This document shows positions 1 through 64,000 of a stretch of 64,000 bases of DNA, piece after piece. Source of the DNA: Pseudescherichia vulneris NBRC 102420 (GTDB lineage Bacteria; Pseudomonadota; Gammaproteobacteria; Enterobacterales; Enterobacteriaceae); assembly GCF_000759795.1 (NCBI RefSeq), contig NZ_BBMZ01000002.1, positions 124,001 through 188,000 of the forward strand. Reading direction: 5' to 3'. Position 1 is the first letter of the stretch. Every line of letters starts with the position of its first letter. A program made the translations under genes and the position numbers. Below the pieces are notes generated by a model that was not told where the DNA came from, made no database searches, and was given only the letters and a program-made list of their open reading frames with translations.

Positions 1-591
1 GCCGCTCAGGAAGAAATCCAGCCGATCAAAGTTGAGATGACCCAGGTGCTGCGGGCCGTCGCAGGCGATGCGGATCCGCAGGGCGCTGGTGATCCCCCGC
101 TGGCTGAGGCCAAGCTGGGCAAGAGGCAGATCCGCAGGCACGCCGCCCAGCTCAACGCTGTCGATTTTCAGCGGCAGCAGGTTGACATCATGCGCCGTGG
201 TATAGCTACAGGTGACCCCACTCTTTTTCAGCGCCAGGCTGTCCATCATGGTGCCGCGAGGCACGATAAATCCGTTGCTCAAATCGCCCCGCCCGCTGTC
301 GGGCTGTAGCTCGGCGATGGCCATGGACGGCGTAGGAGCCAGATAGTTGGGGGCCAGCATCTCCAGCAGGCGCTGGGAGAAACGCGGAAACTCGGCATCC
401 ATTTTGAGCTGTACGCGGGAGGTCAAAAAAGCAAAGCCTTCCATCAGGCGCTCGGTATACGGATCTGCTACCTCAATACCCTGCATCCCCAGCCGCCCGG
501 CCACCTTGGGGTAGCGCTGGGCAAACTCTGCGCCCATCTCCCGCAGATAGGCCAGCTCGCGGTTGTAGTACTCAAGCAGTTTACTTTCCAT
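1..591 (-). CDS. tssF: T6SS baseplate subunit TssF (partial, 5' end only)
   Basis: This is the first 197 codons of TssF (ImpG/VasA family), a wedge protein of the T6SS baseplate that works in the cytoplasm with TssE, TssG and TssK. The ATG is at 591, and the protein opens with MESKLLEYYNRELAYLREMG, the characteristic TssF start. It then shows the family stretches around YPKVAGRLG and LAPNYLAPTPSM. The reading frame is open to base 1, so the rest (usually about 600 residues in total) lies outside the window to the left. It starts only 2 bases after the tssE stop codon, so it belongs to the same minus-strand operon. The family call is secure; the completeness of the gene cannot be judged. Confidence 0.93.
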   Translation of the reverse strand, partial: MESKLLEYYNRELAYLREMGAEFAQRYPKVAGRLGMQGIEVADPYTERLMEGFAFLTSRVQLKMDAEFPRFSQRLLEMLAPNYLAPTPSMAIAELQPDSGRGDLSNGFIVPRGTMMDSLALKKSGVTCSYTTAHDVNLLPLKIDSVELGGVPADLPLAQLGLSQRGITSALRIRIACDGPQHLGHLNFDRLDFFLSG

Positions 592-593
592 AG

Positions 594-1151
594 TTACCCC
601 GCATCTTTAAGTTCGAAATGACCGTTTTCCAGATCGACATCCGTGCGAAACAGAAACTCCAACGGGTACGGTACGCACCACATGCGTCCTTTGATCTCTA
701 TCGACAGCACGTTGTGCAGATCGAGTGACGCCGTGTCGGATATGCAACGCACCTGGAGCCCTTGCGCCATAATGCGCGGCTCAAAGTTAACGATCGCCTC
801 GGTTAACTTGCGCTGGATATCGTGCCATTCGATATCCGACATCCGTTTACCCGCCAGCGGCGCAACGCCGAAATTCACCACCGAGCGGCGCACTTCCGGC
901 AAGGCGCTGAGATCGTGGGACGAATCTTGGTTGATGGTATTAAACAGCCACTGCAGGTCGCGCAGCACCTGCTGGCGCAAAGCCGAGTGGGTAATAAAAT
1001 TGCTGTTTGCTGGCTCCCGCTGCTTTCCGGGATCGTTGTCCGTCAGGCGATCCAGCAGCGAGGGCTGCATCTTGTCGCGCGCGCCCACTCTCTCCTGCTT
1101 GCTGCGGGCTTGCCAGCCGCTGCGCAGCAGATCGCCTTCGGGCTTATTCAT
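594..1151 (-). CDS. tssE: T6SS baseplate protein TssE (gp25-like)
   Basis: A 185-residue protein of the TssE/ImpF family, related to phage T4 gp25, which forms the baseplate wedge and seeds assembly of the TssBC sheath. The N-terminal part contains MQPSLLDRLTDN. The middle region VLRDLQWLFNTIN and the C-terminal part with RRSVVNFGVAPLAG and an EPRIM motif are typical of gp25 folds. The gene overlaps the end of tagJ by 8 bases (1144-1151), which suggests translational coupling, and it is followed closely by tssF. Length and context both fit a complete gene. Confidence 0.92.
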   Translation of the reverse strand: MNKPEGDLLRSGWQARSKQERVGARDKMQPSLLDRLTDNDPGKQREPANSNFITHSALRQQVLRDLQWLFNTINQDSSHDLSALPEVRRSVVNFGVAPLAGKRMSDIEWHDIQRKLTEAIVNFEPRIMAQGLQVRCISDTASLDLHNVLSIEIKGRMWCVPYPLEFLFRTDVDLENGHFELKDAG

Positions 1152-1956
1152 GCTCGCTGCCTGCCGTAAAGGTAATCAGGCTGAGTGACAGCAGCGGGCT
1201 TTCACTCTGGTCGCTAAGCCACGCCTTCTGACCCAGCCCCTGATACAGCACGCCGTCGTTATCAAGCGGCAGCCATTCAGTCGCCCGACCCAGCTTGACG
1301 TCGTCAGCCGCATCGGACTCAAACGGATAGCGCGCTGGAAGCTGGCAGACCTGCTCGGTGCCATCGGTCAGGCGAACCAGCGCGTGACGCCACACCAGGT
1401 CGGTGACGCTGGCCGGAGCCTGAAAACGGATCTCTTCGATGGCGCTAAAGGGCAGCCAGAAATAGCGGCCGTTGAGGATAGTTTCACAGACCGGCCCCAG
1501 GCGCGCGTCGCCATCCATCAGCCATGCAAAGGCCTGGGTCTCTTCGTTATCAAACGTAAGCAGGCCAGCGCTGGCCTCTGCCTGCTCCAGCGCCTCAAGG
1601 CGTAGCGTCCGGGCGCGCTCCCCGGTTTCAGCCAGCGCCGAGGCGAGCGTAGCCAGCCAGGGCCACTGCGTATCCGGCATTGACGGACGCGCCAGGCCTG
1701 CCATAACTTGGGCACGCTGCAGTTCCCCCTGCATGGCCTGCTCAAGCAGCGTCACGGTAGGCTTCGCCTGTGGCTTCATTGCCAGCCAGCTTTTCAGCTG
1801 GGTTATCGCCCGCGTCCAGTTACCGCTCAGGGCCAAAAACTGAACAAACGCGGCGCGCAGATCGGCATCCGCCGGACGGGATTTGATCTCGGTTTCCAGG
1901 CGCAGCAGGGCGTCATTAATCGACTCATTACCCAGATGTTGATAAAGCGTATTCAT
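1144..1956 (-). CDS. tagJ: T6SS accessory protein TagJ (ImpE/SciE family)
   Basis: A 270-residue cytoplasmic protein of the ImpE/TagJ family. The N-terminal half is helical and TPR-like (residues about 1-130: LRLETEIKSRPADADLRAAF, LSGNWTRAITQLKSW). The C-terminal half contains the family signature around residues 155-200 (WLMDGDARLGPVCE, NGRYFWLPF, IRFQAP). In other systems TagJ binds the N-terminus of the sheath protein TssB and helps ClpV recognise it. Here it sits between the periplasmic gene at 1966-2949 and tssE, overlapping tssE by 8 bases. TagJ is not universal in T6SS; its presence fits the posttranslationally regulated subtype that also carries TagH and PppA. Confidence 0.88.
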   Translation of the reverse strand: MNTLYQHLGNESINDALLRLETEIKSRPADADLRAAFVQFLALSGNWTRAITQLKSWLAMKPQAKPTVTLLEQAMQGELQRAQVMAGLARPSMPDTQWPWLATLASALAETGERARTLRLEALEQAEASAGLLTFDNEETQAFAWLMDGDARLGPVCETILNGRYFWLPFSAIEEIRFQAPASVTDLVWRHALVRLTDGTEQVCQLPARYPFESDAADDVKLGRATEWLPLDNDGVLYQGLGQKAWLSDQSESPLLSLSLITFTAGSEHE

Positions 1957-1965
1957 AGCGGCTCC

Positions 1966-2949
1966 TTAGTTCGCGGCGCGCCAGGCACCGACCGCAGGAT
2001 CACGCAGCTGCGGGCGCAGCGCATCGACCAGGACAATTTTGAGCGTGGCATTAGGGGCCAACCACGGGGTCCAGAGCTGCTTCACGGCCTGCAAACGCGT
2101 CTGCAGTTGCGCATCGTCGCTGGCCAGCTCCTGAGAGACCTGCACCACCACCGTACCCTCGCTCTTCCAGCTGTTAAGGGCACTGTCGTAAGGCAGGATC
2201 ATCCAGCTCTGCTCGCTACCTTTGGTGCTGAAAACCATGCGCTCTTTATTCACGGAAGTGATGAGTACATCGTCCGCATTAACGCTGTCGCTCAGGCCAG
2301 TGACCGGGAAGCCGTGAACATAGGTCACCGGAGTCTCCTGCTGCCCGCTGCTGCTGGCCTGCGTCATTACAGCATGACCGCTCAGCCAGCTGCCTTTTTC
2401 ACAGCTCGCCGTGCCGGATGCCGGAATAAACAGCGCCGGTGCGGCCGCACCGCCCTGCCAGAAGGTACGCAGATGACAGCCGTTTTGCAGCGTAAACTCC
2501 TGCCACGGCGTGCGATCCGCCGCGACCGAGAGCGTTTCCGGATTAACGGCAGGCGGGACCAGCGCATCGTTAGTGGCTGCGGTTACCTGCGGCTGCGTCT
2601 GCGCGACTGTGACCGCCCACTCCTTGTTTTTATTCGCCGTACCCTGAGCCAGCGTGGCACCCGCAGGATCGTTCAGCGTCCACGACAGCTGCTGCAGCTT
2701 GCCGCACTGGTTTTCCAGCAGCGCGCCCAGCCGAGGCATAAAGCTGTCGAGTATTGAGACCTCTTTATTGCCGTTCGCCACGATGCGTAACGCGACGTCT
2801 TGCTTACACCAGCTCTGCGGCGTTTTGTCCTTGATATCGTCTATCCAGATATCCAGCTTTTGTGAAGGCGACTGCACGATGCGATAGTTTTCAGCCTGTG
2901 CGGTGCCCGCGACAGCCAGAAGCGCCAAACCCGATAGCCAAAGTTTCAT
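1966..2949 (-). CDS. T6SS-linked periplasmic protein of unknown function
   Basis: The protein begins at the ATG at 2949, which follows an AAGGA ribosome site. An in-frame ATG 8 codons upstream exists but would spoil the signal peptide. Residues 1-19 (MKLWLSGLALLAVAGTAQA) form a clear Sec signal peptide with an AQA cleavage site, giving a mature periplasmic protein of about 308 residues. Four cysteines (in SWCKQDV, ENQCGK, NGCHLRT and ASCEKG) could form two disulfides. I recognise no catalytic motif or named domain. It lies 20 bases after pppA and 9 before tagJ, inside the T6SS operon, so a role in T6SS assembly or control at the envelope is inferred from position only. Confidence 0.75.
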   Translation of the reverse strand: MKLWLSGLALLAVAGTAQAENYRIVQSPSQKLDIWIDDIKDKTPQSWCKQDVALRIVANGNKEVSILDSFMPRLGALLENQCGKLQQLSWTLNDPAGATLAQGTANKNKEWAVTVAQTQPQVTAATNDALVPPAVNPETLSVAADRTPWQEFTLQNGCHLRTFWQGGAAAPALFIPASGTASCEKGSWLSGHAVMTQASSSGQQETPVTYVHGFPVTGLSDSVNADDVLITSVNKERMVFSTKGSEQSWMILPYDSALNSWKSEGTVVVQVSQELASDDAQLQTRLQAVKQLWTPWLAPNATLKIVLVDALRPQLRDPAVGAWRAAN

Positions 2950-2969
2950 ATAAGTCCTTGTGTGCCTAA

Positions 2970-3764
2970 TCAATCCCGGAGGGGGAAAAACTGAGCTGCA
3001 TCAGAGAGCGTATGCAGCAAGGTGGTGTCCTGAGGGCTGCCCATCCATACCGCCACGGCGGTGTAGTTATCCTGAGCGCTTCCCTCGCTTTCGCTGTTTT
3101 TTTGAATGAGCTGCTGCATTAAGGTCAGCCACTCCTGGGGCGTGTTGACCATATGCAGCGACTGCTTCATCTGCTCTTCGCTAACGCCGTGCCAGAAGCC
3201 GTCGGTGCACAGCAGAAAGACATCGCCATCCTCGACCGGAACGACGTCGCTGTAGCTCGCCTCCGGGCCGCCGTTCTCTATGCCCAGCGCCAGATAGAGC
3301 AGGTTGCTGTTGATGTTATCCGTCTGGTGCCCGGCATCTTTCATCTGCTGGATCAGGCTGTGGTCGGTGGTTACGTGAGAGAGCCAGCCGCGACGAAACA
3401 GGTAGAGGCGGCTGTCGCCCGCGTGCGCCCAGTAGGCCAGCTTGTAGTCACGATCGATAAACAGGCTGACCAGCGTGGTGCCCATCCGGCGGTAGTCCTG
3501 CACCGCCTGCTGTTCGCTGAGAATGGCGCGGTTCGCCTGCTGAATATAGTCGGGAATTTCTTGTGCGTTCAGGTGCTTATCGCCGTCGAAGCGCGAGATG
3601 ATACTGTTGCGGGCAAGCTCAGCCGCGACGTCGCCGCCCGGCAGGCCTGCGATACCGTCACACACCACGAAGCAGGCCGCGCGTTCCCCGATGTTTTCTC
3701 CCGTCTGATCCTGGTTACTGGCGCGCGTTCCCTGGCGGGAGAGAGAGGCCGTTGCGATATTCAT
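2970..3764 (-). CDS. pppA: PP2C-type Ser/Thr protein phosphatase (T6SS PppA/Stp1)
   Basis: A 264-residue PP2C-family phosphatase. The metal-binding and catalytic motifs are visible: RQGTRASNQDQ near residue 10, VVCDGIAGLPGGD near residue 35 (DG metal ligands), WAHAGDSRLYLFRRG near residue 115, LLCTDGFWHGV near residue 185 and DNYTAVAVW near residue 235. In the threonine-phosphorylation pathway PppA removes the phosphate that the kinase PpkA places on the FHA protein (TagH/Fha), which turns T6SS activity down. The gene overlaps tagH by 4 bases (ATGA-type overlap at 3761-3764), in keeping with its substrate. No ppkA kinase gene is in the window; it may lie to the left. Confidence 0.9.
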   Translation of the reverse strand: MNIATASLSRQGTRASNQDQTGENIGERAACFVVCDGIAGLPGGDVAAELARNSIISRFDGDKHLNAQEIPDYIQQANRAILSEQQAVQDYRRMGTTLVSLFIDRDYKLAYWAHAGDSRLYLFRRGWLSHVTTDHSLIQQMKDAGHQTDNINSNLLYLALGIENGGPEASYSDVVPVEDGDVFLLCTDGFWHGVSEEQMKQSLHMVNTPQEWLTLMQQLIQKNSESEGSAQDNYTAVAVWMGSPQDTTLLHTLSDAAQFFPLRD

Positions 3765-5701
3765 TCTTCTTCCGATCCGCTTTGTGAGTCTTTGTACTGA
3801 TTCACCTCCATGTCATAGGCATGCAGGAAGGCTTCGCCAAACAGGGTATGGAAGTCATCTTCAATCTCGCCTGCCGTCTGGCCGTAGGTGCGAACGAAGT
3901 AGTCCCACAGTGCGGCTTTACGGCTGCCCGGCAGGGACAGACGCGACGTCACGCCATCCAGCTTCGCCTGCTCTTCGAGCTGCTCCGGGTTAAAGGATTG
4001 CAGCATAGCGGCGATAATGGCGCGGATGCCGGAGATCATGCCCAGCTGGTGCGCCTGAAGATCGATCAGCGCATCGCGCACTGATTTCTTCGGCGGCATA
4101 AAGCCCGGCATGCGGGTACCAAACATCTGCATCAGCACCGTTTTCCCGGAAGGGAGCAGCTTGAACGGGTTGTTGGCGTCGTCCAGCACCATGGTCATGT
4201 CCGCTTTCACGCCGCGCTTGAGGATCGATCGCGACGAGAGCAGCGCCACCGTTCCCTGAGAGAACATACTCAGCATCTGCCCGAGCTGGCGCATATTTTC
4301 CCGGTCGAACTGCGGCGTCGGCTGCATATCGCCAAGGCCCATCCCTTCCAGCAGGGCTTCCAGTAATTCGCCCTGCAGTACGTCGCCCCGAGCAGGCTGG
4401 TGCTGGGACGAGGACGCAGAGGCGGCGTTTTGCACCGGATCGATACGCAGGCGGCCTTTTGGCGTCTGCATTTGCGTGCGCGCAACCGCCTGCGGCGTAG
4501 GCATGGTAAAGCCCGCGTAGTCCTGGCGATCTGGCTCTTCGGCTGGCATGTCAGGTTCAGCATGCGGCGCTTCCGGCAGCGGCTCGGCGGCAAACAGCGG
4601 CGAATTGGCCAGTGGATCGGCATCGTCAGGCGTCTGGGCCAGCGGCGCTACGGTTTCAGGCTTTGACGTCAATTCAGGTTCAGGCTTCTGCTCAGGTGCA
4701 GCGGTCAGCGGCGCACCGCCCATCAGGCCAAGGGGATCGTTATCTTCAGCAGGCGCATCGCTCTTAGCCAGTGGATCGTCTTTGGGCGACAGACTGTTTT
4801 TAGCCGACAGTTCGTCTTTCGAAGAGAGATCGTCAGGATGGGTGAGCGGCGCGCCGCCCATCAGCCCAAGCGGATCGTCATTACGCGCGGCAGGTGCGCT
4901 GGCAGAGCCGCCGAACAGCGCCAACGGATCGAGTTCATCCTTCGGCTCCTCTTTTGGCAGCGAAGGCTCGCTCTCTTTAGGCGGCACCAGCGTGCTGGGC
5001 GTAGCGTCATTGAAAATGCTGTCGCTTTTAAACAGCGCCTCGTCGCTGAACAGCGAGTCGGTATTAACGTTTTTACGCTCCAGCTGGGGATCGCTGTTCT
5101 GGAACATCGCCAGCGGATCCTCGGCGTTGCGTTCCGGCTCCTTGGGCTGCGAGAACGGATCGTGAGATTCAGCAGGCTGCGGTCTGGCGCGGCTGCTTGA
5201 GATGCTGTCGGAGATAGAGAACTCCTGCATCAGGCTGTCCCAAATCTCAGTAGGCACCGCCGTAGGTGCGGCGTCCGTTTGCGCAGAGTCGCTGGCCGGC
5301 TTCGATGCGGGCGCTGGCGCGGCGGCAGGTTTCGGCGGCGGCGGCGTAACCACTGCTGCCGGACGACTTACCGGCGCAGCCTGCTGTTGCAGGCTGGTGA
5401 CCTCGATGCGGTAATCATCAATACCCAGGATGTCGCCATCCTGCAGCTCGACCTGGCGTCCGCGCTCCAGGGGAATATCATTCAGCGCCACACGGGTCAC
5501 GCTGCCCCGGTTGGTGATGTGGCACTCGCCCTGGGCATCCACATGGACAATAGCCTGCAGGCGAGAAATCGTGCGGTCGTTATCCGGCAGCACCAGATTG
5601 TTATCCGTTCCGCGACCAATGGTGCCACCGGGCGCATAAAATTCGAAGCTACTCAGGGGTGGCTGATGGCCAGGTTTTGTCGAAATAATCGTGAATCGCA
5701 T
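3761..5701 (-). CDS. tagH: T6SS FHA-domain protein TagH
   Basis: A 646-residue protein with three parts. Residues about 1-105 are an FHA phosphothreonine-binding domain (GGTIGRGTDNNLVLPDND and the TISRLQAIVH, ITNRGS strands). Residues about 110-430 are a long, acidic, proline/alanine-rich linker. Residues about 430-646 are the conserved TagH C-terminal domain (DVLQGELLEALLEGMGLG, LGQMLSMFSQGTVALLSSR, FGEAFLHAYD). The linker contains two exact copies of DPLGLMGGAPLT and several looser DPLA[LM]F-type copies. FHA/TagH receives the PpkA signal and promotes T6SS assembly. It overlaps pppA downstream and is separated from the effector island upstream by a 10-bp inverted repeat. Confidence 0.9.
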   Translation of the reverse strand: MRFTIISTKPGHQPPLSSFEFYAPGGTIGRGTDNNLVLPDNDRTISRLQAIVHVDAQGECHITNRGSVTRVALNDIPLERGRQVELQDGDILGIDDYRIEVTSLQQQAAPVSRPAAVVTPPPPKPAAAPAPASKPASDSAQTDAAPTAVPTEIWDSLMQEFSISDSISSSRARPQPAESHDPFSQPKEPERNAEDPLAMFQNSDPQLERKNVNTDSLFSDEALFKSDSIFNDATPSTLVPPKESEPSLPKEEPKDELDPLALFGGSASAPAARNDDPLGLMGGAPLTHPDDLSSKDELSAKNSLSPKDDPLAKSDAPAEDNDPLGLMGGAPLTAAPEQKPEPELTSKPETVAPLAQTPDDADPLANSPLFAAEPLPEAPHAEPDMPAEEPDRQDYAGFTMPTPQAVARTQMQTPKGRLRIDPVQNAASASSSQHQPARGDVLQGELLEALLEGMGLGDMQPTPQFDRENMRQLGQMLSMFSQGTVALLSSRSILKRGVKADMTMVLDDANNPFKLLPSGKTVLMQMFGTRMPGFMPPKKSVRDALIDLQAHQLGMISGIRAIIAAMLQSFNPEQLEEQAKLDGVTSRLSLPGSRKAALWDYFVRTYGQTAGEIEDDFHTLFGEAFLHAYDMEVNQYKDSQSGSEEE

Positions 5702-5731
5702 AGCGTATTCCTGCTGGTATGGTTAGCACTC

Positions 5732-5767
5732 AAACGCAGCCGCTCTTAAGGAAGAATGGCTGCGTTT
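5732..5767. repeat. 10-bp inverted repeat upstream of tagH
   Basis: AAACGCAGCC at 5732-5741 is repeated in reverse complement as GGCTGCGTTT at 5758-5767 with a 16-base loop. It lies between the last gene of the effector island (stop at 5875) and the tagH start (5701). No U-run follows it on the minus strand, so it may be a transcript-stabilising hairpin or a protein-binding palindrome rather than a terminator. Confidence 0.5.
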
Positions 5768-5874
5768 GGGAGCGAATAAGTTGATTAAGAAAAAGCTTAA
5801 CGGTGAAAATAAATACGTCTTGAAAATAAGTTGCAAATTGTTTTAAGGGCTAAGATTTAACTGCATGATTAATG

Positions 5875-6282
5875 TTATTTATAGAGCAAAAATATAGCAA
5901 AACAAACAGACAACCAAAAAGTAAACATATAAGCTTGGATTATGTATAGCCGATGGCATTTGATTATCCAATTGATCCTTGAATCAGGTAAGGACTGTAC
6001 AAACGCATATGCTTCTGGCTGGACGTAACGCTCGCGGGTAAATTTCATTTTCACCCCTTTATATAAACGCACAAACCAAATTATTTTTTGATAATTAGCT
6101 ATTGAGCCAAAAAAAACAGCATAAGTTGTCATTATATCAATATCAAAACCATGTCCAAGGTACTCATCCAGCAACCTTCTATACTCCTCCTCATTCTTTT
6201 TAAACTGATACCTGTTAAAAATATCAATTATCACAGCAACTACAAATAATGAAACCCCTAAAAAAAGCAGTATGTTTTCCAA
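5875..6282 (-). CDS. Small membrane protein, candidate T6SS immunity protein (second copy)
   Basis: A 135-residue protein starting at TTG 6282, preceded by AGGGCG. Residues 4-20 and about 112-133 are hydrophobic segments at the two ends; the middle about 90 residues is a soluble charged domain (QFKKNEEEYRRLLDEYL ... ERYVQPEAYAFVQ). The layout matches the next gene upstream (6369-6782): an N-terminal segment, a basic stretch followed by a W/Y-V-x-PEA motif, and a C-terminal segment, so the two look like diverged duplicates. I recognise no named family. Lying just after a LysM/glycine-rich effector candidate, it is best explained as a membrane immunity protein. That is inference from position and topology. 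Confidence 0.6.
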   Translation of the reverse strand: MENILLFLGVSLFVVAVIIDIFNRYQFKKNEEEYRRLLDEYLGHGFDIDIMTTYAVFFGSIANYQKIIWFVRLYKGVKMKFTRERYVQPEAYAFVQSLPDSRINWIIKCHRLYIIQAYMFTFWLSVCFAIFLLYK

Positions 6283-6368
6283 TTCTTTGCGCCCTGATAT
6301 AAATTAAATAGCGTAGATCATTTATGCAGTTAAGCAGTCACCCACACATTATGATAAAGATTTACCTC

Positions 6369-6782
6369 TTATCTATATTTTATAATTATGCCCGACACAA
6401 AAAATACCAGACCCAGCCCCATTATACAGGCTAATAATTTATAAAAATCTTTCACCCAAGCCCAGTCGAAATTTTCTATCAAAACTTGCTTAGCCTCTGG
6501 CGTAACCCAACGGTTCTTTTCAAGCTGAAAGGCTTTTCCTTTCATGATTATTTTTATCAGCGAAACGCGAAACCCAAAACCGTACATCCCCATCTGTTCA
6601 TAAAAATAATAATCTTCTAATTTTATTAGTGATTTTTGCTGAAGAAGTCTAAATGCTTCTTTCAGTTGAGTGTTATATTTTTTGTAGAATCTATTATAAA
6701 AATAAGCCGTAATGGCTGTGCCAATTAAAGCGCCATAAGCTAGAGACACTAAAATGATGTCTATTGTCAATTTAGTCACCAC
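6369..6782 (-). CDS. Small membrane protein, candidate immunity to the 6772-7785 effector
   Basis: A 137-residue protein with hydrophobic segments at residues about 7-28 and about 113-133 and a polar domain between them containing NRWVTPEAKQVL. The start is GTG (6780-6782, with a second GTG next to it). The gene overlaps the end of the upstream effector candidate by 11 bases, a tight coupling typical of effector-immunity pairs. Membrane immunity proteins are known for pore-forming T6SS effectors such as Ssp6 of Serratia. The overlap makes this the more likely cognate partner; the copy at 5875-6282 may be an extra or alternative immunity protein. No direct family match is claimed. Confidence 0.65.
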   Translation of the reverse strand: MVTKLTIDIILVSLAYGALIGTAITAYFYNRFYKKYNTQLKEAFRLLQQKSLIKLEDYYFYEQMGMYGFGFRVSLIKIIMKGKAFQLEKNRWVTPEAKQVLIENFDWAWVKDFYKLLACIMGLGLVFFVSGIIIKYR

Positions 6783-7785
6783 TAAAAATGAGGTGATTTG
6801 CTTTTTTGCCTAATGATTCGCCCAACTTGGAGCCAAACCAAGTTGTAGCTCCAGTTAATAACGTACTGACTACAACACCACAAACTATTGAACCAACTCC
6901 TAGAGTTGGTACACCAACTGCAACACAAGCTGTTGTGGCACCGCTTATAGCGGCACTAGCACCAACATATGAACCTGCAACCCCACCAACAAAATTACTG
7001 TACTTTCTAACCGCCACTTTCGCACATTCACTCTCGCGCCCAGTGGTACAGGCATGATACACATCGTTAGTGGTATTCATAAACGAGAGGCCTAACGCCA
7101 CCCATCCGCCCGCCTTCATAAAGCTCGCTGCTTTTGCTGACCGGATAATGTAGCTGGCATACCCGGGGATGGTGCCCACTCCAACCGTACTCCACTCATG
7201 AATAATTGAGCGTGTGGACAAGCCAAGTGCTCTTTTGATGCTGTCATAGCGGTCTATGTTTAACGACAGACGGCCAATGCCTTTTAGCAGCGGCTTAAGC
7301 TGGACAAACAGCGCGTTTCGCTCTGTATAGAACTGCTGGCCAATCAGCGTGCCCTGCGTACGGAACTGGTTCTGGTAGGTCTGCTCTATCTTCACCAGAA
7401 TCGACTCAATCTGGCGAAAATATCTTTCTCCCGCTTCTCCTGCCGTTCCGACAACTTTTTCGCCCAGGGAGGTTAACGCCGCAATGTGCTGATAGTGCTT
7501 ATTCAGAAATGCCGCTACATTGTCATCTGTTGTTGCCAGGGCTGCGTTCACTTTTTGCTTCGCCATAATTATATGATTAAGCTGATACACCTGATTCTGA
7601 TTCGCCGGGTCGGCGACGATCAGGATCTGTCCGGGCTTGACCCAGCGCATATCCCTGTTGAGATGCATAAAGTAACGGGCCGCTTCGCTGTTTGGATTGT
7701 TAAACAGTAAACGCGCCTGCAAATCCAGGGTGCCCGCCTGCTGCACTACGCAATACCCGGGCGCTACAGTAGATTGTGTTCTCAT
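6772..7785 (-). CDS. Putative T6SS membrane-active effector with LysM-like N-terminus and glycine-zipper C-terminus
   Basis: A 337-residue protein without a signal peptide. Residues about 10-60 resemble a LysM-type fold (YCVVQQAGTLDLQARLLF ... WVKPGQILIVADP), which may bind peptidoglycan or serve as a loading domain. Residues about 70-200 are helical and polar. Residues about 205-320 are rich in Gly, Ala, Ser and Val (KAGGWVALGLSF, VGGVAGSYVGASAAISG, VGVPTLGVGSIVCGVVVS) with glycine-zipper spacing, as in membrane-inserting toxins. It is followed by two small membrane proteins, the first overlapping it by 11 bases, which is the layout of a pore-forming effector with membrane immunity. Function is inferred from architecture and from its place inside the T6SS island. 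A structural or scaffold role is a less likely alternative. Confidence 0.6.
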   Translation of the reverse strand: MRTQSTVAPGYCVVQQAGTLDLQARLLFNNPNSEAARYFMHLNRDMRWVKPGQILIVADPANQNQVYQLNHIIMAKQKVNAALATTDDNVAAFLNKHYQHIAALTSLGEKVVGTAGEAGERYFRQIESILVKIEQTYQNQFRTQGTLIGQQFYTERNALFVQLKPLLKGIGRLSLNIDRYDSIKRALGLSTRSIIHEWSTVGVGTIPGYASYIIRSAKAASFMKAGGWVALGLSFMNTTNDVYHACTTGRESECAKVAVRKYSNFVGGVAGSYVGASAAISGATTACVAVGVPTLGVGSIVCGVVVSTLLTGATTWFGSKLGESLGKKANHLIFSGD

Positions 7786-7803
7786 CTTTAATCCCTGTTA
7801 AAT

Positions 7804-7860
7804 CGCTTTAACAGCAACCTCTGCCTGCTGTTTTAAAGCGACATGAGAAGACGACTTCTC
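7804..7860. repeat. Two adjacent inverted repeats upstream of the LysM-like effector gene
   Basis: CGCTTTAACAGCA at 7804-7816 pairs, with a two-base bulge, with TGCTGTTTTAAAGCG ending at 7841. A second small hairpin, GAGAAG-ACGA-CTTCTC, follows at 7845-7860. Both lie in the minus-strand leader of the effector gene, which starts at 7785. They could form a structured 5' leader. The rest of the gene-free stretch 7786-8048 is AT-rich, and I see no clear promoter in it. Confidence 0.4.
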
Positions 7861-8048
7861 ATTTTTACTAAAAATGATTTTGAAATGAGCTCAGCCTGTT
7901 AAAGGAACACCTGGTAACCTGACGTAGCATTGCTAACAATTTCAAAATACGGTTTGTAAAAATGATTCTACTGCGAACCGGTTAATCTCTGTAATGTATT
8001 TGTGCGATCCATCGTTATTACGGCTTGTACTATTTAAACTTACAATAG

Positions 8049-8420
8049 CTATTTAGTGCCTTTATCGTAGATCTTGTTAATGGCTTCGCTATTAGCGATA
8101 AGCGTACATTTCAGCACTTGATACTCACCCGGAAGTGAACCACCGATCTTTTCTTGAAGCTGATTATCAATGGTTTTGTCTGCCTCTTCGAACAATTCAG
8201 TGGACACGTTACTGGCTTCAAGCCACGCAGCTGCGCTGACCATAGCGTCATTCTTTAAAGACTCACTGTCAGCTATTTTACTAATGCAACGGTTTTGCAC
8301 CCAATTACTAAAAATCTCCTGCTGAGAAAAGCTGTTTACTTTTGGCAACGTTTGCGCGCAAACAAAAAAGGAAATCATTAATGGAAAGAAAACCAACAAA
8401 GTCACTAGTTTTTTAATCAC
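8049..8420 (-). CDS. Tai4-like periplasmic immunity protein (orphan)
   Basis: A 123-residue protein with a GTG start and a signal peptide (residues 1-22, hydrophobic LLVFFPLMISFFVCA). The mature part has the layout of the Tai4 amidase-immunity family: a conserved central NRCISKIA segment, a helical middle (SAAAWLEASNV) and a C-terminal LKCTLIANSEAINKIYDK that mirrors the C-F/Y-HSxEL end of the other two Tai4-like proteins in this window. Two cysteines could form the family disulfide. No Tae4 gene lies beside it, so it looks like an orphan immunity gene that protects against amidases of other strains. It is more diverged than the copies at 10233 and 11531. Confidence 0.6.
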   Translation of the reverse strand: MIKKLVTLLVFFPLMISFFVCAQTLPKVNSFSQQEIFSNWVQNRCISKIADSESLKNDAMVSAAAWLEASNVSTELFEEADKTIDNQLQEKIGGSLPGEYQVLKCTLIANSEAINKIYDKGTK

Positions 8421-8523
8421 AACATAACATGCTCATTCTCGCATTAAAAAATAGTACAAATATACTACATCACATTGAGGGCAACTTCTTAAGCTACACC
8501 TTATAATAAGCCGCCCTATTCAT

Positions 8524-8928
8524 TTATTGTTCGTAAGGCATTTCCTTTAGGGTTTTAATGCGATCCAGATCCATCTGAGTAACACATTCATTCGTAAAGT
8601 CGAGACGTAAATTTGTACCTTTTGTTGCTGGGTGTGCTTTGAGAACACACTGATAATCACGAAATTTTAGCCAAGAGCGCTGCGCTTCAAGAAAGGTACT
8701 AAGATACGATTTCTTAACCTCGGGCTCATTGCGAAACAATTGGTCAATACGTTTTTTTGTATTGGCGTATTCCTTATTTAAGGTAGACTCAGCTTCAGCT
8801 TTATTTGCAGTTGAGCAATTCAAAACTTCAGCATCATTAGCGCCTTGTGAGCAATCTTGTATCGCATATGCATTTACTGAATATGTAGTACCTAGTATTA
8901 AAGCTGGAACAAAAAATCTAAAAATCAT
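8524..8928 (-). CDS. LprI-like (DUF1311) periplasmic protein
   Basis: Starting at ATG 8928, the protein has a signal peptide (IFRFFVPALILGTTYSVNAYA) and a mature domain of about 110 residues with four spaced cysteines (QDCSQG, VLNCSTA, YQCVLKA, NECVTQ), an LNKEYANTKKRI helix and a QRSWLKFRDYQC segment. These are the hallmarks of the DUF1311/LprI family, whose best-known member inhibits lysozyme in mycobacteria. It overlaps the stop of the upstream lipoprotein gene by 11 bases. In this cluster of immunity-like genes it is a candidate immunity protein against a periplasmic cell-wall hydrolase, but no partner effector is adjacent. The longer reading frame to 9006 would destroy the signal peptide and is not used. 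Confidence 0.65.
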   Translation of the reverse strand: MIFRFFVPALILGTTYSVNAYAIQDCSQGANDAEVLNCSTANKAEAESTLNKEYANTKKRIDQLFRNEPEVKKSYLSTFLEAQRSWLKFRDYQCVLKAHPATKGTNLRLDFTNECVTQMDLDRIKTLKEMPYEQ

Positions 8929-9322
8929 TTTTGACAATCCTGTACTGACCCAATACATATTCTTGTAATTCAAAACGGGCAGCATAACGCACCGCGTCAT
9001 TTCCATCCGTAACCCTAAGAGTTACATCGTACTCACCAGCCTGCCAGTTGATACCGTTCCATTGATGGCAATCATGGACATCTAACCTAACAACAGGCGA
9101 ATAGGTAGCAGGTTCAGAAATCGTTCTCCAATCTGCCCCCTCTCGTTTCATAACCGTTGGTGCATGGCTGCTTAAAGAGTTATCGGGACCTGAGCCACGG
9201 ATAATACTGAAGCATGGCTCGTTTTCTTTTAGCGTCACCAATAACGGTTCATACTGAGCAGGGTGAGAGATGCAGCCGCTATTGATAAAAACAACTACCG
9301 AAGCGACAGTGAACATTCTCAT
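8918..9322 (-). CDS. Putative T6SS immunity periplasmic lipoprotein
   Basis: Starting at ATG 9322, the protein has a lipoprotein signal (MFTVASVVVFINSGC) with a cysteine at about residue 17 followed by ISHP, and a mature domain of about 117 residues rich in beta-strand segments (PVVRLDVHDCHQW, GEYDVTLRVTDG, YAARFELQEYVLG). Two further cysteines (EPCFSI, VHDCHQW) may form a disulfide. It resembles small lipoproteins that databases label as putative T6SS immunity lipoproteins in Enterobacter; that recollection could not be checked here. An in-frame TTG 7 codons upstream is a less likely start. The gene runs directly into the LprI-like gene, suggesting one transcript. Confidence 0.55.
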   Translation of the reverse strand: MRMFTVASVVVFINSGCISHPAQYEPLLVTLKENEPCFSIIRGSGPDNSLSSHAPTVMKREGADWRTISEPATYSPVVRLDVHDCHQWNGINWQAGEYDVTLRVTDGNDAVRYAARFELQEYVLGQYRIVKNDF

Positions 9323-9392
9323 AACCAAACCCGCTACCTTCAACGTTTAAAAGTATTTGCGACAAAGATTGCTATCTATCAGGTACAATCTA

Positions 9393-10199
9393 TTACATAA
9401 ACTGCTGTGTAATGGTATCAACTCTATCTTTCATTGCTTTCTCAATGCAATCTGTATCAGCCTTACATTGGTTACGTTTTTTTAGCCAGTTCATTTGAGT
9501 TGCTTTTATCTTGTTTAAGGTAGCTTTGTCATCGGGCATAATTTTTTGTTGTTGCATCACCAATATCTTGTAAGCTTGATTAACGCTATTATCCCAAGAG
9601 GCTAGCTCATTATCGGCGCATATTGTTCTTTCAGTCTGGTTCAGAGTGCCTTCGCATTGAAATGAGGGCTGAATCTTTTCATTCGTACCGATGCGCTGCA
9701 TTATGAGATAGCTATTATCGTACCAGTTAGTTATTAACAAGTTAGATTCTAGTAATGCCGCCCAGTTACTGATGGTTTCACCTTGCGGGCCAAACTTACC
9801 TGCCCCGCAGTCGATGAGTACTGGCGTAACATCTTTTTCTGACAGACCAAAATCCTTTGCTTTGGGATCGTGTGGTTCAGCGTAACGTTTTCCGGAACTT
9901 TGTTGAATCAGTTTATCTAGTGAAAGTGTTCTTTGTTCCGCGTAATGAGCATTAGAACAGGTTACCGTGGAATCAATATTTGAGTGAATTCCACCATTAT
10001 CAAAATTGACCTTTCTTCCTACATAATGAGGATCGTTTTCTGTCGTGGCAGCGGTAGTGGTTGCCAGAGTGTCTAAACGTACAGATATGACCCGCCACTG
10101 CCCGCTTATTTCATTAACACCTGAGACTAGATCATTAGCGTACAGGATTGCTGGTGTAGCAATAAAAAAGCCATATAAAAAAGATTTAATAAAGCTCAT
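9393..10199 (-). CDS. Secreted two-domain protein with C-terminal LprI-like domain
   Basis: A 268-residue protein with a signal peptide (residues 1-21, FLYGFFIATPAILYA). Residues about 25-175 form a domain I do not recognise (GQWRVISVRLDTL, YVGRKVNFDNGG, WAALLESNLLITNWYDNSYLIM). Residues about 180-268 form an LprI/DUF1311 domain with the pattern FQCEGTLNQTERTIC, LASWDNSVNQAYKIL, QMNWLKKRNQC and DCIEKAMKDRV. It sits in the middle of the orphan immunity run behind hcp. It is likely a periplasmic protein that blocks a cell-wall hydrolase through the C-terminal domain; the N-terminal domain may give target specificity. Function is inferred. Confidence 0.6.
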   Translation of the reverse strand: MSFIKSFLYGFFIATPAILYANDLVSGVNEISGQWRVISVRLDTLATTTAATTENDPHYVGRKVNFDNGGIHSNIDSTVTCSNAHYAEQRTLSLDKLIQQSSGKRYAEPHDPKAKDFGLSEKDVTPVLIDCGAGKFGPQGETISNWAALLESNLLITNWYDNSYLIMQRIGTNEKIQPSFQCEGTLNQTERTICADNELASWDNSVNQAYKILVMQQQKIMPDDKATLNKIKATQMNWLKKRNQCKADTDCIEKAMKDRVDTITQQFM

Positions 10200-10232
10200 T
10201 TTTACAATTCGCTTAAGTATTTACTTAGACGC

Positions 10233-10604
10233 TCAGTTATCTTGCTTACCTTTATACTTTTTAATAAGGGCAGCCAACTCTTTGCTATGATAAAAATCTA
10301 TACACTTCGCCATTGTCATGGGTACGCCCGCCTGGCTTCCATATTTCTTATCAAGGAAGGTTTTGCCCAGCTTTTCTACGGCGGTATACGCTTCCAGCGA
10401 GTAGTCACCAAACTCAACATATCCCCTGGCCGCAGCAGAAGCATCTTCTCTCACTTCATCAGCCTGATACCCCTGAGCAAGACAGGTGCTCAAAGCATAG
10501 TTTTTCAAATACTCTTCTGGGCTGTACTCCATGCGACCAATCGCTTGCGAAGATAGCAAAAAACAACCCAAGGCAAGCAAACTGCATTTATCTTTCATCA
10601 TCAT
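10233..10604 (-). CDS. Tai4-family immunity protein (orphan copy)
   Basis: A 123-residue protein with a signal peptide (CSLLALGCFLLSSQAIG) and a mature domain that shares the family layout with the Tai4 at 11531-11959: EYLKNYALSTCLAQGY near residue 30, AARGYVEFGDYSLEAY near residue 60, and MTMAKCIDFYHSKELAALI near the C-terminus. Two conserved cysteines (STC and AKC) match the disulfide of Tai4 dimers. Tai4 binds and blocks the Tae4 amidase in the periplasm. The gene lies directly after hcp, separated from it by the hcp hairpin, and has no Tae4 next to it, so it looks like an extra immunity gene for a variant amidase. Confidence 0.72.
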   Translation of the reverse strand: MMMKDKCSLLALGCFLLSSQAIGRMEYSPEEYLKNYALSTCLAQGYQADEVREDASAAARGYVEFGDYSLEAYTAVEKLGKTFLDKKYGSQAGVPMTMAKCIDFYHSKELAALIKKYKGKQDN

Positions 10605-10611
10605 GCCCCAG

Positions 10612-10642
10612 GAAAGATAAAGTGAGCCCTTGCGGGCTCACT
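10612..10642 (-). terminator. Hairpin after hcp
   Basis: AGTGAGCCC-TTGC-GGGCTCACT (10621-10642) is a perfect 9-bp stem just past the hcp stop codon. On the minus strand it is followed by TTTATCTTTCC, a broken U-run. It could be a partial terminator or a stabiliser that lets hcp mRNA accumulate above its neighbours, as is common for this abundant tube protein. Confidence 0.65.
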
Positions 10643-10646
10643 GCTA

Positions 10647-11129
10647 TTACGCTTCTTTGTTTTCTTTGATGTTCCAGCCAGCGCTGCTTTCAGCACCTTT
10701 ACCACCAGCAGCAGTCTGCTCCCAGTACTGCTGTTTCACTTTCGCAGCCTGGAATGCATAGGTCACACCAACAGTGTCACCGTTGTCTGCACCGGTGTAC
10801 TGAACGGACGTTACCAGCACGTCTTCCAGCGTGATACGACCGTATTCCACCTGCTGACCGCCTGCTTTACAAACAGACAGTTCAACTTTGGTCAGGTGTT
10901 TACCGCTGGCGCAGTGCTTCAGGATAGCAGTCGTTGATTTGTCGATCAGCGCGTTAACGTGCAGGTCGTTAAAGTTAACTTTACCGGCACCGCCGCCACC
11001 GCCAACGCTCATATTACCCGGTTGGGACGCACCCCAGGAGAAAGAGTTAATGTCAGTCCAACCAGTGTGATTCGAGTCTTTCGATTCACCTGTAACACCT
11101 TCAACCTTCAGGAACATATCAATAGCCAT
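10647..11129 (-). CDS. hcp: T6SS tube protein Hcp (TssD)
   Basis: Starting at ATG 11129 (MAIDMFLKVEGVTGESKDSN), this 160-residue protein is a canonical Hcp. It forms hexameric rings that stack into the T6SS inner tube and carry small effectors in their lumen. Family landmarks are the SWGASQPG strand, the glycine run in MSVGGGGGAGK, FNDLHVNALIDKSTTAI and the ending YAFQAAKVKQQYWEQTAAGG. An upstream in-frame ATG at 11198 is ignored because the family starts at MAIDMF. The gene lies inside the effector/immunity island rather than next to tssBC, and a strong hairpin follows it. Confidence 0.95.
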   Translation of the reverse strand: MAIDMFLKVEGVTGESKDSNHTGWTDINSFSWGASQPGNMSVGGGGGAGKVNFNDLHVNALIDKSTTAILKHCASGKHLTKVELSVCKAGGQQVEYGRITLEDVLVTSVQYTGADNGDTVGVTYAFQAAKVKQQYWEQTAAGGKGAESSAGWNIKENKEA

Positions 11130-11240
11130 AGTATCTACTCTTCGTGATTGAAAATTATTGCTTTCAAAAAAGCACTTATATGGCAAACAGGAAAGCATGG
11201 GGCTGAATAAAACCGTCCATATTTTACCTCTGCCTCTAGC

Positions 11241-11263
11241 CTGAACGCTGTTAACGCGTTCAG
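11241..11263. repeat. 8-bp palindrome with 7-base spacer upstream of hcp
   Basis: CTGAACGC at 11241-11248 and GCGTTCAG at 11256-11263 form a perfect inverted repeat around TGTTAAC, about 110 bases upstream of the hcp start. No U-run follows. It could be an operator or a weak hairpin in the hcp leader. Confidence 0.4.
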
Positions 11264-11294
11264 ATCATCCAGAGCGGTTGCAATAGCCACCACT

Positions 11295-11435
11295 CTAAAT
11301 CTGGTCAGACGCGCTTATTACGCGAATGAGTAATAATTTGCTCGTGCGGCACTTACATCCGCAGCTTTGTTTTTCCGCCAAAGAATATACTGCAATCAAT
11401 GCAAAGGATAACACTACCAAAATTAGTGCCCTCAT
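11295..11435 (-). CDS. Candidate 46-residue membrane-anchored small protein
   Basis: A 46-codon frame begins at ATG 11435. The first 20 residues (MRALILVVLSFALIAVYSLA) are strongly hydrophobic, like a signal anchor, followed by a cysteine cluster (SCGCKC). No good ribosome site is visible (GCAAGTG upstream). It lies between tai4 and hcp in the same orientation. It may be a real small protein, a degraded remnant of a secreted protein, or chance. No family is recognised. Confidence 0.2.
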   Translation of the reverse strand: MRALILVVLSFALIAVYSLAEKQSCGCKCRTSKLLLIRVISASDQI

Positions 11436-11530
11436 CACTTGCGTTATAGTGCTACGGCTGCGAAAAAATCAGTGAATCACCCAACATTAACTAACAACAC
11501 TTATAAGTAACAGGAGTTAGTATTAATCCC

Positions 11531-11959
11531 TCAACTCGGTGGATTATCTTCAATCCAGGTACGTTCCGGATCGCCGCTAATCAACTGCGGGATCAGTCTA
11601 TCAAGCTCATCGCTATGGTAAAGACGTAGACAATTTAAGGTCATGCCCTGTACCTTTGGCATTCTTTCGGAATGAAACGAATTTGCGCTATTTTTATACT
11701 TATTAATAATAGCGTTAATTTTATCATTGCCGTTTTCAACGTCGAAAGGCATCCACTCAACTAATGCATTACCGCTGCGTGCGGCGTCCAGTGAAAACTG
11801 ACTCTTATCATCTGCAACTTGTGCAAGGCAGCGGGTTAGCACCATATCTTTAAGGACTTGCTTGTATGGCATCTTTTTTACAAACCATACTGGATCATCA
11901 CCTGCATTTGCTGTTGCTGAAATGACAAACAATACAAACCCTAAAAGTCTATTATTCAT
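11531..11959 (-). CDS. tai4: Amidase immunity protein Tai4 (cognate to tae4)
   Basis: The start is ATG 11959, preceded by a strong GGGAGGTAAG ribosome site. A longer frame to 12028 would place 23 extra residues before the signal peptide. The signal peptide is MNNRLLGFVLFVISATANA, and the mature protein of about 123 residues has the Tai4 pattern: VLKDMVLTRCLAQVADD, AARSGNALVEWMPF and MTLNCLRLYHSDELDRLIPQ. In solved systems Tai4 is a periplasmic dimer that inserts into the Tae4 active-site cleft. It lies directly downstream of tae4 in the same direction, as expected for the cognate immunity gene. Confidence 0.82.
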   Translation of the reverse strand: MNNRLLGFVLFVISATANAGDDPVWFVKKMPYKQVLKDMVLTRCLAQVADDKSQFSLDAARSGNALVEWMPFDVENGNDKINAIINKYKNSANSFHSERMPKVQGMTLNCLRLYHSDELDRLIPQLISGDPERTWIEDNPPS

Positions 11960-12068
11960 AGCAACGCTTACCTCCCTGGCGGGGATCTGACTGATACTGT
12001 TACTTTGATATAACGCTATTCGAAGCAAAATAGCCCAGTATTCACCCTAAGCGAAAACCCTTACAAGC

Positions 12069-12563
12069 TTACTTCAGCTCCCAAAACCAGATCTCTTTAC
12101 AGTCTGTATAGCAATCTGAGTTACATTGCATCATGTTATCGCCAACTGGCTCCAGCAGATCTATATGGCCACCGTTGTAATTGGTAATCTTATTGAAGAA
12201 CACCACGCCTTTGCGATTTCTTAATTTCTCTGCTGCCTGACGGATATCACTGTAGATCTCAGCTTTACCAAACACGCTTGTTTTATAAAGCTGATCTGCG
12301 AGTAACTTCGCCCCCGGCTCAATCTTCTTGCCTTTATAAGGGCCTGCCTTAACCGATAACCGACCTTCAAAGTTGACATTACATTTCAACAAAGCAAGGC
12401 TCATACGTACAGCACAGGTATTTTGATAACCAGCGTTAGATTTAATGAGTGCACTCGCATCATAACCAATTTCCGAAAAAAGTTGGTCTCGTGACACGTA
12501 TCCAGGACGTACCTCATTAGCCGAATAATGGTTTTTCTTTAATTGCTCATAGAGTGGTTTCAT
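12069..12563 (-). CDS. tae4: T6SS peptidoglycan amidase effector Tae4
   Basis: A 164-residue NlpC/P60-type cysteine hydrolase of the Tae4 family, which cuts the gamma-D-glutamyl-mDAP bond of peptidoglycan in target cells. The catalytic cysteine is C50 in NTCAVRMSLAL, the histidine is H133 in NGGHIDLLEP with D135 behind it, and a cysteine-rich end (MQCNSDCYTDCKEIWFWEL) matches the disulfide-bearing C-terminus of the family. There is no signal peptide, as expected for Hcp-delivered cargo. The start codon overlaps the stop of the Rap1a-like gene (ATGA at 12560-12563), so the producer makes immunity protein before effector; tai4 follows 109 bases downstream of the stop. Confidence 0.9.
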   Translation of the reverse strand: MKPLYEQLKKNHYSANEVRPGYVSRDQLFSEIGYDASALIKSNAGYQNTCAVRMSLALLKCNVNFEGRLSVKAGPYKGKKIEPGAKLLADQLYKTSVFGKAEIYSDIRQAAEKLRNRKGVVFFNKITNYNGGHIDLLEPVGDNMMQCNSDCYTDCKEIWFWELK

Positions 12564-12973
12564 TTTGGTTTGGTCTCTCCGCAGGGAAGGTCTTTTGCCA
12601 ATGCCTCAGTGATAAGAACAGATGCTCGCTCTTTTTTTCGCTCGGGGGACAATTTATTCATATAATCGAATAATCCCTCACGTAGTGATCCCGGTAAAGC
12701 CAGCTTATAGCTGCACCATGCAGTACCTTCCGTGGCATCCATTACGCCCAGCAAATACATATTCGCTTTAATGCGCTCTCGCTCATCGGTTTTCGAAAGC
12801 CAGGCATTGAGAAAGCGCTCACCGCTTAGATTGACATCATTTCGTGAGAGTAAAGCCGTATCGCGCAAAAGGTTGGATGTGTCATCCGCTGGTTGTGATT
12901 CCGATGCAGACCATGCTGTTCCACTGAGGCTAAGCAGAACTAATGGCGCAGCGAGAACGCATTTTAGCGACAT
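12560..12973 (-). CDS. Rap1a/Tai-family periplasmic immunity protein
   Basis: A 137-residue protein with a signal peptide (residues 1-22, CVLAAPLVLLSLSGTAWSA) and a mature helical domain with the Rap1a signature YLLGVMDATEGTAWCSY around residues 70-90 and a second cysteine in DLPCGE near the end. In Serratia, Rap1a and Rap2a protect against two Tae4-type amidases. Here a Rap1a-like gene lies upstream and a Tai4 gene downstream of a single tae4, with a 4-base overlap into tae4. It may be a second protector against the same amidase, or the remnant partner of a lost one. It is preceded by a CCTCC-complementary ribosome site (AGGAGGA). Confidence 0.75.
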   Translation of the reverse strand: MSLKCVLAAPLVLLSLSGTAWSASESQPADDTSNLLRDTALLSRNDVNLSGERFLNAWLSKTDERERIKANMYLLGVMDATEGTAWCSYKLALPGSLREGLFDYMNKLSPERKKERASVLITEALAKDLPCGETKPK

Positions 12974-13005
12974 ATCATATTCCTCCTGAATAATTGAAGC
13001 GGCTT

Positions 13006-13035
13006 GCCATGCCGGATCGCACGATCCGGCATGGC
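13006..13035. terminator. 14-bp perfect hairpin between tssC and the effector island
   Basis: GCCATGCCGGATCG at 13006-13019 and CGATCCGGCATGGC at 13022-13035 form a perfect stem with a two-base centre, just after the tssC stop (13042). On the minus strand no U-run follows, so it is probably a stabilising or attenuating hairpin, or a REP-like element. It marks the right border of the effector island. Confidence 0.6.
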
Positions 13036-13041
13036 TATCAT

Positions 13042-14541
13042 TTAAGAATCGTTGCTCTTCAGCGACGGCAGCTTCGACACCAGACGCAGAGAAACGGTCA
13101 GGCCTTCCAGCTGGTAGTGCGGACGCAGGAAGAACTTCGCGGCGTAGTAACCTGGGTTGTCTTCGATCTCCTGCACCTGCACTTCTGCTGCGGCCAGCGG
13201 TTTGCGGGATTTGGTCTCCTGCGAAGAGTTAGCCGGGTCGCCGTCGACGTAGTTCATCACCCAGTCATTCAGCCAGCGCTCCATCTCTTCGCGCTCGCGG
13301 AAGGAACCAATCTTGTCGCGCACGATGCACTTCAGGTAGTGCGCGAAGCGGCAGCAGGCAAACAGATACGGCAGGCGTGCCGCCAGACGGGCGTTGGCAG
13401 TCGCGTCCGGATCGTGATACTCCGCTGGCTTCTGCAACGACTGCGCACCAATAAAGGCGGCAAAGTCGGAGTTCTTGCGGTGGATCAGCGGCATAAAGCC
13501 GTTCTTCGCCAGCTCGGCTTCACGACGGTCGCTAATGGCGATCTCAGTCGGACACTTCATGTCCACGCCGCCGTCATCGCTCGGGAAGGTATGGCACGGC
13601 AGGTTCTCTACTGCCCCACCCGACTCCACGCCACGGATAGAGGTGCACCAGCCGAACTCTTTGAAGGAGCGGTTAATGTTGGCGGCCATCGCATAGGCGG
13701 CGTTTGCCCATGAATAGCTGTCATGGTTCGCGCCGTCGGTCTCTTCTTCAAAATCGAAGCTATCTACCGGGTTAGAACGAATGCCGTAAGGCAGGCGCGA
13801 CAAGAAGCGCGGCATCACCATGCCCAGATAGCGTGCATCTTCGGATTCGCGCAGTGAACGCCAGGCGGCGTATTCGGTGTTCTGGAAAATCTTGGTCAGG
13901 TCGCGTGGGTTCGCCAGCTCCTGCCAGGACTCCATCTGCATGACGCTTGGCGCAGTACCGGTGATGAACGGACAGTGTGCCGCAGCACCAATGCGCGCCA
14001 TCTCGCTCAGCAGCTCCACATCCTGCGGGCTGTGGTCAAAGTAGTAGTCGCCCACGATGCAGCCAAACGGCTCGCCACCGAACTGACCATACTCCTGCTC
14101 GTAGACTTTTTTGAAGATAGGGCTCTGATCCCAGCCCACCCCTTTGTAACGCTTGAGGGTACGGCCCAGCTCCTGCTTGGAGATGCTCATAAAGCGAATC
14201 TTCAGCATCTCATCGGTTTCGGAGTTGTTTACCAGGTAGCTCAGACCACGCCACGCGCTCTCCAGTTTCTGGAACTCGTCGTGGTGGATGATCTGGTTCA
14301 CCTGGCGGGAGAGCTGCTCGTCGATACCGGCGATCAGGTTCTGGATGGTACGGTAGGTATCGTTAGAAAAAGTAACCGTGTTCTCCAGCGCCTGCTGCGC
14401 CAGGGTTTTTACCGCGCTCTCTACGGCTGAACGTGCCTGGTCAGTCTTCGGGCGGAACTCTTTGTTCAACAGCGCGCTGAACTCATCCTGGCTAAACGCC
14501 TGCCCCGCCTGCTGCTCATGTTGTTGAGAAGGATTGCTCAT
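13042..14541 (-). CDS. tssC: T6SS sheath large subunit TssC (VipB)
   Basis: A 499-residue TssC, the large subunit of the contractile sheath that wraps the Hcp tube. Family landmarks include FQKLESAWRGLSYLVNNSET (about residue 90), FGCIVGDYYFDHSPQDVELL (about 160), LPYGIRSNPVDSFDFEEE (about 245) and RFAHYLKCIVRDKIGSF (about 400), ending YQLEGLTVSLRLVSKLPS. It starts 3 bases after the tssB stop, and the two proteins form heterodimers. The length is normal for the family. A perfect hairpin follows, after which the effector island begins. Confidence 0.96.
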   Translation of the reverse strand: MSNPSQQHEQQAGQAFSQDEFSALLNKEFRPKTDQARSAVESAVKTLAQQALENTVTFSNDTYRTIQNLIAGIDEQLSRQVNQIIHHDEFQKLESAWRGLSYLVNNSETDEMLKIRFMSISKQELGRTLKRYKGVGWDQSPIFKKVYEQEYGQFGGEPFGCIVGDYYFDHSPQDVELLSEMARIGAAAHCPFITGTAPSVMQMESWQELANPRDLTKIFQNTEYAAWRSLRESEDARYLGMVMPRFLSRLPYGIRSNPVDSFDFEEETDGANHDSYSWANAAYAMAANINRSFKEFGWCTSIRGVESGGAVENLPCHTFPSDDGGVDMKCPTEIAISDRREAELAKNGFMPLIHRKNSDFAAFIGAQSLQKPAEYHDPDATANARLAARLPYLFACCRFAHYLKCIVRDKIGSFREREEMERWLNDWVMNYVDGDPANSSQETKSRKPLAAAEVQVQEIEDNPGYYAAKFFLRPHYQLEGLTVSLRLVSKLPSLKSNDS

Positions 14542-14544
14542 CGA

Positions 14545-15069
14545 TTACTCCTCGTTACCTTTTACGCTATCGTCATTTTTTGGCATCTGGCTCAGGGATT
14601 TGAGCAGGGTCGGATCCTGAAGGATCTTGGCGATCAGCTCTTCTGCACCGTTTTTACCGTCCATGTAGGTCAGCAGGTTGGAGAGCTGCGTGCGCGCCTC
14701 CAGCAGCTTATTCAGCGGCTCGACCTTACGGGCAATCGCATCCGGCAGGAAATCTTCCATGCTTTCAAAGGTCAGATCGACGTTCAGCTTGCCGTCGCCG
14801 GTCAGCGTGTTGTCCACGTGGAAGGCCACGCGTGGCTTCAGGGCTTTCATACGCTCATCGAAGTTGTCGAGGTCGATCTCCATGAACTTACGCTCGTCAA
14901 CCGCAGGCAGGTTCTCAACCGGTTTACCCGCCAGGTCCGCCATCACGCCCATTACGAAGGGAAGCTGGATTTTGCGCTCCGCACCGTAAATCTCTACGTC
15001 ATACTCAATCTGTACGCGTGGCGCACGGTTACGTGCGATAAATTTCTGCCCACTGTTACTCATTGCCAT
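14545..15069 (-). CDS. tssB: T6SS sheath small subunit TssB (VipA)
   Basis: Starting at the ATG at 15069, preceded by GGAGAG, the protein (about 174 residues) begins MAMSNSGQKFIARNRAPRVQ, the standard TssB N-terminus. The domain then shows PFVMGVMADLAGKP and FMEIDLDNFDERMKAL. TssB pairs with TssC to form the sheath, and its N-terminal helix is the target of ClpV and of TagJ. An in-frame ATG 5 codons upstream (15084) is possible but would place the ribosome site wrongly. It is a complete gene, tightly coupled to tssC. Confidence 0.95.
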   Translation of the reverse strand: MAMSNSGQKFIARNRAPRVQIEYDVEIYGAERKIQLPFVMGVMADLAGKPVENLPAVDERKFMEIDLDNFDERMKALKPRVAFHVDNTLTGDGKLNVDLTFESMEDFLPDAIARKVEPLNKLLEARTQLSNLLTYMDGKNGAEELIAKILQDPTLLKSLSQMPKNDDSVKGNEE

Positions 15070-15144
15070 GATGCTCTCCATCAAAGATGCGCTGTGAAAA
15101 TGTGGCGACCAGCATCAGGCCAGACGCCGTTACAGGGTTATGCG

Positions 15145-16161
15145 TCAATCGCGACGCCCAAAAATGTTTTCCAGTTGATGCACGCCATCCGGGGCCAGAT
15201 CCCGAATGATGTCCATAAAGTTGAGTTCGATTAGCTTCTGCACCCGGTCAATCATCAGCGGCGCAGGATGGCTAGGTTCATGCTGAGCGAAATACTGTTT
15301 GGCTTTCTCCAGCATCAGCTGAGCGTCGGCGCGGCTGGTGACCTGCACGCTGCGCCAGTCGGCGGCGTACTGAACCGGCTGGGCCGCAGGCGCAGTAGGT
15401 GTTTCCTCGCTTGCAGGCGCGGCGTCCTGCGGCGCTACTGCGGCACCGCCGTCGGCTGACTGGCAGGCGTTAGCCACCAGCCCCACGGTTTTTTGCAGCT
15501 GCTCCATCTCCGGCACGCCGCTTTCGCTCAGGTAGCCAATCAGCAGTTCTCGGATGGTTTGCAGACGCTCGTGGATCTGCACCACCGCCTCAATGCCCGG
15601 CTGGCCACCGCGGGCCAGCTCGTCAATGAGCCGCGCCCGACCACCCGGGTAGTCGGCGCACTCGGTCTTGCTGCCGTCCAGCAAGGCTTGCGCATCGCGG
15701 AGCGAAATTTCATCGCCGCTGGAGCGCAGCAGCGGCGCACTGCGCAACGCGGCGGTGAGTTCTGACTTATCGCTTAGCGCGGCCAGGGCGTTAATGCGGT
15801 AGATGGGATCGGTTTCGCCATACTCCTCCAGCAGCGGATAGAGCGGCTCCCAGTAGAGGGAGATCGCCTGCTGGATTAACAGCAGCCCATCGGCATAGCC
15901 CGCTAGCCCGCGGCGTTTGGTCCAGGCGTGGGTTAACGCCATGATCACCCGCAGATCTTTGGTGCGCTCCAGCAGACCGGAGGCAAGCTTCTCCACCGTG
16001 GTCCAGTCAGCAGGCTCAGCGGGAATAATGGTCGTGCCAAACTGCTGCTCGGCTTTCCCCTGGCTGGCCTGCTCCATCGCCTGGTAGTCAGCGTCATATT
16101 CCAGATTGTCGCCGCAGGGTTTCTCCGGGCTTATCGGGGTAAGAAAGTGATCGATGCTCAT
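15145..16161 (-). CDS. tssA: T6SS protein TssA (ImpA N-terminal domain)
   Basis: A 338-residue TssA with the ImpA_N domain at the start (PISPEKPCGDNLEYDADYQA, residues about 8-27, and the WTTVEKLASGLLERTKDLRV segment near residue 55). An alanine/proline-rich linker at about 235-265 leads to a C-terminal helical domain (AQLMLEKAKQYFAQHEPSHP, LIELNFMDIIRDLAPDG). TssA caps or primes the sheath and tail tube during assembly. The short C-terminal domain places it in the class with the conserved LAPDG-type ending. It lies between tagF (11-base gap) and tssB (75-base gap). Confidence 0.93.
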   Translation of the reverse strand: MSIDHFLTPISPEKPCGDNLEYDADYQAMEQASQGKAEQQFGTTIIPAEPADWTTVEKLASGLLERTKDLRVIMALTHAWTKRRGLAGYADGLLLIQQAISLYWEPLYPLLEEYGETDPIYRINALAALSDKSELTAALRSAPLLRSSGDEISLRDAQALLDGSKTECADYPGGRARLIDELARGGQPGIEAVVQIHERLQTIRELLIGYLSESGVPEMEQLQKTVGLVANACQSADGGAAVAPQDAAPASEETPTAPAAQPVQYAADWRSVQVTSRADAQLMLEKAKQYFAQHEPSHPAPLMIDRVQKLIELNFMDIIRDLAPDGVHQLENIFGRRD

Positions 16162-16172
16162 CAGATACCTGC

Positions 16173-16880
16173 TTATTCAAACATGGGCGGATAAAGCCCG
16201 TGACGTCCGGGTCTGGCCCCGCCTGCGGGATCGAACAGCAATGTGAAGAGCTGTCCGGTAAAGTTACCGCTGTGAACGTGGGTGTAGAGCGGATAGCCAT
16301 CGCTGCGGTTGGTCCACCAGAAACTGGTCTGCCGCTGCGGGTCAAAACACTCTGCCGCCTGCGGCCAGCTTAGCGTGCAGCGCTCTTCGCCTTCATAGCC
16401 AATGACGTCAAGGATGTCAGAGCGCACCTGCGGCTCTGCGGGCTGTGGCGAGGGAATGGCCATCAGCGCCTGATCAAGCTGTTCCGCAGAGAAGGTGTTG
16501 CGCACGGCGTGCAGCAGGACGCGACCCAGCTGCTGATACCAGCGTTCCGCCTGAGCCAGCAGGCGCGGCGACCACTCGGTCGGGTTAAAAGAGAGCTGGG
16601 CGCACACCGGATAGCGACGGCCAACGCTGTCGCGCCCCGGCAGCAGGCAGCCCATCTGCACCATCTGGCTGCCTAACATTGGCGGCACCACAAAATTCCA
16701 CACCGGCGCGGCGCTGAAGTCACGCTCGCCGCTGCGGAGCTCCTCCTGCTGCCAGGCGTGCAGACCTACCTGAAACCAATGCGACCACTGGCGTTGCAGC
16801 GAGTCGGGAAAGCGACGCTGTAAAAAATCGCCGGCACTGGGTAATTTTCCGTACCAGCTTGTCGCGGGGGTATTCGTCAT
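16173..16880 (-). CDS. tagF: T6SS regulator TagF (SciT/ImpM family)
   Basis: The start is ATG 16880, preceded by AAGGATA. The protein (235 residues) opens with SWYGKLPSAGDFLQRRFPDS, the TagF/ImpM motif, and contains VPPMLGSQMVQMGCLLPGRD and GRRYPVC further in. TagF is a cytoplasmic repressor of T6SS that acts on the FHA branch and often sits with PppA and TagH in the threonine-phosphorylation control circuit, all of which occur here. A longer frame to 16976 overlaps the end of tssM and is not used. It starts 16 bases past the tssM stop. Confidence 0.9.
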   Translation of the reverse strand: MTNTPATSWYGKLPSAGDFLQRRFPDSLQRQWSHWFQVGLHAWQQEELRSGERDFSAAPVWNFVVPPMLGSQMVQMGCLLPGRDSVGRRYPVCAQLSFNPTEWSPRLLAQAERWYQQLGRVLLHAVRNTFSAEQLDQALMAIPSPQPAEPQVRSDILDVIGYEGEERCTLSWPQAAECFDPQRQTSFWWTNRSDGYPLYTHVHSGNFTGQLFTLLFDPAGGARPGRHGLYPPMFE

Positions 16881-16896
16881 ACGGCTATCCTTGCGA

Positions 16897-19800
16897 TTAA
16901 GGGCATGAGAAACGAGGAAGCTGGAACGGGTTGCGAATACTGTTTGGCGCAAACTCCAGCGTGACCTGATGGCCATCTACGGTAAACGTCGCCTGACGGC
17001 TCAAACTGCCGCCGCCTGGGCTGATACGTGCTTTATCAAAGAAACGGTTAAGTGCCCAGGCACCGTTGGTGACCAGCGTCGAGGTGCTGCCGTTCGCCAG
17101 CCCCAGCTGCATACGCACCTGGTTAGTACCGCCCGGCCCCGGCCAGGTCATGATCTGCACCGCCTGCGGCCCATGGCTGTAACGCAGCATCTGACCGTCT
17201 ACGTCCAGGGACAGATTGAGGATCGTGTTGTCCATGCGCACGGTGCGCACCGTGACCTTATAGGATGGCGTCGCGGCACCGCTGGCAAAGAAGGCATCGC
17301 GAATCGACTGCGCCTGCTGGAAGGGACGCAGCAGCCCTTCGCTGCCCGGCAGCGTTTTGCCATCGATGCCCGGCATAAAGCGCCAGCTCGACTGGGTGGT
17401 GTCGACTTTATTGGTCAGGTTGTCGCGGAAGAAGGCATCCATCAGGCCGGTTCCTGGGGCAAACATCCGCGCCAGATCGTCCGGCGTCACCTCGCTGTTG
17501 GCGCTGCGTACCAGCGGGTAGCGGCCCGCGATAGCCTGACGGCAGAAGCTGCCCACTTCGACATTAATCCGCTTACGCACATTATCGAGGTCGCGGCGCT
17601 GGGTATCGCTGCTCGCACCGACCGCCATGTTGCTGAACATGGTCTGCAATCCGCCCGGCAGGCGACCCGCGCTGGCCTGCAGGCGGCTGATAGCTTCCCC
17701 TCCCGGCGCTGGCATGCCGCTGTTCGCTGCATCCTGCACGGCGGTCAGATAGCGGTACAGCTCATCCACCTGCTTGAGGAAATCATCAAAGACGATGGTT
17801 TTACCGCCCTTCTCCAGGGGCTGCGCCAGCTCAATCATCGGCGCGTAGTGGTCGGTCACCAGCTGCTCCGGAGCTTGGGTCACCACGGCCCCCTGCTTCG
17901 GCGCGCCGTCGTTATTGCTGAACAGCGCCTCCAGGGTACGCGTGGCGCGATTGTTCTGCTCTTTGGCCTGCGCGGCATCTGTCGGGCTCGGCGTGTCACG
18001 AGAAAGGGTCAGCACCTTGCTCAGATTCATCACCAGACGACGCAGCGGCGAGTTGCTGCCGGAGAGCAGCCGGGCAGTATTAATGCGCTGGGAGAGATCG
18101 GCGCTGTTGTTGAGCTGAATGTCGGCCAGGAAGCTGTCCCAGTTGGCGATAAAGTCGCGCATATAGAGCTGACGCACGGCGTTATCGGTCTGCTGCTTAT
18201 CCTCCTGGGCCGAGGTGCTTCCCAGCACCCAGGCATCATCCTCATGCAGCGCGCTGGTGACGCTATCGATTTGCCCGTTGAAGCTTTTCCAGTAGCCGTC
18301 TGGGGTATACAGGCCCGGGACGCCTTCGCTCACCGGCTTGCCGCTTTTACGGGAAAACACCAGCTCGCTCTGCGGTCCGCCAAGCATCGACAGCGATACC
18401 GGCTTGAGGTTTTCGTCATGCTCAAGCAGGCGCTTAAGGCGGCCATACACGCGCGTAGAGAGCGGCTGCTGGTTGATAAGCGCCCGCTCACGGGCCACCA
18501 GCGTCTCGTCTTGCGCATACGGCGAGGCCTGGATCTGCGGCTCCAGCAGCTGGGTCAGATGCCACTCCAGCTCACGCAGCTGTGCCTGAGTGATGTTTTG
18601 CGGCAGGTTGCGCTCCAGGTTGAGCATTACCCACGAGTGCAGGAATTTGCCATCGTAGTGCTTCGGCTGGTAGAGCATCTGGTAGGCCTTCAACGCTTCG
18701 TAGCTGTACTCTACGTCGCTGCCGTTGTCATTACGTAACCAGGTGGTGATGTGCATCGCGACGGCAGGCAGCAGCATTTGCTCCAGCGCTTTTTGATACA
18801 GCGCCTGCGATGCGTTGCTGACGTCATACCCGCGATACAGCCCCATACGTCGGGTGATCGGCGGTTCGTTGATATCAAACTCGTTGCTTTTCGGCAGTTC
18901 AACCAGGCCATTGAGCAGCGGCAACAGCGCAAACAGGTCACGCTGCTGAAGGTTTTGCAGCGCCTTGCTCTGCTGTTCAACCTCCGGCACCTTCGCCTGC
19001 ACCTCTTTCAGGTAGGCGCTGTTTTTACCGTAGCTGGTGAGCCACAGGCCGCCCAAAATAACCAGCAGGGCCAGCAGAGCGGCATAACCAGACCAGATCA
19101 CCGCCCGGTTGCGTAGCTCCCACCAGCGATTCTCCCCGGCGATGCCCGCTTCCTGGAAGATGACGTTTTGCAGCAGGTTCTTGATGAAAAAGCTCTGCCC
19201 TTTGGCTCCGGGGATCGGTGCCTCTTTGCTTACCGAATCCCAGTTGTCCGCCTCGTTGCCCTCTGGCAGTGAAAGCGCCCGGTTCAGCTCGCCCATCACC
19301 CGGTCAAACGGCATTCCCTCCTGGGTGCCGCTGGCAAAGTAGATCCCGCGCGGCGAAAACTCGGTTTCAAAGTTGGAGCGAGCAAACACCGTGCTCAGGT
19401 AGTCAGCCAGCAGCGGACGGAGCGCAGCGAACTCCTGCGGGAAGAGCCAGGCTTCAGCGCGAGTTTTGGCATCGTGCTCCTGCAGCATGGTCTCTGGCAG
19501 GCCCGCATCCAGGCGCTGCTGAAGCAGGGAGAACTCCTGCTCGAAGTTCCCCATCAGGTCAAAATCGGCCTGCTTAGCCTGCTCCCACGGCAGGGTAAAG
19601 CCCCAGATCTGGTCGCGCTGTGCCTTATCGAAATCGGAAAACCAGGCGCGGAAGCCTTTAAGCAGATCGACCTTGGTAACCATGACATAGACCGGGAAGC
19701 GAATGCCCAGCTGCTCGTGCAGCTCCGACAGACGCTGGCGCAGGTTTACCGCCTGCTGGCGGGAGGCCTCGGCGGACTGCGTCAGCAGATCGGAGATGCT

Positions 19801-20520
19801 AATGGTGATGATGACGCCGTTAATGGGCTGGCGGCGGCGGTATTTACGCAGCAGCTGGACAAAGCTGAGCCACTCCCCGGCATCCTGGGCCTGCTCGCTC
19901 TCCTGAGTGGTGTAGCGGCCTGCGGTATCCAGCAGCACCGCCTCATTGGTAAACCACCAGTCACAGTTACGCGTGCCGCCAATACCGCGCAGGGCGGTTT
20001 TCCCAAAGCGATCCGCCAGCGGGAACTGGAGGCCGGAGTTGGCCAGCGCGGTGGTTTTACCGGAGCCCGGTGCGCCGATGATCACATACCACGGCAGCTG
20101 ATAGAGATACTGGGTGCCGAAGCGTTGCGTCCACTGCGCGCTGCGGTTGCCCGCCTTGCTGAAATGGGCTTTCTTCAGCATCTGCGCCGCTTCATCAAAA
20201 CGGCTGGCAAGGATCTGATCTTCGCTATTCAGCCGCTGCTGCGGATCCACCGACTGCGGATCGGTCGTATCCTCTTTGAGCTTATCCATCAGCTTGCGGT
20301 TGAGCCAGGCGTTATAGAGGCGAGGCACAATGTGGCTCTGGGCCCAGATAAAATAGAGCACCACGATGCTGATGACACGGTTCTGCTCTGATTCAAGCGG
20401 TCGGGTATCGACAATCGATAGCAGTGGGCCAATCATCCAGATCACCGCCGCCAGGGCTGTCACGCCAAGGAAGCCCCACAGCAGGCGATTGGTAAGAATG
20501 GAAAGAAGTGTTGTCAGCAT
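16897..20520 (-). CDS. tssM: T6SS inner-membrane protein TssM (IcmF)
   Basis: A 1207-residue TssM, the core of the trans-envelope complex with TssL and TssJ. Two N-terminal membrane helices (residues about 11-32 and about 47-62) are followed by a cytoplasmic NTPase-like domain with an intact Walker A motif, GAPGSGKT, at residues 149-156. A third helix lies at about residues 475-495 (GYAALLALLVILGGLWL), and the long rest is periplasmic, ending in the ImcF-related C-terminal domain that contacts TssJ. Some TssM proteins lack the P-loop; here it is complete. Length is typical. tssL ends one base upstream of its start. Confidence 0.96.
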   Translation of the reverse strand: MLTTLLSILTNRLLWGFLGVTALAAVIWMIGPLLSIVDTRPLESEQNRVISIVVLYFIWAQSHIVPRLYNAWLNRKLMDKLKEDTTDPQSVDPQQRLNSEDQILASRFDEAAQMLKKAHFSKAGNRSAQWTQRFGTQYLYQLPWYVIIGAPGSGKTTALANSGLQFPLADRFGKTALRGIGGTRNCDWWFTNEAVLLDTAGRYTTQESEQAQDAGEWLSFVQLLRKYRRRQPINGVIITISISDLLTQSAEASRQQAVNLRQRLSELHEQLGIRFPVYVMVTKVDLLKGFRAWFSDFDKAQRDQIWGFTLPWEQAKQADFDLMGNFEQEFSLLQQRLDAGLPETMLQEHDAKTRAEAWLFPQEFAALRPLLADYLSTVFARSNFETEFSPRGIYFASGTQEGMPFDRVMGELNRALSLPEGNEADNWDSVSKEAPIPGAKGQSFFIKNLLQNVIFQEAGIAGENRWWELRNRAVIWSGYAALLALLVILGGLWLTSYGKNSAYLKEVQAKVPEVEQQSKALQNLQQRDLFALLPLLNGLVELPKSNEFDINEPPITRRMGLYRGYDVSNASQALYQKALEQMLLPAVAMHITTWLRNDNGSDVEYSYEALKAYQMLYQPKHYDGKFLHSWVMLNLERNLPQNITQAQLRELEWHLTQLLEPQIQASPYAQDETLVARERALINQQPLSTRVYGRLKRLLEHDENLKPVSLSMLGGPQSELVFSRKSGKPVSEGVPGLYTPDGYWKSFNGQIDSVTSALHEDDAWVLGSTSAQEDKQQTDNAVRQLYMRDFIANWDSFLADIQLNNSADLSQRINTARLLSGSNSPLRRLVMNLSKVLTLSRDTPSPTDAAQAKEQNNRATRTLEALFSNNDGAPKQGAVVTQAPEQLVTDHYAPMIELAQPLEKGGKTIVFDDFLKQVDELYRYLTAVQDAANSGMPAPGGEAISRLQASAGRLPGGLQTMFSNMAVGASSDTQRRDLDNVRKRINVEVGSFCRQAIAGRYPLVRSANSEVTPDDLARMFAPGTGLMDAFFRDNLTNKVDTTQSSWRFMPGIDGKTLPGSEGLLRPFQQAQSIRDAFFASGAATPSYKVTVRTVRMDNTILNLSLDVDGQMLRYSHGPQAVQIMTWPGPGGTNQVRMQLGLANGSTSTLVTNGAWALNRFFDKARISPGGGSLSRQATFTVDGHQVTLEFAPNSIRNPFQLPRFSCP

Positions 20521-20521
20521 C

Positions 20522-21760
20522 CTAGTTTCCTTGCGGCAATCCGTTCAGCTCAGCCTGCGTATTCTCAGGCGATACCAGCAGAGTAATTTCTACGCGGCGG
20601 TTACGGGCGCGGTTTTCCGGCGTCGTATTGGGTGCGATGGGGTCCATCTCCCCTCTCCCCTCGGCTTTCACGCGCTGAGGTTGCGAGAGGCGATCCTGCA
20701 ACTGCTTTTGCACGGACCGGGCGCGCTCAAGAGAGAGCTCGTAGTTGGAGGCGAAGCGGGCGCTGCGGATCGGCACGTTGTCGCTGTAGCCCACCACCAG
20801 GATCTTGCCGCTCACGTTGTTCATCGCCTGGGCGATACGCTCGATAACCCGGTCATAGCGGTCTCTCACTACCGTCGAGGCAGAGGCAAACAGCCCATCC
20901 CCTTTCAGGATCACCACGCTGCGGTCCGCTTCGTCTTTCACTGCCACCAGCCCTGCCTCGATCTCAGGCTTGAGGAAGCCACGCAGATTCAAGACGGCAG
21001 GCAAACGCTGCGCGGGCTGCTGAATGGTCGCTTCGGGCAGCGGCGTCTGGTAGATCTTGGCCAGCACCGGATTGGTGCTGTCGCCCAGCCGCCAGTTGAG
21101 AATGATGTAGAACAGGCAGGCGGCGAATCCGGCCAGCGCCACGCAGGCCCACAGTGGCACCATGGGTCGCCACAGCTTACGCAGCACCGGCTGGTCTTCC
21201 GGGTGTGGAGAGAGCGGCGGCGGATAGCTGCCGCGCACGCCACGGATCATCTGCCACAGCCGCTGCTTGATGGTTTCAAGCTGGGTACGGCCGTTATCGA
21301 GCACCCGATAGCGCCCTTCAAAGCCGAGCAGCAGACAGTAGTTGATCATCTCCAGCAGCAGAATGTGCTCGCGCGGGTTCTGCGACAGACGCGCCAGCAG
21401 CTGGAAAAACTTCTCTCCGCCCCAGGTTTCATTGTGGAAAGTGACCAGCAGACCGCTCCCGGACCAGACGCCGCTGCTCCCCCAGGGCGTCAGCGCGGCG
21501 GCTTCGTCGAGCGCCGTGCAGAGGCAGTAGCGCGCACCGACGATGGTTTCGTACGGTAGCCCTGCCTGCTGACAGCGCACTTCGAAGCGCCGGATCTCAT
21601 CGATTAAACGCTGACGTAGTCCAGCCTGATCGTCATGGGACACTGAATGACGGATCTGCGGGATAGCATTGAGCAGCGGATTCGCTGCTGCCACCAGAAG
21701 GTTATTGCTGCTCGCTCCGGTAAATGCGGCATCGTTGCCGGAAGCCTGTCGTTCCTGCAT
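20522..21760 (-). CDS. tssL: T6SS protein TssL with OmpA-like peptidoglycan-binding domain
   Basis: A 412-residue extended TssL. Residues about 20-185 form the cytoplasmic DotU domain (YCLCTALDEAAALTPWG, HNETWGGEKFFQLLARL, EMINYCLLLGFEGRY). One membrane helix at about residues 203-222 is followed by a periplasmic OmpA/MotB-like domain (residues about 285-412, with ILVVGYSDNVP, SNYELSLERARSV and ENRARNRRVEITLL) that anchors the complex to the cell wall. Some enterobacterial T6SS place that domain in a separate TagL-type protein; here it is fused. It lies between tssK and tssM. Confidence 0.95.
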   Translation of the reverse strand: MQERQASGNDAAFTGASSNNLLVAAANPLLNAIPQIRHSVSHDDQAGLRQRLIDEIRRFEVRCQQAGLPYETIVGARYCLCTALDEAAALTPWGSSGVWSGSGLLVTFHNETWGGEKFFQLLARLSQNPREHILLLEMINYCLLLGFEGRYRVLDNGRTQLETIKQRLWQMIRGVRGSYPPPLSPHPEDQPVLRKLWRPMVPLWACVALAGFAACLFYIILNWRLGDSTNPVLAKIYQTPLPEATIQQPAQRLPAVLNLRGFLKPEIEAGLVAVKDEADRSVVILKGDGLFASASTVVRDRYDRVIERIAQAMNNVSGKILVVGYSDNVPIRSARFASNYELSLERARSVQKQLQDRLSQPQRVKAEGRGEMDPIAPNTTPENRARNRRVEITLLVSPENTQAELNGLPQGN

Positions 21761-21777
21761 GTTAAGTGCTCGCTTTA

Positions 21778-23121
21778 TTATTCTGTTGGGCTACGAATGG
21801 CCCAAAACGCCATATCCAGTCCTGGAAATTCGCCTGCCAGATGCAGGGCAAACGCGCCGGACTTATCCATTTCGTTCCACAGCTCGCCGCCTTTTTCCAG
21901 CTCAAAGTAGCTGTATCCGGCATGCCATGGGATTTGCGGCGGAGCCACCGGCATGGCGCGCAGCGCAATACCCGGCAGCTGGAGCTGCACCAGATCGCGG
22001 ATTTTAGAGACGGGGGCGACCTTCATCTGCGCCGGGAAATGCGTTTGCAGATGTTCACCTGGCACGCTGGCTTTTACCGCCAGTACGAAGCCAAACTCGC
22101 GCACCATGCTGATTTCCGGCACGGTCGCGATGTTGAGGCCGTGAGAGCGCTCAGTAAGCGGCAGTTGAATCGCCTGATCTTCCATCACCATCGACAGGCC
22201 CTGACGCAGCAGCAGCATCAATTTGCTAAAGCAGCCAGCCAGATCGTCATGGTTATACACCGGCAGTACGCTTTCCGTGGTGCGGTGAGCGTTCCAGGTC
22301 GCCAGCTCAGAGGCAAAAGGCAACCAGCTACGCCAGAGCGTCTCCGGGTGCAGCAGCGGCAGGGATTTGATATGCGAAACTTCACCAAGGTGACGGTTTA
22401 GCAGCGACAGCAGCGTGAACTCAATCAGTTCAGAGGTGTTGAAGCGACCCGGCTGACGTAAGCGGCCTGCGATCTGCTGGCTTCGCTCACCCAGCAGGCC
22501 GTGCAGATCGTTGATCATGCTGTAGATAGCATGGCTGTTGTTGGCGTTCAGCATCGGCGGAATGTAGCTGTTGTCCAGCCGGACGTGGTTATCGTTACGC
22601 TTTTCATTGACGAACGCGACGCCAATCGCGGTCCACTCTGCCGTCAGATCTTTCTCCAGCATGAGCTTCAGGCGCAGGCGACCAAACTGTACCGTAGCCT
22701 CCCCTACCGACAGGGCGTTGTCATCTTCCACCTCCTCTTCAAACGTGACAAAGCGCGCCAGCGAGGCCTTCTCTTCGCTGAAGACCACCTCTTCACGCTC
22801 GCCCCGGCGTACCGGCAGCGCCAGCACGACCTTTTCACCAGAGAGGTTATCGGGGATCTGCAGCGGCAGCGGGCCGTTACGGCTGTCGCGGAAATGGAAG
22901 AAGGTCCCGTCGGGCATCAGTCCGCTGGCGTAGCTTAGCGCCACACACCCCTGGCGCAGCATGGCCTCGTCGAGCTCCAGATCGAGAAAACCCCACAGGT
23001 AAGCGCGTTGCAGCATACCCCACTCACGAATGTGGCTTTGCAGGTAGCTTTCCGCGCGCTGAAAATGGTGCGGACGCAGAAACATCCCTTCGGTCCAGAC
23101 GACCTTTTCTGCTTTCGTCAT
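21778..23121 (-). CDS. tssK: T6SS baseplate protein TssK
   Basis: A 447-residue TssK (VasE/ImpJ), a trimeric baseplate protein that ties the baseplate to the TssLM membrane complex and resembles a phage receptor-binding protein. The start is classic: KVVWTEGMFLRPHHFQRAE at residues 5-23. Further family parts are PDNLSGEKVVLALPVR, ELIEFTLLSLLNRHLGEVSH and the ending GLDMAFWAIRSP. It is complete and lies between tssJ and tssL. Confidence 0.95.
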   Translation of the reverse strand: MTKAEKVVWTEGMFLRPHHFQRAESYLQSHIREWGMLQRAYLWGFLDLELDEAMLRQGCVALSYASGLMPDGTFFHFRDSRNGPLPLQIPDNLSGEKVVLALPVRRGEREEVVFSEEKASLARFVTFEEEVEDDNALSVGEATVQFGRLRLKLMLEKDLTAEWTAIGVAFVNEKRNDNHVRLDNSYIPPMLNANNSHAIYSMINDLHGLLGERSQQIAGRLRQPGRFNTSELIEFTLLSLLNRHLGEVSHIKSLPLLHPETLWRSWLPFASELATWNAHRTTESVLPVYNHDDLAGCFSKLMLLLRQGLSMVMEDQAIQLPLTERSHGLNIATVPEISMVREFGFVLAVKASVPGEHLQTHFPAQMKVAPVSKIRDLVQLQLPGIALRAMPVAPPQIPWHAGYSYFELEKGGELWNEMDKSGAFALHLAGEFPGLDMAFWAIRSPTE

Positions 23122-23150
23122 GATGATCTGTTTTCCTGTTAAGAAACGCG

Positions 23151-23657
23151 TTACTGGCTGATGACGCGGATCCCGTTTACGTCAAAAAAGAGAGTGGCTT
23201 GCAGTTCTTCTGCAGACCCTTTCCAGAACTGGTAGATATGTTTTTCGCCCGGCACGGGCAGAGGAAGTGACATGCGCCATTTTTTGCCGTCCAGCGCCTG
23301 GTATTCCCCCATGATGCCAACGTATCGCGCCTCAGGAGAGCTTTGTCCGCTCAGGCTTTTCGACAGTTGGCCGGGCATCAGGAAGAACACATCGCTATTC
23401 AACAGGTTTGCGCCAAGCACAGCTGACGCGTTGTTCTGCAGGGAGTAGAAATCGGCAGACATAAAGTCCGCATCCGATTTCAGCAGCAATACCCTGACCT
23501 TGAGTGGCGCAGAATCATTGATTTGTGGATGGGCCTGAAACTGCAGGGTGTAGCGGGAAGGCTCGCTGTGTGAAGACGATGCGCAACCACTTATCAATGC
23601 AAACATGAACAGCAAAAACGCCAGGGAAGCCCTGCCGAAAAAAGTATTCTTATTCAT
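23151..23657 (-). CDS. tssJ: T6SS outer-membrane lipoprotein TssJ
   Basis: A 168-residue lipoprotein with a signal peptide ending LISGCASSS (lipid cysteine at about residue 25). The mature domain has a transthyretin-like layout (YTLQFQAHPQINDSAPLKVR, VLLLKSDADFMSADFYSLQ, FFLMPGQLSKSL), with the 'SADFYSLQ' loop region that contacts TssM. TssJ anchors the TssJLM complex to the outer membrane. It lies 24 bases after the SH3 lipoprotein gene and 29 bases before tssK. Confidence 0.92.
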   Translation of the reverse strand: MNKNTFFGRASLAFLLFMFALISGCASSSHSEPSRYTLQFQAHPQINDSAPLKVRVLLLKSDADFMSADFYSLQNNASAVLGANLLNSDVFFLMPGQLSKSLSGQSSPEARYVGIMGEYQALDGKKWRMSLPLPVPGEKHIYQFWKGSAEELQATLFFDVNGIRVISQ

Positions 23658-23681
23658 GAGGATTCGCTCGCAAAAGCTCTA

Positions 23682-24176
23682 TTAATCCAGGATCCAGGTG
23701 CCGTTATTATTGTCTTTGCAGGCTTTACCGCTGCCATCAACGTTCACGCAGGTGGCTTTTTTCCGTGCTTTTGGCCGAACAGAAGGTTTACGAATGGTGG
23801 CTTCATACTGATCCGCTTTAACCACGGCGCGCATTGGCACGTAACCGATCAGCTCGTCTTTACCTTCGTCTGCCAGCGCCATCCAGAAGTGTTCCACCTG
23901 CCCCAGCACTTCATAGGTTTTACCGGTCTCAAGCGTACGCACGACCTTGCCGCTAAAGTCAGGGCGGGTCATTAGCGAGGCGGGGTAGAGAGCGCGGTAG
24001 GAGGCGTTTACCGGCGTAAACTCCGCTGGCGGCGAGACCGCATTACGGTGGGTCAAGGTCACGCCGTTCACCTCGTGGGTGACGAGAGTATCGTCAGTCA
24101 TTGCAGGCTTGGTCGGTGCTTTACACCCTGCAACCGTCATAACAAAGAGAAGGGAAATAATGAGTCGCTTTTTCAT
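23682..24176 (-). CDS. SH3-domain lipoprotein at the head of the T6SS operon
   Basis: A 164-residue lipoprotein: signal MKKRLIISLLFVMTVAGC with the lipid cysteine at residue 18. Residues about 60-125 resemble a bacterial SH3 domain (RPDFSGKVVRTLETGKTYEV, VEHFWMALADEGKDELIGYV). A basic segment (RKPSVRPKARKKA) is followed by a short C-terminal CVNVDGSGKACKDNNNGTW element with two cysteines. SH3 domains of this kind bind cell-wall peptides. As the first gene of the operon, just before tssJ, it may help the T6SS pass or dock on peptidoglycan; this is inference. No standard Tss/Tag name is assigned. Confidence 0.7.
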   Translation of the reverse strand: MKKRLIISLLFVMTVAGCKAPTKPAMTDDTLVTHEVNGVTLTHRNAVSPPAEFTPVNASYRALYPASLMTRPDFSGKVVRTLETGKTYEVLGQVEHFWMALADEGKDELIGYVPMRAVVKADQYEATIRKPSVRPKARKKATCVNVDGSGKACKDNNNGTWILD

Positions 24177-25092
24177 ATGCTTTTCCGTAGCAATATTCTG
24201 AAGATCGTTAACAGGAGATGTGAAGTTTCACTTAAGTGCTATCATTACAGGAAAATGATAATTTACCGTACTCTGCCTATGCAAAAGGCATAGCTACCGC
24301 ACGAAACTTAACGAGTAAGTTCCATTTCTCGACTGCTTTTTTTGACAACTGAGAAACAATTGTAAAGCAAGTTTCCATCAATTCAATATACGTCGGCGCA
24401 TGCTACCTGTTTTAAGGGCACAGCAGAGCACCATAAGTGCTAATAGTAGAATCCAACAGTGTACATGGCAAAAAAGCACCAATAAAGCTTTAAAAGACTC
24501 CAGCTAATTAGATAACTACATGATAAATAGGGTTTATTAACGGCACCTGTGACGTTAACTCATAACGCAAGATAATTACAATTACCACTACTATAATTAG
24601 TAGCAATGATTCATTGCCGATCATCAGAATATAGCATTAAAAAATATTAATTGTATTTTTAAGGCATCTTTATAAAAAGATAAAATATCCTATATGAGAT
24701 ACCCGATCGTTCGCCTGGGAAATGTTAATGGCACGCACCGGGTAAATAACGCACCGTGACTATAAGCCTGACAAAAGTAAACTAAATATATTCTTCCACT
24801 ATTGCCCTAAATAGTTTAGCGGCACTAAATTATCTTTATAGAATAAACAGGCGAAAATAGGCTTTGTAGCGCCATGCGTCTCTGGTATGAGCTTACGCTT
24901 CTTTAACCTGTGCTAAAACATCTTCGGTTGCTACGCCGTTCCTCTTTAGTAAAACTGGAAGGCGTCTCGTGAAGTTCTTTATCGCTGCTTTCCAGCGAAT
25001 GCGTATCTCCGTTATCATGTCCCCCATGCAAATACCCACGACAACAACTGTATCTGCACCTCATTTTAAATCAGGGAACTGGACATAACTTC
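24177..25092. other. 916-base AT-rich intergenic region between the T6SS operon and mutS
   Basis: Divergent starts flank this stretch: the T6SS operon to the left and mutS to the right, so it must hold both promoters. It is clearly richer in A+T than both neighbours, with long runs such as AAAAAATATTAATTGTATTT near 24639, a likely H-NS-type silencing target. A small hairpin CTATGC-AAAAG-GCATAG lies at 24277-24293. I found no convincing sigma-54 or strong sigma-70 site. A 41-codon frame (24893-25018) is listed separately. Confidence 0.6.
24893..25018 (-). CDS. Candidate 41-residue ORF upstream of mutS
   Basis: A minus-strand frame from ATG 25018 to TAA 24893 encodes a basic small protein (start [20 protein letters not shown], ending [10 protein letters not shown]). 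Its composition is protein-like (amphipathic, Lys/Arg-rich then a helical acidic end), unlike the AT-rich DNA around it. It could be a small protein or the surviving C-terminal end of a lost gene. There is no strong ribosome site and I recognise no family. It overlaps the likely mutS promoter area. Confidence 0.2.
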
Positions 25093-27654
25093 ATGAGTAC
25101 ACAAGAGAACTTCGACGCCCACACGCCCATGATGCAGCAGTACCTGAAGCTGAAAGCCCAGCATCCGGATATCCTGCTCTTCTACCGGATGGGGGATTTT
25201 TATGAGCTGTTCTATGACGATGCGAAACGCGCTTCGCAGCTGATGGACATCTCCCTGACTAAACGTGGTGCCTCGGCGGGTGAACCCATTCCGATGGCGG
25301 GCGTGCCGCATCACGCGGTGGAGAACTATCTGGCGAAGCTGGTGAGCCTCGGTGAGTCGGTGGCCATTTGCGAACAGATTGGCGATCCGGCCACCAGCAA
25401 AGGGCCGGTTGAGCGCAAGGTGGTGCGCATCGTCACGCCTGGCACCATCAGCGATGAAGCGCTGCTGCACGAGCGTCAGGACAACCTGCTGGCGGCCATC
25501 TGGCAGGACAGCAAAGGCTTTGGCTACGCTACCCTGGATATCAGCTCCGGGCGTTTTCGCCTGAGCGAGCCAGCGGATCGTGAGACCATGGCCGCTGAGC
25601 TCCAGCGCACCAATCCGGCAGAGCTGCTCTACGCCGAAGATTTTGCCGAGACCGCCCTGATAGAAGGCCGTCGCGGTCTGCGCCGCCGTCCGCTGTGGGA
25701 ATTTGAGATCGATACCGCCCGCCAGCAGCTGAACCTTCAATTCGGCACCCGCGATCTGGTGGGCTTTGGCGTCGAGAATGCTACGCGCGGCCTGTGCGCT
25801 GCGGGCTGCCTGCTACAGTATGTGAAAGATACCCAGCGCACCTCCCTGCCCCACATCCGGGCAATCACTATAGAGCGCCAGCAGGACAGCATCATTATGG
25901 ATGCTGCGACCCGCCGTAACCTGGAGATCACCCAGAACCTGGCCGGCGGCATTGAGAACACCCTCGCCTCGGTGCTTGACTGCACGGTCACGCCGATGGG
26001 TAGCCGCATGCTTAAACGCTGGCTACATATGCCGGTGCGTGACATTAAAACGCTGACCGAGCGCCAGCAGACCATCGCCGCGCTACAGGACGCCACTGCA
26101 GAGCTCCAGCCGGTGCTGCGTCAGGTCGGCGATCTGGAGCGTATTCTGGCACGTCTGGCCCTGCGCACTGCGCGCCCGCGCGATCTGGCTCGCATGCGTC
26201 ATACCTTCCAGCAGCTCCCCACCCTAAGAGAGATGCTGGCCGAAGTCGATAGCGCGCCGGTACAGCGGCTGCGGGAGACGATGGGCGAATTTAACGAGCT
26301 GCGCGAGCTGCTGGAGCGGGCAATCATCGATGCCCCGCCGGTGCTGGTGCGCGACGGCGGCGTGATCGCCCCCGGCTATAATACCGAGCTGGACGAGTGG
26401 CGCGCCCTGGCGGATGGTGCAACGGACTATCTGGATAAGCTGGAGATCCGCGAGCGCGAGAAGCTGGGTCTCGACACCCTGAAGGTAGGCTATAACGCGG
26501 TGCACGGCTACTTTATTCAGATCAGCCGAGGCCAGAGCCATCATGCGCCTATTCACTACGTGCGTCGCCAGACCCTGAAGAACGCCGAGCGCTATATCAT
26601 TCCCGAGCTGAAAGAGTACGAAGACAAGGTGCTGACCTCGAAAGGCAAAGCGCTGGCGTTGGAGAAGCAGCTCTATGACGAACTCTTTGACCTGCTGATG
26701 CCGCACCTGGCCGATCTTCAGCAGAGCGCCAGCGCCCTGGCGGAGCTTGACGTGCTGGTTAACCTGGCCGAACGCGCCTACACCCTTAACTACTGCTGCC
26801 CAACCTTTAGCGATAAGCCGGGCATCCGTATTAGCGAAGGGCGTCATCCGGTGGTTGAGCAGGTGCTGAACGAGCCGTTTATTGCCAACCCGCTGAACCT
26901 CTCGCCACAGCGGCGGATGCTGATTATTACCGGGCCCAACATGGGCGGTAAAAGTACCTATATGCGCCAAACCGCGCTGATTGCTCTGCTGGCCTATATC
27001 GGCAGCTACGTCCCGGCGCAGAAGGTAGAGATTGGCCCTATCGACCGCATCTTCACCCGCGTAGGCGCGGCGGACGATCTGGCCAGCGGGCGTTCAACCT
27101 TTATGGTAGAGATGACCGAAACCGCCAACATCCTGCACAACGCCACGGAAAATAGCCTGGTGCTGATGGATGAGATCGGGCGCGGCACCTCCACCTACGA
27201 CGGGCTGTCGCTGGCGTGGGCCTGCGCAGAGAACCTGGCGAACCGCATTAAGGCGCTGACCCTGTTTGCTACCCACTACTTCGAGCTGACCCAGCTGCCG
27301 GAGAAGATGGAGGGCGTGGCTAACGTGCATCTTGATGCGCTGGAGCACGGGGATACTATCGCCTTTATGCACAGCGTGCAGGATGGCGCGGCCAGCAAAA
27401 GCTATGGCCTGGCGGTAGCGGCCCTGGCGGGCGTGCCGAAAGAGGTGATAAAGCGCGCCCGGCAGAAGCTGCGCGAGCTGGAGAGCATTACGCCAAACGC
27501 AGCGGCCACCCAGGTCGATGGAACGCAGATGTCGCTGCTTGCCGCACCGGAGGAGACGCATCCGGCAGTTGAGGCGTTGGAGACTCTCGACCCCGATACC
27601 CTTTCTCCGCGCCAGGCGCTGGAGTGGATCTATCGCCTTAAGAATATGGCGTAG
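25093..27654 (+). CDS. mutS: DNA mismatch repair ATPase MutS
   Basis: An 853-residue MutS, the length of the E. coli protein. The mismatch-reading Phe-X-Glu motif is intact (F36 and E38 in [10 protein letters not shown]). The Walker A motif is [15 protein letters not shown] at about residues 612-626, followed by the [23 protein letters not shown] and ATHYFELT motifs of the ATPase site. The C-terminal tail with the tetramer/beta-clamp region is present ([17 protein letters not shown]). MutS binds base mismatches as a dimer and recruits MutL. Nothing suggests a mutator defect. It is transcribed away from the T6SS operon and followed by osmC in the same direction. Confidence 0.98.
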
Positions 27655-27679
27655 TTTTTTGTGGGCCTGGCCTGAGCTT

Positions 27680-27709
27680 CTATACTTAGGTTTTCATCCA
27701 AAAAAGGAG
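27680..27709 (+). promoter_or_regulatory. osmC promoter -10 (RpoS-like) and ribosome site
   Basis: CTATACTTA at 27680-27688 matches the extended -10 preferred by the RpoS sigma factor (C at -13, TATACT), as known for osmCp2 in E. coli. AAGGAG at 27704-27709 precedes the osmC ATG at 27717 by 7 bases. The sigma factor that should read this promoter is broken in this genome (see rpoS). Confidence 0.6.
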
Positions 27710-27716
27710 CGAATAC

Positions 27717-28145
27717 ATGACGATCCATAAGAAAGGTCAGGCACACTGGGAAGGCGACATCAAAGGCGGTAAAGGCACCATCTCTACCGAGAGCGGCGCA
27801 TTAAAGCAGCAGCCTTACGGTTTTAACACCCGCTTCGAAGGCGCGGCCGGGACGAACCCGGAAGAGCTGATCGGTGCTGCGCACGCGGGCTGCTTCTCTA
27901 TGGCGCTGTCCTTGATGCTGGGTGAAGAGGGCTATACGCCGGAGAGCATCGACACCACGGCAGATGTGTCGCTGGATAAGGTCGACGGCGGCTTCGCGAT
28001 CACTAAAATCGCGCTGACCAGTACGGTGAAAGTGCCGAATATCGAAGAAGAGACCTTCGATAAGATCATCAACAAAGCCAAAGCGGGTTGCCCAGTTTCC
28101 CAGCTGCTGAAGGCGGAGATCACTCTGGACTATACGCTCAATTAA
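27717..28145 (+). CDS. osmC: Osmotically inducible peroxiredoxin OsmC
   Basis: A 142-residue OsmC, nearly identical in length and sequence start (MTIHKKGQAHWEGDIKGGKG) to E. coli OsmC. The two redox-active cysteines are present: one in GAAHAGCFSMALSLML near residue 60 and one in KAKAGCPVSQLLKAEI near residue 125, with the conserved Arg/Glu in NTRFEG and NPEELIGA. OsmC reduces organic hydroperoxides and is a dimer in the cytoplasm. In E. coli the gene is far from mutS; here it lies in the mutS-rpoS interval, converging on rpoS, with which it shares a bidirectional terminator. Confidence 0.95.
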   Translation: MTIHKKGQAHWEGDIKGGKGTISTESGALKQQPYGFNTRFEGAAGTNPEELIGAAHAGCFSMALSLMLGEEGYTPESIDTTADVSLDKVDGGFAITKIALTSTVKVPNIEEETFDKIINKAKAGCPVSQLLKAEITLDYTLN

Positions 28146-28154
28146 TTTGGGTTA

Positions 28155-28187
28155 TGCCGGGCGGCGGCTCTGCCTTGCCCGGCCTAC
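28155..28187. repeat. REP palindrome after osmC
   Basis: GCCGGGCGGCGGCTCTGCCT with its mirror TTGCCCGGCCTAC forms a typical enterobacterial repetitive extragenic palindrome just after osmC. Confidence 0.75.
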
Positions 28188-28225
28188 GGGTTCAGTGAAA
28201 ATCTTTGCAATCCGAAAGCATAAAA

Positions 28226-28257
28226 GAAAAAGGCCAGTCAGATGACTGGCCTTTTTT
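28226..28257. terminator. Bidirectional terminator between osmC and rpoS
   Basis: AGGCCAGTCA-GA-TGACTGGCCT (28231-28252) is flanked by an A-run on the left and a T-run on the right, so it can stop both osmC (plus) and rpoS (minus) transcripts. Confidence 0.9.
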
Positions 28258-28270
28258 GGAATGGTGTCGC

Positions 28271-28621
28271 TTATTCGCGGAACAGCGCTTCGATATTCAG
28301 TCCCTGCGTCTGCAGAATTTCACGCAGACGACGCAGACCTTCAACCTGAATCTGACGAACGCGTTCACGAGTCAGGCCAATCTCACGGCCCACATCCTCA
28401 AGCGTTGCAGCTTCGTAGCCCAGCAGACCGAAACGACGTGCCAGCACCTCACGCTGTTTGGCGTTCAGTTCGAACAGCCATTTGACGATGCTCTGCTTCA
28501 TGTCATCGTCCTGCGTGGTGTCTTCCGGACCGTTATCTTTCTCATCGAAAGCCTCAACTCCGTTCTCATCAAATTCCGCATCTTCATTTAGATCATGAAC
28601 TTTCAGCGTATTCTGACTCAT
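28271..28621 (-). pseudogene. rpoS: RNA polymerase sigma factor RpoS with large in-frame internal deletion
   Basis: The gene starts at the expected ATG 28621 behind the normal TAGGAGCCACCTT leader and ends in the normal RpoS C-terminus, but encodes only 116 residues instead of about 330. Residues 1-28 ([10 protein letters not shown] ... AFDEK) are the RpoS N-terminus. Residue 29 onward ([15 protein letters not shown]) is the segment that in E. coli follows ILADEK near residue 243. About 214 codons (642 bases by E. coli length) covering sigma regions 1.2, 2 and 3 are missing; region 4 with its helix-turn-helix ([20 protein letters not shown]) remains. The joint is at a repeated Asp-Glu-Lys. 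Without region 2 it cannot bind core RNA polymerase normally or melt -10 DNA, so it is almost surely non-functional as a sigma factor. Confidence 0.93.
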
Positions 28622-28740
28622 AAGGTGGCTCCTACCCGTGATCCCTGAACAAAATCTCCATACCCCTTTTCTTAGTCGCGGCAGCGGCTTTTGCACAAGC
28701 TGCCACGGCAAAGCAAAGATAGTATAACGACTTTGCCAAA

Positions 28741-29895
28741 TTATCGCTGCGGTAAATAACGCAGCGGGTTGACGGATTTCCCCTTGTAACGAATTTCAAA
28801 ATGCAAACGTGTAGAACTGGTTCCGGTGCTACCCATGGTAGCTATCTTCTGCCCCGCCTTGATGTCTTGTTGTTCCCGGACCAGCATCGTATCGTTATGG
28901 GCGTAGGCACTCAGGTAATCATCGTTATGTTTGATGATAATAAGATTACCGTAACCGCGCAGAGCGTTACCGGCATATACCACGCGTCCATCTGCGGTCG
29001 CGACGATAGCCTGGCCTTTCGACCCTGCGATATCGATCCCTTTATTGCCACCTTCGGTTGCAGAGAAGTTATCGATAACGTTGCCATCAGTAGGCCAGCG
29101 CCATGTTGAAATCGGTGCGCTGGTTGACGTACTGCTGGCTGTCGGTTCGGTGGTACTTACCTCAGAATTACTAACCGTAGGTGCTGTAACAGGCGCTGTG
29201 ACTACCGTCGCAGGCTTGTTGTTCGGCAACATTTTGTTAGCACTCTGTTCACCTGAGTCCTCAGAATACGTAATTGTCGGTTGCGGCGCAACTACTACGG
29301 TTGATTTTTGTGCAGGCGGAGTCACGATTCCTTGCGCGGAAGCATCGGCCTGAGTGATTGCATTACCGCCAGTAATTGGCGTACCGGATGAATTCCCGAC
29401 CTGGAGAACTTGCCCGACATTCAGGCCATACGGGGCGGCAACGCCATTCCGCTGGGCCAGATCACGGAAATCATTGCCCGTTACCCAAGCAATGTAAAAC
29501 AGTGTGTCACCGCGTTTCACAGTGTAAGTGCTGCCGCCAGTATAGCTACCTTTCGGAATGTTCCCATACTGACGATTGTAAACAATTCGACCATTTTGCG
29601 TCTGAACTGGCTGCGACGTCACCGGTTGAGGGGTCGCTGGCTGAATGGTCGTTGGCGGCGCGATAACCGGCTGAACCGGTTGAATTTGCGGTGCCTGCTG
29701 CGGCGTACTGCCCATCTTCGGTGGAGGGGTAATTAACATCCCGGATTCGGTGCTGCTGCCGGAGGCGTTGCCGCCGTCAACCGAGCTTACCGGTGCGGGT
29801 GGATTACCAGAATTTGAGCATCCTGCCAGCCAGAGCGAAACCAGTGACAGTGCCGCAATCCGGCTTAAGGTGAATGTTGGGCTTCCCGTGCTCAT
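28741..29895 (-). CDS. nlpD: Murein hydrolase activator NlpD
   Basis: A 384-residue lipoprotein: signal with LWLAGC lipobox (Cys26), a proline/glutamine-rich linker (residues about 50-105), a LysM domain ([19 protein letters not shown], about residues 122-165), a second low-complexity linker, and a C-terminal LytM/M23 domain ([20 protein letters not shown] ... [18 protein letters not shown]) in which the metal ligands are degenerate. NlpD activates the amidase AmiC at the division septum. In E. coli the main rpoS promoter lies inside nlpD, so this gene also sets rpoS transcription. It is intact and follows pcm. Confidence 0.96.
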
Positions 29896-30004
29896 TTATC
29901 CCCCAAAAATGTATTTGCTTGTGCGTGTTGAAAACCGTGGCGTTAATTAACGCCGCCCCACCTTACGCTTAAACTCGCTGAAAACTTTAGGAAAAATCCG
30001 GGTC

Positions 30005-30631
30005 TCAGGCCAGCTCGCCTTTCACCAGCGGGACAAAGCGTACGTCTTCCACGGTTTCGATGATAAATTCGCTTCCCCGTCGATGGATGCACTTTAGCTG
30101 CTGGTGCTCATCGCCCACGGGTAAAACGAGAATGCCGCCGTTATCCAGCTGCGCCAGAAGCGCAGCGGGGATCTCCGGCGGTGCGGCCGTCACAATGATG
30201 GCATCAAACGGCGCGCGCGCCTGCCACCCCTGCCAGCCATCGCCATGACGCGTAGAAACATTATGCAGATCGAGCTGCTTCAGGCGACGACGCGCCTGCC
30301 ACTGAAGACTCTTGATGCGCTCAACGGAGCAGACATGGCGCACCAGATGCGCCAGGATAGCGGTTTGATAGCCAGAGCCGGTGCCAATCTCCAGCACTCT
30401 GGAGTCCGGCGTCAGCGCCAGCAGTTCGGTCATCCGCGCCACCATATAGGGCTGCGAAATGGTCTGCCCCTGGCCGATAGGCAGCGCGACGTTTTCCCAC
30501 GCTTTGTGTTCAAACGCTTCATCAATAAATTTCTCACGGGGAACCCGTGCGATAGCCTCCAGGACATGCTCATCTTTAATGCCCTGGGTGCGTAACTGAT
30601 CGAGAAGGGCTTGTACGCGTCTGCTTACCAT
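30005..30631 (-). CDS. pcm: Protein-L-isoaspartate O-methyltransferase
   Basis: A 208-residue Pcm, identical in length to E. coli. It uses S-adenosylmethionine to methylate isoaspartyl residues in damaged proteins, starting their repair. Visible motifs are [19 protein letters not shown] (residues about 53-71) and the SAM-binding [17 protein letters not shown]. It overlaps the end of surE by 7 bases and lies upstream of nlpD in the stationary-phase survival cluster surE-pcm-nlpD-rpoS. Confidence 0.96.
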
Positions 30632-31386
30632 TGCGTGTTCACCCCGGCACGGCTTAACCAGTCCGAAACAACGTCACGCGCACCGTACGCAGTAAGATCG
30701 ACATGCAGCGGCGTCACCGAGACGTAGCCTTCATCTACGGCGGCGAAGTCGGTGTCCGGCCCGGCATCGTGCTTCTCACCCGGCGGACCAATCCAGTAGA
30801 GCGTATTGCCGCGCGGATCCTCCTGCGGAATGACCTTATCCGCCGGATGGCGACTGCCGCAGCGGGTCACGCGAATGCCTTTGATCTGATCGAGAGGCAG
30901 ATCGGGCACGTTGATATTCAGAATGCGGCCGGTGCGCAGCGGCTCCCGGCTCAGGGCGCGAAGAATGGAGCAGGTCACGGCAGCGGCGGTGTCGTAGTGC
31001 GTGTAGCCGTTAAGCGAGACCGCCAGCGCCGGGAAACCAAGGTGACGCCCTTCCATTGCTGCGGCTACCGTCCCGGAGTAGATCACATCGTCGCCAAGGT
31101 TAGGCCCGGCGTTGATCCCGGCCACCACGACGTCCGGACGCGGGCGCATCAGCGCATTAACGCCCAGAAAGACGCAGTCGGTAGGCGTCCCCATCTGCAC
31201 GGCGATATCGCCATTTTCGAAGGTAAAGGTACGAAGTGACGATTCCAGCGTCAGGGAGTTAGAGGCTCCGCTGCGGTTACGATCGGGCGCGACAACCTGC
31301 ACATCGGCAAATTCCCGTAAAGCATGGGCCAGAGTCTGAATGCCTGGCGCATGGATCCCGTCATCGTTACTCAGCAATATTCGCAT
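30625..31386 (-). CDS. surE: 5'/3'-nucleotidase SurE
   Basis: Starting at ATG 31386 ([15 protein letters not shown]), the protein has 253 residues as in E. coli. The metal-binding DD (residues 8-9), [12 protein letters not shown] and [20 protein letters not shown] motifs of the SurE phosphatase site are intact. It removes phosphate from nucleoside monophosphates and short polyphosphate. It overlaps truD by 20 bases and pcm by 7 bases, so the block is one transcript. Confidence 0.95.
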
Positions 31387-32416
31387 AATCACCCGATGTA
31401 TTGATAAGTTCCCTTACAACGCTGGTGGCAAAGCTCCCGGCTGGCAGCCAGAAGCGCAGTTCAACAGTAACATCATCCCACCAGTTCCAGCTCAGCTGCT
31501 GCGGATAGAGCAGCGCGGCGCGGCGCGAGGCCTCAACCTTTTCACGCACCAGCAGGGACTGTAACAGAGACGAATCGCTAATGGCCGCCTCTTCACGCGC
31601 CAGTGCCTCGCGCTGGGTTCCCCACTCGCCGGTGCCCGGCAGCGCAGCGGTAATCAACAGCGCTTTGTCATCGACGCGCGCCTGAAGCGATGCCAGCTCT
31701 TCCGGCGTGGCCACGAACCAGCTTCCGCGCCCCGCTAATTGTAGCGCATCGCCGTCAACAACTTGATTAAAGTCCGCTTTTTTCAGACGCTCGCTGACGA
31801 TCTGATTAAACAACGCGCTGCGGGCCGCCGACAACCAAAAACTACGTTTATTGCGATCGCGCACCGGGGCATCGCTCTGCGCCCAGCGCAACGCACCGTG
31901 CAGGTTGCTGCCGCCAATACCAAAGCGCTGCGCGCCAAAGTAGTTCGGGACGCCCTGCTCGGCGATTGCCGTAAGACGCGCCTCGACGTCGGCGCGGTCG
32001 CTGACTTCGCGCAGCGCCAGCGTAAACTGGTTGCCCTTTAGCGCCCCCAGCCGCAGCTTGCGTTTGTGCCGTGCGTACTCAAGCACCTGGCAGCCTTCCA
32101 GCTGAAACGCGCTGAGATCTGGCATCGCTTTACCCGGCACGCGGGCGCAGAGCCACTGCTCGGTCACTGCATGCCTGTCTTTCTGCCCGGCGAAGCTGAC
32201 CTCCCGGGCGGAGATTTTGAGGAATTTTGCCAGCGCGTCGGCGACAAAGCGGGTATTGCAGCTGGTCTTCAGCACCCGCACCAGAATATGCTCACCCTCG
32301 CCGTCGGGCGCGAAGCCTAAATCTTCTACCACGACGAAATCTTCCGGGTTAGCCTTCAGCAGGCCGCTGCCCAGCGGTTTGCCATGCAGGTACGTCAGCG
32401 CGTCAAACTCGGTCAT
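31367..32416 (-). CDS. truD: tRNA pseudouridine(13) synthase TruD
   Basis: A 349-residue TruD, same length as in E. coli, with the catalytic aspartate D80 in [14 protein letters not shown] and the family motifs [14 protein letters not shown] and [19 protein letters not shown]. It converts U13 of tRNA-Glu to pseudouridine. It overlaps surE downstream and ispF upstream (by 4 bases). Confidence 0.97.
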
Positions 32417-32892
32417 TTAGCCGCCTTGACTAACAGCGCCACGGCTTCGCAGGCAATGCCTTCGCCGCGTCCGGTAAAGCCCAGCTTCTCGGTGGTGGTG
32501 GCCTTAACGTTAACGTCATCCATGTGGCAGCCGAGATCTTCTGCAATAAAGATGCGCATCTGCGGGATATGCGGCAGCATTTTCGGTGCCTGGGCGATGA
32601 TAGTCACATCCACATTGCCAAGGGTATAGCCTTTTGCCTGAATACGACGCCATGCCTCGCGCAGCAGCTCGCGGCTGTCAGCGCCTTTAAATGCCGGATC
32701 GGTGTCCGGGAAGAGTTTGCCGATATCGCCCAGCGCCGCCGCGCCCAACAGCGCATCGGTTAAGGCGTGCAGGGCCACGTCGCCATCGGAGTGCGCCAGC
32801 AGCCCTTTCTCATAGGGAATACGTACGCCGCCGATGATAATCGGGCCTTCGCCGCCAAAAGCGTGTACGTCAAAGCCGTGTCCAATACGCAT
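32413..32892 (-). CDS. ispF: 2-C-methyl-D-erythritol 2,4-cyclodiphosphate synthase IspF
   Basis: A 159-residue IspF with the zinc-binding start [12 protein letters not shown], the [16 protein letters not shown] segment and the ending [16 protein letters not shown]. It makes MEcPP in the non-mevalonate isoprenoid pathway. It starts 2 bases after the ispD stop and overlaps truD, as in E. coli. Confidence 0.97.
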
Positions 32893-32894
32893 TA

Positions 32895-33602
32895 TCAGTT
32901 CTCCATAGAGGCGTTACGGGTAAGATAAAATTCTGCCAGCGCCAGGTCTTCAGGCCGCGTCACTTTAATATTATCAGCGCGACCGGCAACCAGCTCGGGA
33001 TGATAGCCGCAGTGCTCCAGCGCTGAGGCCTCATCGGTGATGGTTGCCCCATCGTTAAGCGCCCGCGTCAGGCACAGTTTAAGCAGCGGCAAGGGGAAAA
33101 ACTGGGGGGTTAGCGCGTGCCACAGATTGTTACGATCCACGGTGTGGGCAATGGCGCTCTTGCCGGGCTCGGCGCGCTTCATGGTATCGCGCACCGGGGC
33201 GGCCAGAATGCCACCCGTACGGCTGGTTTCGCTAAGAGAGAGCAGACGGGAGAGATCGTCCTGATGCAGGCAGGGACGGGCCGCATCGTGCACCAGCACC
33301 CACTCGGCATCGCCGGCAGCGTGCAGGCCAGCCAGCACCGAATCGGCGCGCTCTGCGCCACCGTCCACCACGGTCACCTGAGGATGATGCGCCAGCGGCA
33401 ACCGGGCGAAGCGCTCGTCGCCTGGGCTGACGGCAATAATCACCCGCTCAACACGCGGATTTGCCAGCAACGCCGCAACCGCGTGTTCAAGGATGGTTTT
33501 ATTGCCAATCGAAAGATACTGTTTAGGGCATTCCGTTTGCATACGACGGCCAAATCCGGCGGCCGGTACGACGGCACAGATGGCCGGAACTATTGCTGCC
33601 AT
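32895..33602 (-). CDS. ispD: 2-C-methyl-D-erythritol 4-phosphate cytidylyltransferase IspD
   Basis: Starting at ATG 33602 ([20 protein letters not shown]), the protein has 235 residues, near the E. coli 236. The CTP-binding loop [19 protein letters not shown], the [11 protein letters not shown] motif and the ITDEASALE segment are intact. A longer frame to 33665 would overlap the ftsB end and is not used. It works just before IspF's partner IspE in isoprenoid synthesis and lies 19 bases after ftsB. Confidence 0.96.
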
Positions 33603-33621
33603 GTAAGAAAACCTGGGCCTG

Positions 33622-33933
33622 TTATCGATTATTTTGTGGTGACCCTGGAGTGCGTTTAGACGCATCCGGAACCAGACGATAAAAGGTTTCGCCCGGCTTG
33701 GTCATACTGAGTTCGTTACGTGCACGCTCTTCAATCGCTTCCTGGCCGCCGTTGAGATCGTCAATCTCGGCGAACAGCTGATCGTTGCGCGCTTTAAGCT
33801 TAGCGTTTGTTGCCTGCTGTACTGTGACATCATCGCTGACGCGGCTGAAGTCGTGGAGGCCATTCTTGCCAAACCACAATGAATACTGTAGCCAGACCAG
33901 CAAAGCCAGCAACAGCAGCGTTAATTTACCCAT
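33622..33933 (-). CDS. ftsB: Cell division protein FtsB
   Basis: A 103-residue bitopic membrane protein: one helix at residues 3-20 ([20 protein letters not shown]), then a periplasmic coiled coil ([20 protein letters not shown] ... [17 protein letters not shown]). FtsB forms the FtsQBL complex that activates septal wall synthesis. Same length as E. coli FtsB and same partner order with ispD. Confidence 0.96.
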
Positions 33934-34102
33934 CCTGCCCCCTGTAAAACGGCATCATCATCCCATAACTTACGCCAGGACTCCACTCTAAGCCGATGCC
34001 GTAACGACGCTGCCAAATGTACCATACCTCACGCGCTCCAGGCACTGCCCACACCTGGAAACATCGTCTTAAAAAGCGTTACGGTTTGAATTATGGCGTG
34101 CT

Positions 34103-34426
34103 TTAACCCATCAGCCACATAAATAGCATACCGAACATGGCGACGCTGGCGAGCGCCGTCACCAGGCTGCTGTAAACCAGCCTGCCGTTAAGCAAGGAGT
34201 GGATAGCAATCCCGACCATAACCGCAACGGGCATTAGCGCCAGAAAGAACGGCCAGGTATAGAGAAAGAAAAAGAGGGTGTTAGAGCCGTACAGCAGGAA
34301 CGGAATGCTTAGCGCCAGCAGCCATGAGGCAAAGCCAACGACAGCGCCTGGCAGTGACCAGGTCGTCTCTTCGTTGGCAACGCCGGTTTCAGATGGGGTA
34401 ATAGTAATATTCTGGCTATTGCGCAT
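34103..34426 (-). CDS. ygbE: Inner-membrane protein YgbE (DUF3561)
   Basis: Starting at ATG 34426 (MRNSQNITITPSETG), the protein has 107 residues with an N-terminal soluble stretch and three hydrophobic segments (AVVGFASWLLALSIPFLLYG, LFFFLYTWPFFLALMPVAVM and SLVTALASVAMFGMLFMWLM). It matches E. coli YgbE in length and in the ETTWSLPGAVVGF motif. The function is unknown. It lies just after cysC and may share its transcript. Confidence 0.9.
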   Translation of the reverse strand: MRNSQNITITPSETGVANEETTWSLPGAVVGFASWLLALSIPFLLYGSNTLFFFLYTWPFFLALMPVAVMVGIAIHSLLNGRLVYSSLVTALASVAMFGMLFMWLMG

Positions 34427-34448
34427 AGTGGATCCTGTGACCTGACTT

Positions 34449-34467
34449 GCCGGGCGCAAAACCCGGC
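34449..34467. repeat. Small GC hairpin between cysC and ygbE
   Basis: GCCGGG-CGCAAAA-CCCGGC lies just after the cysC stop. There is no U-run. It looks like a REP remnant or weak terminator. Confidence 0.4.
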
Positions 34468-34473
34468 GTTGTC

Positions 34474-35079
34474 TCAGGATCTGATAATATCGTCCCGTTT
34501 CAGTAGATCTAATAATTGAGCCACTAAATTTGTTACTAATTGTTCGCCGTCCAGATGCACCTCGGGTAACTCAGGTGCCTCATAAACGGAATCGATGCCG
34601 GTAAAATGGCGTAGCTCACCGGCCCGCGCCTTTTTATACAGCCCTTTGGGATCCCGCGCTTCGCAGGTAGCCAGGGAGGTATCAACAAAGACCTCGTAAA
34701 AACGTCCCTCGCCTACGCGCTCGCGCACCATCTGCCGCTCGGCCCGGTGCGGAGAGATGAAAGCCGTCAGCACCACCAGCCCCGCATCGACCATCAGCCG
34801 GGCTACCTCGCCCACGCGGCGAATGTTCTCCTTGCGATCGTCGTCGCTGAAGCCCAGATCGCTGCACAGACCGTGGCGTACGTTATCGCCGTCCAGTAGA
34901 TAGGTGCTCACGCCCAGCCGGTGCAGCGCCTCCTCCAGCGCCCCGGCGACCGTGGATTTACCCGAGCCGGATAGCCCGGTAAACCACAGCACAACCCCAC
35001 GGTGGCCGTGGAGTTGCTCCCGCTGCTGCGCGGTGACGGGATGCGCGTGCCAGACGACGTTCTCGTCATGATCCGCCAT
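34474..35079 (-). CDS. cysC: Adenylyl-sulfate kinase CysC
   Basis: A 201-residue APS kinase, same length as in E. coli. The P-loop GLSGSGKS is at residues 35-42. The [16 protein letters not shown] and [16 protein letters not shown] motifs bind APS. It phosphorylates APS to PAPS using ATP. It overlaps cysN by a single base (35079), so it is the third gene of cysDNC. Confidence 0.97.
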
Positions 35080-36506
35080 TATTTGCCTCCCAGCAGATCG
35101 CGTGCGCCCCAGTGTGGGAAGTGCTTGCGCACCAGCGCGTTCAGCTCCAGCTCAAAGGCGCTGAACTCAGACGGCGCAGCCACGGCGTCAGCGTTCGGCT
35201 GATTCACCATGCCCGCCCCGACGGTAACGTTGCTCAGGCGATCGATAAAGATCATCCCGCCGGTAACCGGGTTATCCTGGTATTTATCCAGCACCAGCGG
35301 CTCGTCAAAGGTCAGATCAACCAGACCGATACCGTTCAGCGGCAGCGCATCGACGCTGCGCTGGGTCAGGTTATTGATGTCCACCTGATACTGAACGCCG
35401 TCCACCCGCGCACGGGTCTTCTTGCCGGCGATTTTGATGTCGTAGCTCTGGCCTGGGGTCAGCGGCTGCTCGGCCATCCATACCACGTCTACCGCAGCGC
35501 GCTGTACGGCTGGCAGGTTCGCCTGCGCATCCAGCAGCAGATCGCCCCGGCTGATGTCGATCTCATCCCTCAGCACCAGGGTCACCGCTTCGCCCGCGCC
35601 CGCTTCCTGCAGATCGCCATCGAACGTCACAATGCGTGCTACCGTGGACTCTACGCCCGATGGCAGCACCTTAACGCGCTGGCCAACCTTGATACTGCCG
35701 GAGGCCACGGTACCGGAGAAGCCGCGGAAGTCGAGGTTCGGACGGTTAACGTACTGCACCGGGAAGCGCATCGGCTGGGTATCGACTACGCGCTGGATCT
35801 CAACGTTCTCCAGCACCTCCAGCAGCGTCGGGCCGCTGTACCACGGCATGCTTGCGCTCTGGCTGGCAACGTTATCCCCTTCCAGCGCCGACAGCGGCAC
35901 AAAGCGGATATCGAGGTTGCCCGGCAGCTGCTCGGCAAAGGTCAGGTAGCTCTGGCGGATCGTGTCAAAGGTCTCTTCGCTAAACTCCACCAGGTCCATT
36001 TTGTTTACCGCCACCACCAGGTGCTTAATGCCCAGCAGGGTGGAGATAAAGCTGTGGCGACGGGTCTGATCCAGCACGCCTTTACGCGCGTCGATCAGCA
36101 GGATCGCCAGATCGCAGGTCGAGGCCCCGGTCGCCATGTTACGGGTGTACTGCTCGTGCCCCGGGGTATCGGCGATAATGAATTTGCGTTTTTCAGTAGA
36201 GAAGTAGCGGTAGGCCACATCAATGGTGATCCCCTGCTCACGCTCGGCCTGCAGGCCATCCACCAGCAGCGCGAGGTCAAGCTTTTCGCCCTGAGTACCG
36301 TGGCGCTTGCTGTCGTTGTGCAGCGTGGAGAGCTGATCTTCATAAATCTGGCGCGTGTCGTGCAGCAGACGGCCAATCAGGGTGCTTTTGCCGTCGTCGA
36401 CGCTGCCGCAGGTCAGAAAGCGCAGCAGGCTTTTGTGCTGCTGGGCGTGCAGGTACGCTTCGACGCCGCCTTCATTAGCAATTTGTTGGGCAATAGTGGT
36501 ATTCAT
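35079..36506 (-). CDS. cysN: Sulfate adenylyltransferase subunit 1 (GTPase) CysN
   Basis: A 475-residue EF-Tu-like GTPase. The P-loop GSVDDGKS is at residues 34-41, followed by the switch motif [28 protein letters not shown] and VNKMDLV. Two beta-barrel domains follow. With CysD it forms ATP sulfurylase, using GTP hydrolysis to drive APS formation. It lies 9 bases after cysD and overlaps cysC. Confidence 0.97.
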
Positions 36507-36515
36507 GGCGGCTCC

Positions 36516-37424
36516 TTAGAAGTATCCCTGGCGTTTTTTCAGCTCCATCGAGCCGGCCTGATCCCGGTCGATGACGCGTCCCTGGCGTTCGCTGGTGGTG
36601 GAGACCAGCATCTCTTCGATGATCTCCGGCAGCGTCTGGGCGTCAGACTCTACCGCGCCGGTCAGCGGCCAGCAGCCGAGGGTACGGAAGCGCACCATGC
36701 GCTGTTTAATCTCTTCGCCCGGCTGCAGGTCGATGCGGTCGTCATCGATCATCATCAGCATGCCGTCACGTTCCAGCACCGGACGTTCAGCCGCCAGGTA
36801 GAGCGGAACGATTTCGATATTTTCCAGGTAGATGTACTGCCAGATATCCAGCTCGGTCCAGTTCGACAGCGGGAAGACGCGGATGCTCTCACCTTTATTG
36901 ATCTGGCCGTTGTAGTTGTGCCACAGCTCCGGACGCTGATTTTTTGGATCCCAGCGGTGGAAGCGGTCGCGGAAGGAGTAGATACGCTCTTTCGCGCGGG
37001 ATTTCTCCTCGTCGCGGCGCGCACCACCGAATGCTGCGTCAAAGCCGTACTTATTCAGCGCCTGCTTCAGCCCTTCCGTTTTCATGATATCGGTGTGCTT
37101 GGCGCTGCCGTGCACGAACGGGTTGATCCCCATCGCCACGCCTTCCGGGTTTTTATGCACCAGCAGCTCGCAGCCGTAGGCTTTGGCGGTACGGTCACGG
37201 AACTCATACATCTCACGGAATTTCCAGCCAGTGTCGACATGCAGCAGCGGGAAAGGCAGCGTACCCGGATAGAAAGCCTTGCGTGCCAGGTGCAGCATAA
37301 CGCTGGAGTCTTTACCGATAGAGTACATCATCACCGGATTGGAGAATTCAGCCGCCACCTCGCGAATAATATGGATGCTTTCCGCCTCCAGTTGTCGCAG
37401 GTGGGTGAGTCGTTTTTGATCCAT
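36516..37424 (-). CDS. cysD: Sulfate adenylyltransferase subunit 2 CysD
   Basis: A 302-residue CysD of the PP-loop/PAPS-reductase superfamily. The [17 protein letters not shown] loop (residues about 36-52) binds ATP, and [15 protein letters not shown] and the ending [20 protein letters not shown] are family marks. It is the catalytic subunit of ATP sulfurylase and the first gene of cysDNC. The 297-base region to iap (37425-37721) must hold the divergent cysD and iap promoters; cysD is normally activated by CysB. Confidence 0.97.
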
Positions 37425-37721
37425 AACCGTTCCTTAAGGGGAAATTGACCACACGCGACGATCTGTTCTGTGCGTCTGTTATCTGTCGCATGCGTCGCTA
37501 AAACAAGGGATAGAGGGACTATAGGGGGCGTCTAAGACCGAATGAAATTACGAATTGGAATGAGTAGTTACTCAATGGAATAACGTTGAGCAAAAGCAAA
37601 TATCAAAAAGTGCTTAACGTGAGAAAATACGGGCGTTTAAGCCTAATTGAAATTGTGTAACTCCGATCACAGTTTCATACTAGGCAGGTCAAAAATTTTG
37701 CTTCATTTTTAAGGACTCCCT

Positions 37722-38768
37722 ATGTTTCCCGCATTGCGCCACCTCGCTATGGCTCTGGCGCTCGGTGTGTGCTTTACCGTGCCGGCACAGGCTAAGATCA
37801 ACCAGCCCGGCGAGATGGCCAGCGAGCAGGCTCGCCATATTGCTACCTATTTCCCAGGCCGCATGACCGGCACACCTGCGGAGATGCTCTCAGCCGACTA
37901 TCTGCGCCAGCAGTTTGAACAGATGGGTTACCAGAGTGACATCCGCAAGTTCAACAGCCGCTACATCTATACCTCACGCAATAAGAACCAGAACTGGCAC
38001 AACGTGACCGGCAGTACGGTCATCGCCGCCCACGAAGGCAAGCTGGCTCAGCAGATCATTGTGATGGCGCATCTCGATACCTACGCACCGCGCAGCGACG
38101 CCGATAGCGATAACAACCTTGGCGGCCTGACGCTACAGGGGCTCGACGATAACGCCGCCGGGCTGGGGGTGATGCTGGAGCTGGCTGACCAGCTGAAGGA
38201 TATGCAGACCCAGTACGGCATCCGCTTTATCGCCACCAGCGGCGAGGAGGAGGGACGACTGGGCGCGGAAAATCTGCTGCAGCGCATGAGCGACGCCGAG
38301 AAGAAAAACACCCTGCTGGTGATCAACCTCGATAACCTGATCGTTGGCGATAAGCTCTATTTTAATAGCGGCAAAAGCACGCCTGCCGCCGTGCGCAAGC
38401 TGACGCGGGATCGCGCTTTAGCCATCGCTCGCCAGCACGGCATCACCGCCACCACCAATCCAGGCCTGAACCCGGACTATCCGAAAGGCACCGACTGCTG
38501 CCACGACAGCGAAGTGTTCGATCGCGCGGGTATTCCGGTGCTCTCCGTCGAGGCGACTAACTGGTCGCTGGGGAAAAAAGATGGCTACCAGCAGCGGGCA
38601 AAAACCAAAGCGTTTCCCGACGGCACCAGCTGGCATAATGTGCGTCTGGATAACCAGCAGTTCATCGACAGCGCCCTGCCCGGCCGCATCGAGCGCCGCA
38701 GCCGCGACGTGATGCGGATTATGCTGCCGCTGATGAAGGAGCTGGCGAAGGCGGAGAAAAACTCATAA
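37722..38768 (+). CDS. iap: Periplasmic aminopeptidase Iap
   Basis: A 348-residue M28-type zinc aminopeptidase with a signal peptide (ALALGVCFTVPAQA, cleavage at about residue 24). Metal and catalytic motifs are visible: MAHLDTYAPR (first zinc His and Asp), LDDNAAGLGVMLELA, SGEEEGRLGAENL and the C-terminal region with CCHDSEVFDRAGIPVLSVE. Iap trims the N-terminus of alkaline phosphatase, making its isozymes. A GGACT-type ribosome site precedes the ATG. In E. coli the CRISPR array starts downstream of this gene; here it does not. Confidence 0.94.
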   Translation: MFPALRHLAMALALGVCFTVPAQAKINQPGEMASEQARHIATYFPGRMTGTPAEMLSADYLRQQFEQMGYQSDIRKFNSRYIYTSRNKNQNWHNVTGSTVIAAHEGKLAQQIIVMAHLDTYAPRSDADSDNNLGGLTLQGLDDNAAGLGVMLELADQLKDMQTQYGIRFIATSGEEEGRLGAENLLQRMSDAEKKNTLLVINLDNLIVGDKLYFNSGKSTPAAVRKLTRDRALAIARQHGITATTNPGLNPDYPKGTDCCHDSEVFDRAGIPVLSVEATNWSLGKKDGYQQRAKTKAFPDGTSWHNVRLDNQQFIDSALPGRIERRSRDVMRIMLPLMKELAKAEKNS

Positions 38769-38783
38769 CGCCATCGTAGTTTG

Positions 38784-38816
38784 GTAGGCCGGGCAAGCGC
38801 AGCGCCGCCCGGCGAT
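38784..38816. repeat. REP palindrome after iap
   Basis: GTAGGCCGGGCAAGCGCAGC followed by GCCGCCCGGCGATG forms one enterobacterial REP. It is a single element, not a CRISPR repeat series. Confidence 0.75.
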
Positions 38817-38840
38817 GAGTATTGCAGCCAATCGAGGATG

Positions 38841-39075
38841 TTAGGCTTGCTTTAGCTCTTCAAAAATTTCAGGGTGCTTATTGAGTATCGCGATTAAAAG
38901 TGCCGATCGCCGCCATATACGTGTCGCCAGCGTCATCGCCTAAGATGCTCTCTCCGCATGCATCGCAATAGTCGCCTTTAATAGCGAGTATCTTCGTTTT
39001 GCGACCTTTGTGCTCGTATTCAACGTCGCGGGTTTCGTGCTTAAGCTCTGCACCGCAACAGATAGGGCATTTCAT
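38841..39075 (-). pseudogene. mqsA: Remnant of MqsA-type antitoxin with internal deletion and frameshift
   Basis: From ATG 39075 the first about 61 codons encode an MqsA/YgiT-type zinc domain (MKCPICCGAELK ... DYCDACGESI, four cysteines as CxxC pairs) ending TFNR, then a shifted stop at 38878. Reading the next frame from the same place gives ALLIAILNKHPEIFEELKQA and a stop at 38841-38843, which matches the C-terminal end of E. coli MqsA (IKLLRVLDKHPELLNEIR). About 54 residues containing the DNA-binding helix-turn-helix are lost, and the two halves are out of frame. The gene is therefore broken. A 65-residue zinc-only protein may still be made. Confidence 0.8.
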
Positions 39076-39077
39076 TT

Positions 39078-39161
39078 CTATAGCTCCTTAAATGAGAAGA
39101 CCTCGGCACCATCTTTAACAATAAACTTAACAGCAGTCACGAGGCGGGAAGGATACCCATC
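39078..39161 (-). pseudogene. mqsR: C-terminal fragment of MqsR-type toxin
   Basis: Directly before the mqsA remnant, a short open frame ends DGYPSRLVTAVKFIVKDGAE then VFSFKEL and TAG at 39078-39080. It lines up with the C-terminus of E. coli MqsR (PRLVTGQVYLKITVIHD ... VSFKEK). The toxin gene precedes antitoxin by a few bases, as in real mqsRA. The rest of mqsR is missing; the 3' end of the LprI-like gene (stop at 39137) overlaps the fragment in another frame, so the cassette appears to have replaced most of mqsR. Confidence 0.65.
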
Positions 39162-39592
39162 ATTTTTATTTCTTCACCATGCCTTTTGTTGAGATTAATC
39201 TCACACTGATCAATGAATGCTTGATAATCGTAAGCGTCCTCATTAATCTCTGTCGCCACAGCCAAGCATAGCTCTTTTCTATACTGCTTCCATAGTTTTT
39301 GAGCATGTAAGAAACGTTGACTGTATACCTCTCCTGAGGTTTTTGTGGCGTCTTCTTTTCCATTAAACAAACCGACGTTATTATCTTTAATACCTTTATT
39401 TGTTTCTATAATGGTTTTTTCCAGTTGTGATTCGCTTTCAATTTTTTTCTGATGAAGGCAGCTTTCTTGCTGATTCGGATTAGCATGCTGAACAAAGCAT
39501 GCTTTTGCCTCTGAGCCTTCATATAGTGCAGCGCTAGCCAGCACAGGAAAATGCAGCATGAAAGTAGCAATGATTAAAATTATCTTCTTCAT
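39137..39592 (-). CDS. LprI-like periplasmic protein, candidate immunity to the 39589-40497 muramidase
   Basis: A 151-residue protein with a signal peptide (IILIIATFMLHFPVLASA) and a mature LprI/DUF1311-like domain: ACFVQHANPNQQESCLHQKK near residue 31, a helical QLEKTIIETNK, QKLWKQYRKELCLAVATEIN and FIDQCEINLNKRHGEE, with four spaced cysteines. The ATG overlaps the stop codon of the upstream muramidase-like gene (ATGA at 39589-39592), the usual layout of an effector followed by its immunity gene. LprI proteins inhibit lysozyme, so protection against a muramidase is a natural role; this is inference. The last about 8 residues are read from DNA that is mqsR in another frame, so the native C-terminus may be altered. 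Confidence 0.65.
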   Translation of the reverse strand: MKKIILIIATFMLHFPVLASAALYEGSEAKACFVQHANPNQQESCLHQKKIESESQLEKTIIETNKGIKDNNVGLFNGKEDATKTSGEVYSQRFLHAQKLWKQYRKELCLAVATEINEDAYDYQAFIDQCEINLNKRHGEEIKMMGILPAS

Positions 39593-40497
39593 CTCAAATA
39601 CCTTAATCTCTGTCTATGCTCTTCAAATCTCATATAATATATATCATTTCTGATATAAGATCTTAATTCTTCTTTGCCAGCAATCGCTGCCTCAAAGAGA
39701 CTTCGTGCGTTATGTACGCCCTGATAAAAAATATCAACAATGACATCTCTTATTCTTAAGTCAAGTTTTTCCCACAGCGGAGCATTTGGTATAGTATGTG
39801 ATACTCTTTGATAAAGATTTCTCGCTTCTAACAGTTTTATTTTGTAAGCTATTTCAAACAATCGTACCTGTTGTAAATGAGTGATTTCGCCGACCAGTGG
39901 GCCATATGACTTTACGAAATCATGGGCTTGTCGTCCAACAAGCCCAACAGCTTTAGAGCAAATAACTCCCTTATATTCCTCGATTCTGGCTTGTCTGAAA
40001 TGCGTCATTATTTCGCCAGCGCTACGGCTTTTCATATCGTAGCCACGTCCTATGGTGACACCGGATAAACCAGCAGGCCAGTGAAGGACTCGCGAGAAAA
40101 GTTTCAAGTTCTCAGGCTGGCGAAATGGTTCAGGTCCTCGCAAATAGTCTATTCCTTCAGCATCAAAAGTAATCTGACCTTCACGCACGTGCAGCGGGCC
40201 TGTATCACGAGGTCTCCAGTGTGGCGCTATGGCCTTACTGAACATAGAGAAAAACCAAACTTGCTGTGGGTGAACTAAGCCAGAGGAAGACATATTCAAT
40301 AGTCGTTGATACCAGATAATCGCTGCATTAGTTTCCGGGTCACATTGACCTGTAGTACGAAGATGATGACCATGGATATGGTTGTAACCAGCATCAATCA
40401 TCATTTTCTGTAGCGTTCTAACGTCTTCCGGTGCATTGACACCAAAGATACCGATAGAACCAGCGGGGTGAAATACACGGGGTGAATGGTAGGGCAC
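39589..40497 (-). CDS. Muramidase-like protein with N-terminal peptidoglycan-binding-like domain (putative T6SS effector)
   Basis: The start is GTG 40497 behind GAGGAG. The 302-residue product has no signal peptide. Residues about 15-85 resemble a peptidoglycan-binding domain (DVRTLQKMMIDAGY, DPETNAAIIWYQRLLN). Residues about 105-290 look like a lysozyme-type domain of the pesticin/T4 class: candidate catalytic Glu114 in FDAEGIDYLRG, then SGVTIGRGYDMKS with Thr148 and Asp154, spaced as the Thr and Asp of pesticin as I recall them. The immunity-like LprI gene overlaps it by 4 bases. A cytosolic-looking wall hydrolase with a coupled secreted partner, in a genome with a T6SS, suggests an effector delivered by Hcp or VgrG. 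A phage-type endolysin is the main alternative. Confidence 0.65.
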   Translation of the reverse strand: MPYHSPRVFHPAGSIGIFGVNAPEDVRTLQKMMIDAGYNHIHGHHLRTTGQCDPETNAAIIWYQRLLNMSSSGLVHPQQVWFFSMFSKAIAPHWRPRDTGPLHVREGQITFDAEGIDYLRGPEPFRQPENLKLFSRVLHWPAGLSGVTIGRGYDMKSRSAGEIMTHFRQARIEEYKGVICSKAVGLVGRQAHDFVKSYGPLVGEITHLQQVRLFEIAYKIKLLEARNLYQRVSHTIPNAPLWEKLDLRIRDVIVDIFYQGVHNARSLFEAAIAGKEELRSYIRNDIYYMRFEEHRQRLRYLR

Positions 40498-40653
40498 GGT
40501 GTTTTGCTCCTCGTCTCGTAAATGATGAGAACCTTTAATTCATTGATTTAATGAATAAATAGTCTATTCTCACCGACTTTTTCCAATTCTACCGCCACCC
40601 CCACCCATGACCCTATCCTAAATTGCTTACTCCCCCACTCTCAGCGCAAAAAC

Positions 40654-40686
40654 CAAAAAAAATGCCGACCCTAAAGTCAGCATTTT
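40654..40686 (-). terminator. Rho-independent terminator of cysJIH
   Basis: AAAATGCCGAC (40659-40669) and GTCAGCATTTT (40676-40686) form a stem just past the cysH stop; on the minus strand it is followed by a run of T. Confidence 0.8.
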
Positions 40687-40703
40687 CCGTTCGGAGCGTT
40701 ACA

Positions 40704-41438
40704 TCACCCCTCGTGCAGTCCGCATTCGCGCTTGAGGCCGAAGAAGCGGGTCTCTTCCTCTGCCATGCCCGGCTCCCATTTGCGGGTGGTGTGCGTATCG
40801 CCCACCGAGAGGTAGCCCTGGTCCCACAGCGGGTGGTACTTCAACCCGTGCTTCTGCAGATACTGATAAACGGTACGGTTATCCCAGTCGATGATCGGCA
40901 GCACCTTAAACACCCCGCGCTGAACTGCCAGCACCGGTAGCGTGGCGCGGCTGCCGGACTGCTCCCGGCGCAGGCCAGCAAACCAGGTCTGCGCCTTCAG
41001 CTCTTTCAGGGCGCGGTTCATCGGCTCGACCTTATTGATCTCGTTGTACTTCTCAATGCCTTCCACGCCCTGCTCCCACAGCTTGCCGTAGCGCGCTTCC
41101 TGCCACGCCGGGCTCTGCTCCGCACGGTAGATCTTCAGGTTCAGCTTGAGCTTGTCTGCCAGCTCATCAATGAACTGGTAGGTCTCCGGGAACAGGTAGC
41201 CGGTATCGGTCAGGATCACCGGGATGTCCGGGCTGATCTGATTTACAAGATGCAGACTGACCGCCGCCTGGATACCAAAGCTTGAGGAGAGCACATACTC
41301 GCCGGGCAGATTTTCTAACGCCCAGACGACGCGCTCTTCCGCGCTCAGTTTTTCCAGCTGGCCGTTGGTCTCCGCCAAAGCCAGAATGCGTTCGACTTTT
41401 GGCAGATCGTTAAGGGCATTTAGATCGAGTATGGACAT
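40704..41438 (-). CDS. cysH: Phosphoadenylyl-sulfate reductase CysH
   Basis: A 244-residue PAPS reductase, same length as in E. coli. The PP-loop region [17 protein letters not shown] (residues about 51-67), [16 protein letters not shown] and the catalytic ending ECGLHEG (Cys239) are intact. It uses thioredoxin to reduce PAPS to sulfite. A pair of REP palindromes separates it from cysI. A terminator follows. Confidence 0.97.
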
Positions 41439-41460
41439 AAGAACCTCGTTTGCCTGTTAC

Positions 41461-41527
41461 GCCGAGCGGCACTGCGTTTGCCCGACCTACGATTTTGTAG
41501 GCCCGGTAAGCAACGCGCCACCGGGCA
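41461..41527. repeat. Pair of REP palindromes (BIME) between cysI and cysH
   Basis: GCCGAGCGGCACTGCGTTTG ... CGACCTAC (41461-41490) and GTAGGCCCGGTAAGCAACGC ... ACCGGGC (41496-41526) lie in opposite orientation and fill the 97-base gap inside the cysJIH operon. Confidence 0.75.
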
Positions 41528-41535
41528 TGACCACA

Positions 41536-43248
41536 TTACTCCCAGAAATCCCGCGCCGGATCCAGCACCGGACGGATGATCCCCGTCCGGACGGTGAAGT
41601 CGCCGAAGCCTTCGCCCGCTTCGCGCTCTTTCGACCAGCGGCCTACCAGCACGTCGATAGAGTCGAGGATCTCTGACTCGGTGATGTTCTCACGGTACAT
41701 GCGCGGAATGCGCGTCCCCATCCGGTTGCCACCAAGGTGCAGGTTATAGCGCCCCGGCGCTTTACCCACGAGGCCCATCTCCGCCAGCAGCGCACGGCCA
41801 CAACCGTTCGGGCAGCCGGTCACGCGCATCACAATATGATCGTCACCCACGCCGTGCTTCTCCATAATCGCTTCGACTTTGTCGACAAAGCTCGGCAGGA
41901 AACGCTCCGCTTCCGCCATCGCCAGCGGACAGGTCGGGAAGGCGACGCAGGCCATGGAGTTCTCGCGCTGCGGTTTCACCGCATCCATCAGACCGTGGGA
42001 ACGCGCCAGCTTCTCAATCTTAGCCTTCTCGCTCTCCGGCACGCCCGCAACGATCAGGTTCTGGTTCGCGGTCAGGCGGAAATCGCCCTTGTGGATCTTC
42101 GCGATCTCCAGCAGGCCGGTCTTCAGCGGACGATCCGGGTAATCAAGGATACGGCCGTTTTCGATAAACAGCGTCAGGTGCCACTTGTTATCGATGCCCT
42201 TCACCCAGCCGATGCGATCCCCGCGGCCGGTGAACTCGTACGGACGAACCGGCTCGAATTTCATGCCCGCCCGGCGCTCGACTTCCGCTTTAAAGGTCTC
42301 AACGCCCACGCGCTCAAGGGTGTATTTGGTCTTGGCGTTTTTACGATCGGTACGGTTGCCCCAGTCGCGCTGGGTCGTCACGACCGCTTCTGCCACCGCC
42401 AGGGTGTGCTCCAGCGGCAGGAAGCCAAACTCGCTCGCGGTGCGGGCGTAGGTTTTCTTGTTACCATGCTCGATAGAGAGGCCGCCGCCCACCAGCAGGT
42501 TAAAGCCGATCAGCTTGCCGTTCTCGGCGATGGCGATAAAGTTCATGTCGTTGGCGTGCAGATCGACGTCGTTCTGCGGCGGGATCACCACCGTGGTTTT
42601 GAACTTACGCGGCAGATAGGTCTGCCCGAGGATCGGTTCTTCATCGGTGGTCGCCACCTTCTCCGCATCGTGCCAGATCTCAGCATAGGCGCGGGTGCGC
42701 GGCAGCAGATGCTCAGAGAGCTTCTTCGCCCACTCGTAGGCTTCCGCGTGCAGCTCCGACTCAATCGGGTTAGAGGTGCAGAGCACGTTACGGTTCATGT
42801 CGTTGGCGGTCGCCAGCGCGTCCAGGCCTACTTCATGCAGCATCTGGTGGGCAGGCTTAACGTTCTTCTTCAGAATACCGTGGTACTGGAAGGTCTGACG
42901 GTTGGTCAGACGAATGCTGCCGTAGATAGTCTTCTCTTCGGCAAACTTATCGATGGCCTGCCACTGCGCCGGGGTGATGATCCCACCCGGCAGACGGCAA
43001 CGCAGCATCATGGCATGGCGCGGCTCCAGCTTCTGCTCGGCGCGTTCGGCACGAATATCACGGTCATCCTGCTGATACATACCGTGGAAGCGGATCAGCA
43101 GAAAGTTGTCACCTTTAAAACCGCCGGTAAGCCCGTCGTTCAGATCTTCCGCAATCGTACCGCGCAGGTAGTTGCTCTCACGTTTCATACGCTCGGCGTC
43201 GGTCAGTTTACCTTCGACCACCAGCGGACCTGGGTGTTTATCGCTCAT
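41536..43248 (-). CDS. cysI: Sulfite reductase hemoprotein subunit CysI
   Basis: A 570-residue CysI, same length as in E. coli. The siroheme/4Fe-4S cysteine pattern [17 protein letters not shown] and [12 protein letters not shown] (residues about 434-485) is intact. Substrate-binding arginines and lysines lie in [15 protein letters not shown]. It reduces sulfite to sulfide with electrons from CysJ. It overlaps the cysJ stop by one base. Confidence 0.97.
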
Positions 43249-45059
43249 TAGTAGACATCTCGCTGATAACGGCGCTCTACGCGCAGCTCACTTAAATATT
43301 CGTCAGCCGTTTCGGTATCCATGCCACCGAACTCGGCAATCACTTCCAGTAAAGCCTGCTCAACGTCGCGCGCCATACGCGTCGCGTCGCCGCAGACATA
43401 AATGTGCGCACCTTCGTTGATCCAGCGCCACAACTCTGCGCCCTGTTCGCGCAGCTTATCTTGTACGTATATTTTCTCTTTCTGGTCACGAGACCAGGCC
43501 AGATCGATGCGGTTCAGCACGCCCTCTTTGACGTAGCGCTGCCACTCCACCTGGTACAGGAAATCTTCGGTAAAGTGCGGGTTGCCAAAGATCAGCCAGT
43601 TTTTACCCGGTGCCTCGTCCGCCGCACGCTGCTGCATAAAGGCGCGGAACGGAGCGATACCGGTGCCAGGGCCGATCATGATCACCGGCGTCTCTGGGTT
43701 AGCAGGCAGGCGGAAGTTATCGTTATGCTCAATGAACACGCGGATCTCACCGTCCTCTTCGACGCGATCGGCAAGGAAGCCCGATGCACCGCCGGTGCGG
43801 GCACGGCCTTCAACGTCATAGCGCACCACGCCAACGGTGACGTGCACTTCGCTCTCGACTTCCGCCTGGGATGAGGCGATGGAGTAAAGACGCGGGGTCA
43901 GCGGACGCAGCAGGCTAATCAGCGCCTCGGCATCCAGCTGGGCGGCAGAGAAGCGCACCATGTCGACGATCGGCGTCGTCGCGGCGTAGTGCTGGAGTCG
44001 CGCCTTGTCGCCCACCATCGGCAGCAGGGTTTCACTGCGGCTCAGTTTGGCGTAGTTCTCAACGATGCTGGCAGTGTTGACCGTCAGCTCAAAATGCCAT
44101 TCCAGCGCGTCAGAGAGCGGCAGCGTTTTGCCATCCACGGTGACCGGCTCGTCGCCTTTCAGCCACAGCAGCTCAATCAGCTCGCGCACCAGCGCTGGAT
44201 CGTTCTGATACCACACGCCCAGCGCATCGCCCGGCTGGTAGCGCAGACCGGAGTCGCCCAGATCGATCTCGATATGGCGAACGTCTTTCTCGGAGTCACG
44301 ACCGGTGATCTTCTGGTTCACGGCAAGCGTAGCGACCAGCGGCTCTTCTTTAGTATAGGGGCTGGAGAAGACCTCGTTGACCACGCCGGTAGCGGTCACT
44401 GCCGCCTGGGCCGGGCTTTCGGTGGGCACGCGGGCCTTGAGGATCTCAACGATGCGGGCCCGCCACTCGCTGGCCGCCGTCTGATACTCAACGTCGGCAT
44501 CCACGCGATCCAGCAGGCGCTCGGCACCCAGCTCCGCCAGCTTGCTGTCAAAATCTTTACCGCACTGGCAGAAGAATTCGTAGGAGGTATCGCCCAGGCC
44601 AAACACGGCAAAGGCACTCCCGTTAAGCTTCGGCGCTTTTTTCGAGAACAGGAACTTATGCAGAGCGACCGCTTCTTCCGGTGGCTCCCCTTCACCCTGG
44701 GTCGAAGCAACCACAACCAGTAGTTTTTCATTGGCAATTTGTTTGAATTTATAGTCGCCAGCGTTGACCAGGTTGACGTTGAGCTTCGCCGCCAGCAGAT
44801 CGTCACGCAGTGCTTCTGCGACGCGACGGGCGTTACCGGTTTGCGATGCGCTGAGCAGCGTGATCGTCGGCGTCTCTGCCGCCGGAGCCGGCGCTGCCGC
44901 CATCGCTGCTGCGCCAGGCTGCTGGTTAAGCACGCCCCAGAAATAGCCGGAAACCCAGGCGAGCTGGGTCGGTGTTAAATCAGTGGTGGCTGCCTGAAGG
45001 CGCGCCAGCTGCTCCGGGTTCAGCGGAAGCAAAGCGGAAGGTGGGGCCTGTGTCGTCAT
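43248..45059 (-). CDS. cysJ: Sulfite reductase flavoprotein subunit CysJ
   Basis: A 603-residue protein: a short N-terminal leader, a flavodoxin-like FMN domain (residues about 66-205, [36 protein letters not shown]), an FAD domain ([20 protein letters not shown]) and an NADPH domain ([19 protein letters not shown], ending [16 protein letters not shown]). It passes electrons from NADPH to CysI. It is 4 residues longer than E. coli CysJ, in an Ala-rich linker ([16 protein letters not shown]). It is the first gene of cysJIH; regulation by CysB is expected. Confidence 0.96.
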
Positions 45060-45364
45060 GCGTCGTTATGTTCCAGTAAGCAAAGCGAGTAAAAAAGCGT
45101 AAAAACAGAACAGAGTGTAAGGTTAACGGCGTGAATAATAACAATTAAAGAAGGGATGGAAATAACAAATAACTAAAAACGCTAACCGCTTTTAGTCATA
45201 GTTATTAACAGTAAAACAGGTTAATTAATCTATTGATTTAAAAAGGTAAAATGTGAATTTCATGACTATAGTGCAGGCTTTACCGCTTTTGCCTGTTTTA
45301 GTTAATGCCAAAAAAGGTCAATTCCGGTAGTATGCGGCGGTTTTTGCCTGTCTGAGAATTCATC
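45060..45364. other. Divergent cysJ/queD control region
   Basis: A 305-base AT-rich stretch between two divergent starts. It must hold the CysB-dependent cysJ promoter and the queD promoter. Suggestive AT-rich elements occur near 45185-45240 (TTTTAGTCATAGTTATTAAC), but I could not assign exact CysB sites. Confidence 0.5.
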
Positions 45365-45727
45365 ATGTCTACCACGTTATTTAAAGATTTCATCTTCGAA
45401 GCCGCTCACCGTCTGCCACACGTGCCCGAAGGCCACAAATGCGGTCGCCTGCATGGCCACTCGTTTATGGTGCGCCTGGAAATTACCGGTGAAGTCGATC
45501 CCCATACGGGTTGGATCATGGACTTTTCCGAGCTAAAGGCGGCGTTTAAGCCGACCTACGACCGGCTGGATCACTACTATCTGAACGATATTCCCGGTCT
45601 GGAAAACCCAACCAGCGAAGTGCTGGCGAAGTGGATCTGGGAAGAGATGAAGCCGCTTGTGCCACTGCTGAGCGCAGTAACCATCAAAGAAACCTGTACG
45701 GCGGGTTGCGTCTATCGCGGAGAGTGA
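45365..45727 (+). CDS. queD: 6-carboxytetrahydropterin synthase QueD
   Basis: A 120-residue QueD with zinc-binding histidines in [20 protein letters not shown] and GHSF, the catalytic cysteine in HKCGRL, and the ending [16 protein letters not shown]. It makes the second intermediate of queuosine synthesis from dihydroneopterin triphosphate. It converges on queE, which catalyses the next step. Confidence 0.95.
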
Positions 45728-45738
45728 GAGGCGATCGT

Positions 45739-45770
45739 GTAGGCCCGGTAAGCGTTAGCGCCACCGGGCG
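45739..45770. repeat. REP palindrome between queD and queE
   Basis: GTAGGCCCGGTAAGCGTTAG then GCCACCGGGCGTAT lies between the two convergent genes. Confidence 0.75.
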
Positions 45771-45782
45771 TATCGGTCTATA

Positions 45783-46460
45783 TCAGGCAATATTCAGATA
45801 TTTATGCGTCTGCATCGACAGACGCCAGTTGCGCGCGATGCAGGTTTCAATGCACAGACGCGTCGCATCCTCTTTCTGGCTGATCGGCTGAAGCGCGATC
45901 ACCCGCGGCTTATCGTCGTGCAGCGTTGCCAGCAGTTCATCCAGCGCCTCAACGTCACGCATCCGGCCAACCGGGTGCTTGATCTCATCCGCACGATCCA
46001 GCGCCTGCTGGAGGATGTCATACCCGCCACGCATATTCACCTTCGGTGAAACCGTCACCCAGGTGTTGGTCGAGGTGCGCACTTCATGGGTGCCGCTGGT
46101 TTCGATCTGGCAGCTAAAGCCGTTTTTCTCCAGCAGCATCGTCAGCGGGATCAGGTCGTGAATGCAGGGTTCGCCGCCGGTGATCACCACGTGGCGAGCG
46201 GTATAGCCCTGACGCTCAATGATGGCCAGCAGATCTTCACTGCTTGCCGGGCCCCACTTATCGCTCTCTTTGGTTTTCGCCAGCACGCTGTAGAGGGACA
46301 CTTCTCGATCGGCGAGCTTATCCCAGGTGTGCTTGGTATCGCACCAGGCACAGCCTACCGGGCACCCCTGCAGACGGATAAAAATAGCGGGAACGCCGGT
46401 AAAGTAACCCTCACCTTGCAAGGTCTGGAACATCTCATTAATCGGGTACTGCATACTCAT
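45783..46460 (-). CDS. queE: 7-carboxy-7-deazaguanine synthase QueE
   Basis: A 225-residue radical SAM protein with the iron-sulfur motif in RLQGCPVGCAWCDTKHTW (residues about 29-46) and the ITGGEPCIHDLIPL motif. The ending ARNWRLSMQTHKYLNIA matches E. coli QueE. It converts carboxytetrahydropterin to 7-carboxy-7-deazaguanine in queuosine synthesis. The true start may be Met1 or Met3, a two-residue difference. Confidence 0.95.
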   Translation of the reverse strand: MSMQYPINEMFQTLQGEGYFTGVPAIFIRLQGCPVGCAWCDTKHTWDKLADREVSLYSVLAKTKESDKWGPASSEDLLAIIERQGYTARHVVITGGEPCIHDLIPLTMLLEKNGFSCQIETSGTHEVRTSTNTWVTVSPKVNMRGGYDILQQALDRADEIKHPVGRMRDVEALDELLATLHDDKPRVIALQPISQKEDATRLCIETCIARNWRLSMQTHKYLNIA

Positions 46461-46535
46461 CTCTGTTTGGCTGTAAAAGGTAAGTATCGCAGATCCCTGC
46501 CCTCAGGTCATGTGCAGCAGCTGCGCTATTGCAGC

Positions 46536-46568
46536 AATAAAAAAACCCGCCGAAGCGGGTTTTCTATT
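46536..46568 (-). terminator. Rho-independent terminator of eno
   Basis: AAACCCGC-CGAA-GCGGGTTT (46543-46562) with flanking A and T runs lies just past the eno stop codon; on the minus strand it is followed by a T-run. Confidence 0.92.
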
Positions 46569-46588
46569 AAGAGTGAAAAGTCAGGGGA

Positions 46589-47911
<1,323 letters not shown>

Positions 47912-47964
47912 TTAAAACTCCAGACAAACAGTGCATCCCTAAGGATGCACTGTCGCTCTAACTC

Positions 47965-49617
<1,653 letters not shown>

Positions 49618-49828
49618 TTAGGTTTAAAAGACGATGGAATAACCAGGACGGGAAAGTAGTATACCGGAACTAGGCAGTCGCCACAAACTTTCATTATCCC
49701 TCCTCTTCTCATCTTCAGCTCACAACGGGGAGAGAGAAAATAGCTCGTTTGCGGCAAATGTTTTTGACGCAAATCAAGCGCTTGTTATTTAAAAAATCCC
49801 ACTTTTCGCGCTTGATTCACAAAATTCG

Positions 49829-50620
49829 TTAGAGATCAGATTCCTGGCGCTTTACCTCCTGCCAGACTTCTTCCATGGTGTTGAGATCAACGCCAGTCAT
49901 TGTCAGACCACGGGCGGCGACAATTCGCTCAACTTCCCGGAAGCGGCGCTCAAATTTGAGGTTCGCTTTTTGCAGCGCGGTTTCGGCTTTTACCCCTAAA
50001 TGACGGGAGAGATTGACGGTGGCGAACAGCAGATCGCCCACTTCCTCTTCCAGTTTGGCCTGATCCACGACCGCCTGTTTTGCCTCGTGCATCACCTCGT
50101 CGATCTCCTCATGCACCTTATCCAGCACCGGGCCGAGAGAGTCCCAATCAAAGCCCACCGCCGAGCAGCGTTTCTGGATCTTATGGGCACGCATCAGCGC
50201 GGGAAAAGCGTGGGGAATATCGTCCAGCGCCGAGTGCTGCGCTTTTTCAGCCCGCTCGCTGGTTTTGATCTCTTCCCAGCGCGCCAGTACTTCGCTGCTG
50301 CTGCTGGCGGTCGCATCGGCAAAGATATGCGGATGGCGGCGTTCAAGCTTGTCGCTGATGGCCGCGCAGATGTCGTTGAAGTCAAAACGCCCCTGCTCCT
50401 GCGCCATCTGGGCATAAAACACCACCTGGAACAGCAGATCCCCTAGCTCGCCGCGCAGATCGTCAAGATCGTTGCGGGCGATGGCGTCGAGCACCTCATA
50501 GGTCTCTTCCAGCGTATAGGGGGCGATGGTGGCGAAGGTCTGCTCTTTATCCCACGGGCAGCCGGTTTCCGGGTCGCGCAGGCGCTGCATGATGTCCAGC
50601 AAGCGATTGATTTGATTCAT
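49829..50620 (-). CDS. mazG: Nucleoside triphosphate pyrophosphohydrolase MazG
   Basis: A 263-residue MazG with two repeats of the NTP-pyrophosphatase fold. The first has DPETGCPWDKEQTFATIAPY, EETYEVLDAI and LRGELGDLLFQVVFYA; the second has KVHEEIDEVMHEA and LEEEVGDLLFATVNLSRHLG. It hydrolyses NTPs and is linked to the stringent response. In E. coli mazEF lies between relA and mazG; here only a REP-filled 107-base gap separates them. Confidence 0.96.
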   Translation of the reverse strand: MNQINRLLDIMQRLRDPETGCPWDKEQTFATIAPYTLEETYEVLDAIARNDLDDLRGELGDLLFQVVFYAQMAQEQGRFDFNDICAAISDKLERRHPHIFADATASSSSEVLARWEEIKTSERAEKAQHSALDDIPHAFPALMRAHKIQKRCSAVGFDWDSLGPVLDKVHEEIDEVMHEAKQAVVDQAKLEEEVGDLLFATVNLSRHLGVKAETALQKANLKFERRFREVERIVAARGLTMTGVDLNTMEEVWQEVKRQESDL

Positions 50621-50639
50621 ACGATTTCCTGAATAGAAC

Positions 50640-50708
50640 GCCGGGTGGCGCTAACGCTTACCCGGCCTACGGTAGAGCGAATCCCCGGCGAGCAACGCGC
50701 CGCCGGGG
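50640..50708. repeat. Two palindromes (REP-type) between relA and mazG
   Basis: GCCGGGTGGCGCTAACGCTT ... CCCGGCCTAC (50640-50670) is a REP. CCCCGGCG at 50683-50690 and CGCCGGGG at 50701-50708 form a second hairpin. Confidence 0.7.
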
Positions 50709-50727
50709 AAAATAGCAGAGTATGCGG

Positions 50728-52965
50728 TTAACCGCCGTGCAGACGACGGGCGTCAATCACGTCTGGCACCTGGTTGAGCTTGCCGAGCACGCGTCCCAGC
50801 ACCTGCAGGTTATAGATCTCGATATTCATATCAATGGTAGCCAGCTGCTGCCGGGTATCGCTCCGGCTGGCTACGCCAAGCACGTTCACCTTCTCGTTGG
50901 CGAGGATCGTGGTGATGTCGCGCAGCAGGCCGCTGCGATCGTTGGCGGTGACGCGCACCACCAGCGAGTAGCCTGCCGAGTAGCTCTCGCCCCATACCGC
51001 ATCGACAATGCGCTCCGGCGCGTGGGATTGCAGATCCGTCAGCTGGTCGCAGTCGGCGCGGTGGATAGAGATCCCACGCCCCTGGGTGATAAAGCCGACG
51101 ATCTCATCCCCCGGAATGGGCTGGCAGCAGCGGGCAATGTGGTGCATCAGGTTACCGACGCCCTCAACCACCACCCGGCCATCGTCTTTGCCGTTGCGCC
51201 CCTGCGGCGCATAGGATTTCTGCTGCAGCTGCTTCAGCGCGGCGGCATCCTGCTCTTCGGCGCTGGGCTTGTTAAAGTGCGACTGCAGGAAGTTCACCAT
51301 CTGATTAAGGCGAATATCGCCCCCGCCGATGGCCGCCAGCAGCTCCTCCATTTCATTGAAGTTGTAGCGCGGCAGCAGGAGCTTCTCCGCCTCTTTCAGG
51401 CTGATGCCCAGGTGCGCGAGCTCATCGTCAAGGATCTGGCGACCGGCAAGGATATTCTTGTCACGATCCTGCTTGCGGAACCAGGCGTGGATCTTCGAGC
51501 GTCCGCGGCTGGTGGTGACATAGCCAAGGTTCGGGTTCAGCCAGTCGCGGCTCGGGTTCGGCTGCTTCTGGGTGATGATCTCAATCTGATCGCCCATCTG
51601 TAGCTGATAGGTAAAGGGCACGATACGCCCGCTGATCTTCGCCCCGATGCAGCGGTGGCCGACGTCGCTGTGAATATGGTAGGCGAAATCGAGCGGCGTC
51701 GAGCCGGCGGGCAGATCCACGACGTCGCCTTTCGGGGTAAAGACGTAGACGCGATCGTCAAAGACCTGGCTGCGCACCTCGTCGAGCATTTCGCCGGAGT
51801 CCGCCATCTCCTCCTGCCAGGCAATCAGCTTCCGCAGCCAGGCGATACGATCCTCGTGGCTGTTGTGGGCGCTGGTCGCCGTGGTGCCCTCTTTGTATTT
51901 CCAGTGCGCGGCAACGCCCAGCTCCGCATCCTCATGCATCTGTTTGGTGCGGATCTGGATCTCAACGGTTTTGCCGCCCGGCCCCAGCACCACGGTGTGG
52001 ATCGACTGATAGCCATTCGGCTTCGGGTTGGCTACGTAGTCGTCGAACTCATCCGGCAGGTGACGATGGTGGGTATGGACAATCCCCAGCGCGGCGTAGC
52101 AGTCCTGCAGGCGCTCGGCGACGATACGCACCGCCCGCACGTCAAACAGCTCGTCAAAGGTGAGATGCTTTTTCTGCATTTTGCGCCAGATGCTGTAGAT
52201 GTGCTTAGGCCGACCATAGACTTCGGCCTTCACCCCCTCGCGCTTCATTTCAGCGCGCAGGTGACCGACGAACTCATCAATATAGCGTTCACGATCGATG
52301 CGCCGCTCGTGCAGCAGCTTGGCGATACGCTTGTACTCGTCCGGGTGCAGATAGCGGAAGCAGTAGTCTTCCAGCTCCCACTTCAGCTGGCCGATGCCCA
52401 ACCGGTTTGCCAGCGGGGCGTAGATGTTGGTGCACTCTTTGGCGGCCAGCACGCGTTCGTCTTCCGGAGCGTCCTTCACTTCGCGCAGGTGTGCGACACG
52501 CTCGGCGAGCTTGATAACCACGCAGCGGAAATCATCCACCATGGCCAGCAGCATGCGGCGAACGTTATCGACCTGTTCAGAGGAGACGGCGTCGGTATGC
52601 GTGGCCTTGAGCTGGCGGATCGCCGCCATATCACGTACGCCATAGATCAGCGCTACTACGGACTTGCTCACGCTTTCGCGCAGCACCGCTTCGCTCACCA
52701 CCTCGGCATCTGCCAGCGGGAAGAGCAGCGCAGCCTGCAAGGTGTCGAGATCCATACTGAGCATGGAGAGGATTTCCACCATCTCGACGCCGCGCCACAG
52801 CAGCAGCTCGGCGTCAGGGTGGCCCTGAGTATGTTGCAGGCAGTACGCCCAGGTTTCGGCTAAGCGCTCACACGACGGCTGACTGGAGATGCCCAGACTT
52901 GCGATCCATTTTTTCGAATCGAATTCACCCGCTCGATTAAGATGTGCACTTCTTACCGCAACCAT
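50728..52965 (-). CDS. relA: GTP pyrophosphokinase RelA
   Basis: A 745-residue RelA (E. coli 744). Order: pseudo-hydrolase domain (residues about 1-200), ppGpp synthetase domain (about 220-400, VYGRPKHIYSIWRKMQKKHL, ANPKPNGYQSIHTVVLG), TGS domain (DRVYVFTPKGDVVDLPAGST), the conserved-cysteine zinc-finger region (IARCCQPIPGDEIVGFITQG) and ACT domain at the end. It makes (p)ppGpp when uncharged tRNA binds the ribosome. The extra residue lies in the KEGTTATSAHNSHED linker. It is transcribed after rlmD with a 52-base gap. Confidence 0.97.
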   Translation of the reverse strand: MVAVRSAHLNRAGEFDSKKWIASLGISSQPSCERLAETWAYCLQHTQGHPDAELLLWRGVEMVEILSMLSMDLDTLQAALLFPLADAEVVSEAVLRESVSKSVVALIYGVRDMAAIRQLKATHTDAVSSEQVDNVRRMLLAMVDDFRCVVIKLAERVAHLREVKDAPEDERVLAAKECTNIYAPLANRLGIGQLKWELEDYCFRYLHPDEYKRIAKLLHERRIDRERYIDEFVGHLRAEMKREGVKAEVYGRPKHIYSIWRKMQKKHLTFDELFDVRAVRIVAERLQDCYAALGIVHTHHRHLPDEFDDYVANPKPNGYQSIHTVVLGPGGKTVEIQIRTKQMHEDAELGVAAHWKYKEGTTATSAHNSHEDRIAWLRKLIAWQEEMADSGEMLDEVRSQVFDDRVYVFTPKGDVVDLPAGSTPLDFAYHIHSDVGHRCIGAKISGRIVPFTYQLQMGDQIEIITQKQPNPSRDWLNPNLGYVTTSRGRSKIHAWFRKQDRDKNILAGRQILDDELAHLGISLKEAEKLLLPRYNFNEMEELLAAIGGGDIRLNQMVNFLQSHFNKPSAEEQDAAALKQLQQKSYAPQGRNGKDDGRVVVEGVGNLMHHIARCCQPIPGDEIVGFITQGRGISIHRADCDQLTDLQSHAPERIVDAVWGESYSAGYSLVVRVTANDRSGLLRDITTILANEKVNVLGVASRSDTRQQLATIDMNIEIYNLQVLGRVLGKLNQVPDVIDARRLHGG

Positions 52966-53017
52966 TGTCCTCTCCTTTCAGGGACGAAGCCTGCCGAATT
53001 CGGCAAGCCAGAATTAA

Positions 53018-54316
53018 TCACTCGCGCTCAAACAACACCATCGATTCCAGATGCCCGGTGTGCGGGAACATATCCAGCATCGCGAGATGCGACATAGTGT
53101 AGCCCGCATTTAATAATGCTTCGCTGTCTCGGGCAAGCGTCGCGGGGTTGCATGACACGTAGACCACCTTTTTTGGGGATAGTTTTAGCACGTGCTGCAT
53201 CACGCCTGCCGCGCCCGCGCGTGCCGGGTCGAGCAACACCTTCGTGAAACCGTGCTGTGCCCAGGGCTGTTTTGTGACGTCATCCTCCAGGTTTTCATGG
53301 AAGAAGGTCACGTTTTGCAACCCGTTCTGCTGCGCGTTCTCCTGCGCCTTTGCCACCAGCGCCGCCACCCCCTCCACGCCCACCACGCTGGCGGCGCGCT
53401 TTGCCAGCGGCAGGGTAAAGTTGCCCATGCCGCAGAAGAGATCCAGCACCCGGTCATCCGGCTGAATATCCAGCCACGCCAGCGCCCGGTCTACCATCTG
53501 CTGGTTCACTTTATCATTAACCTGAATGAAATCACGCGGGCTAAAGGTCAGGCGTAGCCCGTCCGAGGTGTACCAGGGCAACTCACCGGATACCTGCTCC
53601 AGTATGGCGCTTTCCGGAGCAAGAAACAGCGCAACGCCGTGAGAATGCGAAAAGCGTTCCAGTTTTTCGCGATCGGCGGCCGGAAGGGGAGCCGTATGGC
53701 GCAATACCATCAGCGGGCCGTTATCGGCCAGCACCAGCTCAACGTGGCCAAGATGGCGTACCGCCTCCAGGCTCTGTAAGCATTCACGTAGTGAAGGGAT
53801 CAATGCCTCAAGACGGGGCGCCAGCACCGGGCAGCGCACCACGTTGACGATGTCGCTGGCGCTGGCTTTGCGAAAACCCATCTCCAGCGTTTGCGTCTTC
53901 GGCTGATAGTTCAGGCTCAGTCGTGCCCGCCGCCGGTAGCCCCACGGCTCGGCGGCGAGGATGTCGTCTACCTCGTGCTTCATCAGACGCGCCAGCGCCT
54001 TACTTTTGCTGCGCTGCTGCAGCGCCACGCTGGCATGCTGCTGCTGGCAGCCGCCGCAGACGCCAAAATGCGGGCACGGCGGCGTTTCGCGATCCGGGCT
54101 GTCGTTCAGCCGACGCTTCACCGCCCCGCGCGCGAACTGGCGTTTATCTTCCGTCAGGGTAATTTCGCCGCGCTCGCCGGGCAGCAGTCCGGGGATAAAC
54201 AGCGCTTTGCCGTTGTGACGTGCAACACCCTGGCCAAAGGGATCCAGGTCATTTACTGTTACGGTTATGATCTCACGCGTCGTCACGCGCCGTTTTGCAG
54301 AGTAGAATTGCGCCAT
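53018..54316 (-). CDS. rlmD: 23S rRNA (uracil(1939)-C(5))-methyltransferase RlmD
   Basis: Starting at ATG 54316 ([19 protein letters not shown]), the protein has 432 residues (E. coli 433). It has a TRAM domain at about 10-70, a 4Fe-4S motif [14 protein letters not shown] with a fourth Cys in VRCPVLAPR, the SAM loop [17 protein letters not shown] and the catalytic cysteine in [18 protein letters not shown]. It makes m5U1939 of 23S rRNA. It is divergent from barA with only 57 bases between the starts. The frame extends 6 codons upstream to 54334; the family start is preferred. Confidence 0.96.
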
Positions 54317-54373
54317 TGCCGGGATTTTTCTCAATCAAACATAATGACTCTAATTGTCCCATAACGGAACTCC

Positions 54374-57136
54374 ATGACCAACTACAGCCTGCGGGCGCGA
54401 ATGATGATTTTAATCTTAGCGCCAACCGTTCTGATCGGTTTACTGCTTAGCGTTTTCTTTGTTGTCCACCGCTACAATGACTTACAGCAGCAGCTTGAGG
54501 ATGCGGGGGCAAGCATTATCGAGCCGCTGGCGGTGGCGAGTGAATACGGTATGAACCTGCAAAACCGGGACTCGATCGGCCAGCTGATCAGCATTCTGCA
54601 CCGCCGCCACTCCGACATCGTGCGTGCTATCTCCGTCTACGATGACAATAACCGGCTGTTCGTAACCTCTAACTTTCATCTCGATCCCAAAGAGTTAAGG
54701 CTCCCGGATGGCGCGGCCTTCCCTCGCCTGCTGAGCGTGACGCGCCATGGCGATCTGTTGATCCTGCGCACGCCCATTGTCTCCGAGGGCTATTCACCCG
54801 ACGAGCCCACCATGCCGGATCTCAAAACGACCAATAACATGCTGGGCTACGTCGCGCTGGAGCTGGATCTCCGCTCCGTGCGTTTACAGCAGTATAAAGA
54901 GATCTTTATCGCCGCCATGATGATGTTCTTCTGCACGGGGATAGCGCTGATCTTTGGCTGGCGGCTGATGCGCGACGTTACCGGGCCTATCCGCAACATG
55001 GTCAATACGGTGGACCGCATCCGCCGGGGCCAGCTGGATAGCCGCGTTGAGGGCTTTATGCTGGGCGAGCTGGATATGCTGAAAAACGGCATCAACTCGA
55101 TGGCGATGTCGCTGGCGGCCTACCACGAGGAGATGCAGCACAACATCGATCAGGCGACGTCGGATCTGCGCGAAACCCTTGAGCAGATGGAGATCCAGAA
55201 CGTCGAGCTGGATCTGGCGAAGAAGCGCGCCCAGGAAGCAGCCCGCATCAAGTCCGAGTTTTTGGCCAATATGTCCCACGAGCTGCGCACCCCGCTCAAC
55301 GGCGTGATTGGCTTTACCCGGCTGACGCTGAAATCCGAGCTGACGCCGACCCAGCGCGATCATCTGCATACCATTGAGCGCTCGGCGGACAACCTGCTTA
55401 CCATCATTAACGACGTGCTGGACTTCTCCAAGCTGGAGGCGGGCAAGCTGATCCTCGAGAGCATTCCCTTCCCGCTGCGTAACGCCCTCGACGAGGTAGT
55501 CACCCTGCTCGCCCACTCGGCCCACGACAAAGGGCTGGAGCTGACGCTCAACGTCAAAAACGACGTGCCGGACAATGTGATTGGCGATCCGCTGCGCCTG
55601 CAACAGGTCATTACCAACCTGGTCGGCAACGCCATTAAGTTTACCGAAAACGGCAATATTGACGTGCTGGTAGAGAAGCGCGCCCTAAGCAACAACAAGG
55701 TGCAGATCGAGATGCAGATCCGCGATACCGGGATCGGCATTCCCGAGCGCGATCAGTCCCGGCTCTTCCAGGCGTTCCGCCAGGCGGATGCCAGCATCTC
55801 CCGGCGGCATGGAGGTACCGGGCTGGGGCTGGTGATCACCCAAAGACTGGTGAACGAGATGGGGGGCGATATCTCCTTCCACAGCCAGCCTGGGCGGGGT
55901 TCGACGTTCTGGTTCCACATTAACCTCGATCTTAACCCTAACGTCAGCAGCGAAGGATTGCCTACCGACTGCCTCGCCGGTAAGCGGCTGGCCTACGTTG
56001 AGCCGAACGCTGCCGCCGCCCAGAGCACGCTGGATCTGCTCCAGGGAACGCCGCTGGAAGTGATCTACAGCCCGACCTTCTCTGCCCTGCCGGAGGCGCG
56101 CTACGATATCCTGCTGCTGGCCGTGCCGGTGACCCTGCGCGAGCCGCTCACCATGCAGCACGAGCGGCTGGCAAAGGCCGCCTCCATGACCGATTTCCTG
56201 CTGCTGGCGCTGCCGTGTCACGTGCAGATCAACGCCGAGCAGCTCAAGCAGGAGGGTGCCGCCGCGTGCTTGTTAAAACCGCTTACCTCCACGCGCCTGC
56301 TGCCTGCCCTGACCGAGTACTGCCGCCTGAATCGTCCTCGCGAGCAGGCGCTTAACGACGATCGCAAGCTGCCGATGAGCGTAATGGCGGTGGATGACAA
56401 TCCGGCCAACCTGAAGCTTATCGGCGCGCTGCTTGAGGATCAGGTTCAGTATGTCCAACTGTGCGACAGCGGTCATAGCGCGATCGATTGTGCAAAGCAG
56501 ATGCAGTTCGATCTGATCCTGATGGATATTCAGATGCCCGATATCGACGGCATTCGCGCCTGCGAAACCATTCGCCAGCTGCCGCACCAGCAGCAGACGC
56601 CGGTGATCGCGGTAACGGCCCACGCCATGGCCGGGCAAAAAGAGAAGCTGTTAAATGCCGGAATGAGCGGCTATCTGGCGAAGCCGATAGAAGAAGAGAA
56701 GCTCCACAGCCTGCTGCTGCGCTACCTTCCCGGCCCTGGAGTCAGCCAGTGGCTCACCCCGCCGGAGCCGGAGTCGGTAGACGTACCGGAAAAGCCTGAG
56801 GTCTCTCTGGACTGGCAGCTGGCGTTGCGTCAGTCGGCAAATAAACCCGATCTGGCGCGGGAGATGCTACAGATGCTGATCGCCTTCCTGCCGGAGATCC
56901 GCAATAAGGTTGAGGAGCAGCTGGTAGGGGAAGCGCCTGAAGATTTAGTCGAGGCCATTCACAAGCTGCACGGCAGCTGCGGCTACAGCGGCGTACCGCG
57001 CCTCAAGCGGCTGTGTCATCTGATCGAACACCATCTGCGCAGCGGCATGCCCGCAGAGGATCTGGAGCCGGAGTTCCTGGAGCTGCTGGATGAGATGGAT
57101 AACGTGGCGCGGGAAGCGCGCAGATGGATTGGGTGA
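54374..57136 (+). CDS. barA: Hybrid sensor histidine kinase BarA
   Basis: A 920-residue tripartite sensor kinase. Membrane helices lie at about 9-31 and about 176-196, around a periplasmic sensor region of about 145 residues. A HAMP domain (about 200-252) leads to the kinase core: His302 in [15 protein letters not shown], the N-box [20 protein letters not shown], and G-boxes [16 protein letters not shown] and [11 protein letters not shown]. The receiver domain has Asp in [13 protein letters not shown] near residue 719, and the HPt domain has His in [14 protein letters not shown] near residue 862. BarA phosphorylates UvrY to switch on CsrB/C in response to short-chain acids. The gene is intact. 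Confidence 0.97.
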
Positions 57137-57152
57137 TAGCGTCGTCGTCACG

Positions 57153-57231
57153 TCGGGCGGCTCTGCGTTTGCCCGGCCTACGGCGGATATGGTGCCCTAT
57201 GTAGGCCCGGTAAGCGTAGCGCCACCGGGCG
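57153..57231. repeat. Pair of REP palindromes (BIME) between barA and garK
   Basis: GTCGGGCGGCTCTGCGTTTG ... CGGCCTAC (57153-57183) and GTAGGCCCGGTAAGCGTAGC ... ACCGGGCG (57201-57231) lie in opposite orientation between the two convergent genes. Confidence 0.75.
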
Positions 57232-57246
57232 TTACTATGCTTTCGA

Positions 57247-58389
57247 TTAACGCAATGCCTGGCCCGCTTTCAACACCGCTGCCACGTTGCGTGCCGTCAT
57301 GCGCACGTTTTCCGCCGCGTTTTTCAGGGCGTCGTCCAGGGTACAGATGCCGTAGATCACGCTGAATACCGCGTCGATCCCGTGCTCGTGCACCACGCTG
57401 ACGTCCGCCGTCAGGCTACCCGCGATGCCGATCACTGGCTTGTTGTAGCGCTTCGCCACCTTTGCCACACCCACCGGGACTTTACCGTGCACCGTCTGGC
57501 TGTCGATCCGCCCCTCGCCGGTGATCACCAGATCCGCTTCGGCCACATAGCGGTCGAGATGCAGCGCGTCGGTGACAATCTCAATGCCCTGCCGCAGCTC
57601 AGCACCGCAGAACGCAAACAGCGCCGCGCCCATGCCGCCTGCTGCCCCGCCCCCGGCAAGATCCAGCACGTCGAGATCGAGATCGCGCTTGATCAGTTGG
57701 GCATAGTGCGCCAGCGCCGCATCAAGACGGGTAATCATCTCCGGCGTCGCTCCTTTCTGCGGCCCAAAGATCGCCGTTGCGCCCTCTTTGCCAGTCAGGG
57801 GATTGGTCACGTCGCAGGCGACCTCAATACGGCAGTCGTGGAGCCGCCTGTCCAGTTCGCTGATGTCGATCCGCGCCAGCGTCTCCAGCGCGCCGCCACC
57901 CTGCCCGAGGGCGTTGCCTTCGCTGTCCAGCAGCTTCGCCCCCAGCGCCTGCACCATGCCTGCGCCGCCGTCGTTGGTGGCGCTACCGCCGATGCCAATA
58001 ATGATATGCTTAACGCCTGCGTCCAGCGCATGACGGATCAGCTCCCCCGTTCCCCACGAGGTGGTGATCAGCGGATTACGCTGCTCGGGTAACACCAGCT
58101 CAAGGCCGCTGGCTGCCGCCATCTCAATAAAGGCGCTCTGCTCGTCGCCGGAGAGGCCATAGAAGCCCTCAACCTGAGCGCCAAGCGGGCCGGTCACGGC
58201 AACCTCGACGATCCGCCCCTGAGTGGCGGCGACCATCGCTTCAACCGTGCCTTCACCGCCATCCGCCACCGGCAGTTTGATGTACTCCGCCTGGGGAAAG
58301 ATCTCACGAAAGCCCTGCTCTATGGCGGTCGCGACATCAAGGGCGCTCAAACTCTCTTTATAGGAGTCCGGTGCGATAACAATTTTCAT
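57247..58389 (-). CDS. garK: Glycerate 2-kinase (GarK-type)
   Basis: A 380-residue glycerate kinase of the GarK/GlxK family: start MKIVIAPDSYKESLSALDVA, ADGGEGTVEAMVAATQG near residue 43, IIGIGGSATNDGGAGMVQAL near residue 130, and LVITGEGRIDSQTVHGKVPV near residue 285. It phosphorylates D-glycerate to 2-phosphoglycerate, the last step of glucarate/galactarate breakdown. It lies 88 bases after gudD in the same direction. In E. coli garK is in the gar operon at another site; here it completes the glucarate operon. GlxK is the other possible name. Confidence 0.9.
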   Translation of the reverse strand: MKIVIAPDSYKESLSALDVATAIEQGFREIFPQAEYIKLPVADGGEGTVEAMVAATQGRIVEVAVTGPLGAQVEGFYGLSGDEQSAFIEMAAASGLELVLPEQRNPLITTSWGTGELIRHALDAGVKHIIIGIGGSATNDGGAGMVQALGAKLLDSEGNALGQGGGALETLARIDISELDRRLHDCRIEVACDVTNPLTGKEGATAIFGPQKGATPEMITRLDAALAHYAQLIKRDLDLDVLDLAGGGAAGGMGAALFAFCGAELRQGIEIVTDALHLDRYVAEADLVITGEGRIDSQTVHGKVPVGVAKVAKRYNKPVIGIAGSLTADVSVVHEHGIDAVFSVIYGICTLDDALKNAAENVRMTARNVAAVLKAGQALR

Positions 58390-58477
58390 AAGCCGTCCTT
58401 ACGCAGAGTGTGATTGCCTAAACCCTACAGCCGGAAAAATAGGGAACAGGCCGATCCCGCCGGGACCGGCCTCTGCA

Positions 58478-59818
58478 TTAACGCACCATGCACGGACGTT
58501 TGTTATCAAACGTCCAGCCCGGGATCAGATACTGCATGCCCATAGCATCGTCACGCGCGCCGAGACCGTGCTTCTGATACAGCTCGTGCGCCTTCATCAC
58601 CTGATCCATATCCAGCTCGACGCCCAGACCCGGCGTGCTCGGCACCTGCACCATCCCGCCCTTGATCTCAAACGGCGCTTTGGTCAGGCGTTGGTTGCCC
58701 TCCTGCCAGATCCAGTGGGTATCGATAGCAGTGACTTTACCCGGCGCGGCGGCTGCCACGTGGGTGAACATCGCCAGTGAAATGTCGAAGTGGTTGTTGG
58801 AGTGCGAGCCCCAGGTCAGGCCGAACTCATGGCACATCTGCGCCACGCGCACGGAGCCCTGCATGGTCCAGAAGTGCGGATCCGCCAGCGGGATATCCAC
58901 GGACTGCAGGGAGAGCGTATGGCCCATCTGCCGCCAGTCGGTGGCGATCATGTTGGTGGCGGTCGGCAGACCGGTGGCGCGGCGGAACTCGGCCATCACC
59001 TCACGGCCAGAGAAGCCCTGCTCTGCGCCACACGGATCTTCTGCGTAGGCCAGCACGCCCTTCAGGTGCTTACCGATGTTGATAGCCTCGGCCAGCGACC
59101 ATGCGCCGTTCGGGTCGAGGGTCACGCGCGCCTGCGGGAAGCGTTTCGCCAGCGCCACAATGGACTCGGCCTCCTCTTCGCCCGCCAGCACGCCGCCTTT
59201 AAGTTTAAAATCGTTAAAGCCGTATTTCTCATAGGCCGCTTCGGCCAGACGCACCACGCGATCCGGGGTCATCGCCTCTTCATGACGCACGCGATACCAG
59301 TCGCATGGATCATCCGGCTGGCTCTGGTAGGGCAGCGGCGTCGCTTTGGCATTGCCGACGAAGAACAGGTAGCCGAGCATCTCCACTTCGCTGCGCTGCT
59401 GACCGTCGCCGAGCAGGGTCGCCACGTTGACGCCCAGGTGCTGGCCCAGCAGATCCAGCATCGCGGCTTCGATCCCGGTCACTACGTGGATGGTGGTACG
59501 CAGGTCAAAGGTTTGCAGGCCACGGCCCGCCGAGTCACGGTCGGCAAACTGGTTGCGGACGGCGGTCAGAATGTTTTTGTACTCGCCAACGGTTTTACCT
59601 ACCACCAGTGCGGCGGCATCTTCCAGCGTCTGGCGGATCTTCTCGCCGCCTGGGATCTCGCCCACGCCAGTATGACCCGAGTTGTCTTTGATGATAACAA
59701 TGTTACGGGTGAAGAACGGCGCGTGCGCTCCGCTCAGATTCATCAGCATGCTGTCGTGGCCCGCAACCGGGATCACCTGCATGGACGTAACGACCGGGGT
59801 AGAAAATTGATTGCTCAT
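58478..59818 (-). CDS. gudD: Glucarate dehydratase GudD
   Basis: A 446-residue enolase-superfamily dehydratase, same length as in E. coli. The catalytic KxK motif is in [15 protein letters not shown] (near residue 205). Metal ligands lie in [27 protein letters not shown] and the [13 protein letters not shown] region, and the catalytic histidine is in [17 protein letters not shown] near residue 339. It dehydrates D-glucarate to 5-keto-4-deoxyglucarate. It is followed by garK and preceded by gudX. Confidence 0.96.
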
Positions 59819-59841
59819 CGTTTAATCCTTCTATAACAAAT

Positions 59842-61182
59842 TTAGTGTCGACCAAAGACGGGGCGTTTGCGATCGAACGTCCAGCCGGGGATCAGATACT
59901 GCATCGGGCCCGCGTCATTACGCGCCCCGCCCGGAAGCGTCTTATACAGCGCGTGGGCTTTCTGTACCTGGTCCCAGTCCAGCTCTACGCCAAGGCCCGG
60001 CGCGTCCGGTACGGCAATCTGGCCGTGCTTAATCTCCAACGGCTGTTTGGTCAGGCGCGCGTCACCCTCCTGCCAGATCCAGTGGGTGTCGATGGCGGTC
60101 GGATTACCCGGCGCGGCGGCACCAACGTGGGTAAACATCGCCAGTGAGATATCAAAGTGGTTATTGGAGTGGCAGCCCCACGTCAGGCCCCAGTCGTCGC
60201 ACAGCTGCGCCACGCGTACCGCCCCGGAGAGCGTCCAGAAGTGCGGATCCGCCAGCGGAATATCCACCGCGTTGAGCATCACCGCGTGGCCCATCTCACG
60301 CCAGTTGGTGGCGATCATATTGGTCGCCACCGGCAGACCGGTTGCCCGACGGAACTCCGCCATCACCTCCCGGCCAGAGAAACCCTGCTCTGCACCGCAC
60401 GGATCTTCCGCGTAGGTCAGGACGTCATTCAGCCCTTTGCAGAGTTCAATGGCCTCATCCAGCAGCCACGCGCCATTGGGATCGACGGTGATGCGGGCGT
60501 CCGGGAAGCGTTTTTTCAGCGCGCGGGCGGTGTCAATCTCCTGCTCGCCCGGCAGCACGCCGCCTTTCAGTTTGAAATCTTTGAAGCCGTAGCGATCCTG
60601 TGACGCCTCCGCCAGGCGTACCACCGCCTCGCTGTTCATCGCCTCCTGATGACGGAGATGATACCAGTCGTGGTTGCCCTCGGTTTTGACGCGATACGGC
60701 AAATCGGTCTTCTGTCGGTCACCGACGTAGAACAGGTAGCCGAGCACCGTCACGGCGTCGCGCTGTTTACCTGGCCCCAGCAGCTCGCAGACCGGCACGC
60801 CGAGCGTTTTGCCCAGCAGGTCGAGCAGCGCGGCCTCCAGGGCCGCCACCGCATTCACCCGCAGCTCAAAGGTCCAGGCACCTTTGCCGAAGGTATCAAA
60901 GTCAGCCGCCTGGTTGCCTTTATGCACCCGCTGAACCACCTGGTTTAAGCGGGCAACCTGCTGGCCGATCACCATCGGGATCGCATCGGTCAGCGTTTTA
61001 AGGATCACTTCGCCGCCGGGCGCTTCCCCCACGCCGGTGTTCCCGGCGTTGTCGGTCAGCACCACGATATTGCGGGTGAAGTGAGCGTTATGTGCCCCGC
61101 CGATATTCATCAGCATGCTGTCGTAGCCGGCAACCGGGATCACTTTCATATCGGTAATAACGGGGCTGGATTGCATACTCAT
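59842..61182 (-). CDS. gudX: Glucarate dehydratase-related protein GudX
   Basis: A 446-residue close paralogue of GudD with the same motifs ([47 protein letters not shown]). The E. coli counterpart is reported to have much lower activity than GudD and is thought to bind GudD or fine-tune the pathway. All visible catalytic residues are retained. It lies between gudP (2-base gap) and gudD (23-base gap), a tandem duplication shared by enterobacteria. Confidence 0.93.
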
Positions 61183-61184
61183 CG

Positions 61185-62537
61185 TTAGCGTCCTGTCACA
61201 GGTTTCAGTTCGACACGTTTGATATCACCCACCAGCACCAGATAGCTCAATACCGCGACCAGGGCATGGACACCGACGTAGATCAACGCGCCGTTAAAGG
61301 AGCCGGTGGTGCCCACGATGTAGCCGATGGCGATCGGGGTGACGATCCCGGAGATGTTACCGAACATGTTGAACAGGCCGCCGGAGAGGCCGCTGATCTC
61401 TTTCGGTGCGGTGTCGGCCATTACGGCCCAGCCCAGCGCGCCGATGCCTTTGCCGAAGAAGGCCATCGCCATAAAGCCGATGATCATCCACTCCGCGTCG
61501 ACGTAGTTACAGAACACCATCACCATCGACAGCAGCATCCCTAATACGATAGGTGTCTTACGGGCAATGTTCAGCGAGCCGGTACGGCGCATCAGCCAGT
61601 CGGAGATGATGCCGCCCAGTACGCCACCGGCAAAGCCGCAGATAGCCGGGATAGAGGCGACAAAGCCCGCTTTCAAAATCGACATGCCGCGTGCCTGCAC
61701 CAGGTAGACCGGGAACCAGGTGATAAAGAAGTAGGTCAGGGCGTTAATGCAGTACTGGCCGATATAGACCCCGATCATCATGCGCGAGTTGAGCAGCTGC
61801 TTGATTTGCGCCCACTTAACGCTGAAAGGCACTTTTACTTTGTTGCCCGGCTGATCCATGTTGATCAGCCCGCCGCCTTCGGCGATGTACTCCAGCTCTT
61901 TCTTGTTCACGCCAGGGTGCTGATTCGGCTCGTGGATCACCTTCAGCCAGACAAAGCTGATGATAATGCCCAGACCGCCCATGAAGAAGAAGACGTGCGA
62001 CCAGCCCACTTCGTGGGTCAGCCAGCCCATGATCGGGGCGAAGATAACGGTGGCAAAGTACTGGGCGGAGTTAAAGATCGCAACCGCCGTGCCCCTCTCC
62101 TGCGCCGGGAACCAGGCCGCCACGATGCGGCTGTTACCGGGGAAGGAGGGCGCTTCCGCTAAGCCCACCAGGAAGCGCAGGGTGAAGAGCGCAACGATGA
62201 TGCCGAAGCCGCTGAAGATATCCACGAAGCCCTGCAGCAGGGTAAACAGCGACCAGATGAAGATAGACCAGAAGTAGACACGTTTTGAACCAAAGCGGTC
62301 GAGCAGCCAGCCGCCGGGGATTTGACCGATAACATAGGCCCATGAAAATGCAGAGAAAACATACCCCATGCCAACAGCATCAAGACCGATATCTTTTGCC
62401 ATTTCAGAGCCGGCAATGGACAGCGTCGCGCGGTCACCATAGTTGAAGGATGTGACGATAAACAGCATCACCACTATCCAGTAGCGAGCGTTAGTGCGCT
62501 TTTCGGCGCTGCTCGCTGCGTGGCTTAATGAACTCAT
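61185..62537 (-). CDS. gudP: D-glucarate/galactarate MFS transporter GudP
   Basis: A 450-residue MFS permease of the anion:cation symporter family with 12 predicted membrane helices. It has the family signatures [13 protein letters not shown] near residue 33, [19 protein letters not shown] near residue 76 and the second-half [19 protein letters not shown]. It is the first gene of gudP-gudX-gudD-garK and imports D-glucarate. The operon is activated by CdaR in E. coli. Confidence 0.95.
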
Positions 62538-62870
62538 TATTGCACTCCTGAATTATAGCGTTGAGCTACATTCATTCTGAAAAGCACAACCTGTAGGGGT
62601 ATCAGAATGACGTACTGGTGTTTTATGGCAGTCTCTGTACAGCGGTTCGTTAGCCCCTGCGGACTGCCTTTTAATAACTGGCGAGAAAAGTATATGAAGT
62701 GGCCAGAATCTGCTCACCGTGCACGCACACAATATTCAGGGTGCTTATCACTCTGCTTTGGGGCATAGGCACAAGGCGATGGGGGGGAGTTCACGGAATT
62801 GAAAAGCGTCAGGAGTAAAAGAGAGGAAAAAAGACGATGGCCCTCCCCAGGCGGGAGGGCTAAATGGAAT
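62538..62870. other. gudP promoter region and yqcA 3' region
   Basis: A 333-base stretch. The right-hand neighbour yqcA ends at 62871 and transcription of gudP leaves to the left, so the gudP promoter and any CdaR site must lie here; none was securely identified. The right end holds the yqcA terminator hairpin. Confidence 0.5.
62831..62860 (-). terminator. Likely terminator of truC-yqcA
   Basis: GCCCTCCC-CAGGC-GGGAGGGC lies at 62840-62860; on the minus strand TTTTTTCC follows a few bases later. Confidence 0.6.
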
Positions 62871-63320
62871 TTATTTTAGCAGGGTTCCCCACTGCTCAAC
62901 CCACGGGTTCGACTCCGTCTCAGGCTCAGGGTGTTCGCTGGCGTCAATGAGCAGGACATCGCCGACGCGCTGCGCCTGCTGGTCTGCAAGCAGCTCGGCA
63001 AACCGTTTCCCGCCGCCGCAGAAGTGGGAGTAGGTGCTGTCGCCCAGCGCAATCACGCCGTAACGCAGGTTGGGCTGGAATCCGAGCGAATCGCGGATCG
63101 CTGCGTAGAGCGGCGCGATGTTATCCGGCAGATCGCCCTGCCCCGTCGTAGAGGTGACCACCAGCACGGTTTTGTCCTGGTAATAGGCCCAGTCCGCCAG
63201 CGTGCCATCCTCAAAGACCTTAACCTGATGCCCCTGCCCGGTCAGCAGCGTCTCCGCCTCTTCGGCCACCAGCAATGAGTTGCCATACATGGTGCCAACA
63301 AAAATACCAATCTCTGCCAT
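62871..63320 (-). CDS. yqcA: Flavodoxin YqcA (MioC-like)
   Basis: A 149-residue short-chain flavodoxin. The FMN phosphate loop is [17 protein letters not shown] (residues about 7-23), followed by [19 protein letters not shown] and [19 protein letters not shown], which bind the flavin ring. It is a small electron carrier with an unclear partner; a link to tRNA modification is suspected from its coupling to truC, whose stop lies 3 bases upstream of its start. Confidence 0.94.
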
Positions 63321-63323
63321 TTT

Positions 63324-64000
63324 TCACTCCCTGGTTGCTAACTGCCAGGTTTCATCCTGGCCGCTGTCCGGCACAAACTCAACCCTTTCATTCATCGGGA
63401 GAAGGCCGCGCCAGCCAAACTGGGTTAACGCCTGCATCCAGACGTCGTCCAGCCCGGCGCGCAGAGTTAACGGCTCGCCGGTAAAGGGATGGGTCAGGGA
63501 GAGCTCGCTGGCGTGCAGCATCAGACGGTTCAGGCCAAAGTGCGCCGCCGCGCTGCGGTTCTGACGCAGATCGCCATGCTTGCTGTCGCCGATAATCGGG
63601 TGACGAAGGTGAGTCAGGTGACGGCGCAGCTGGTGCTTGCGTCCGGTTTGCGGATCCAGCTCTACCAGCCCGTAGCGGGTCGTCGGAAACTTGCTGACGG
63701 CAACCGGCAGCTCGACGGTGGCCAGCCCGCGATAGCGGGTCACCGCTGGCTGCGGCTCTTTGTCAGTGCGGGAAAACTTATCGGCGATCTTATCCAGTTC
63801 CTCTACCAGCGGGTAGTCCAGCGTGGCGGCGTCCATCAGCCAGCCGCGAACAATCGCATGGTAGCGCTTCTGGATCAGGTGTTGCTCAAACTGCTGGGAG
63901 AGCAGACGCCCCGCCTCGCTGGATAACCCCATCAGCAGCACGCCAGAGGTGGGCCGATCCAGACGGTGAGCGGTAAAGACGTGCTGACCAATCTGATCCC
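63324..64000 (-). CDS. truC: tRNA pseudouridine(65) synthase TruC (partial, 5' end missing)
   Basis: The reading frame enters from the right edge. At the border it reads DQIGQHVFTAHRLDRPTSGV, which contains the catalytic aspartate (HRLDRPTSG) of RluA-type pseudouridine synthases, so the true start lies a few dozen codons beyond 64000. Internal motifs are KRYHAIVRGWL, LVELDPQTGRKHQLRRHL and HPIIGDSKHGD. TruC makes pseudouridine 65 in tRNA-Ile and tRNA-Asp. It is followed by yqcA in one operon. Confidence 0.95.
   Translation of the reverse strand, partial: DQIGQHVFTAHRLDRPTSGVLLMGLSSEAGRLLSQQFEQHLIQKRYHAIVRGWLMDAATLDYPLVEELDKIADKFSRTDKEPQPAVTRYRGLATVELPVAVSKFPTTRYGLVELDPQTGRKHQLRRHLTHLRHPIIGDSKHGDLRQNRSAAAHFGLNRLMLHASELSLTHPFTGEPLTLRAGLDDVWMQALTQFGWRGLLPMNERVEFVPDSGQDETWQLATRE

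Follow-up and report, generated by a model that had tools for sequence, protein, structure and literature searches.

How did rpoS, the gene for the general stress regulator, come to be so short in Pseudescherichia vulneris NBRC 102420, and can its product still act as a sigma factor? The window (the whole 64,000-nucleotide stretch of contig NZ_BBMZ01000002.1 analysed here) carries on its minus strand, at 28271–28621, a 351-base reading frame of 116 codons and a stop. As references we used both other genomes of the genus that were examined, G001 (rpoS locus L122) and G002 (L121), each of which has an intact rpoS of 330 codons (2/2). The first 28 and the last 88 residues of the 116-residue product are identical to residues 1–28 and 243–330 of these two proteins and, together with the position after nlpD, this identity marks the locus as rpoS by ancestry; the 214 codons in between, exactly 642 bp, are absent and the reading frame is retained. 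A first-pass annotation of the sequence had described an in-frame loss of about 640 bases, taking sigma regions 1.2 to 3, with the two ends joined at an Asp-Glu-Lys (DEK) motif that occurs twice in full-length RpoS. Alignment with the congeners and Pfam searches confirmed the loss, and the motif is indeed found at residues 26–28 and 240–242 of the full-length protein.

The surroundings of the gene are preserved. Its upstream neighbour nlpD (28741–29895, minus strand, 384 aa) is intact; in E. coli, nlpD carries the main rpoS promoter. On the opposite strand lies an intact mutS (25093–27654, plus strand, 853 aa), which relatives match over nearly the full length. Leader and ribosome site adjoin the start codon (28622–28670, minus strand), and over its last 44 aligned bases the leader is the same in the window genome and both congeners. 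A terminator-like hairpin of 13 pairs followed by a T-rich tail lies 3′ of the gene (28227–28256, minus strand) and has a counterpart in both congeners, so that leader, ribosome site and terminator proved, on comparison, to be as intact as first described. Scanned with Rfam at the gathering score, the window yielded no match. Between mutS and rpoS there is a gene that we read as OsmC-like (27717–28145, plus strand), and the mutS–rpoS interval with this gene varies among relatives.

Very probably a deletion rather than an assembly artefact

With 54 contigs the assembly is a draft, and an assembler might have collapsed an intact rpoS at the short repeat described below; the culture might also have been mixed. 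We regard the collapse as very improbable. Assembler word lengths exceed the 11 bp of that repeat, a large contig spans the junction, and the assembly is listed with a completeness of 100 and a contamination of 0.11. Moreover, a search of the assembly with the L122 counterpart of the missing segment (641 bases) found no stray copy, its sole match (67% over 207 bases) falling inside an RpoD-like match. A full-length second rpoS elsewhere in the genome, which would have overturned the first-pass reading, was likewise sought across the assembly and not found: an E. coli RpoS query returned the two pieces of rpoS plus matches of 42%, 29% and 26%, which from their identity and length appear to be RpoD-like, RpoH-like and FliA-like, respectively, and the five sigma region 2 matches in the assembly are ordinary paralogues.

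The deletion ends lie on a short direct repeat

In L122, the 11-bp sequence CGATGAGAAAG starts at bases 75 and 717 of rpoS, i.e., the two perfect copies are 642 bp apart. In a scan for direct repeats with copies at least 20 bp apart, this pair was the longest of the four repeats of at least 9 bp in L122 rpoS. The window has a single copy, at 28537–28547 on the minus strand (nt 75–85 of the 351-base frame), and immediately after it comes GATAACGG, just as after the 3′ copy in L122. L121 has CGATGAAAAAG as its 3′ copy, which matches CGATGAGAAAG at 10/11 bases, and we therefore infer the exact parental repeat from G001, the pair in G002 being imperfect. The expectation that the repeat would flank the missing part on both sides in close relatives thus held perfectly for L122 and with one mismatch for L121, while the repeat itself is, at 11 bp, one base longer than first proposed.

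Merely having an 11-bp repeat is ordinary for such a gene, as a repeat of at least 11 bp was found in 69 of 200 codon-shuffled versions of rpoS. The telling point is that the ends of the deletion sit on the longest repeat of L122 rpoS, which is far from chance. Deletion via short direct repeats, the cause suggested at the outset, is thus well supported by a junction that keeps one copy of the L122 pair. The 642-bp segment would have been dropped in a single step, by slipped strands or annealing, and the length of the repeat suggests that this step was RecA-independent. For E. coli K12, the accessible part of one report documents deletions at short direct repeats that do not depend on RecA (PMC5426353). 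The frame was retained because both copies have the same codon phase, each encoding DEK.

The remaining product

By Pfam, the intact RpoS of L122 has regions 1.2, 2, 3 and 4, whereas region 4 alone is found in the window protein (28318–28480, minus strand; remnant residues 48–101; Sigma70_r4, full model 1–50), which thus does not have the complete set of four regions that we take to define a working group-2 sigma factor. Core polymerase and the −10 element are contacted mainly through region 2, and region 3 makes the extended −10 contact. With both absent, the product should not direct transcription, and judged by its domains the remnant should not be a working sigma factor: without region 2 it could neither hold core polymerase nor open promoters, which would leave the general stress response off. 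The parts needed for activity are gone and there is no second copy, as in a loss-of-function allele. Going by the sequence, rpoS is almost certainly switched off by loss of its middle two thirds, and we infer with high confidence that RpoS activity is absent.

Could the remnant do something else? An AlphaFold2 model built on a 29-sequence alignment gives pLDDT values below 50 for residues 1–31 and of 89–97, by blocks of ten, for residues about 41–100, all of which are helices; the remnant is thus predicted to be a disordered tail followed by a folded region 4. From this model one may suppose that region 4 could touch the polymerase flap or −35 DNA. The first-pass suggestion that the fragment interferes with polymerase has its sole basis in this predicted fold, and it is a possibility that gained no support here. 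In its fuller form, this alternative holds that the 116-residue remnant is made and active, either as a region 4 decoy that contacts the flap of polymerase or the −35 DNA, or as a binder of a sigma-interacting partner. The remnant retains its leader, start, ribosome site and frame, and its region 4 is complete by Pfam with a confidently predicted fold (residues about 41–100), but we nonetheless consider an active remnant highly unlikely. The 20-mer spanning the junction was found in three of the 167 loci compared, all three from the window genome, so that no second genome with the allele was found among these loci; the silent-only changes described below either predate selection on the remnant or are too few to show it; and our search of the literature, much of it accessible only in part, found no paper on an active natural region 4 remnant of RpoS. 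Similarly far-fetched, in our view, is a stable region 4 miniature that would remain under the normal rpoS controls, build up in stationary phase and damp transcription at −35 elements or the flap. The proposed build-up would follow from the loss of the RpoS degradation signal and the Crl site, both of which we take to lie in the deleted part, with Crl presumably binding domain 2.

Age of the loss

The surviving 351 bases differ from L121 at five positions and from L122 at eight, all of them silent third-position changes, and crl and the RprA RNA are present in all three genomes of the genus. Since the differences are silent only, and leader, ribosome site, terminator, crl and RprA are all kept, the loss looks recent. 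This retention fits recency without proving it, because decay of a null allele takes time. One might instead suppose that RpoS was lost long ago throughout the species as its life style changed, and not just in one isolate. Older- or larger-looking losses of rpoS do occur in the family (in G129 the gene has decayed, and in G134 and G259 the loss runs from mutS to rpoS; see below), but the absence of any non-silent change in the surviving codons, the retained crl and RprA, and the normal genome size make an old loss unlikely.

Comparison with known losses of rpoS

Very probably, then, this is a loss-of-function rpoS allele that arose when the segment between two short direct repeats was deleted, and that selection or drift has maintained, whether in nature or in a laboratory. 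The allele may have risen through faster growth or better scavenging of cells that lack RpoS, be it in nature or during isolation and storage. This fits the published picture, as far as the accessible portions of the following papers go. On poor carbon sources, rpoS loss through substitutions, deletions and duplications is strongly selected (PMC2700278); selection for rpoS loss has also been described in long stationary phase (PMC7858067) and under trimethoprim (PMC8483737), and a review states that laboratory handling may select for attenuation (PMC7527412). The window allele is a further example of this known kind of event. As in the GASP and nutrient-trade-off alleles of E. coli and Salmonella, for which selection is documented in the sections available (PMC2700278, PMC7858067, PMC7527412), a local mutation inactivates rpoS and leaves the neighbours intact. 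It differs from the E. coli and Salmonella alleles in being a clean 642-bp in-frame loss, whereas those are, in the same partial sources, point changes, small indels, duplications or larger losses extending into the neighbours. Point changes or short deletions, another kind of allele, are what we found in the available text of three further reports (PMC2947995, PMC2744996, PMC4759930), and the loss of rpoS along with its neighbours is represented by a 17,491-bp deletion that takes mutS and rpoS (PMC7845604).

Two cases come closer in one respect each, again judging from the accessible text. EHEC 86-24 carries an 8-bp duplication of GAAGAGGA in rpoS (PMC1852560), like the window allele a short-repeat change in the same gene, although it is a duplication with a frameshift and not an in-frame deletion. 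L121 and L122 both have a 9-bp pair of TGAAGAGGA near the place of this duplication. The type strain of Shewanella algae has a truncated rpoS (PMC8340859) and is thus, like the present strain, a sequenced reference strain without a working rpoS, albeit from another bacterial family. In the literature searched, which was mostly without subscription journals and in part accessible only as excerpts, we recognized no description of a natural isolate whose rpoS has lost a segment in frame between direct repeats. The allele shows a clean, datable route to the loss of a general stress regulator: one 11-bp repeat pair, one step, and the frame kept.

How common such losses are

Among 5,426 complete E. 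coli genomes, 5,364 had a match to rpoS, and in 5,350 at least 80% of the gene was found in one place. The middle 642 bp were matched in 5,363 genomes, with at least 80% of the segment in 5,355. More than 20% of rpoS is therefore absent in one place from at most 14 of the 5,364 genomes with a match, and these include at least one strain that is, judging by its name (JW5437-1), an engineered laboratory strain. Internal rpoS deletions of such size are thus rare, while rpoS loss itself is not. The clean in-frame loss had been called unusual from the sequence, and this was right as regards the size of the deletion in E. coli; the event as such is unsurprising, as rpoS loss is common and the frame follows from the codon phase of the repeat.

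For the family, we sampled 392 Enterobacteriaceae genomes, 265 of them (a hand count from the table) of at least 3.0 Mb. We scored rpoS as badly broken or missing when the best RpoS match had an E value worse than 1e-150, a cut chosen after seeing the table and one that misses small lesions near the gene ends, e.g., in G261. Eight of the 265 genomes failed it, namely the window genome, G029, G030, G107, G129, G134, G201 and G259, counting G030, which is given as 49% complete and whose broken frames may be sequencing errors. The rpoS gene of G261 has a frameshift near its start, yet passes the cut.

A parallel case is G201 (L169 1258–2178, G201:C1). Its rpoS has independently lost 78 bp (26 codons) in frame where regions 1.2 and 2 meet, between short repeats that code for ARR; these repeats share 5 to 7 identical bases in the congeners L216 and L218. 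As in the window, the deletion is in frame and lies between short repeats, in a member of the same family, but the loss is far smaller, leaving 306 aa with regions 3 and 4 untouched. Other genomes among the eight show other lesions. G029 has no rpoS; the start of nlpD runs in-frame into a regulator-like sequence (L220 9323–10906, minus strand, G029:C1) that we read as probably DeoR-type, with mutS adjoining. In G134, neither mutS nor rpoS nor a close nlpD was found, while G259 (L227) keeps 196 residues of mutS and has no close nlpD or rpoS; mutS and rpoS are full-length in the congeners of these two genomes (G240, G326). The mutS–nlpD–rpoS stretch is gone wholly in G134 and largely in G259, and such a loss would remove mismatch repair too. 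In G107, rpoS is cut after about 188 residues (L223, G107:C43:10000-13600), and in G129 it has decayed into several broken frames. Near the G107 gene, on the opposite strand, there is a reading frame that we call Fic-like for what we take to be its Fic motif.

Together with G201, G134 and G259, the window genome indicates that genomes chosen to represent a species are often without RpoS, which matters for phenotype or stress work with such strains. As a minor observation, rpoS of G284 (L166, bases 1501–2490, minus strand) starts with TTG and not ATG.
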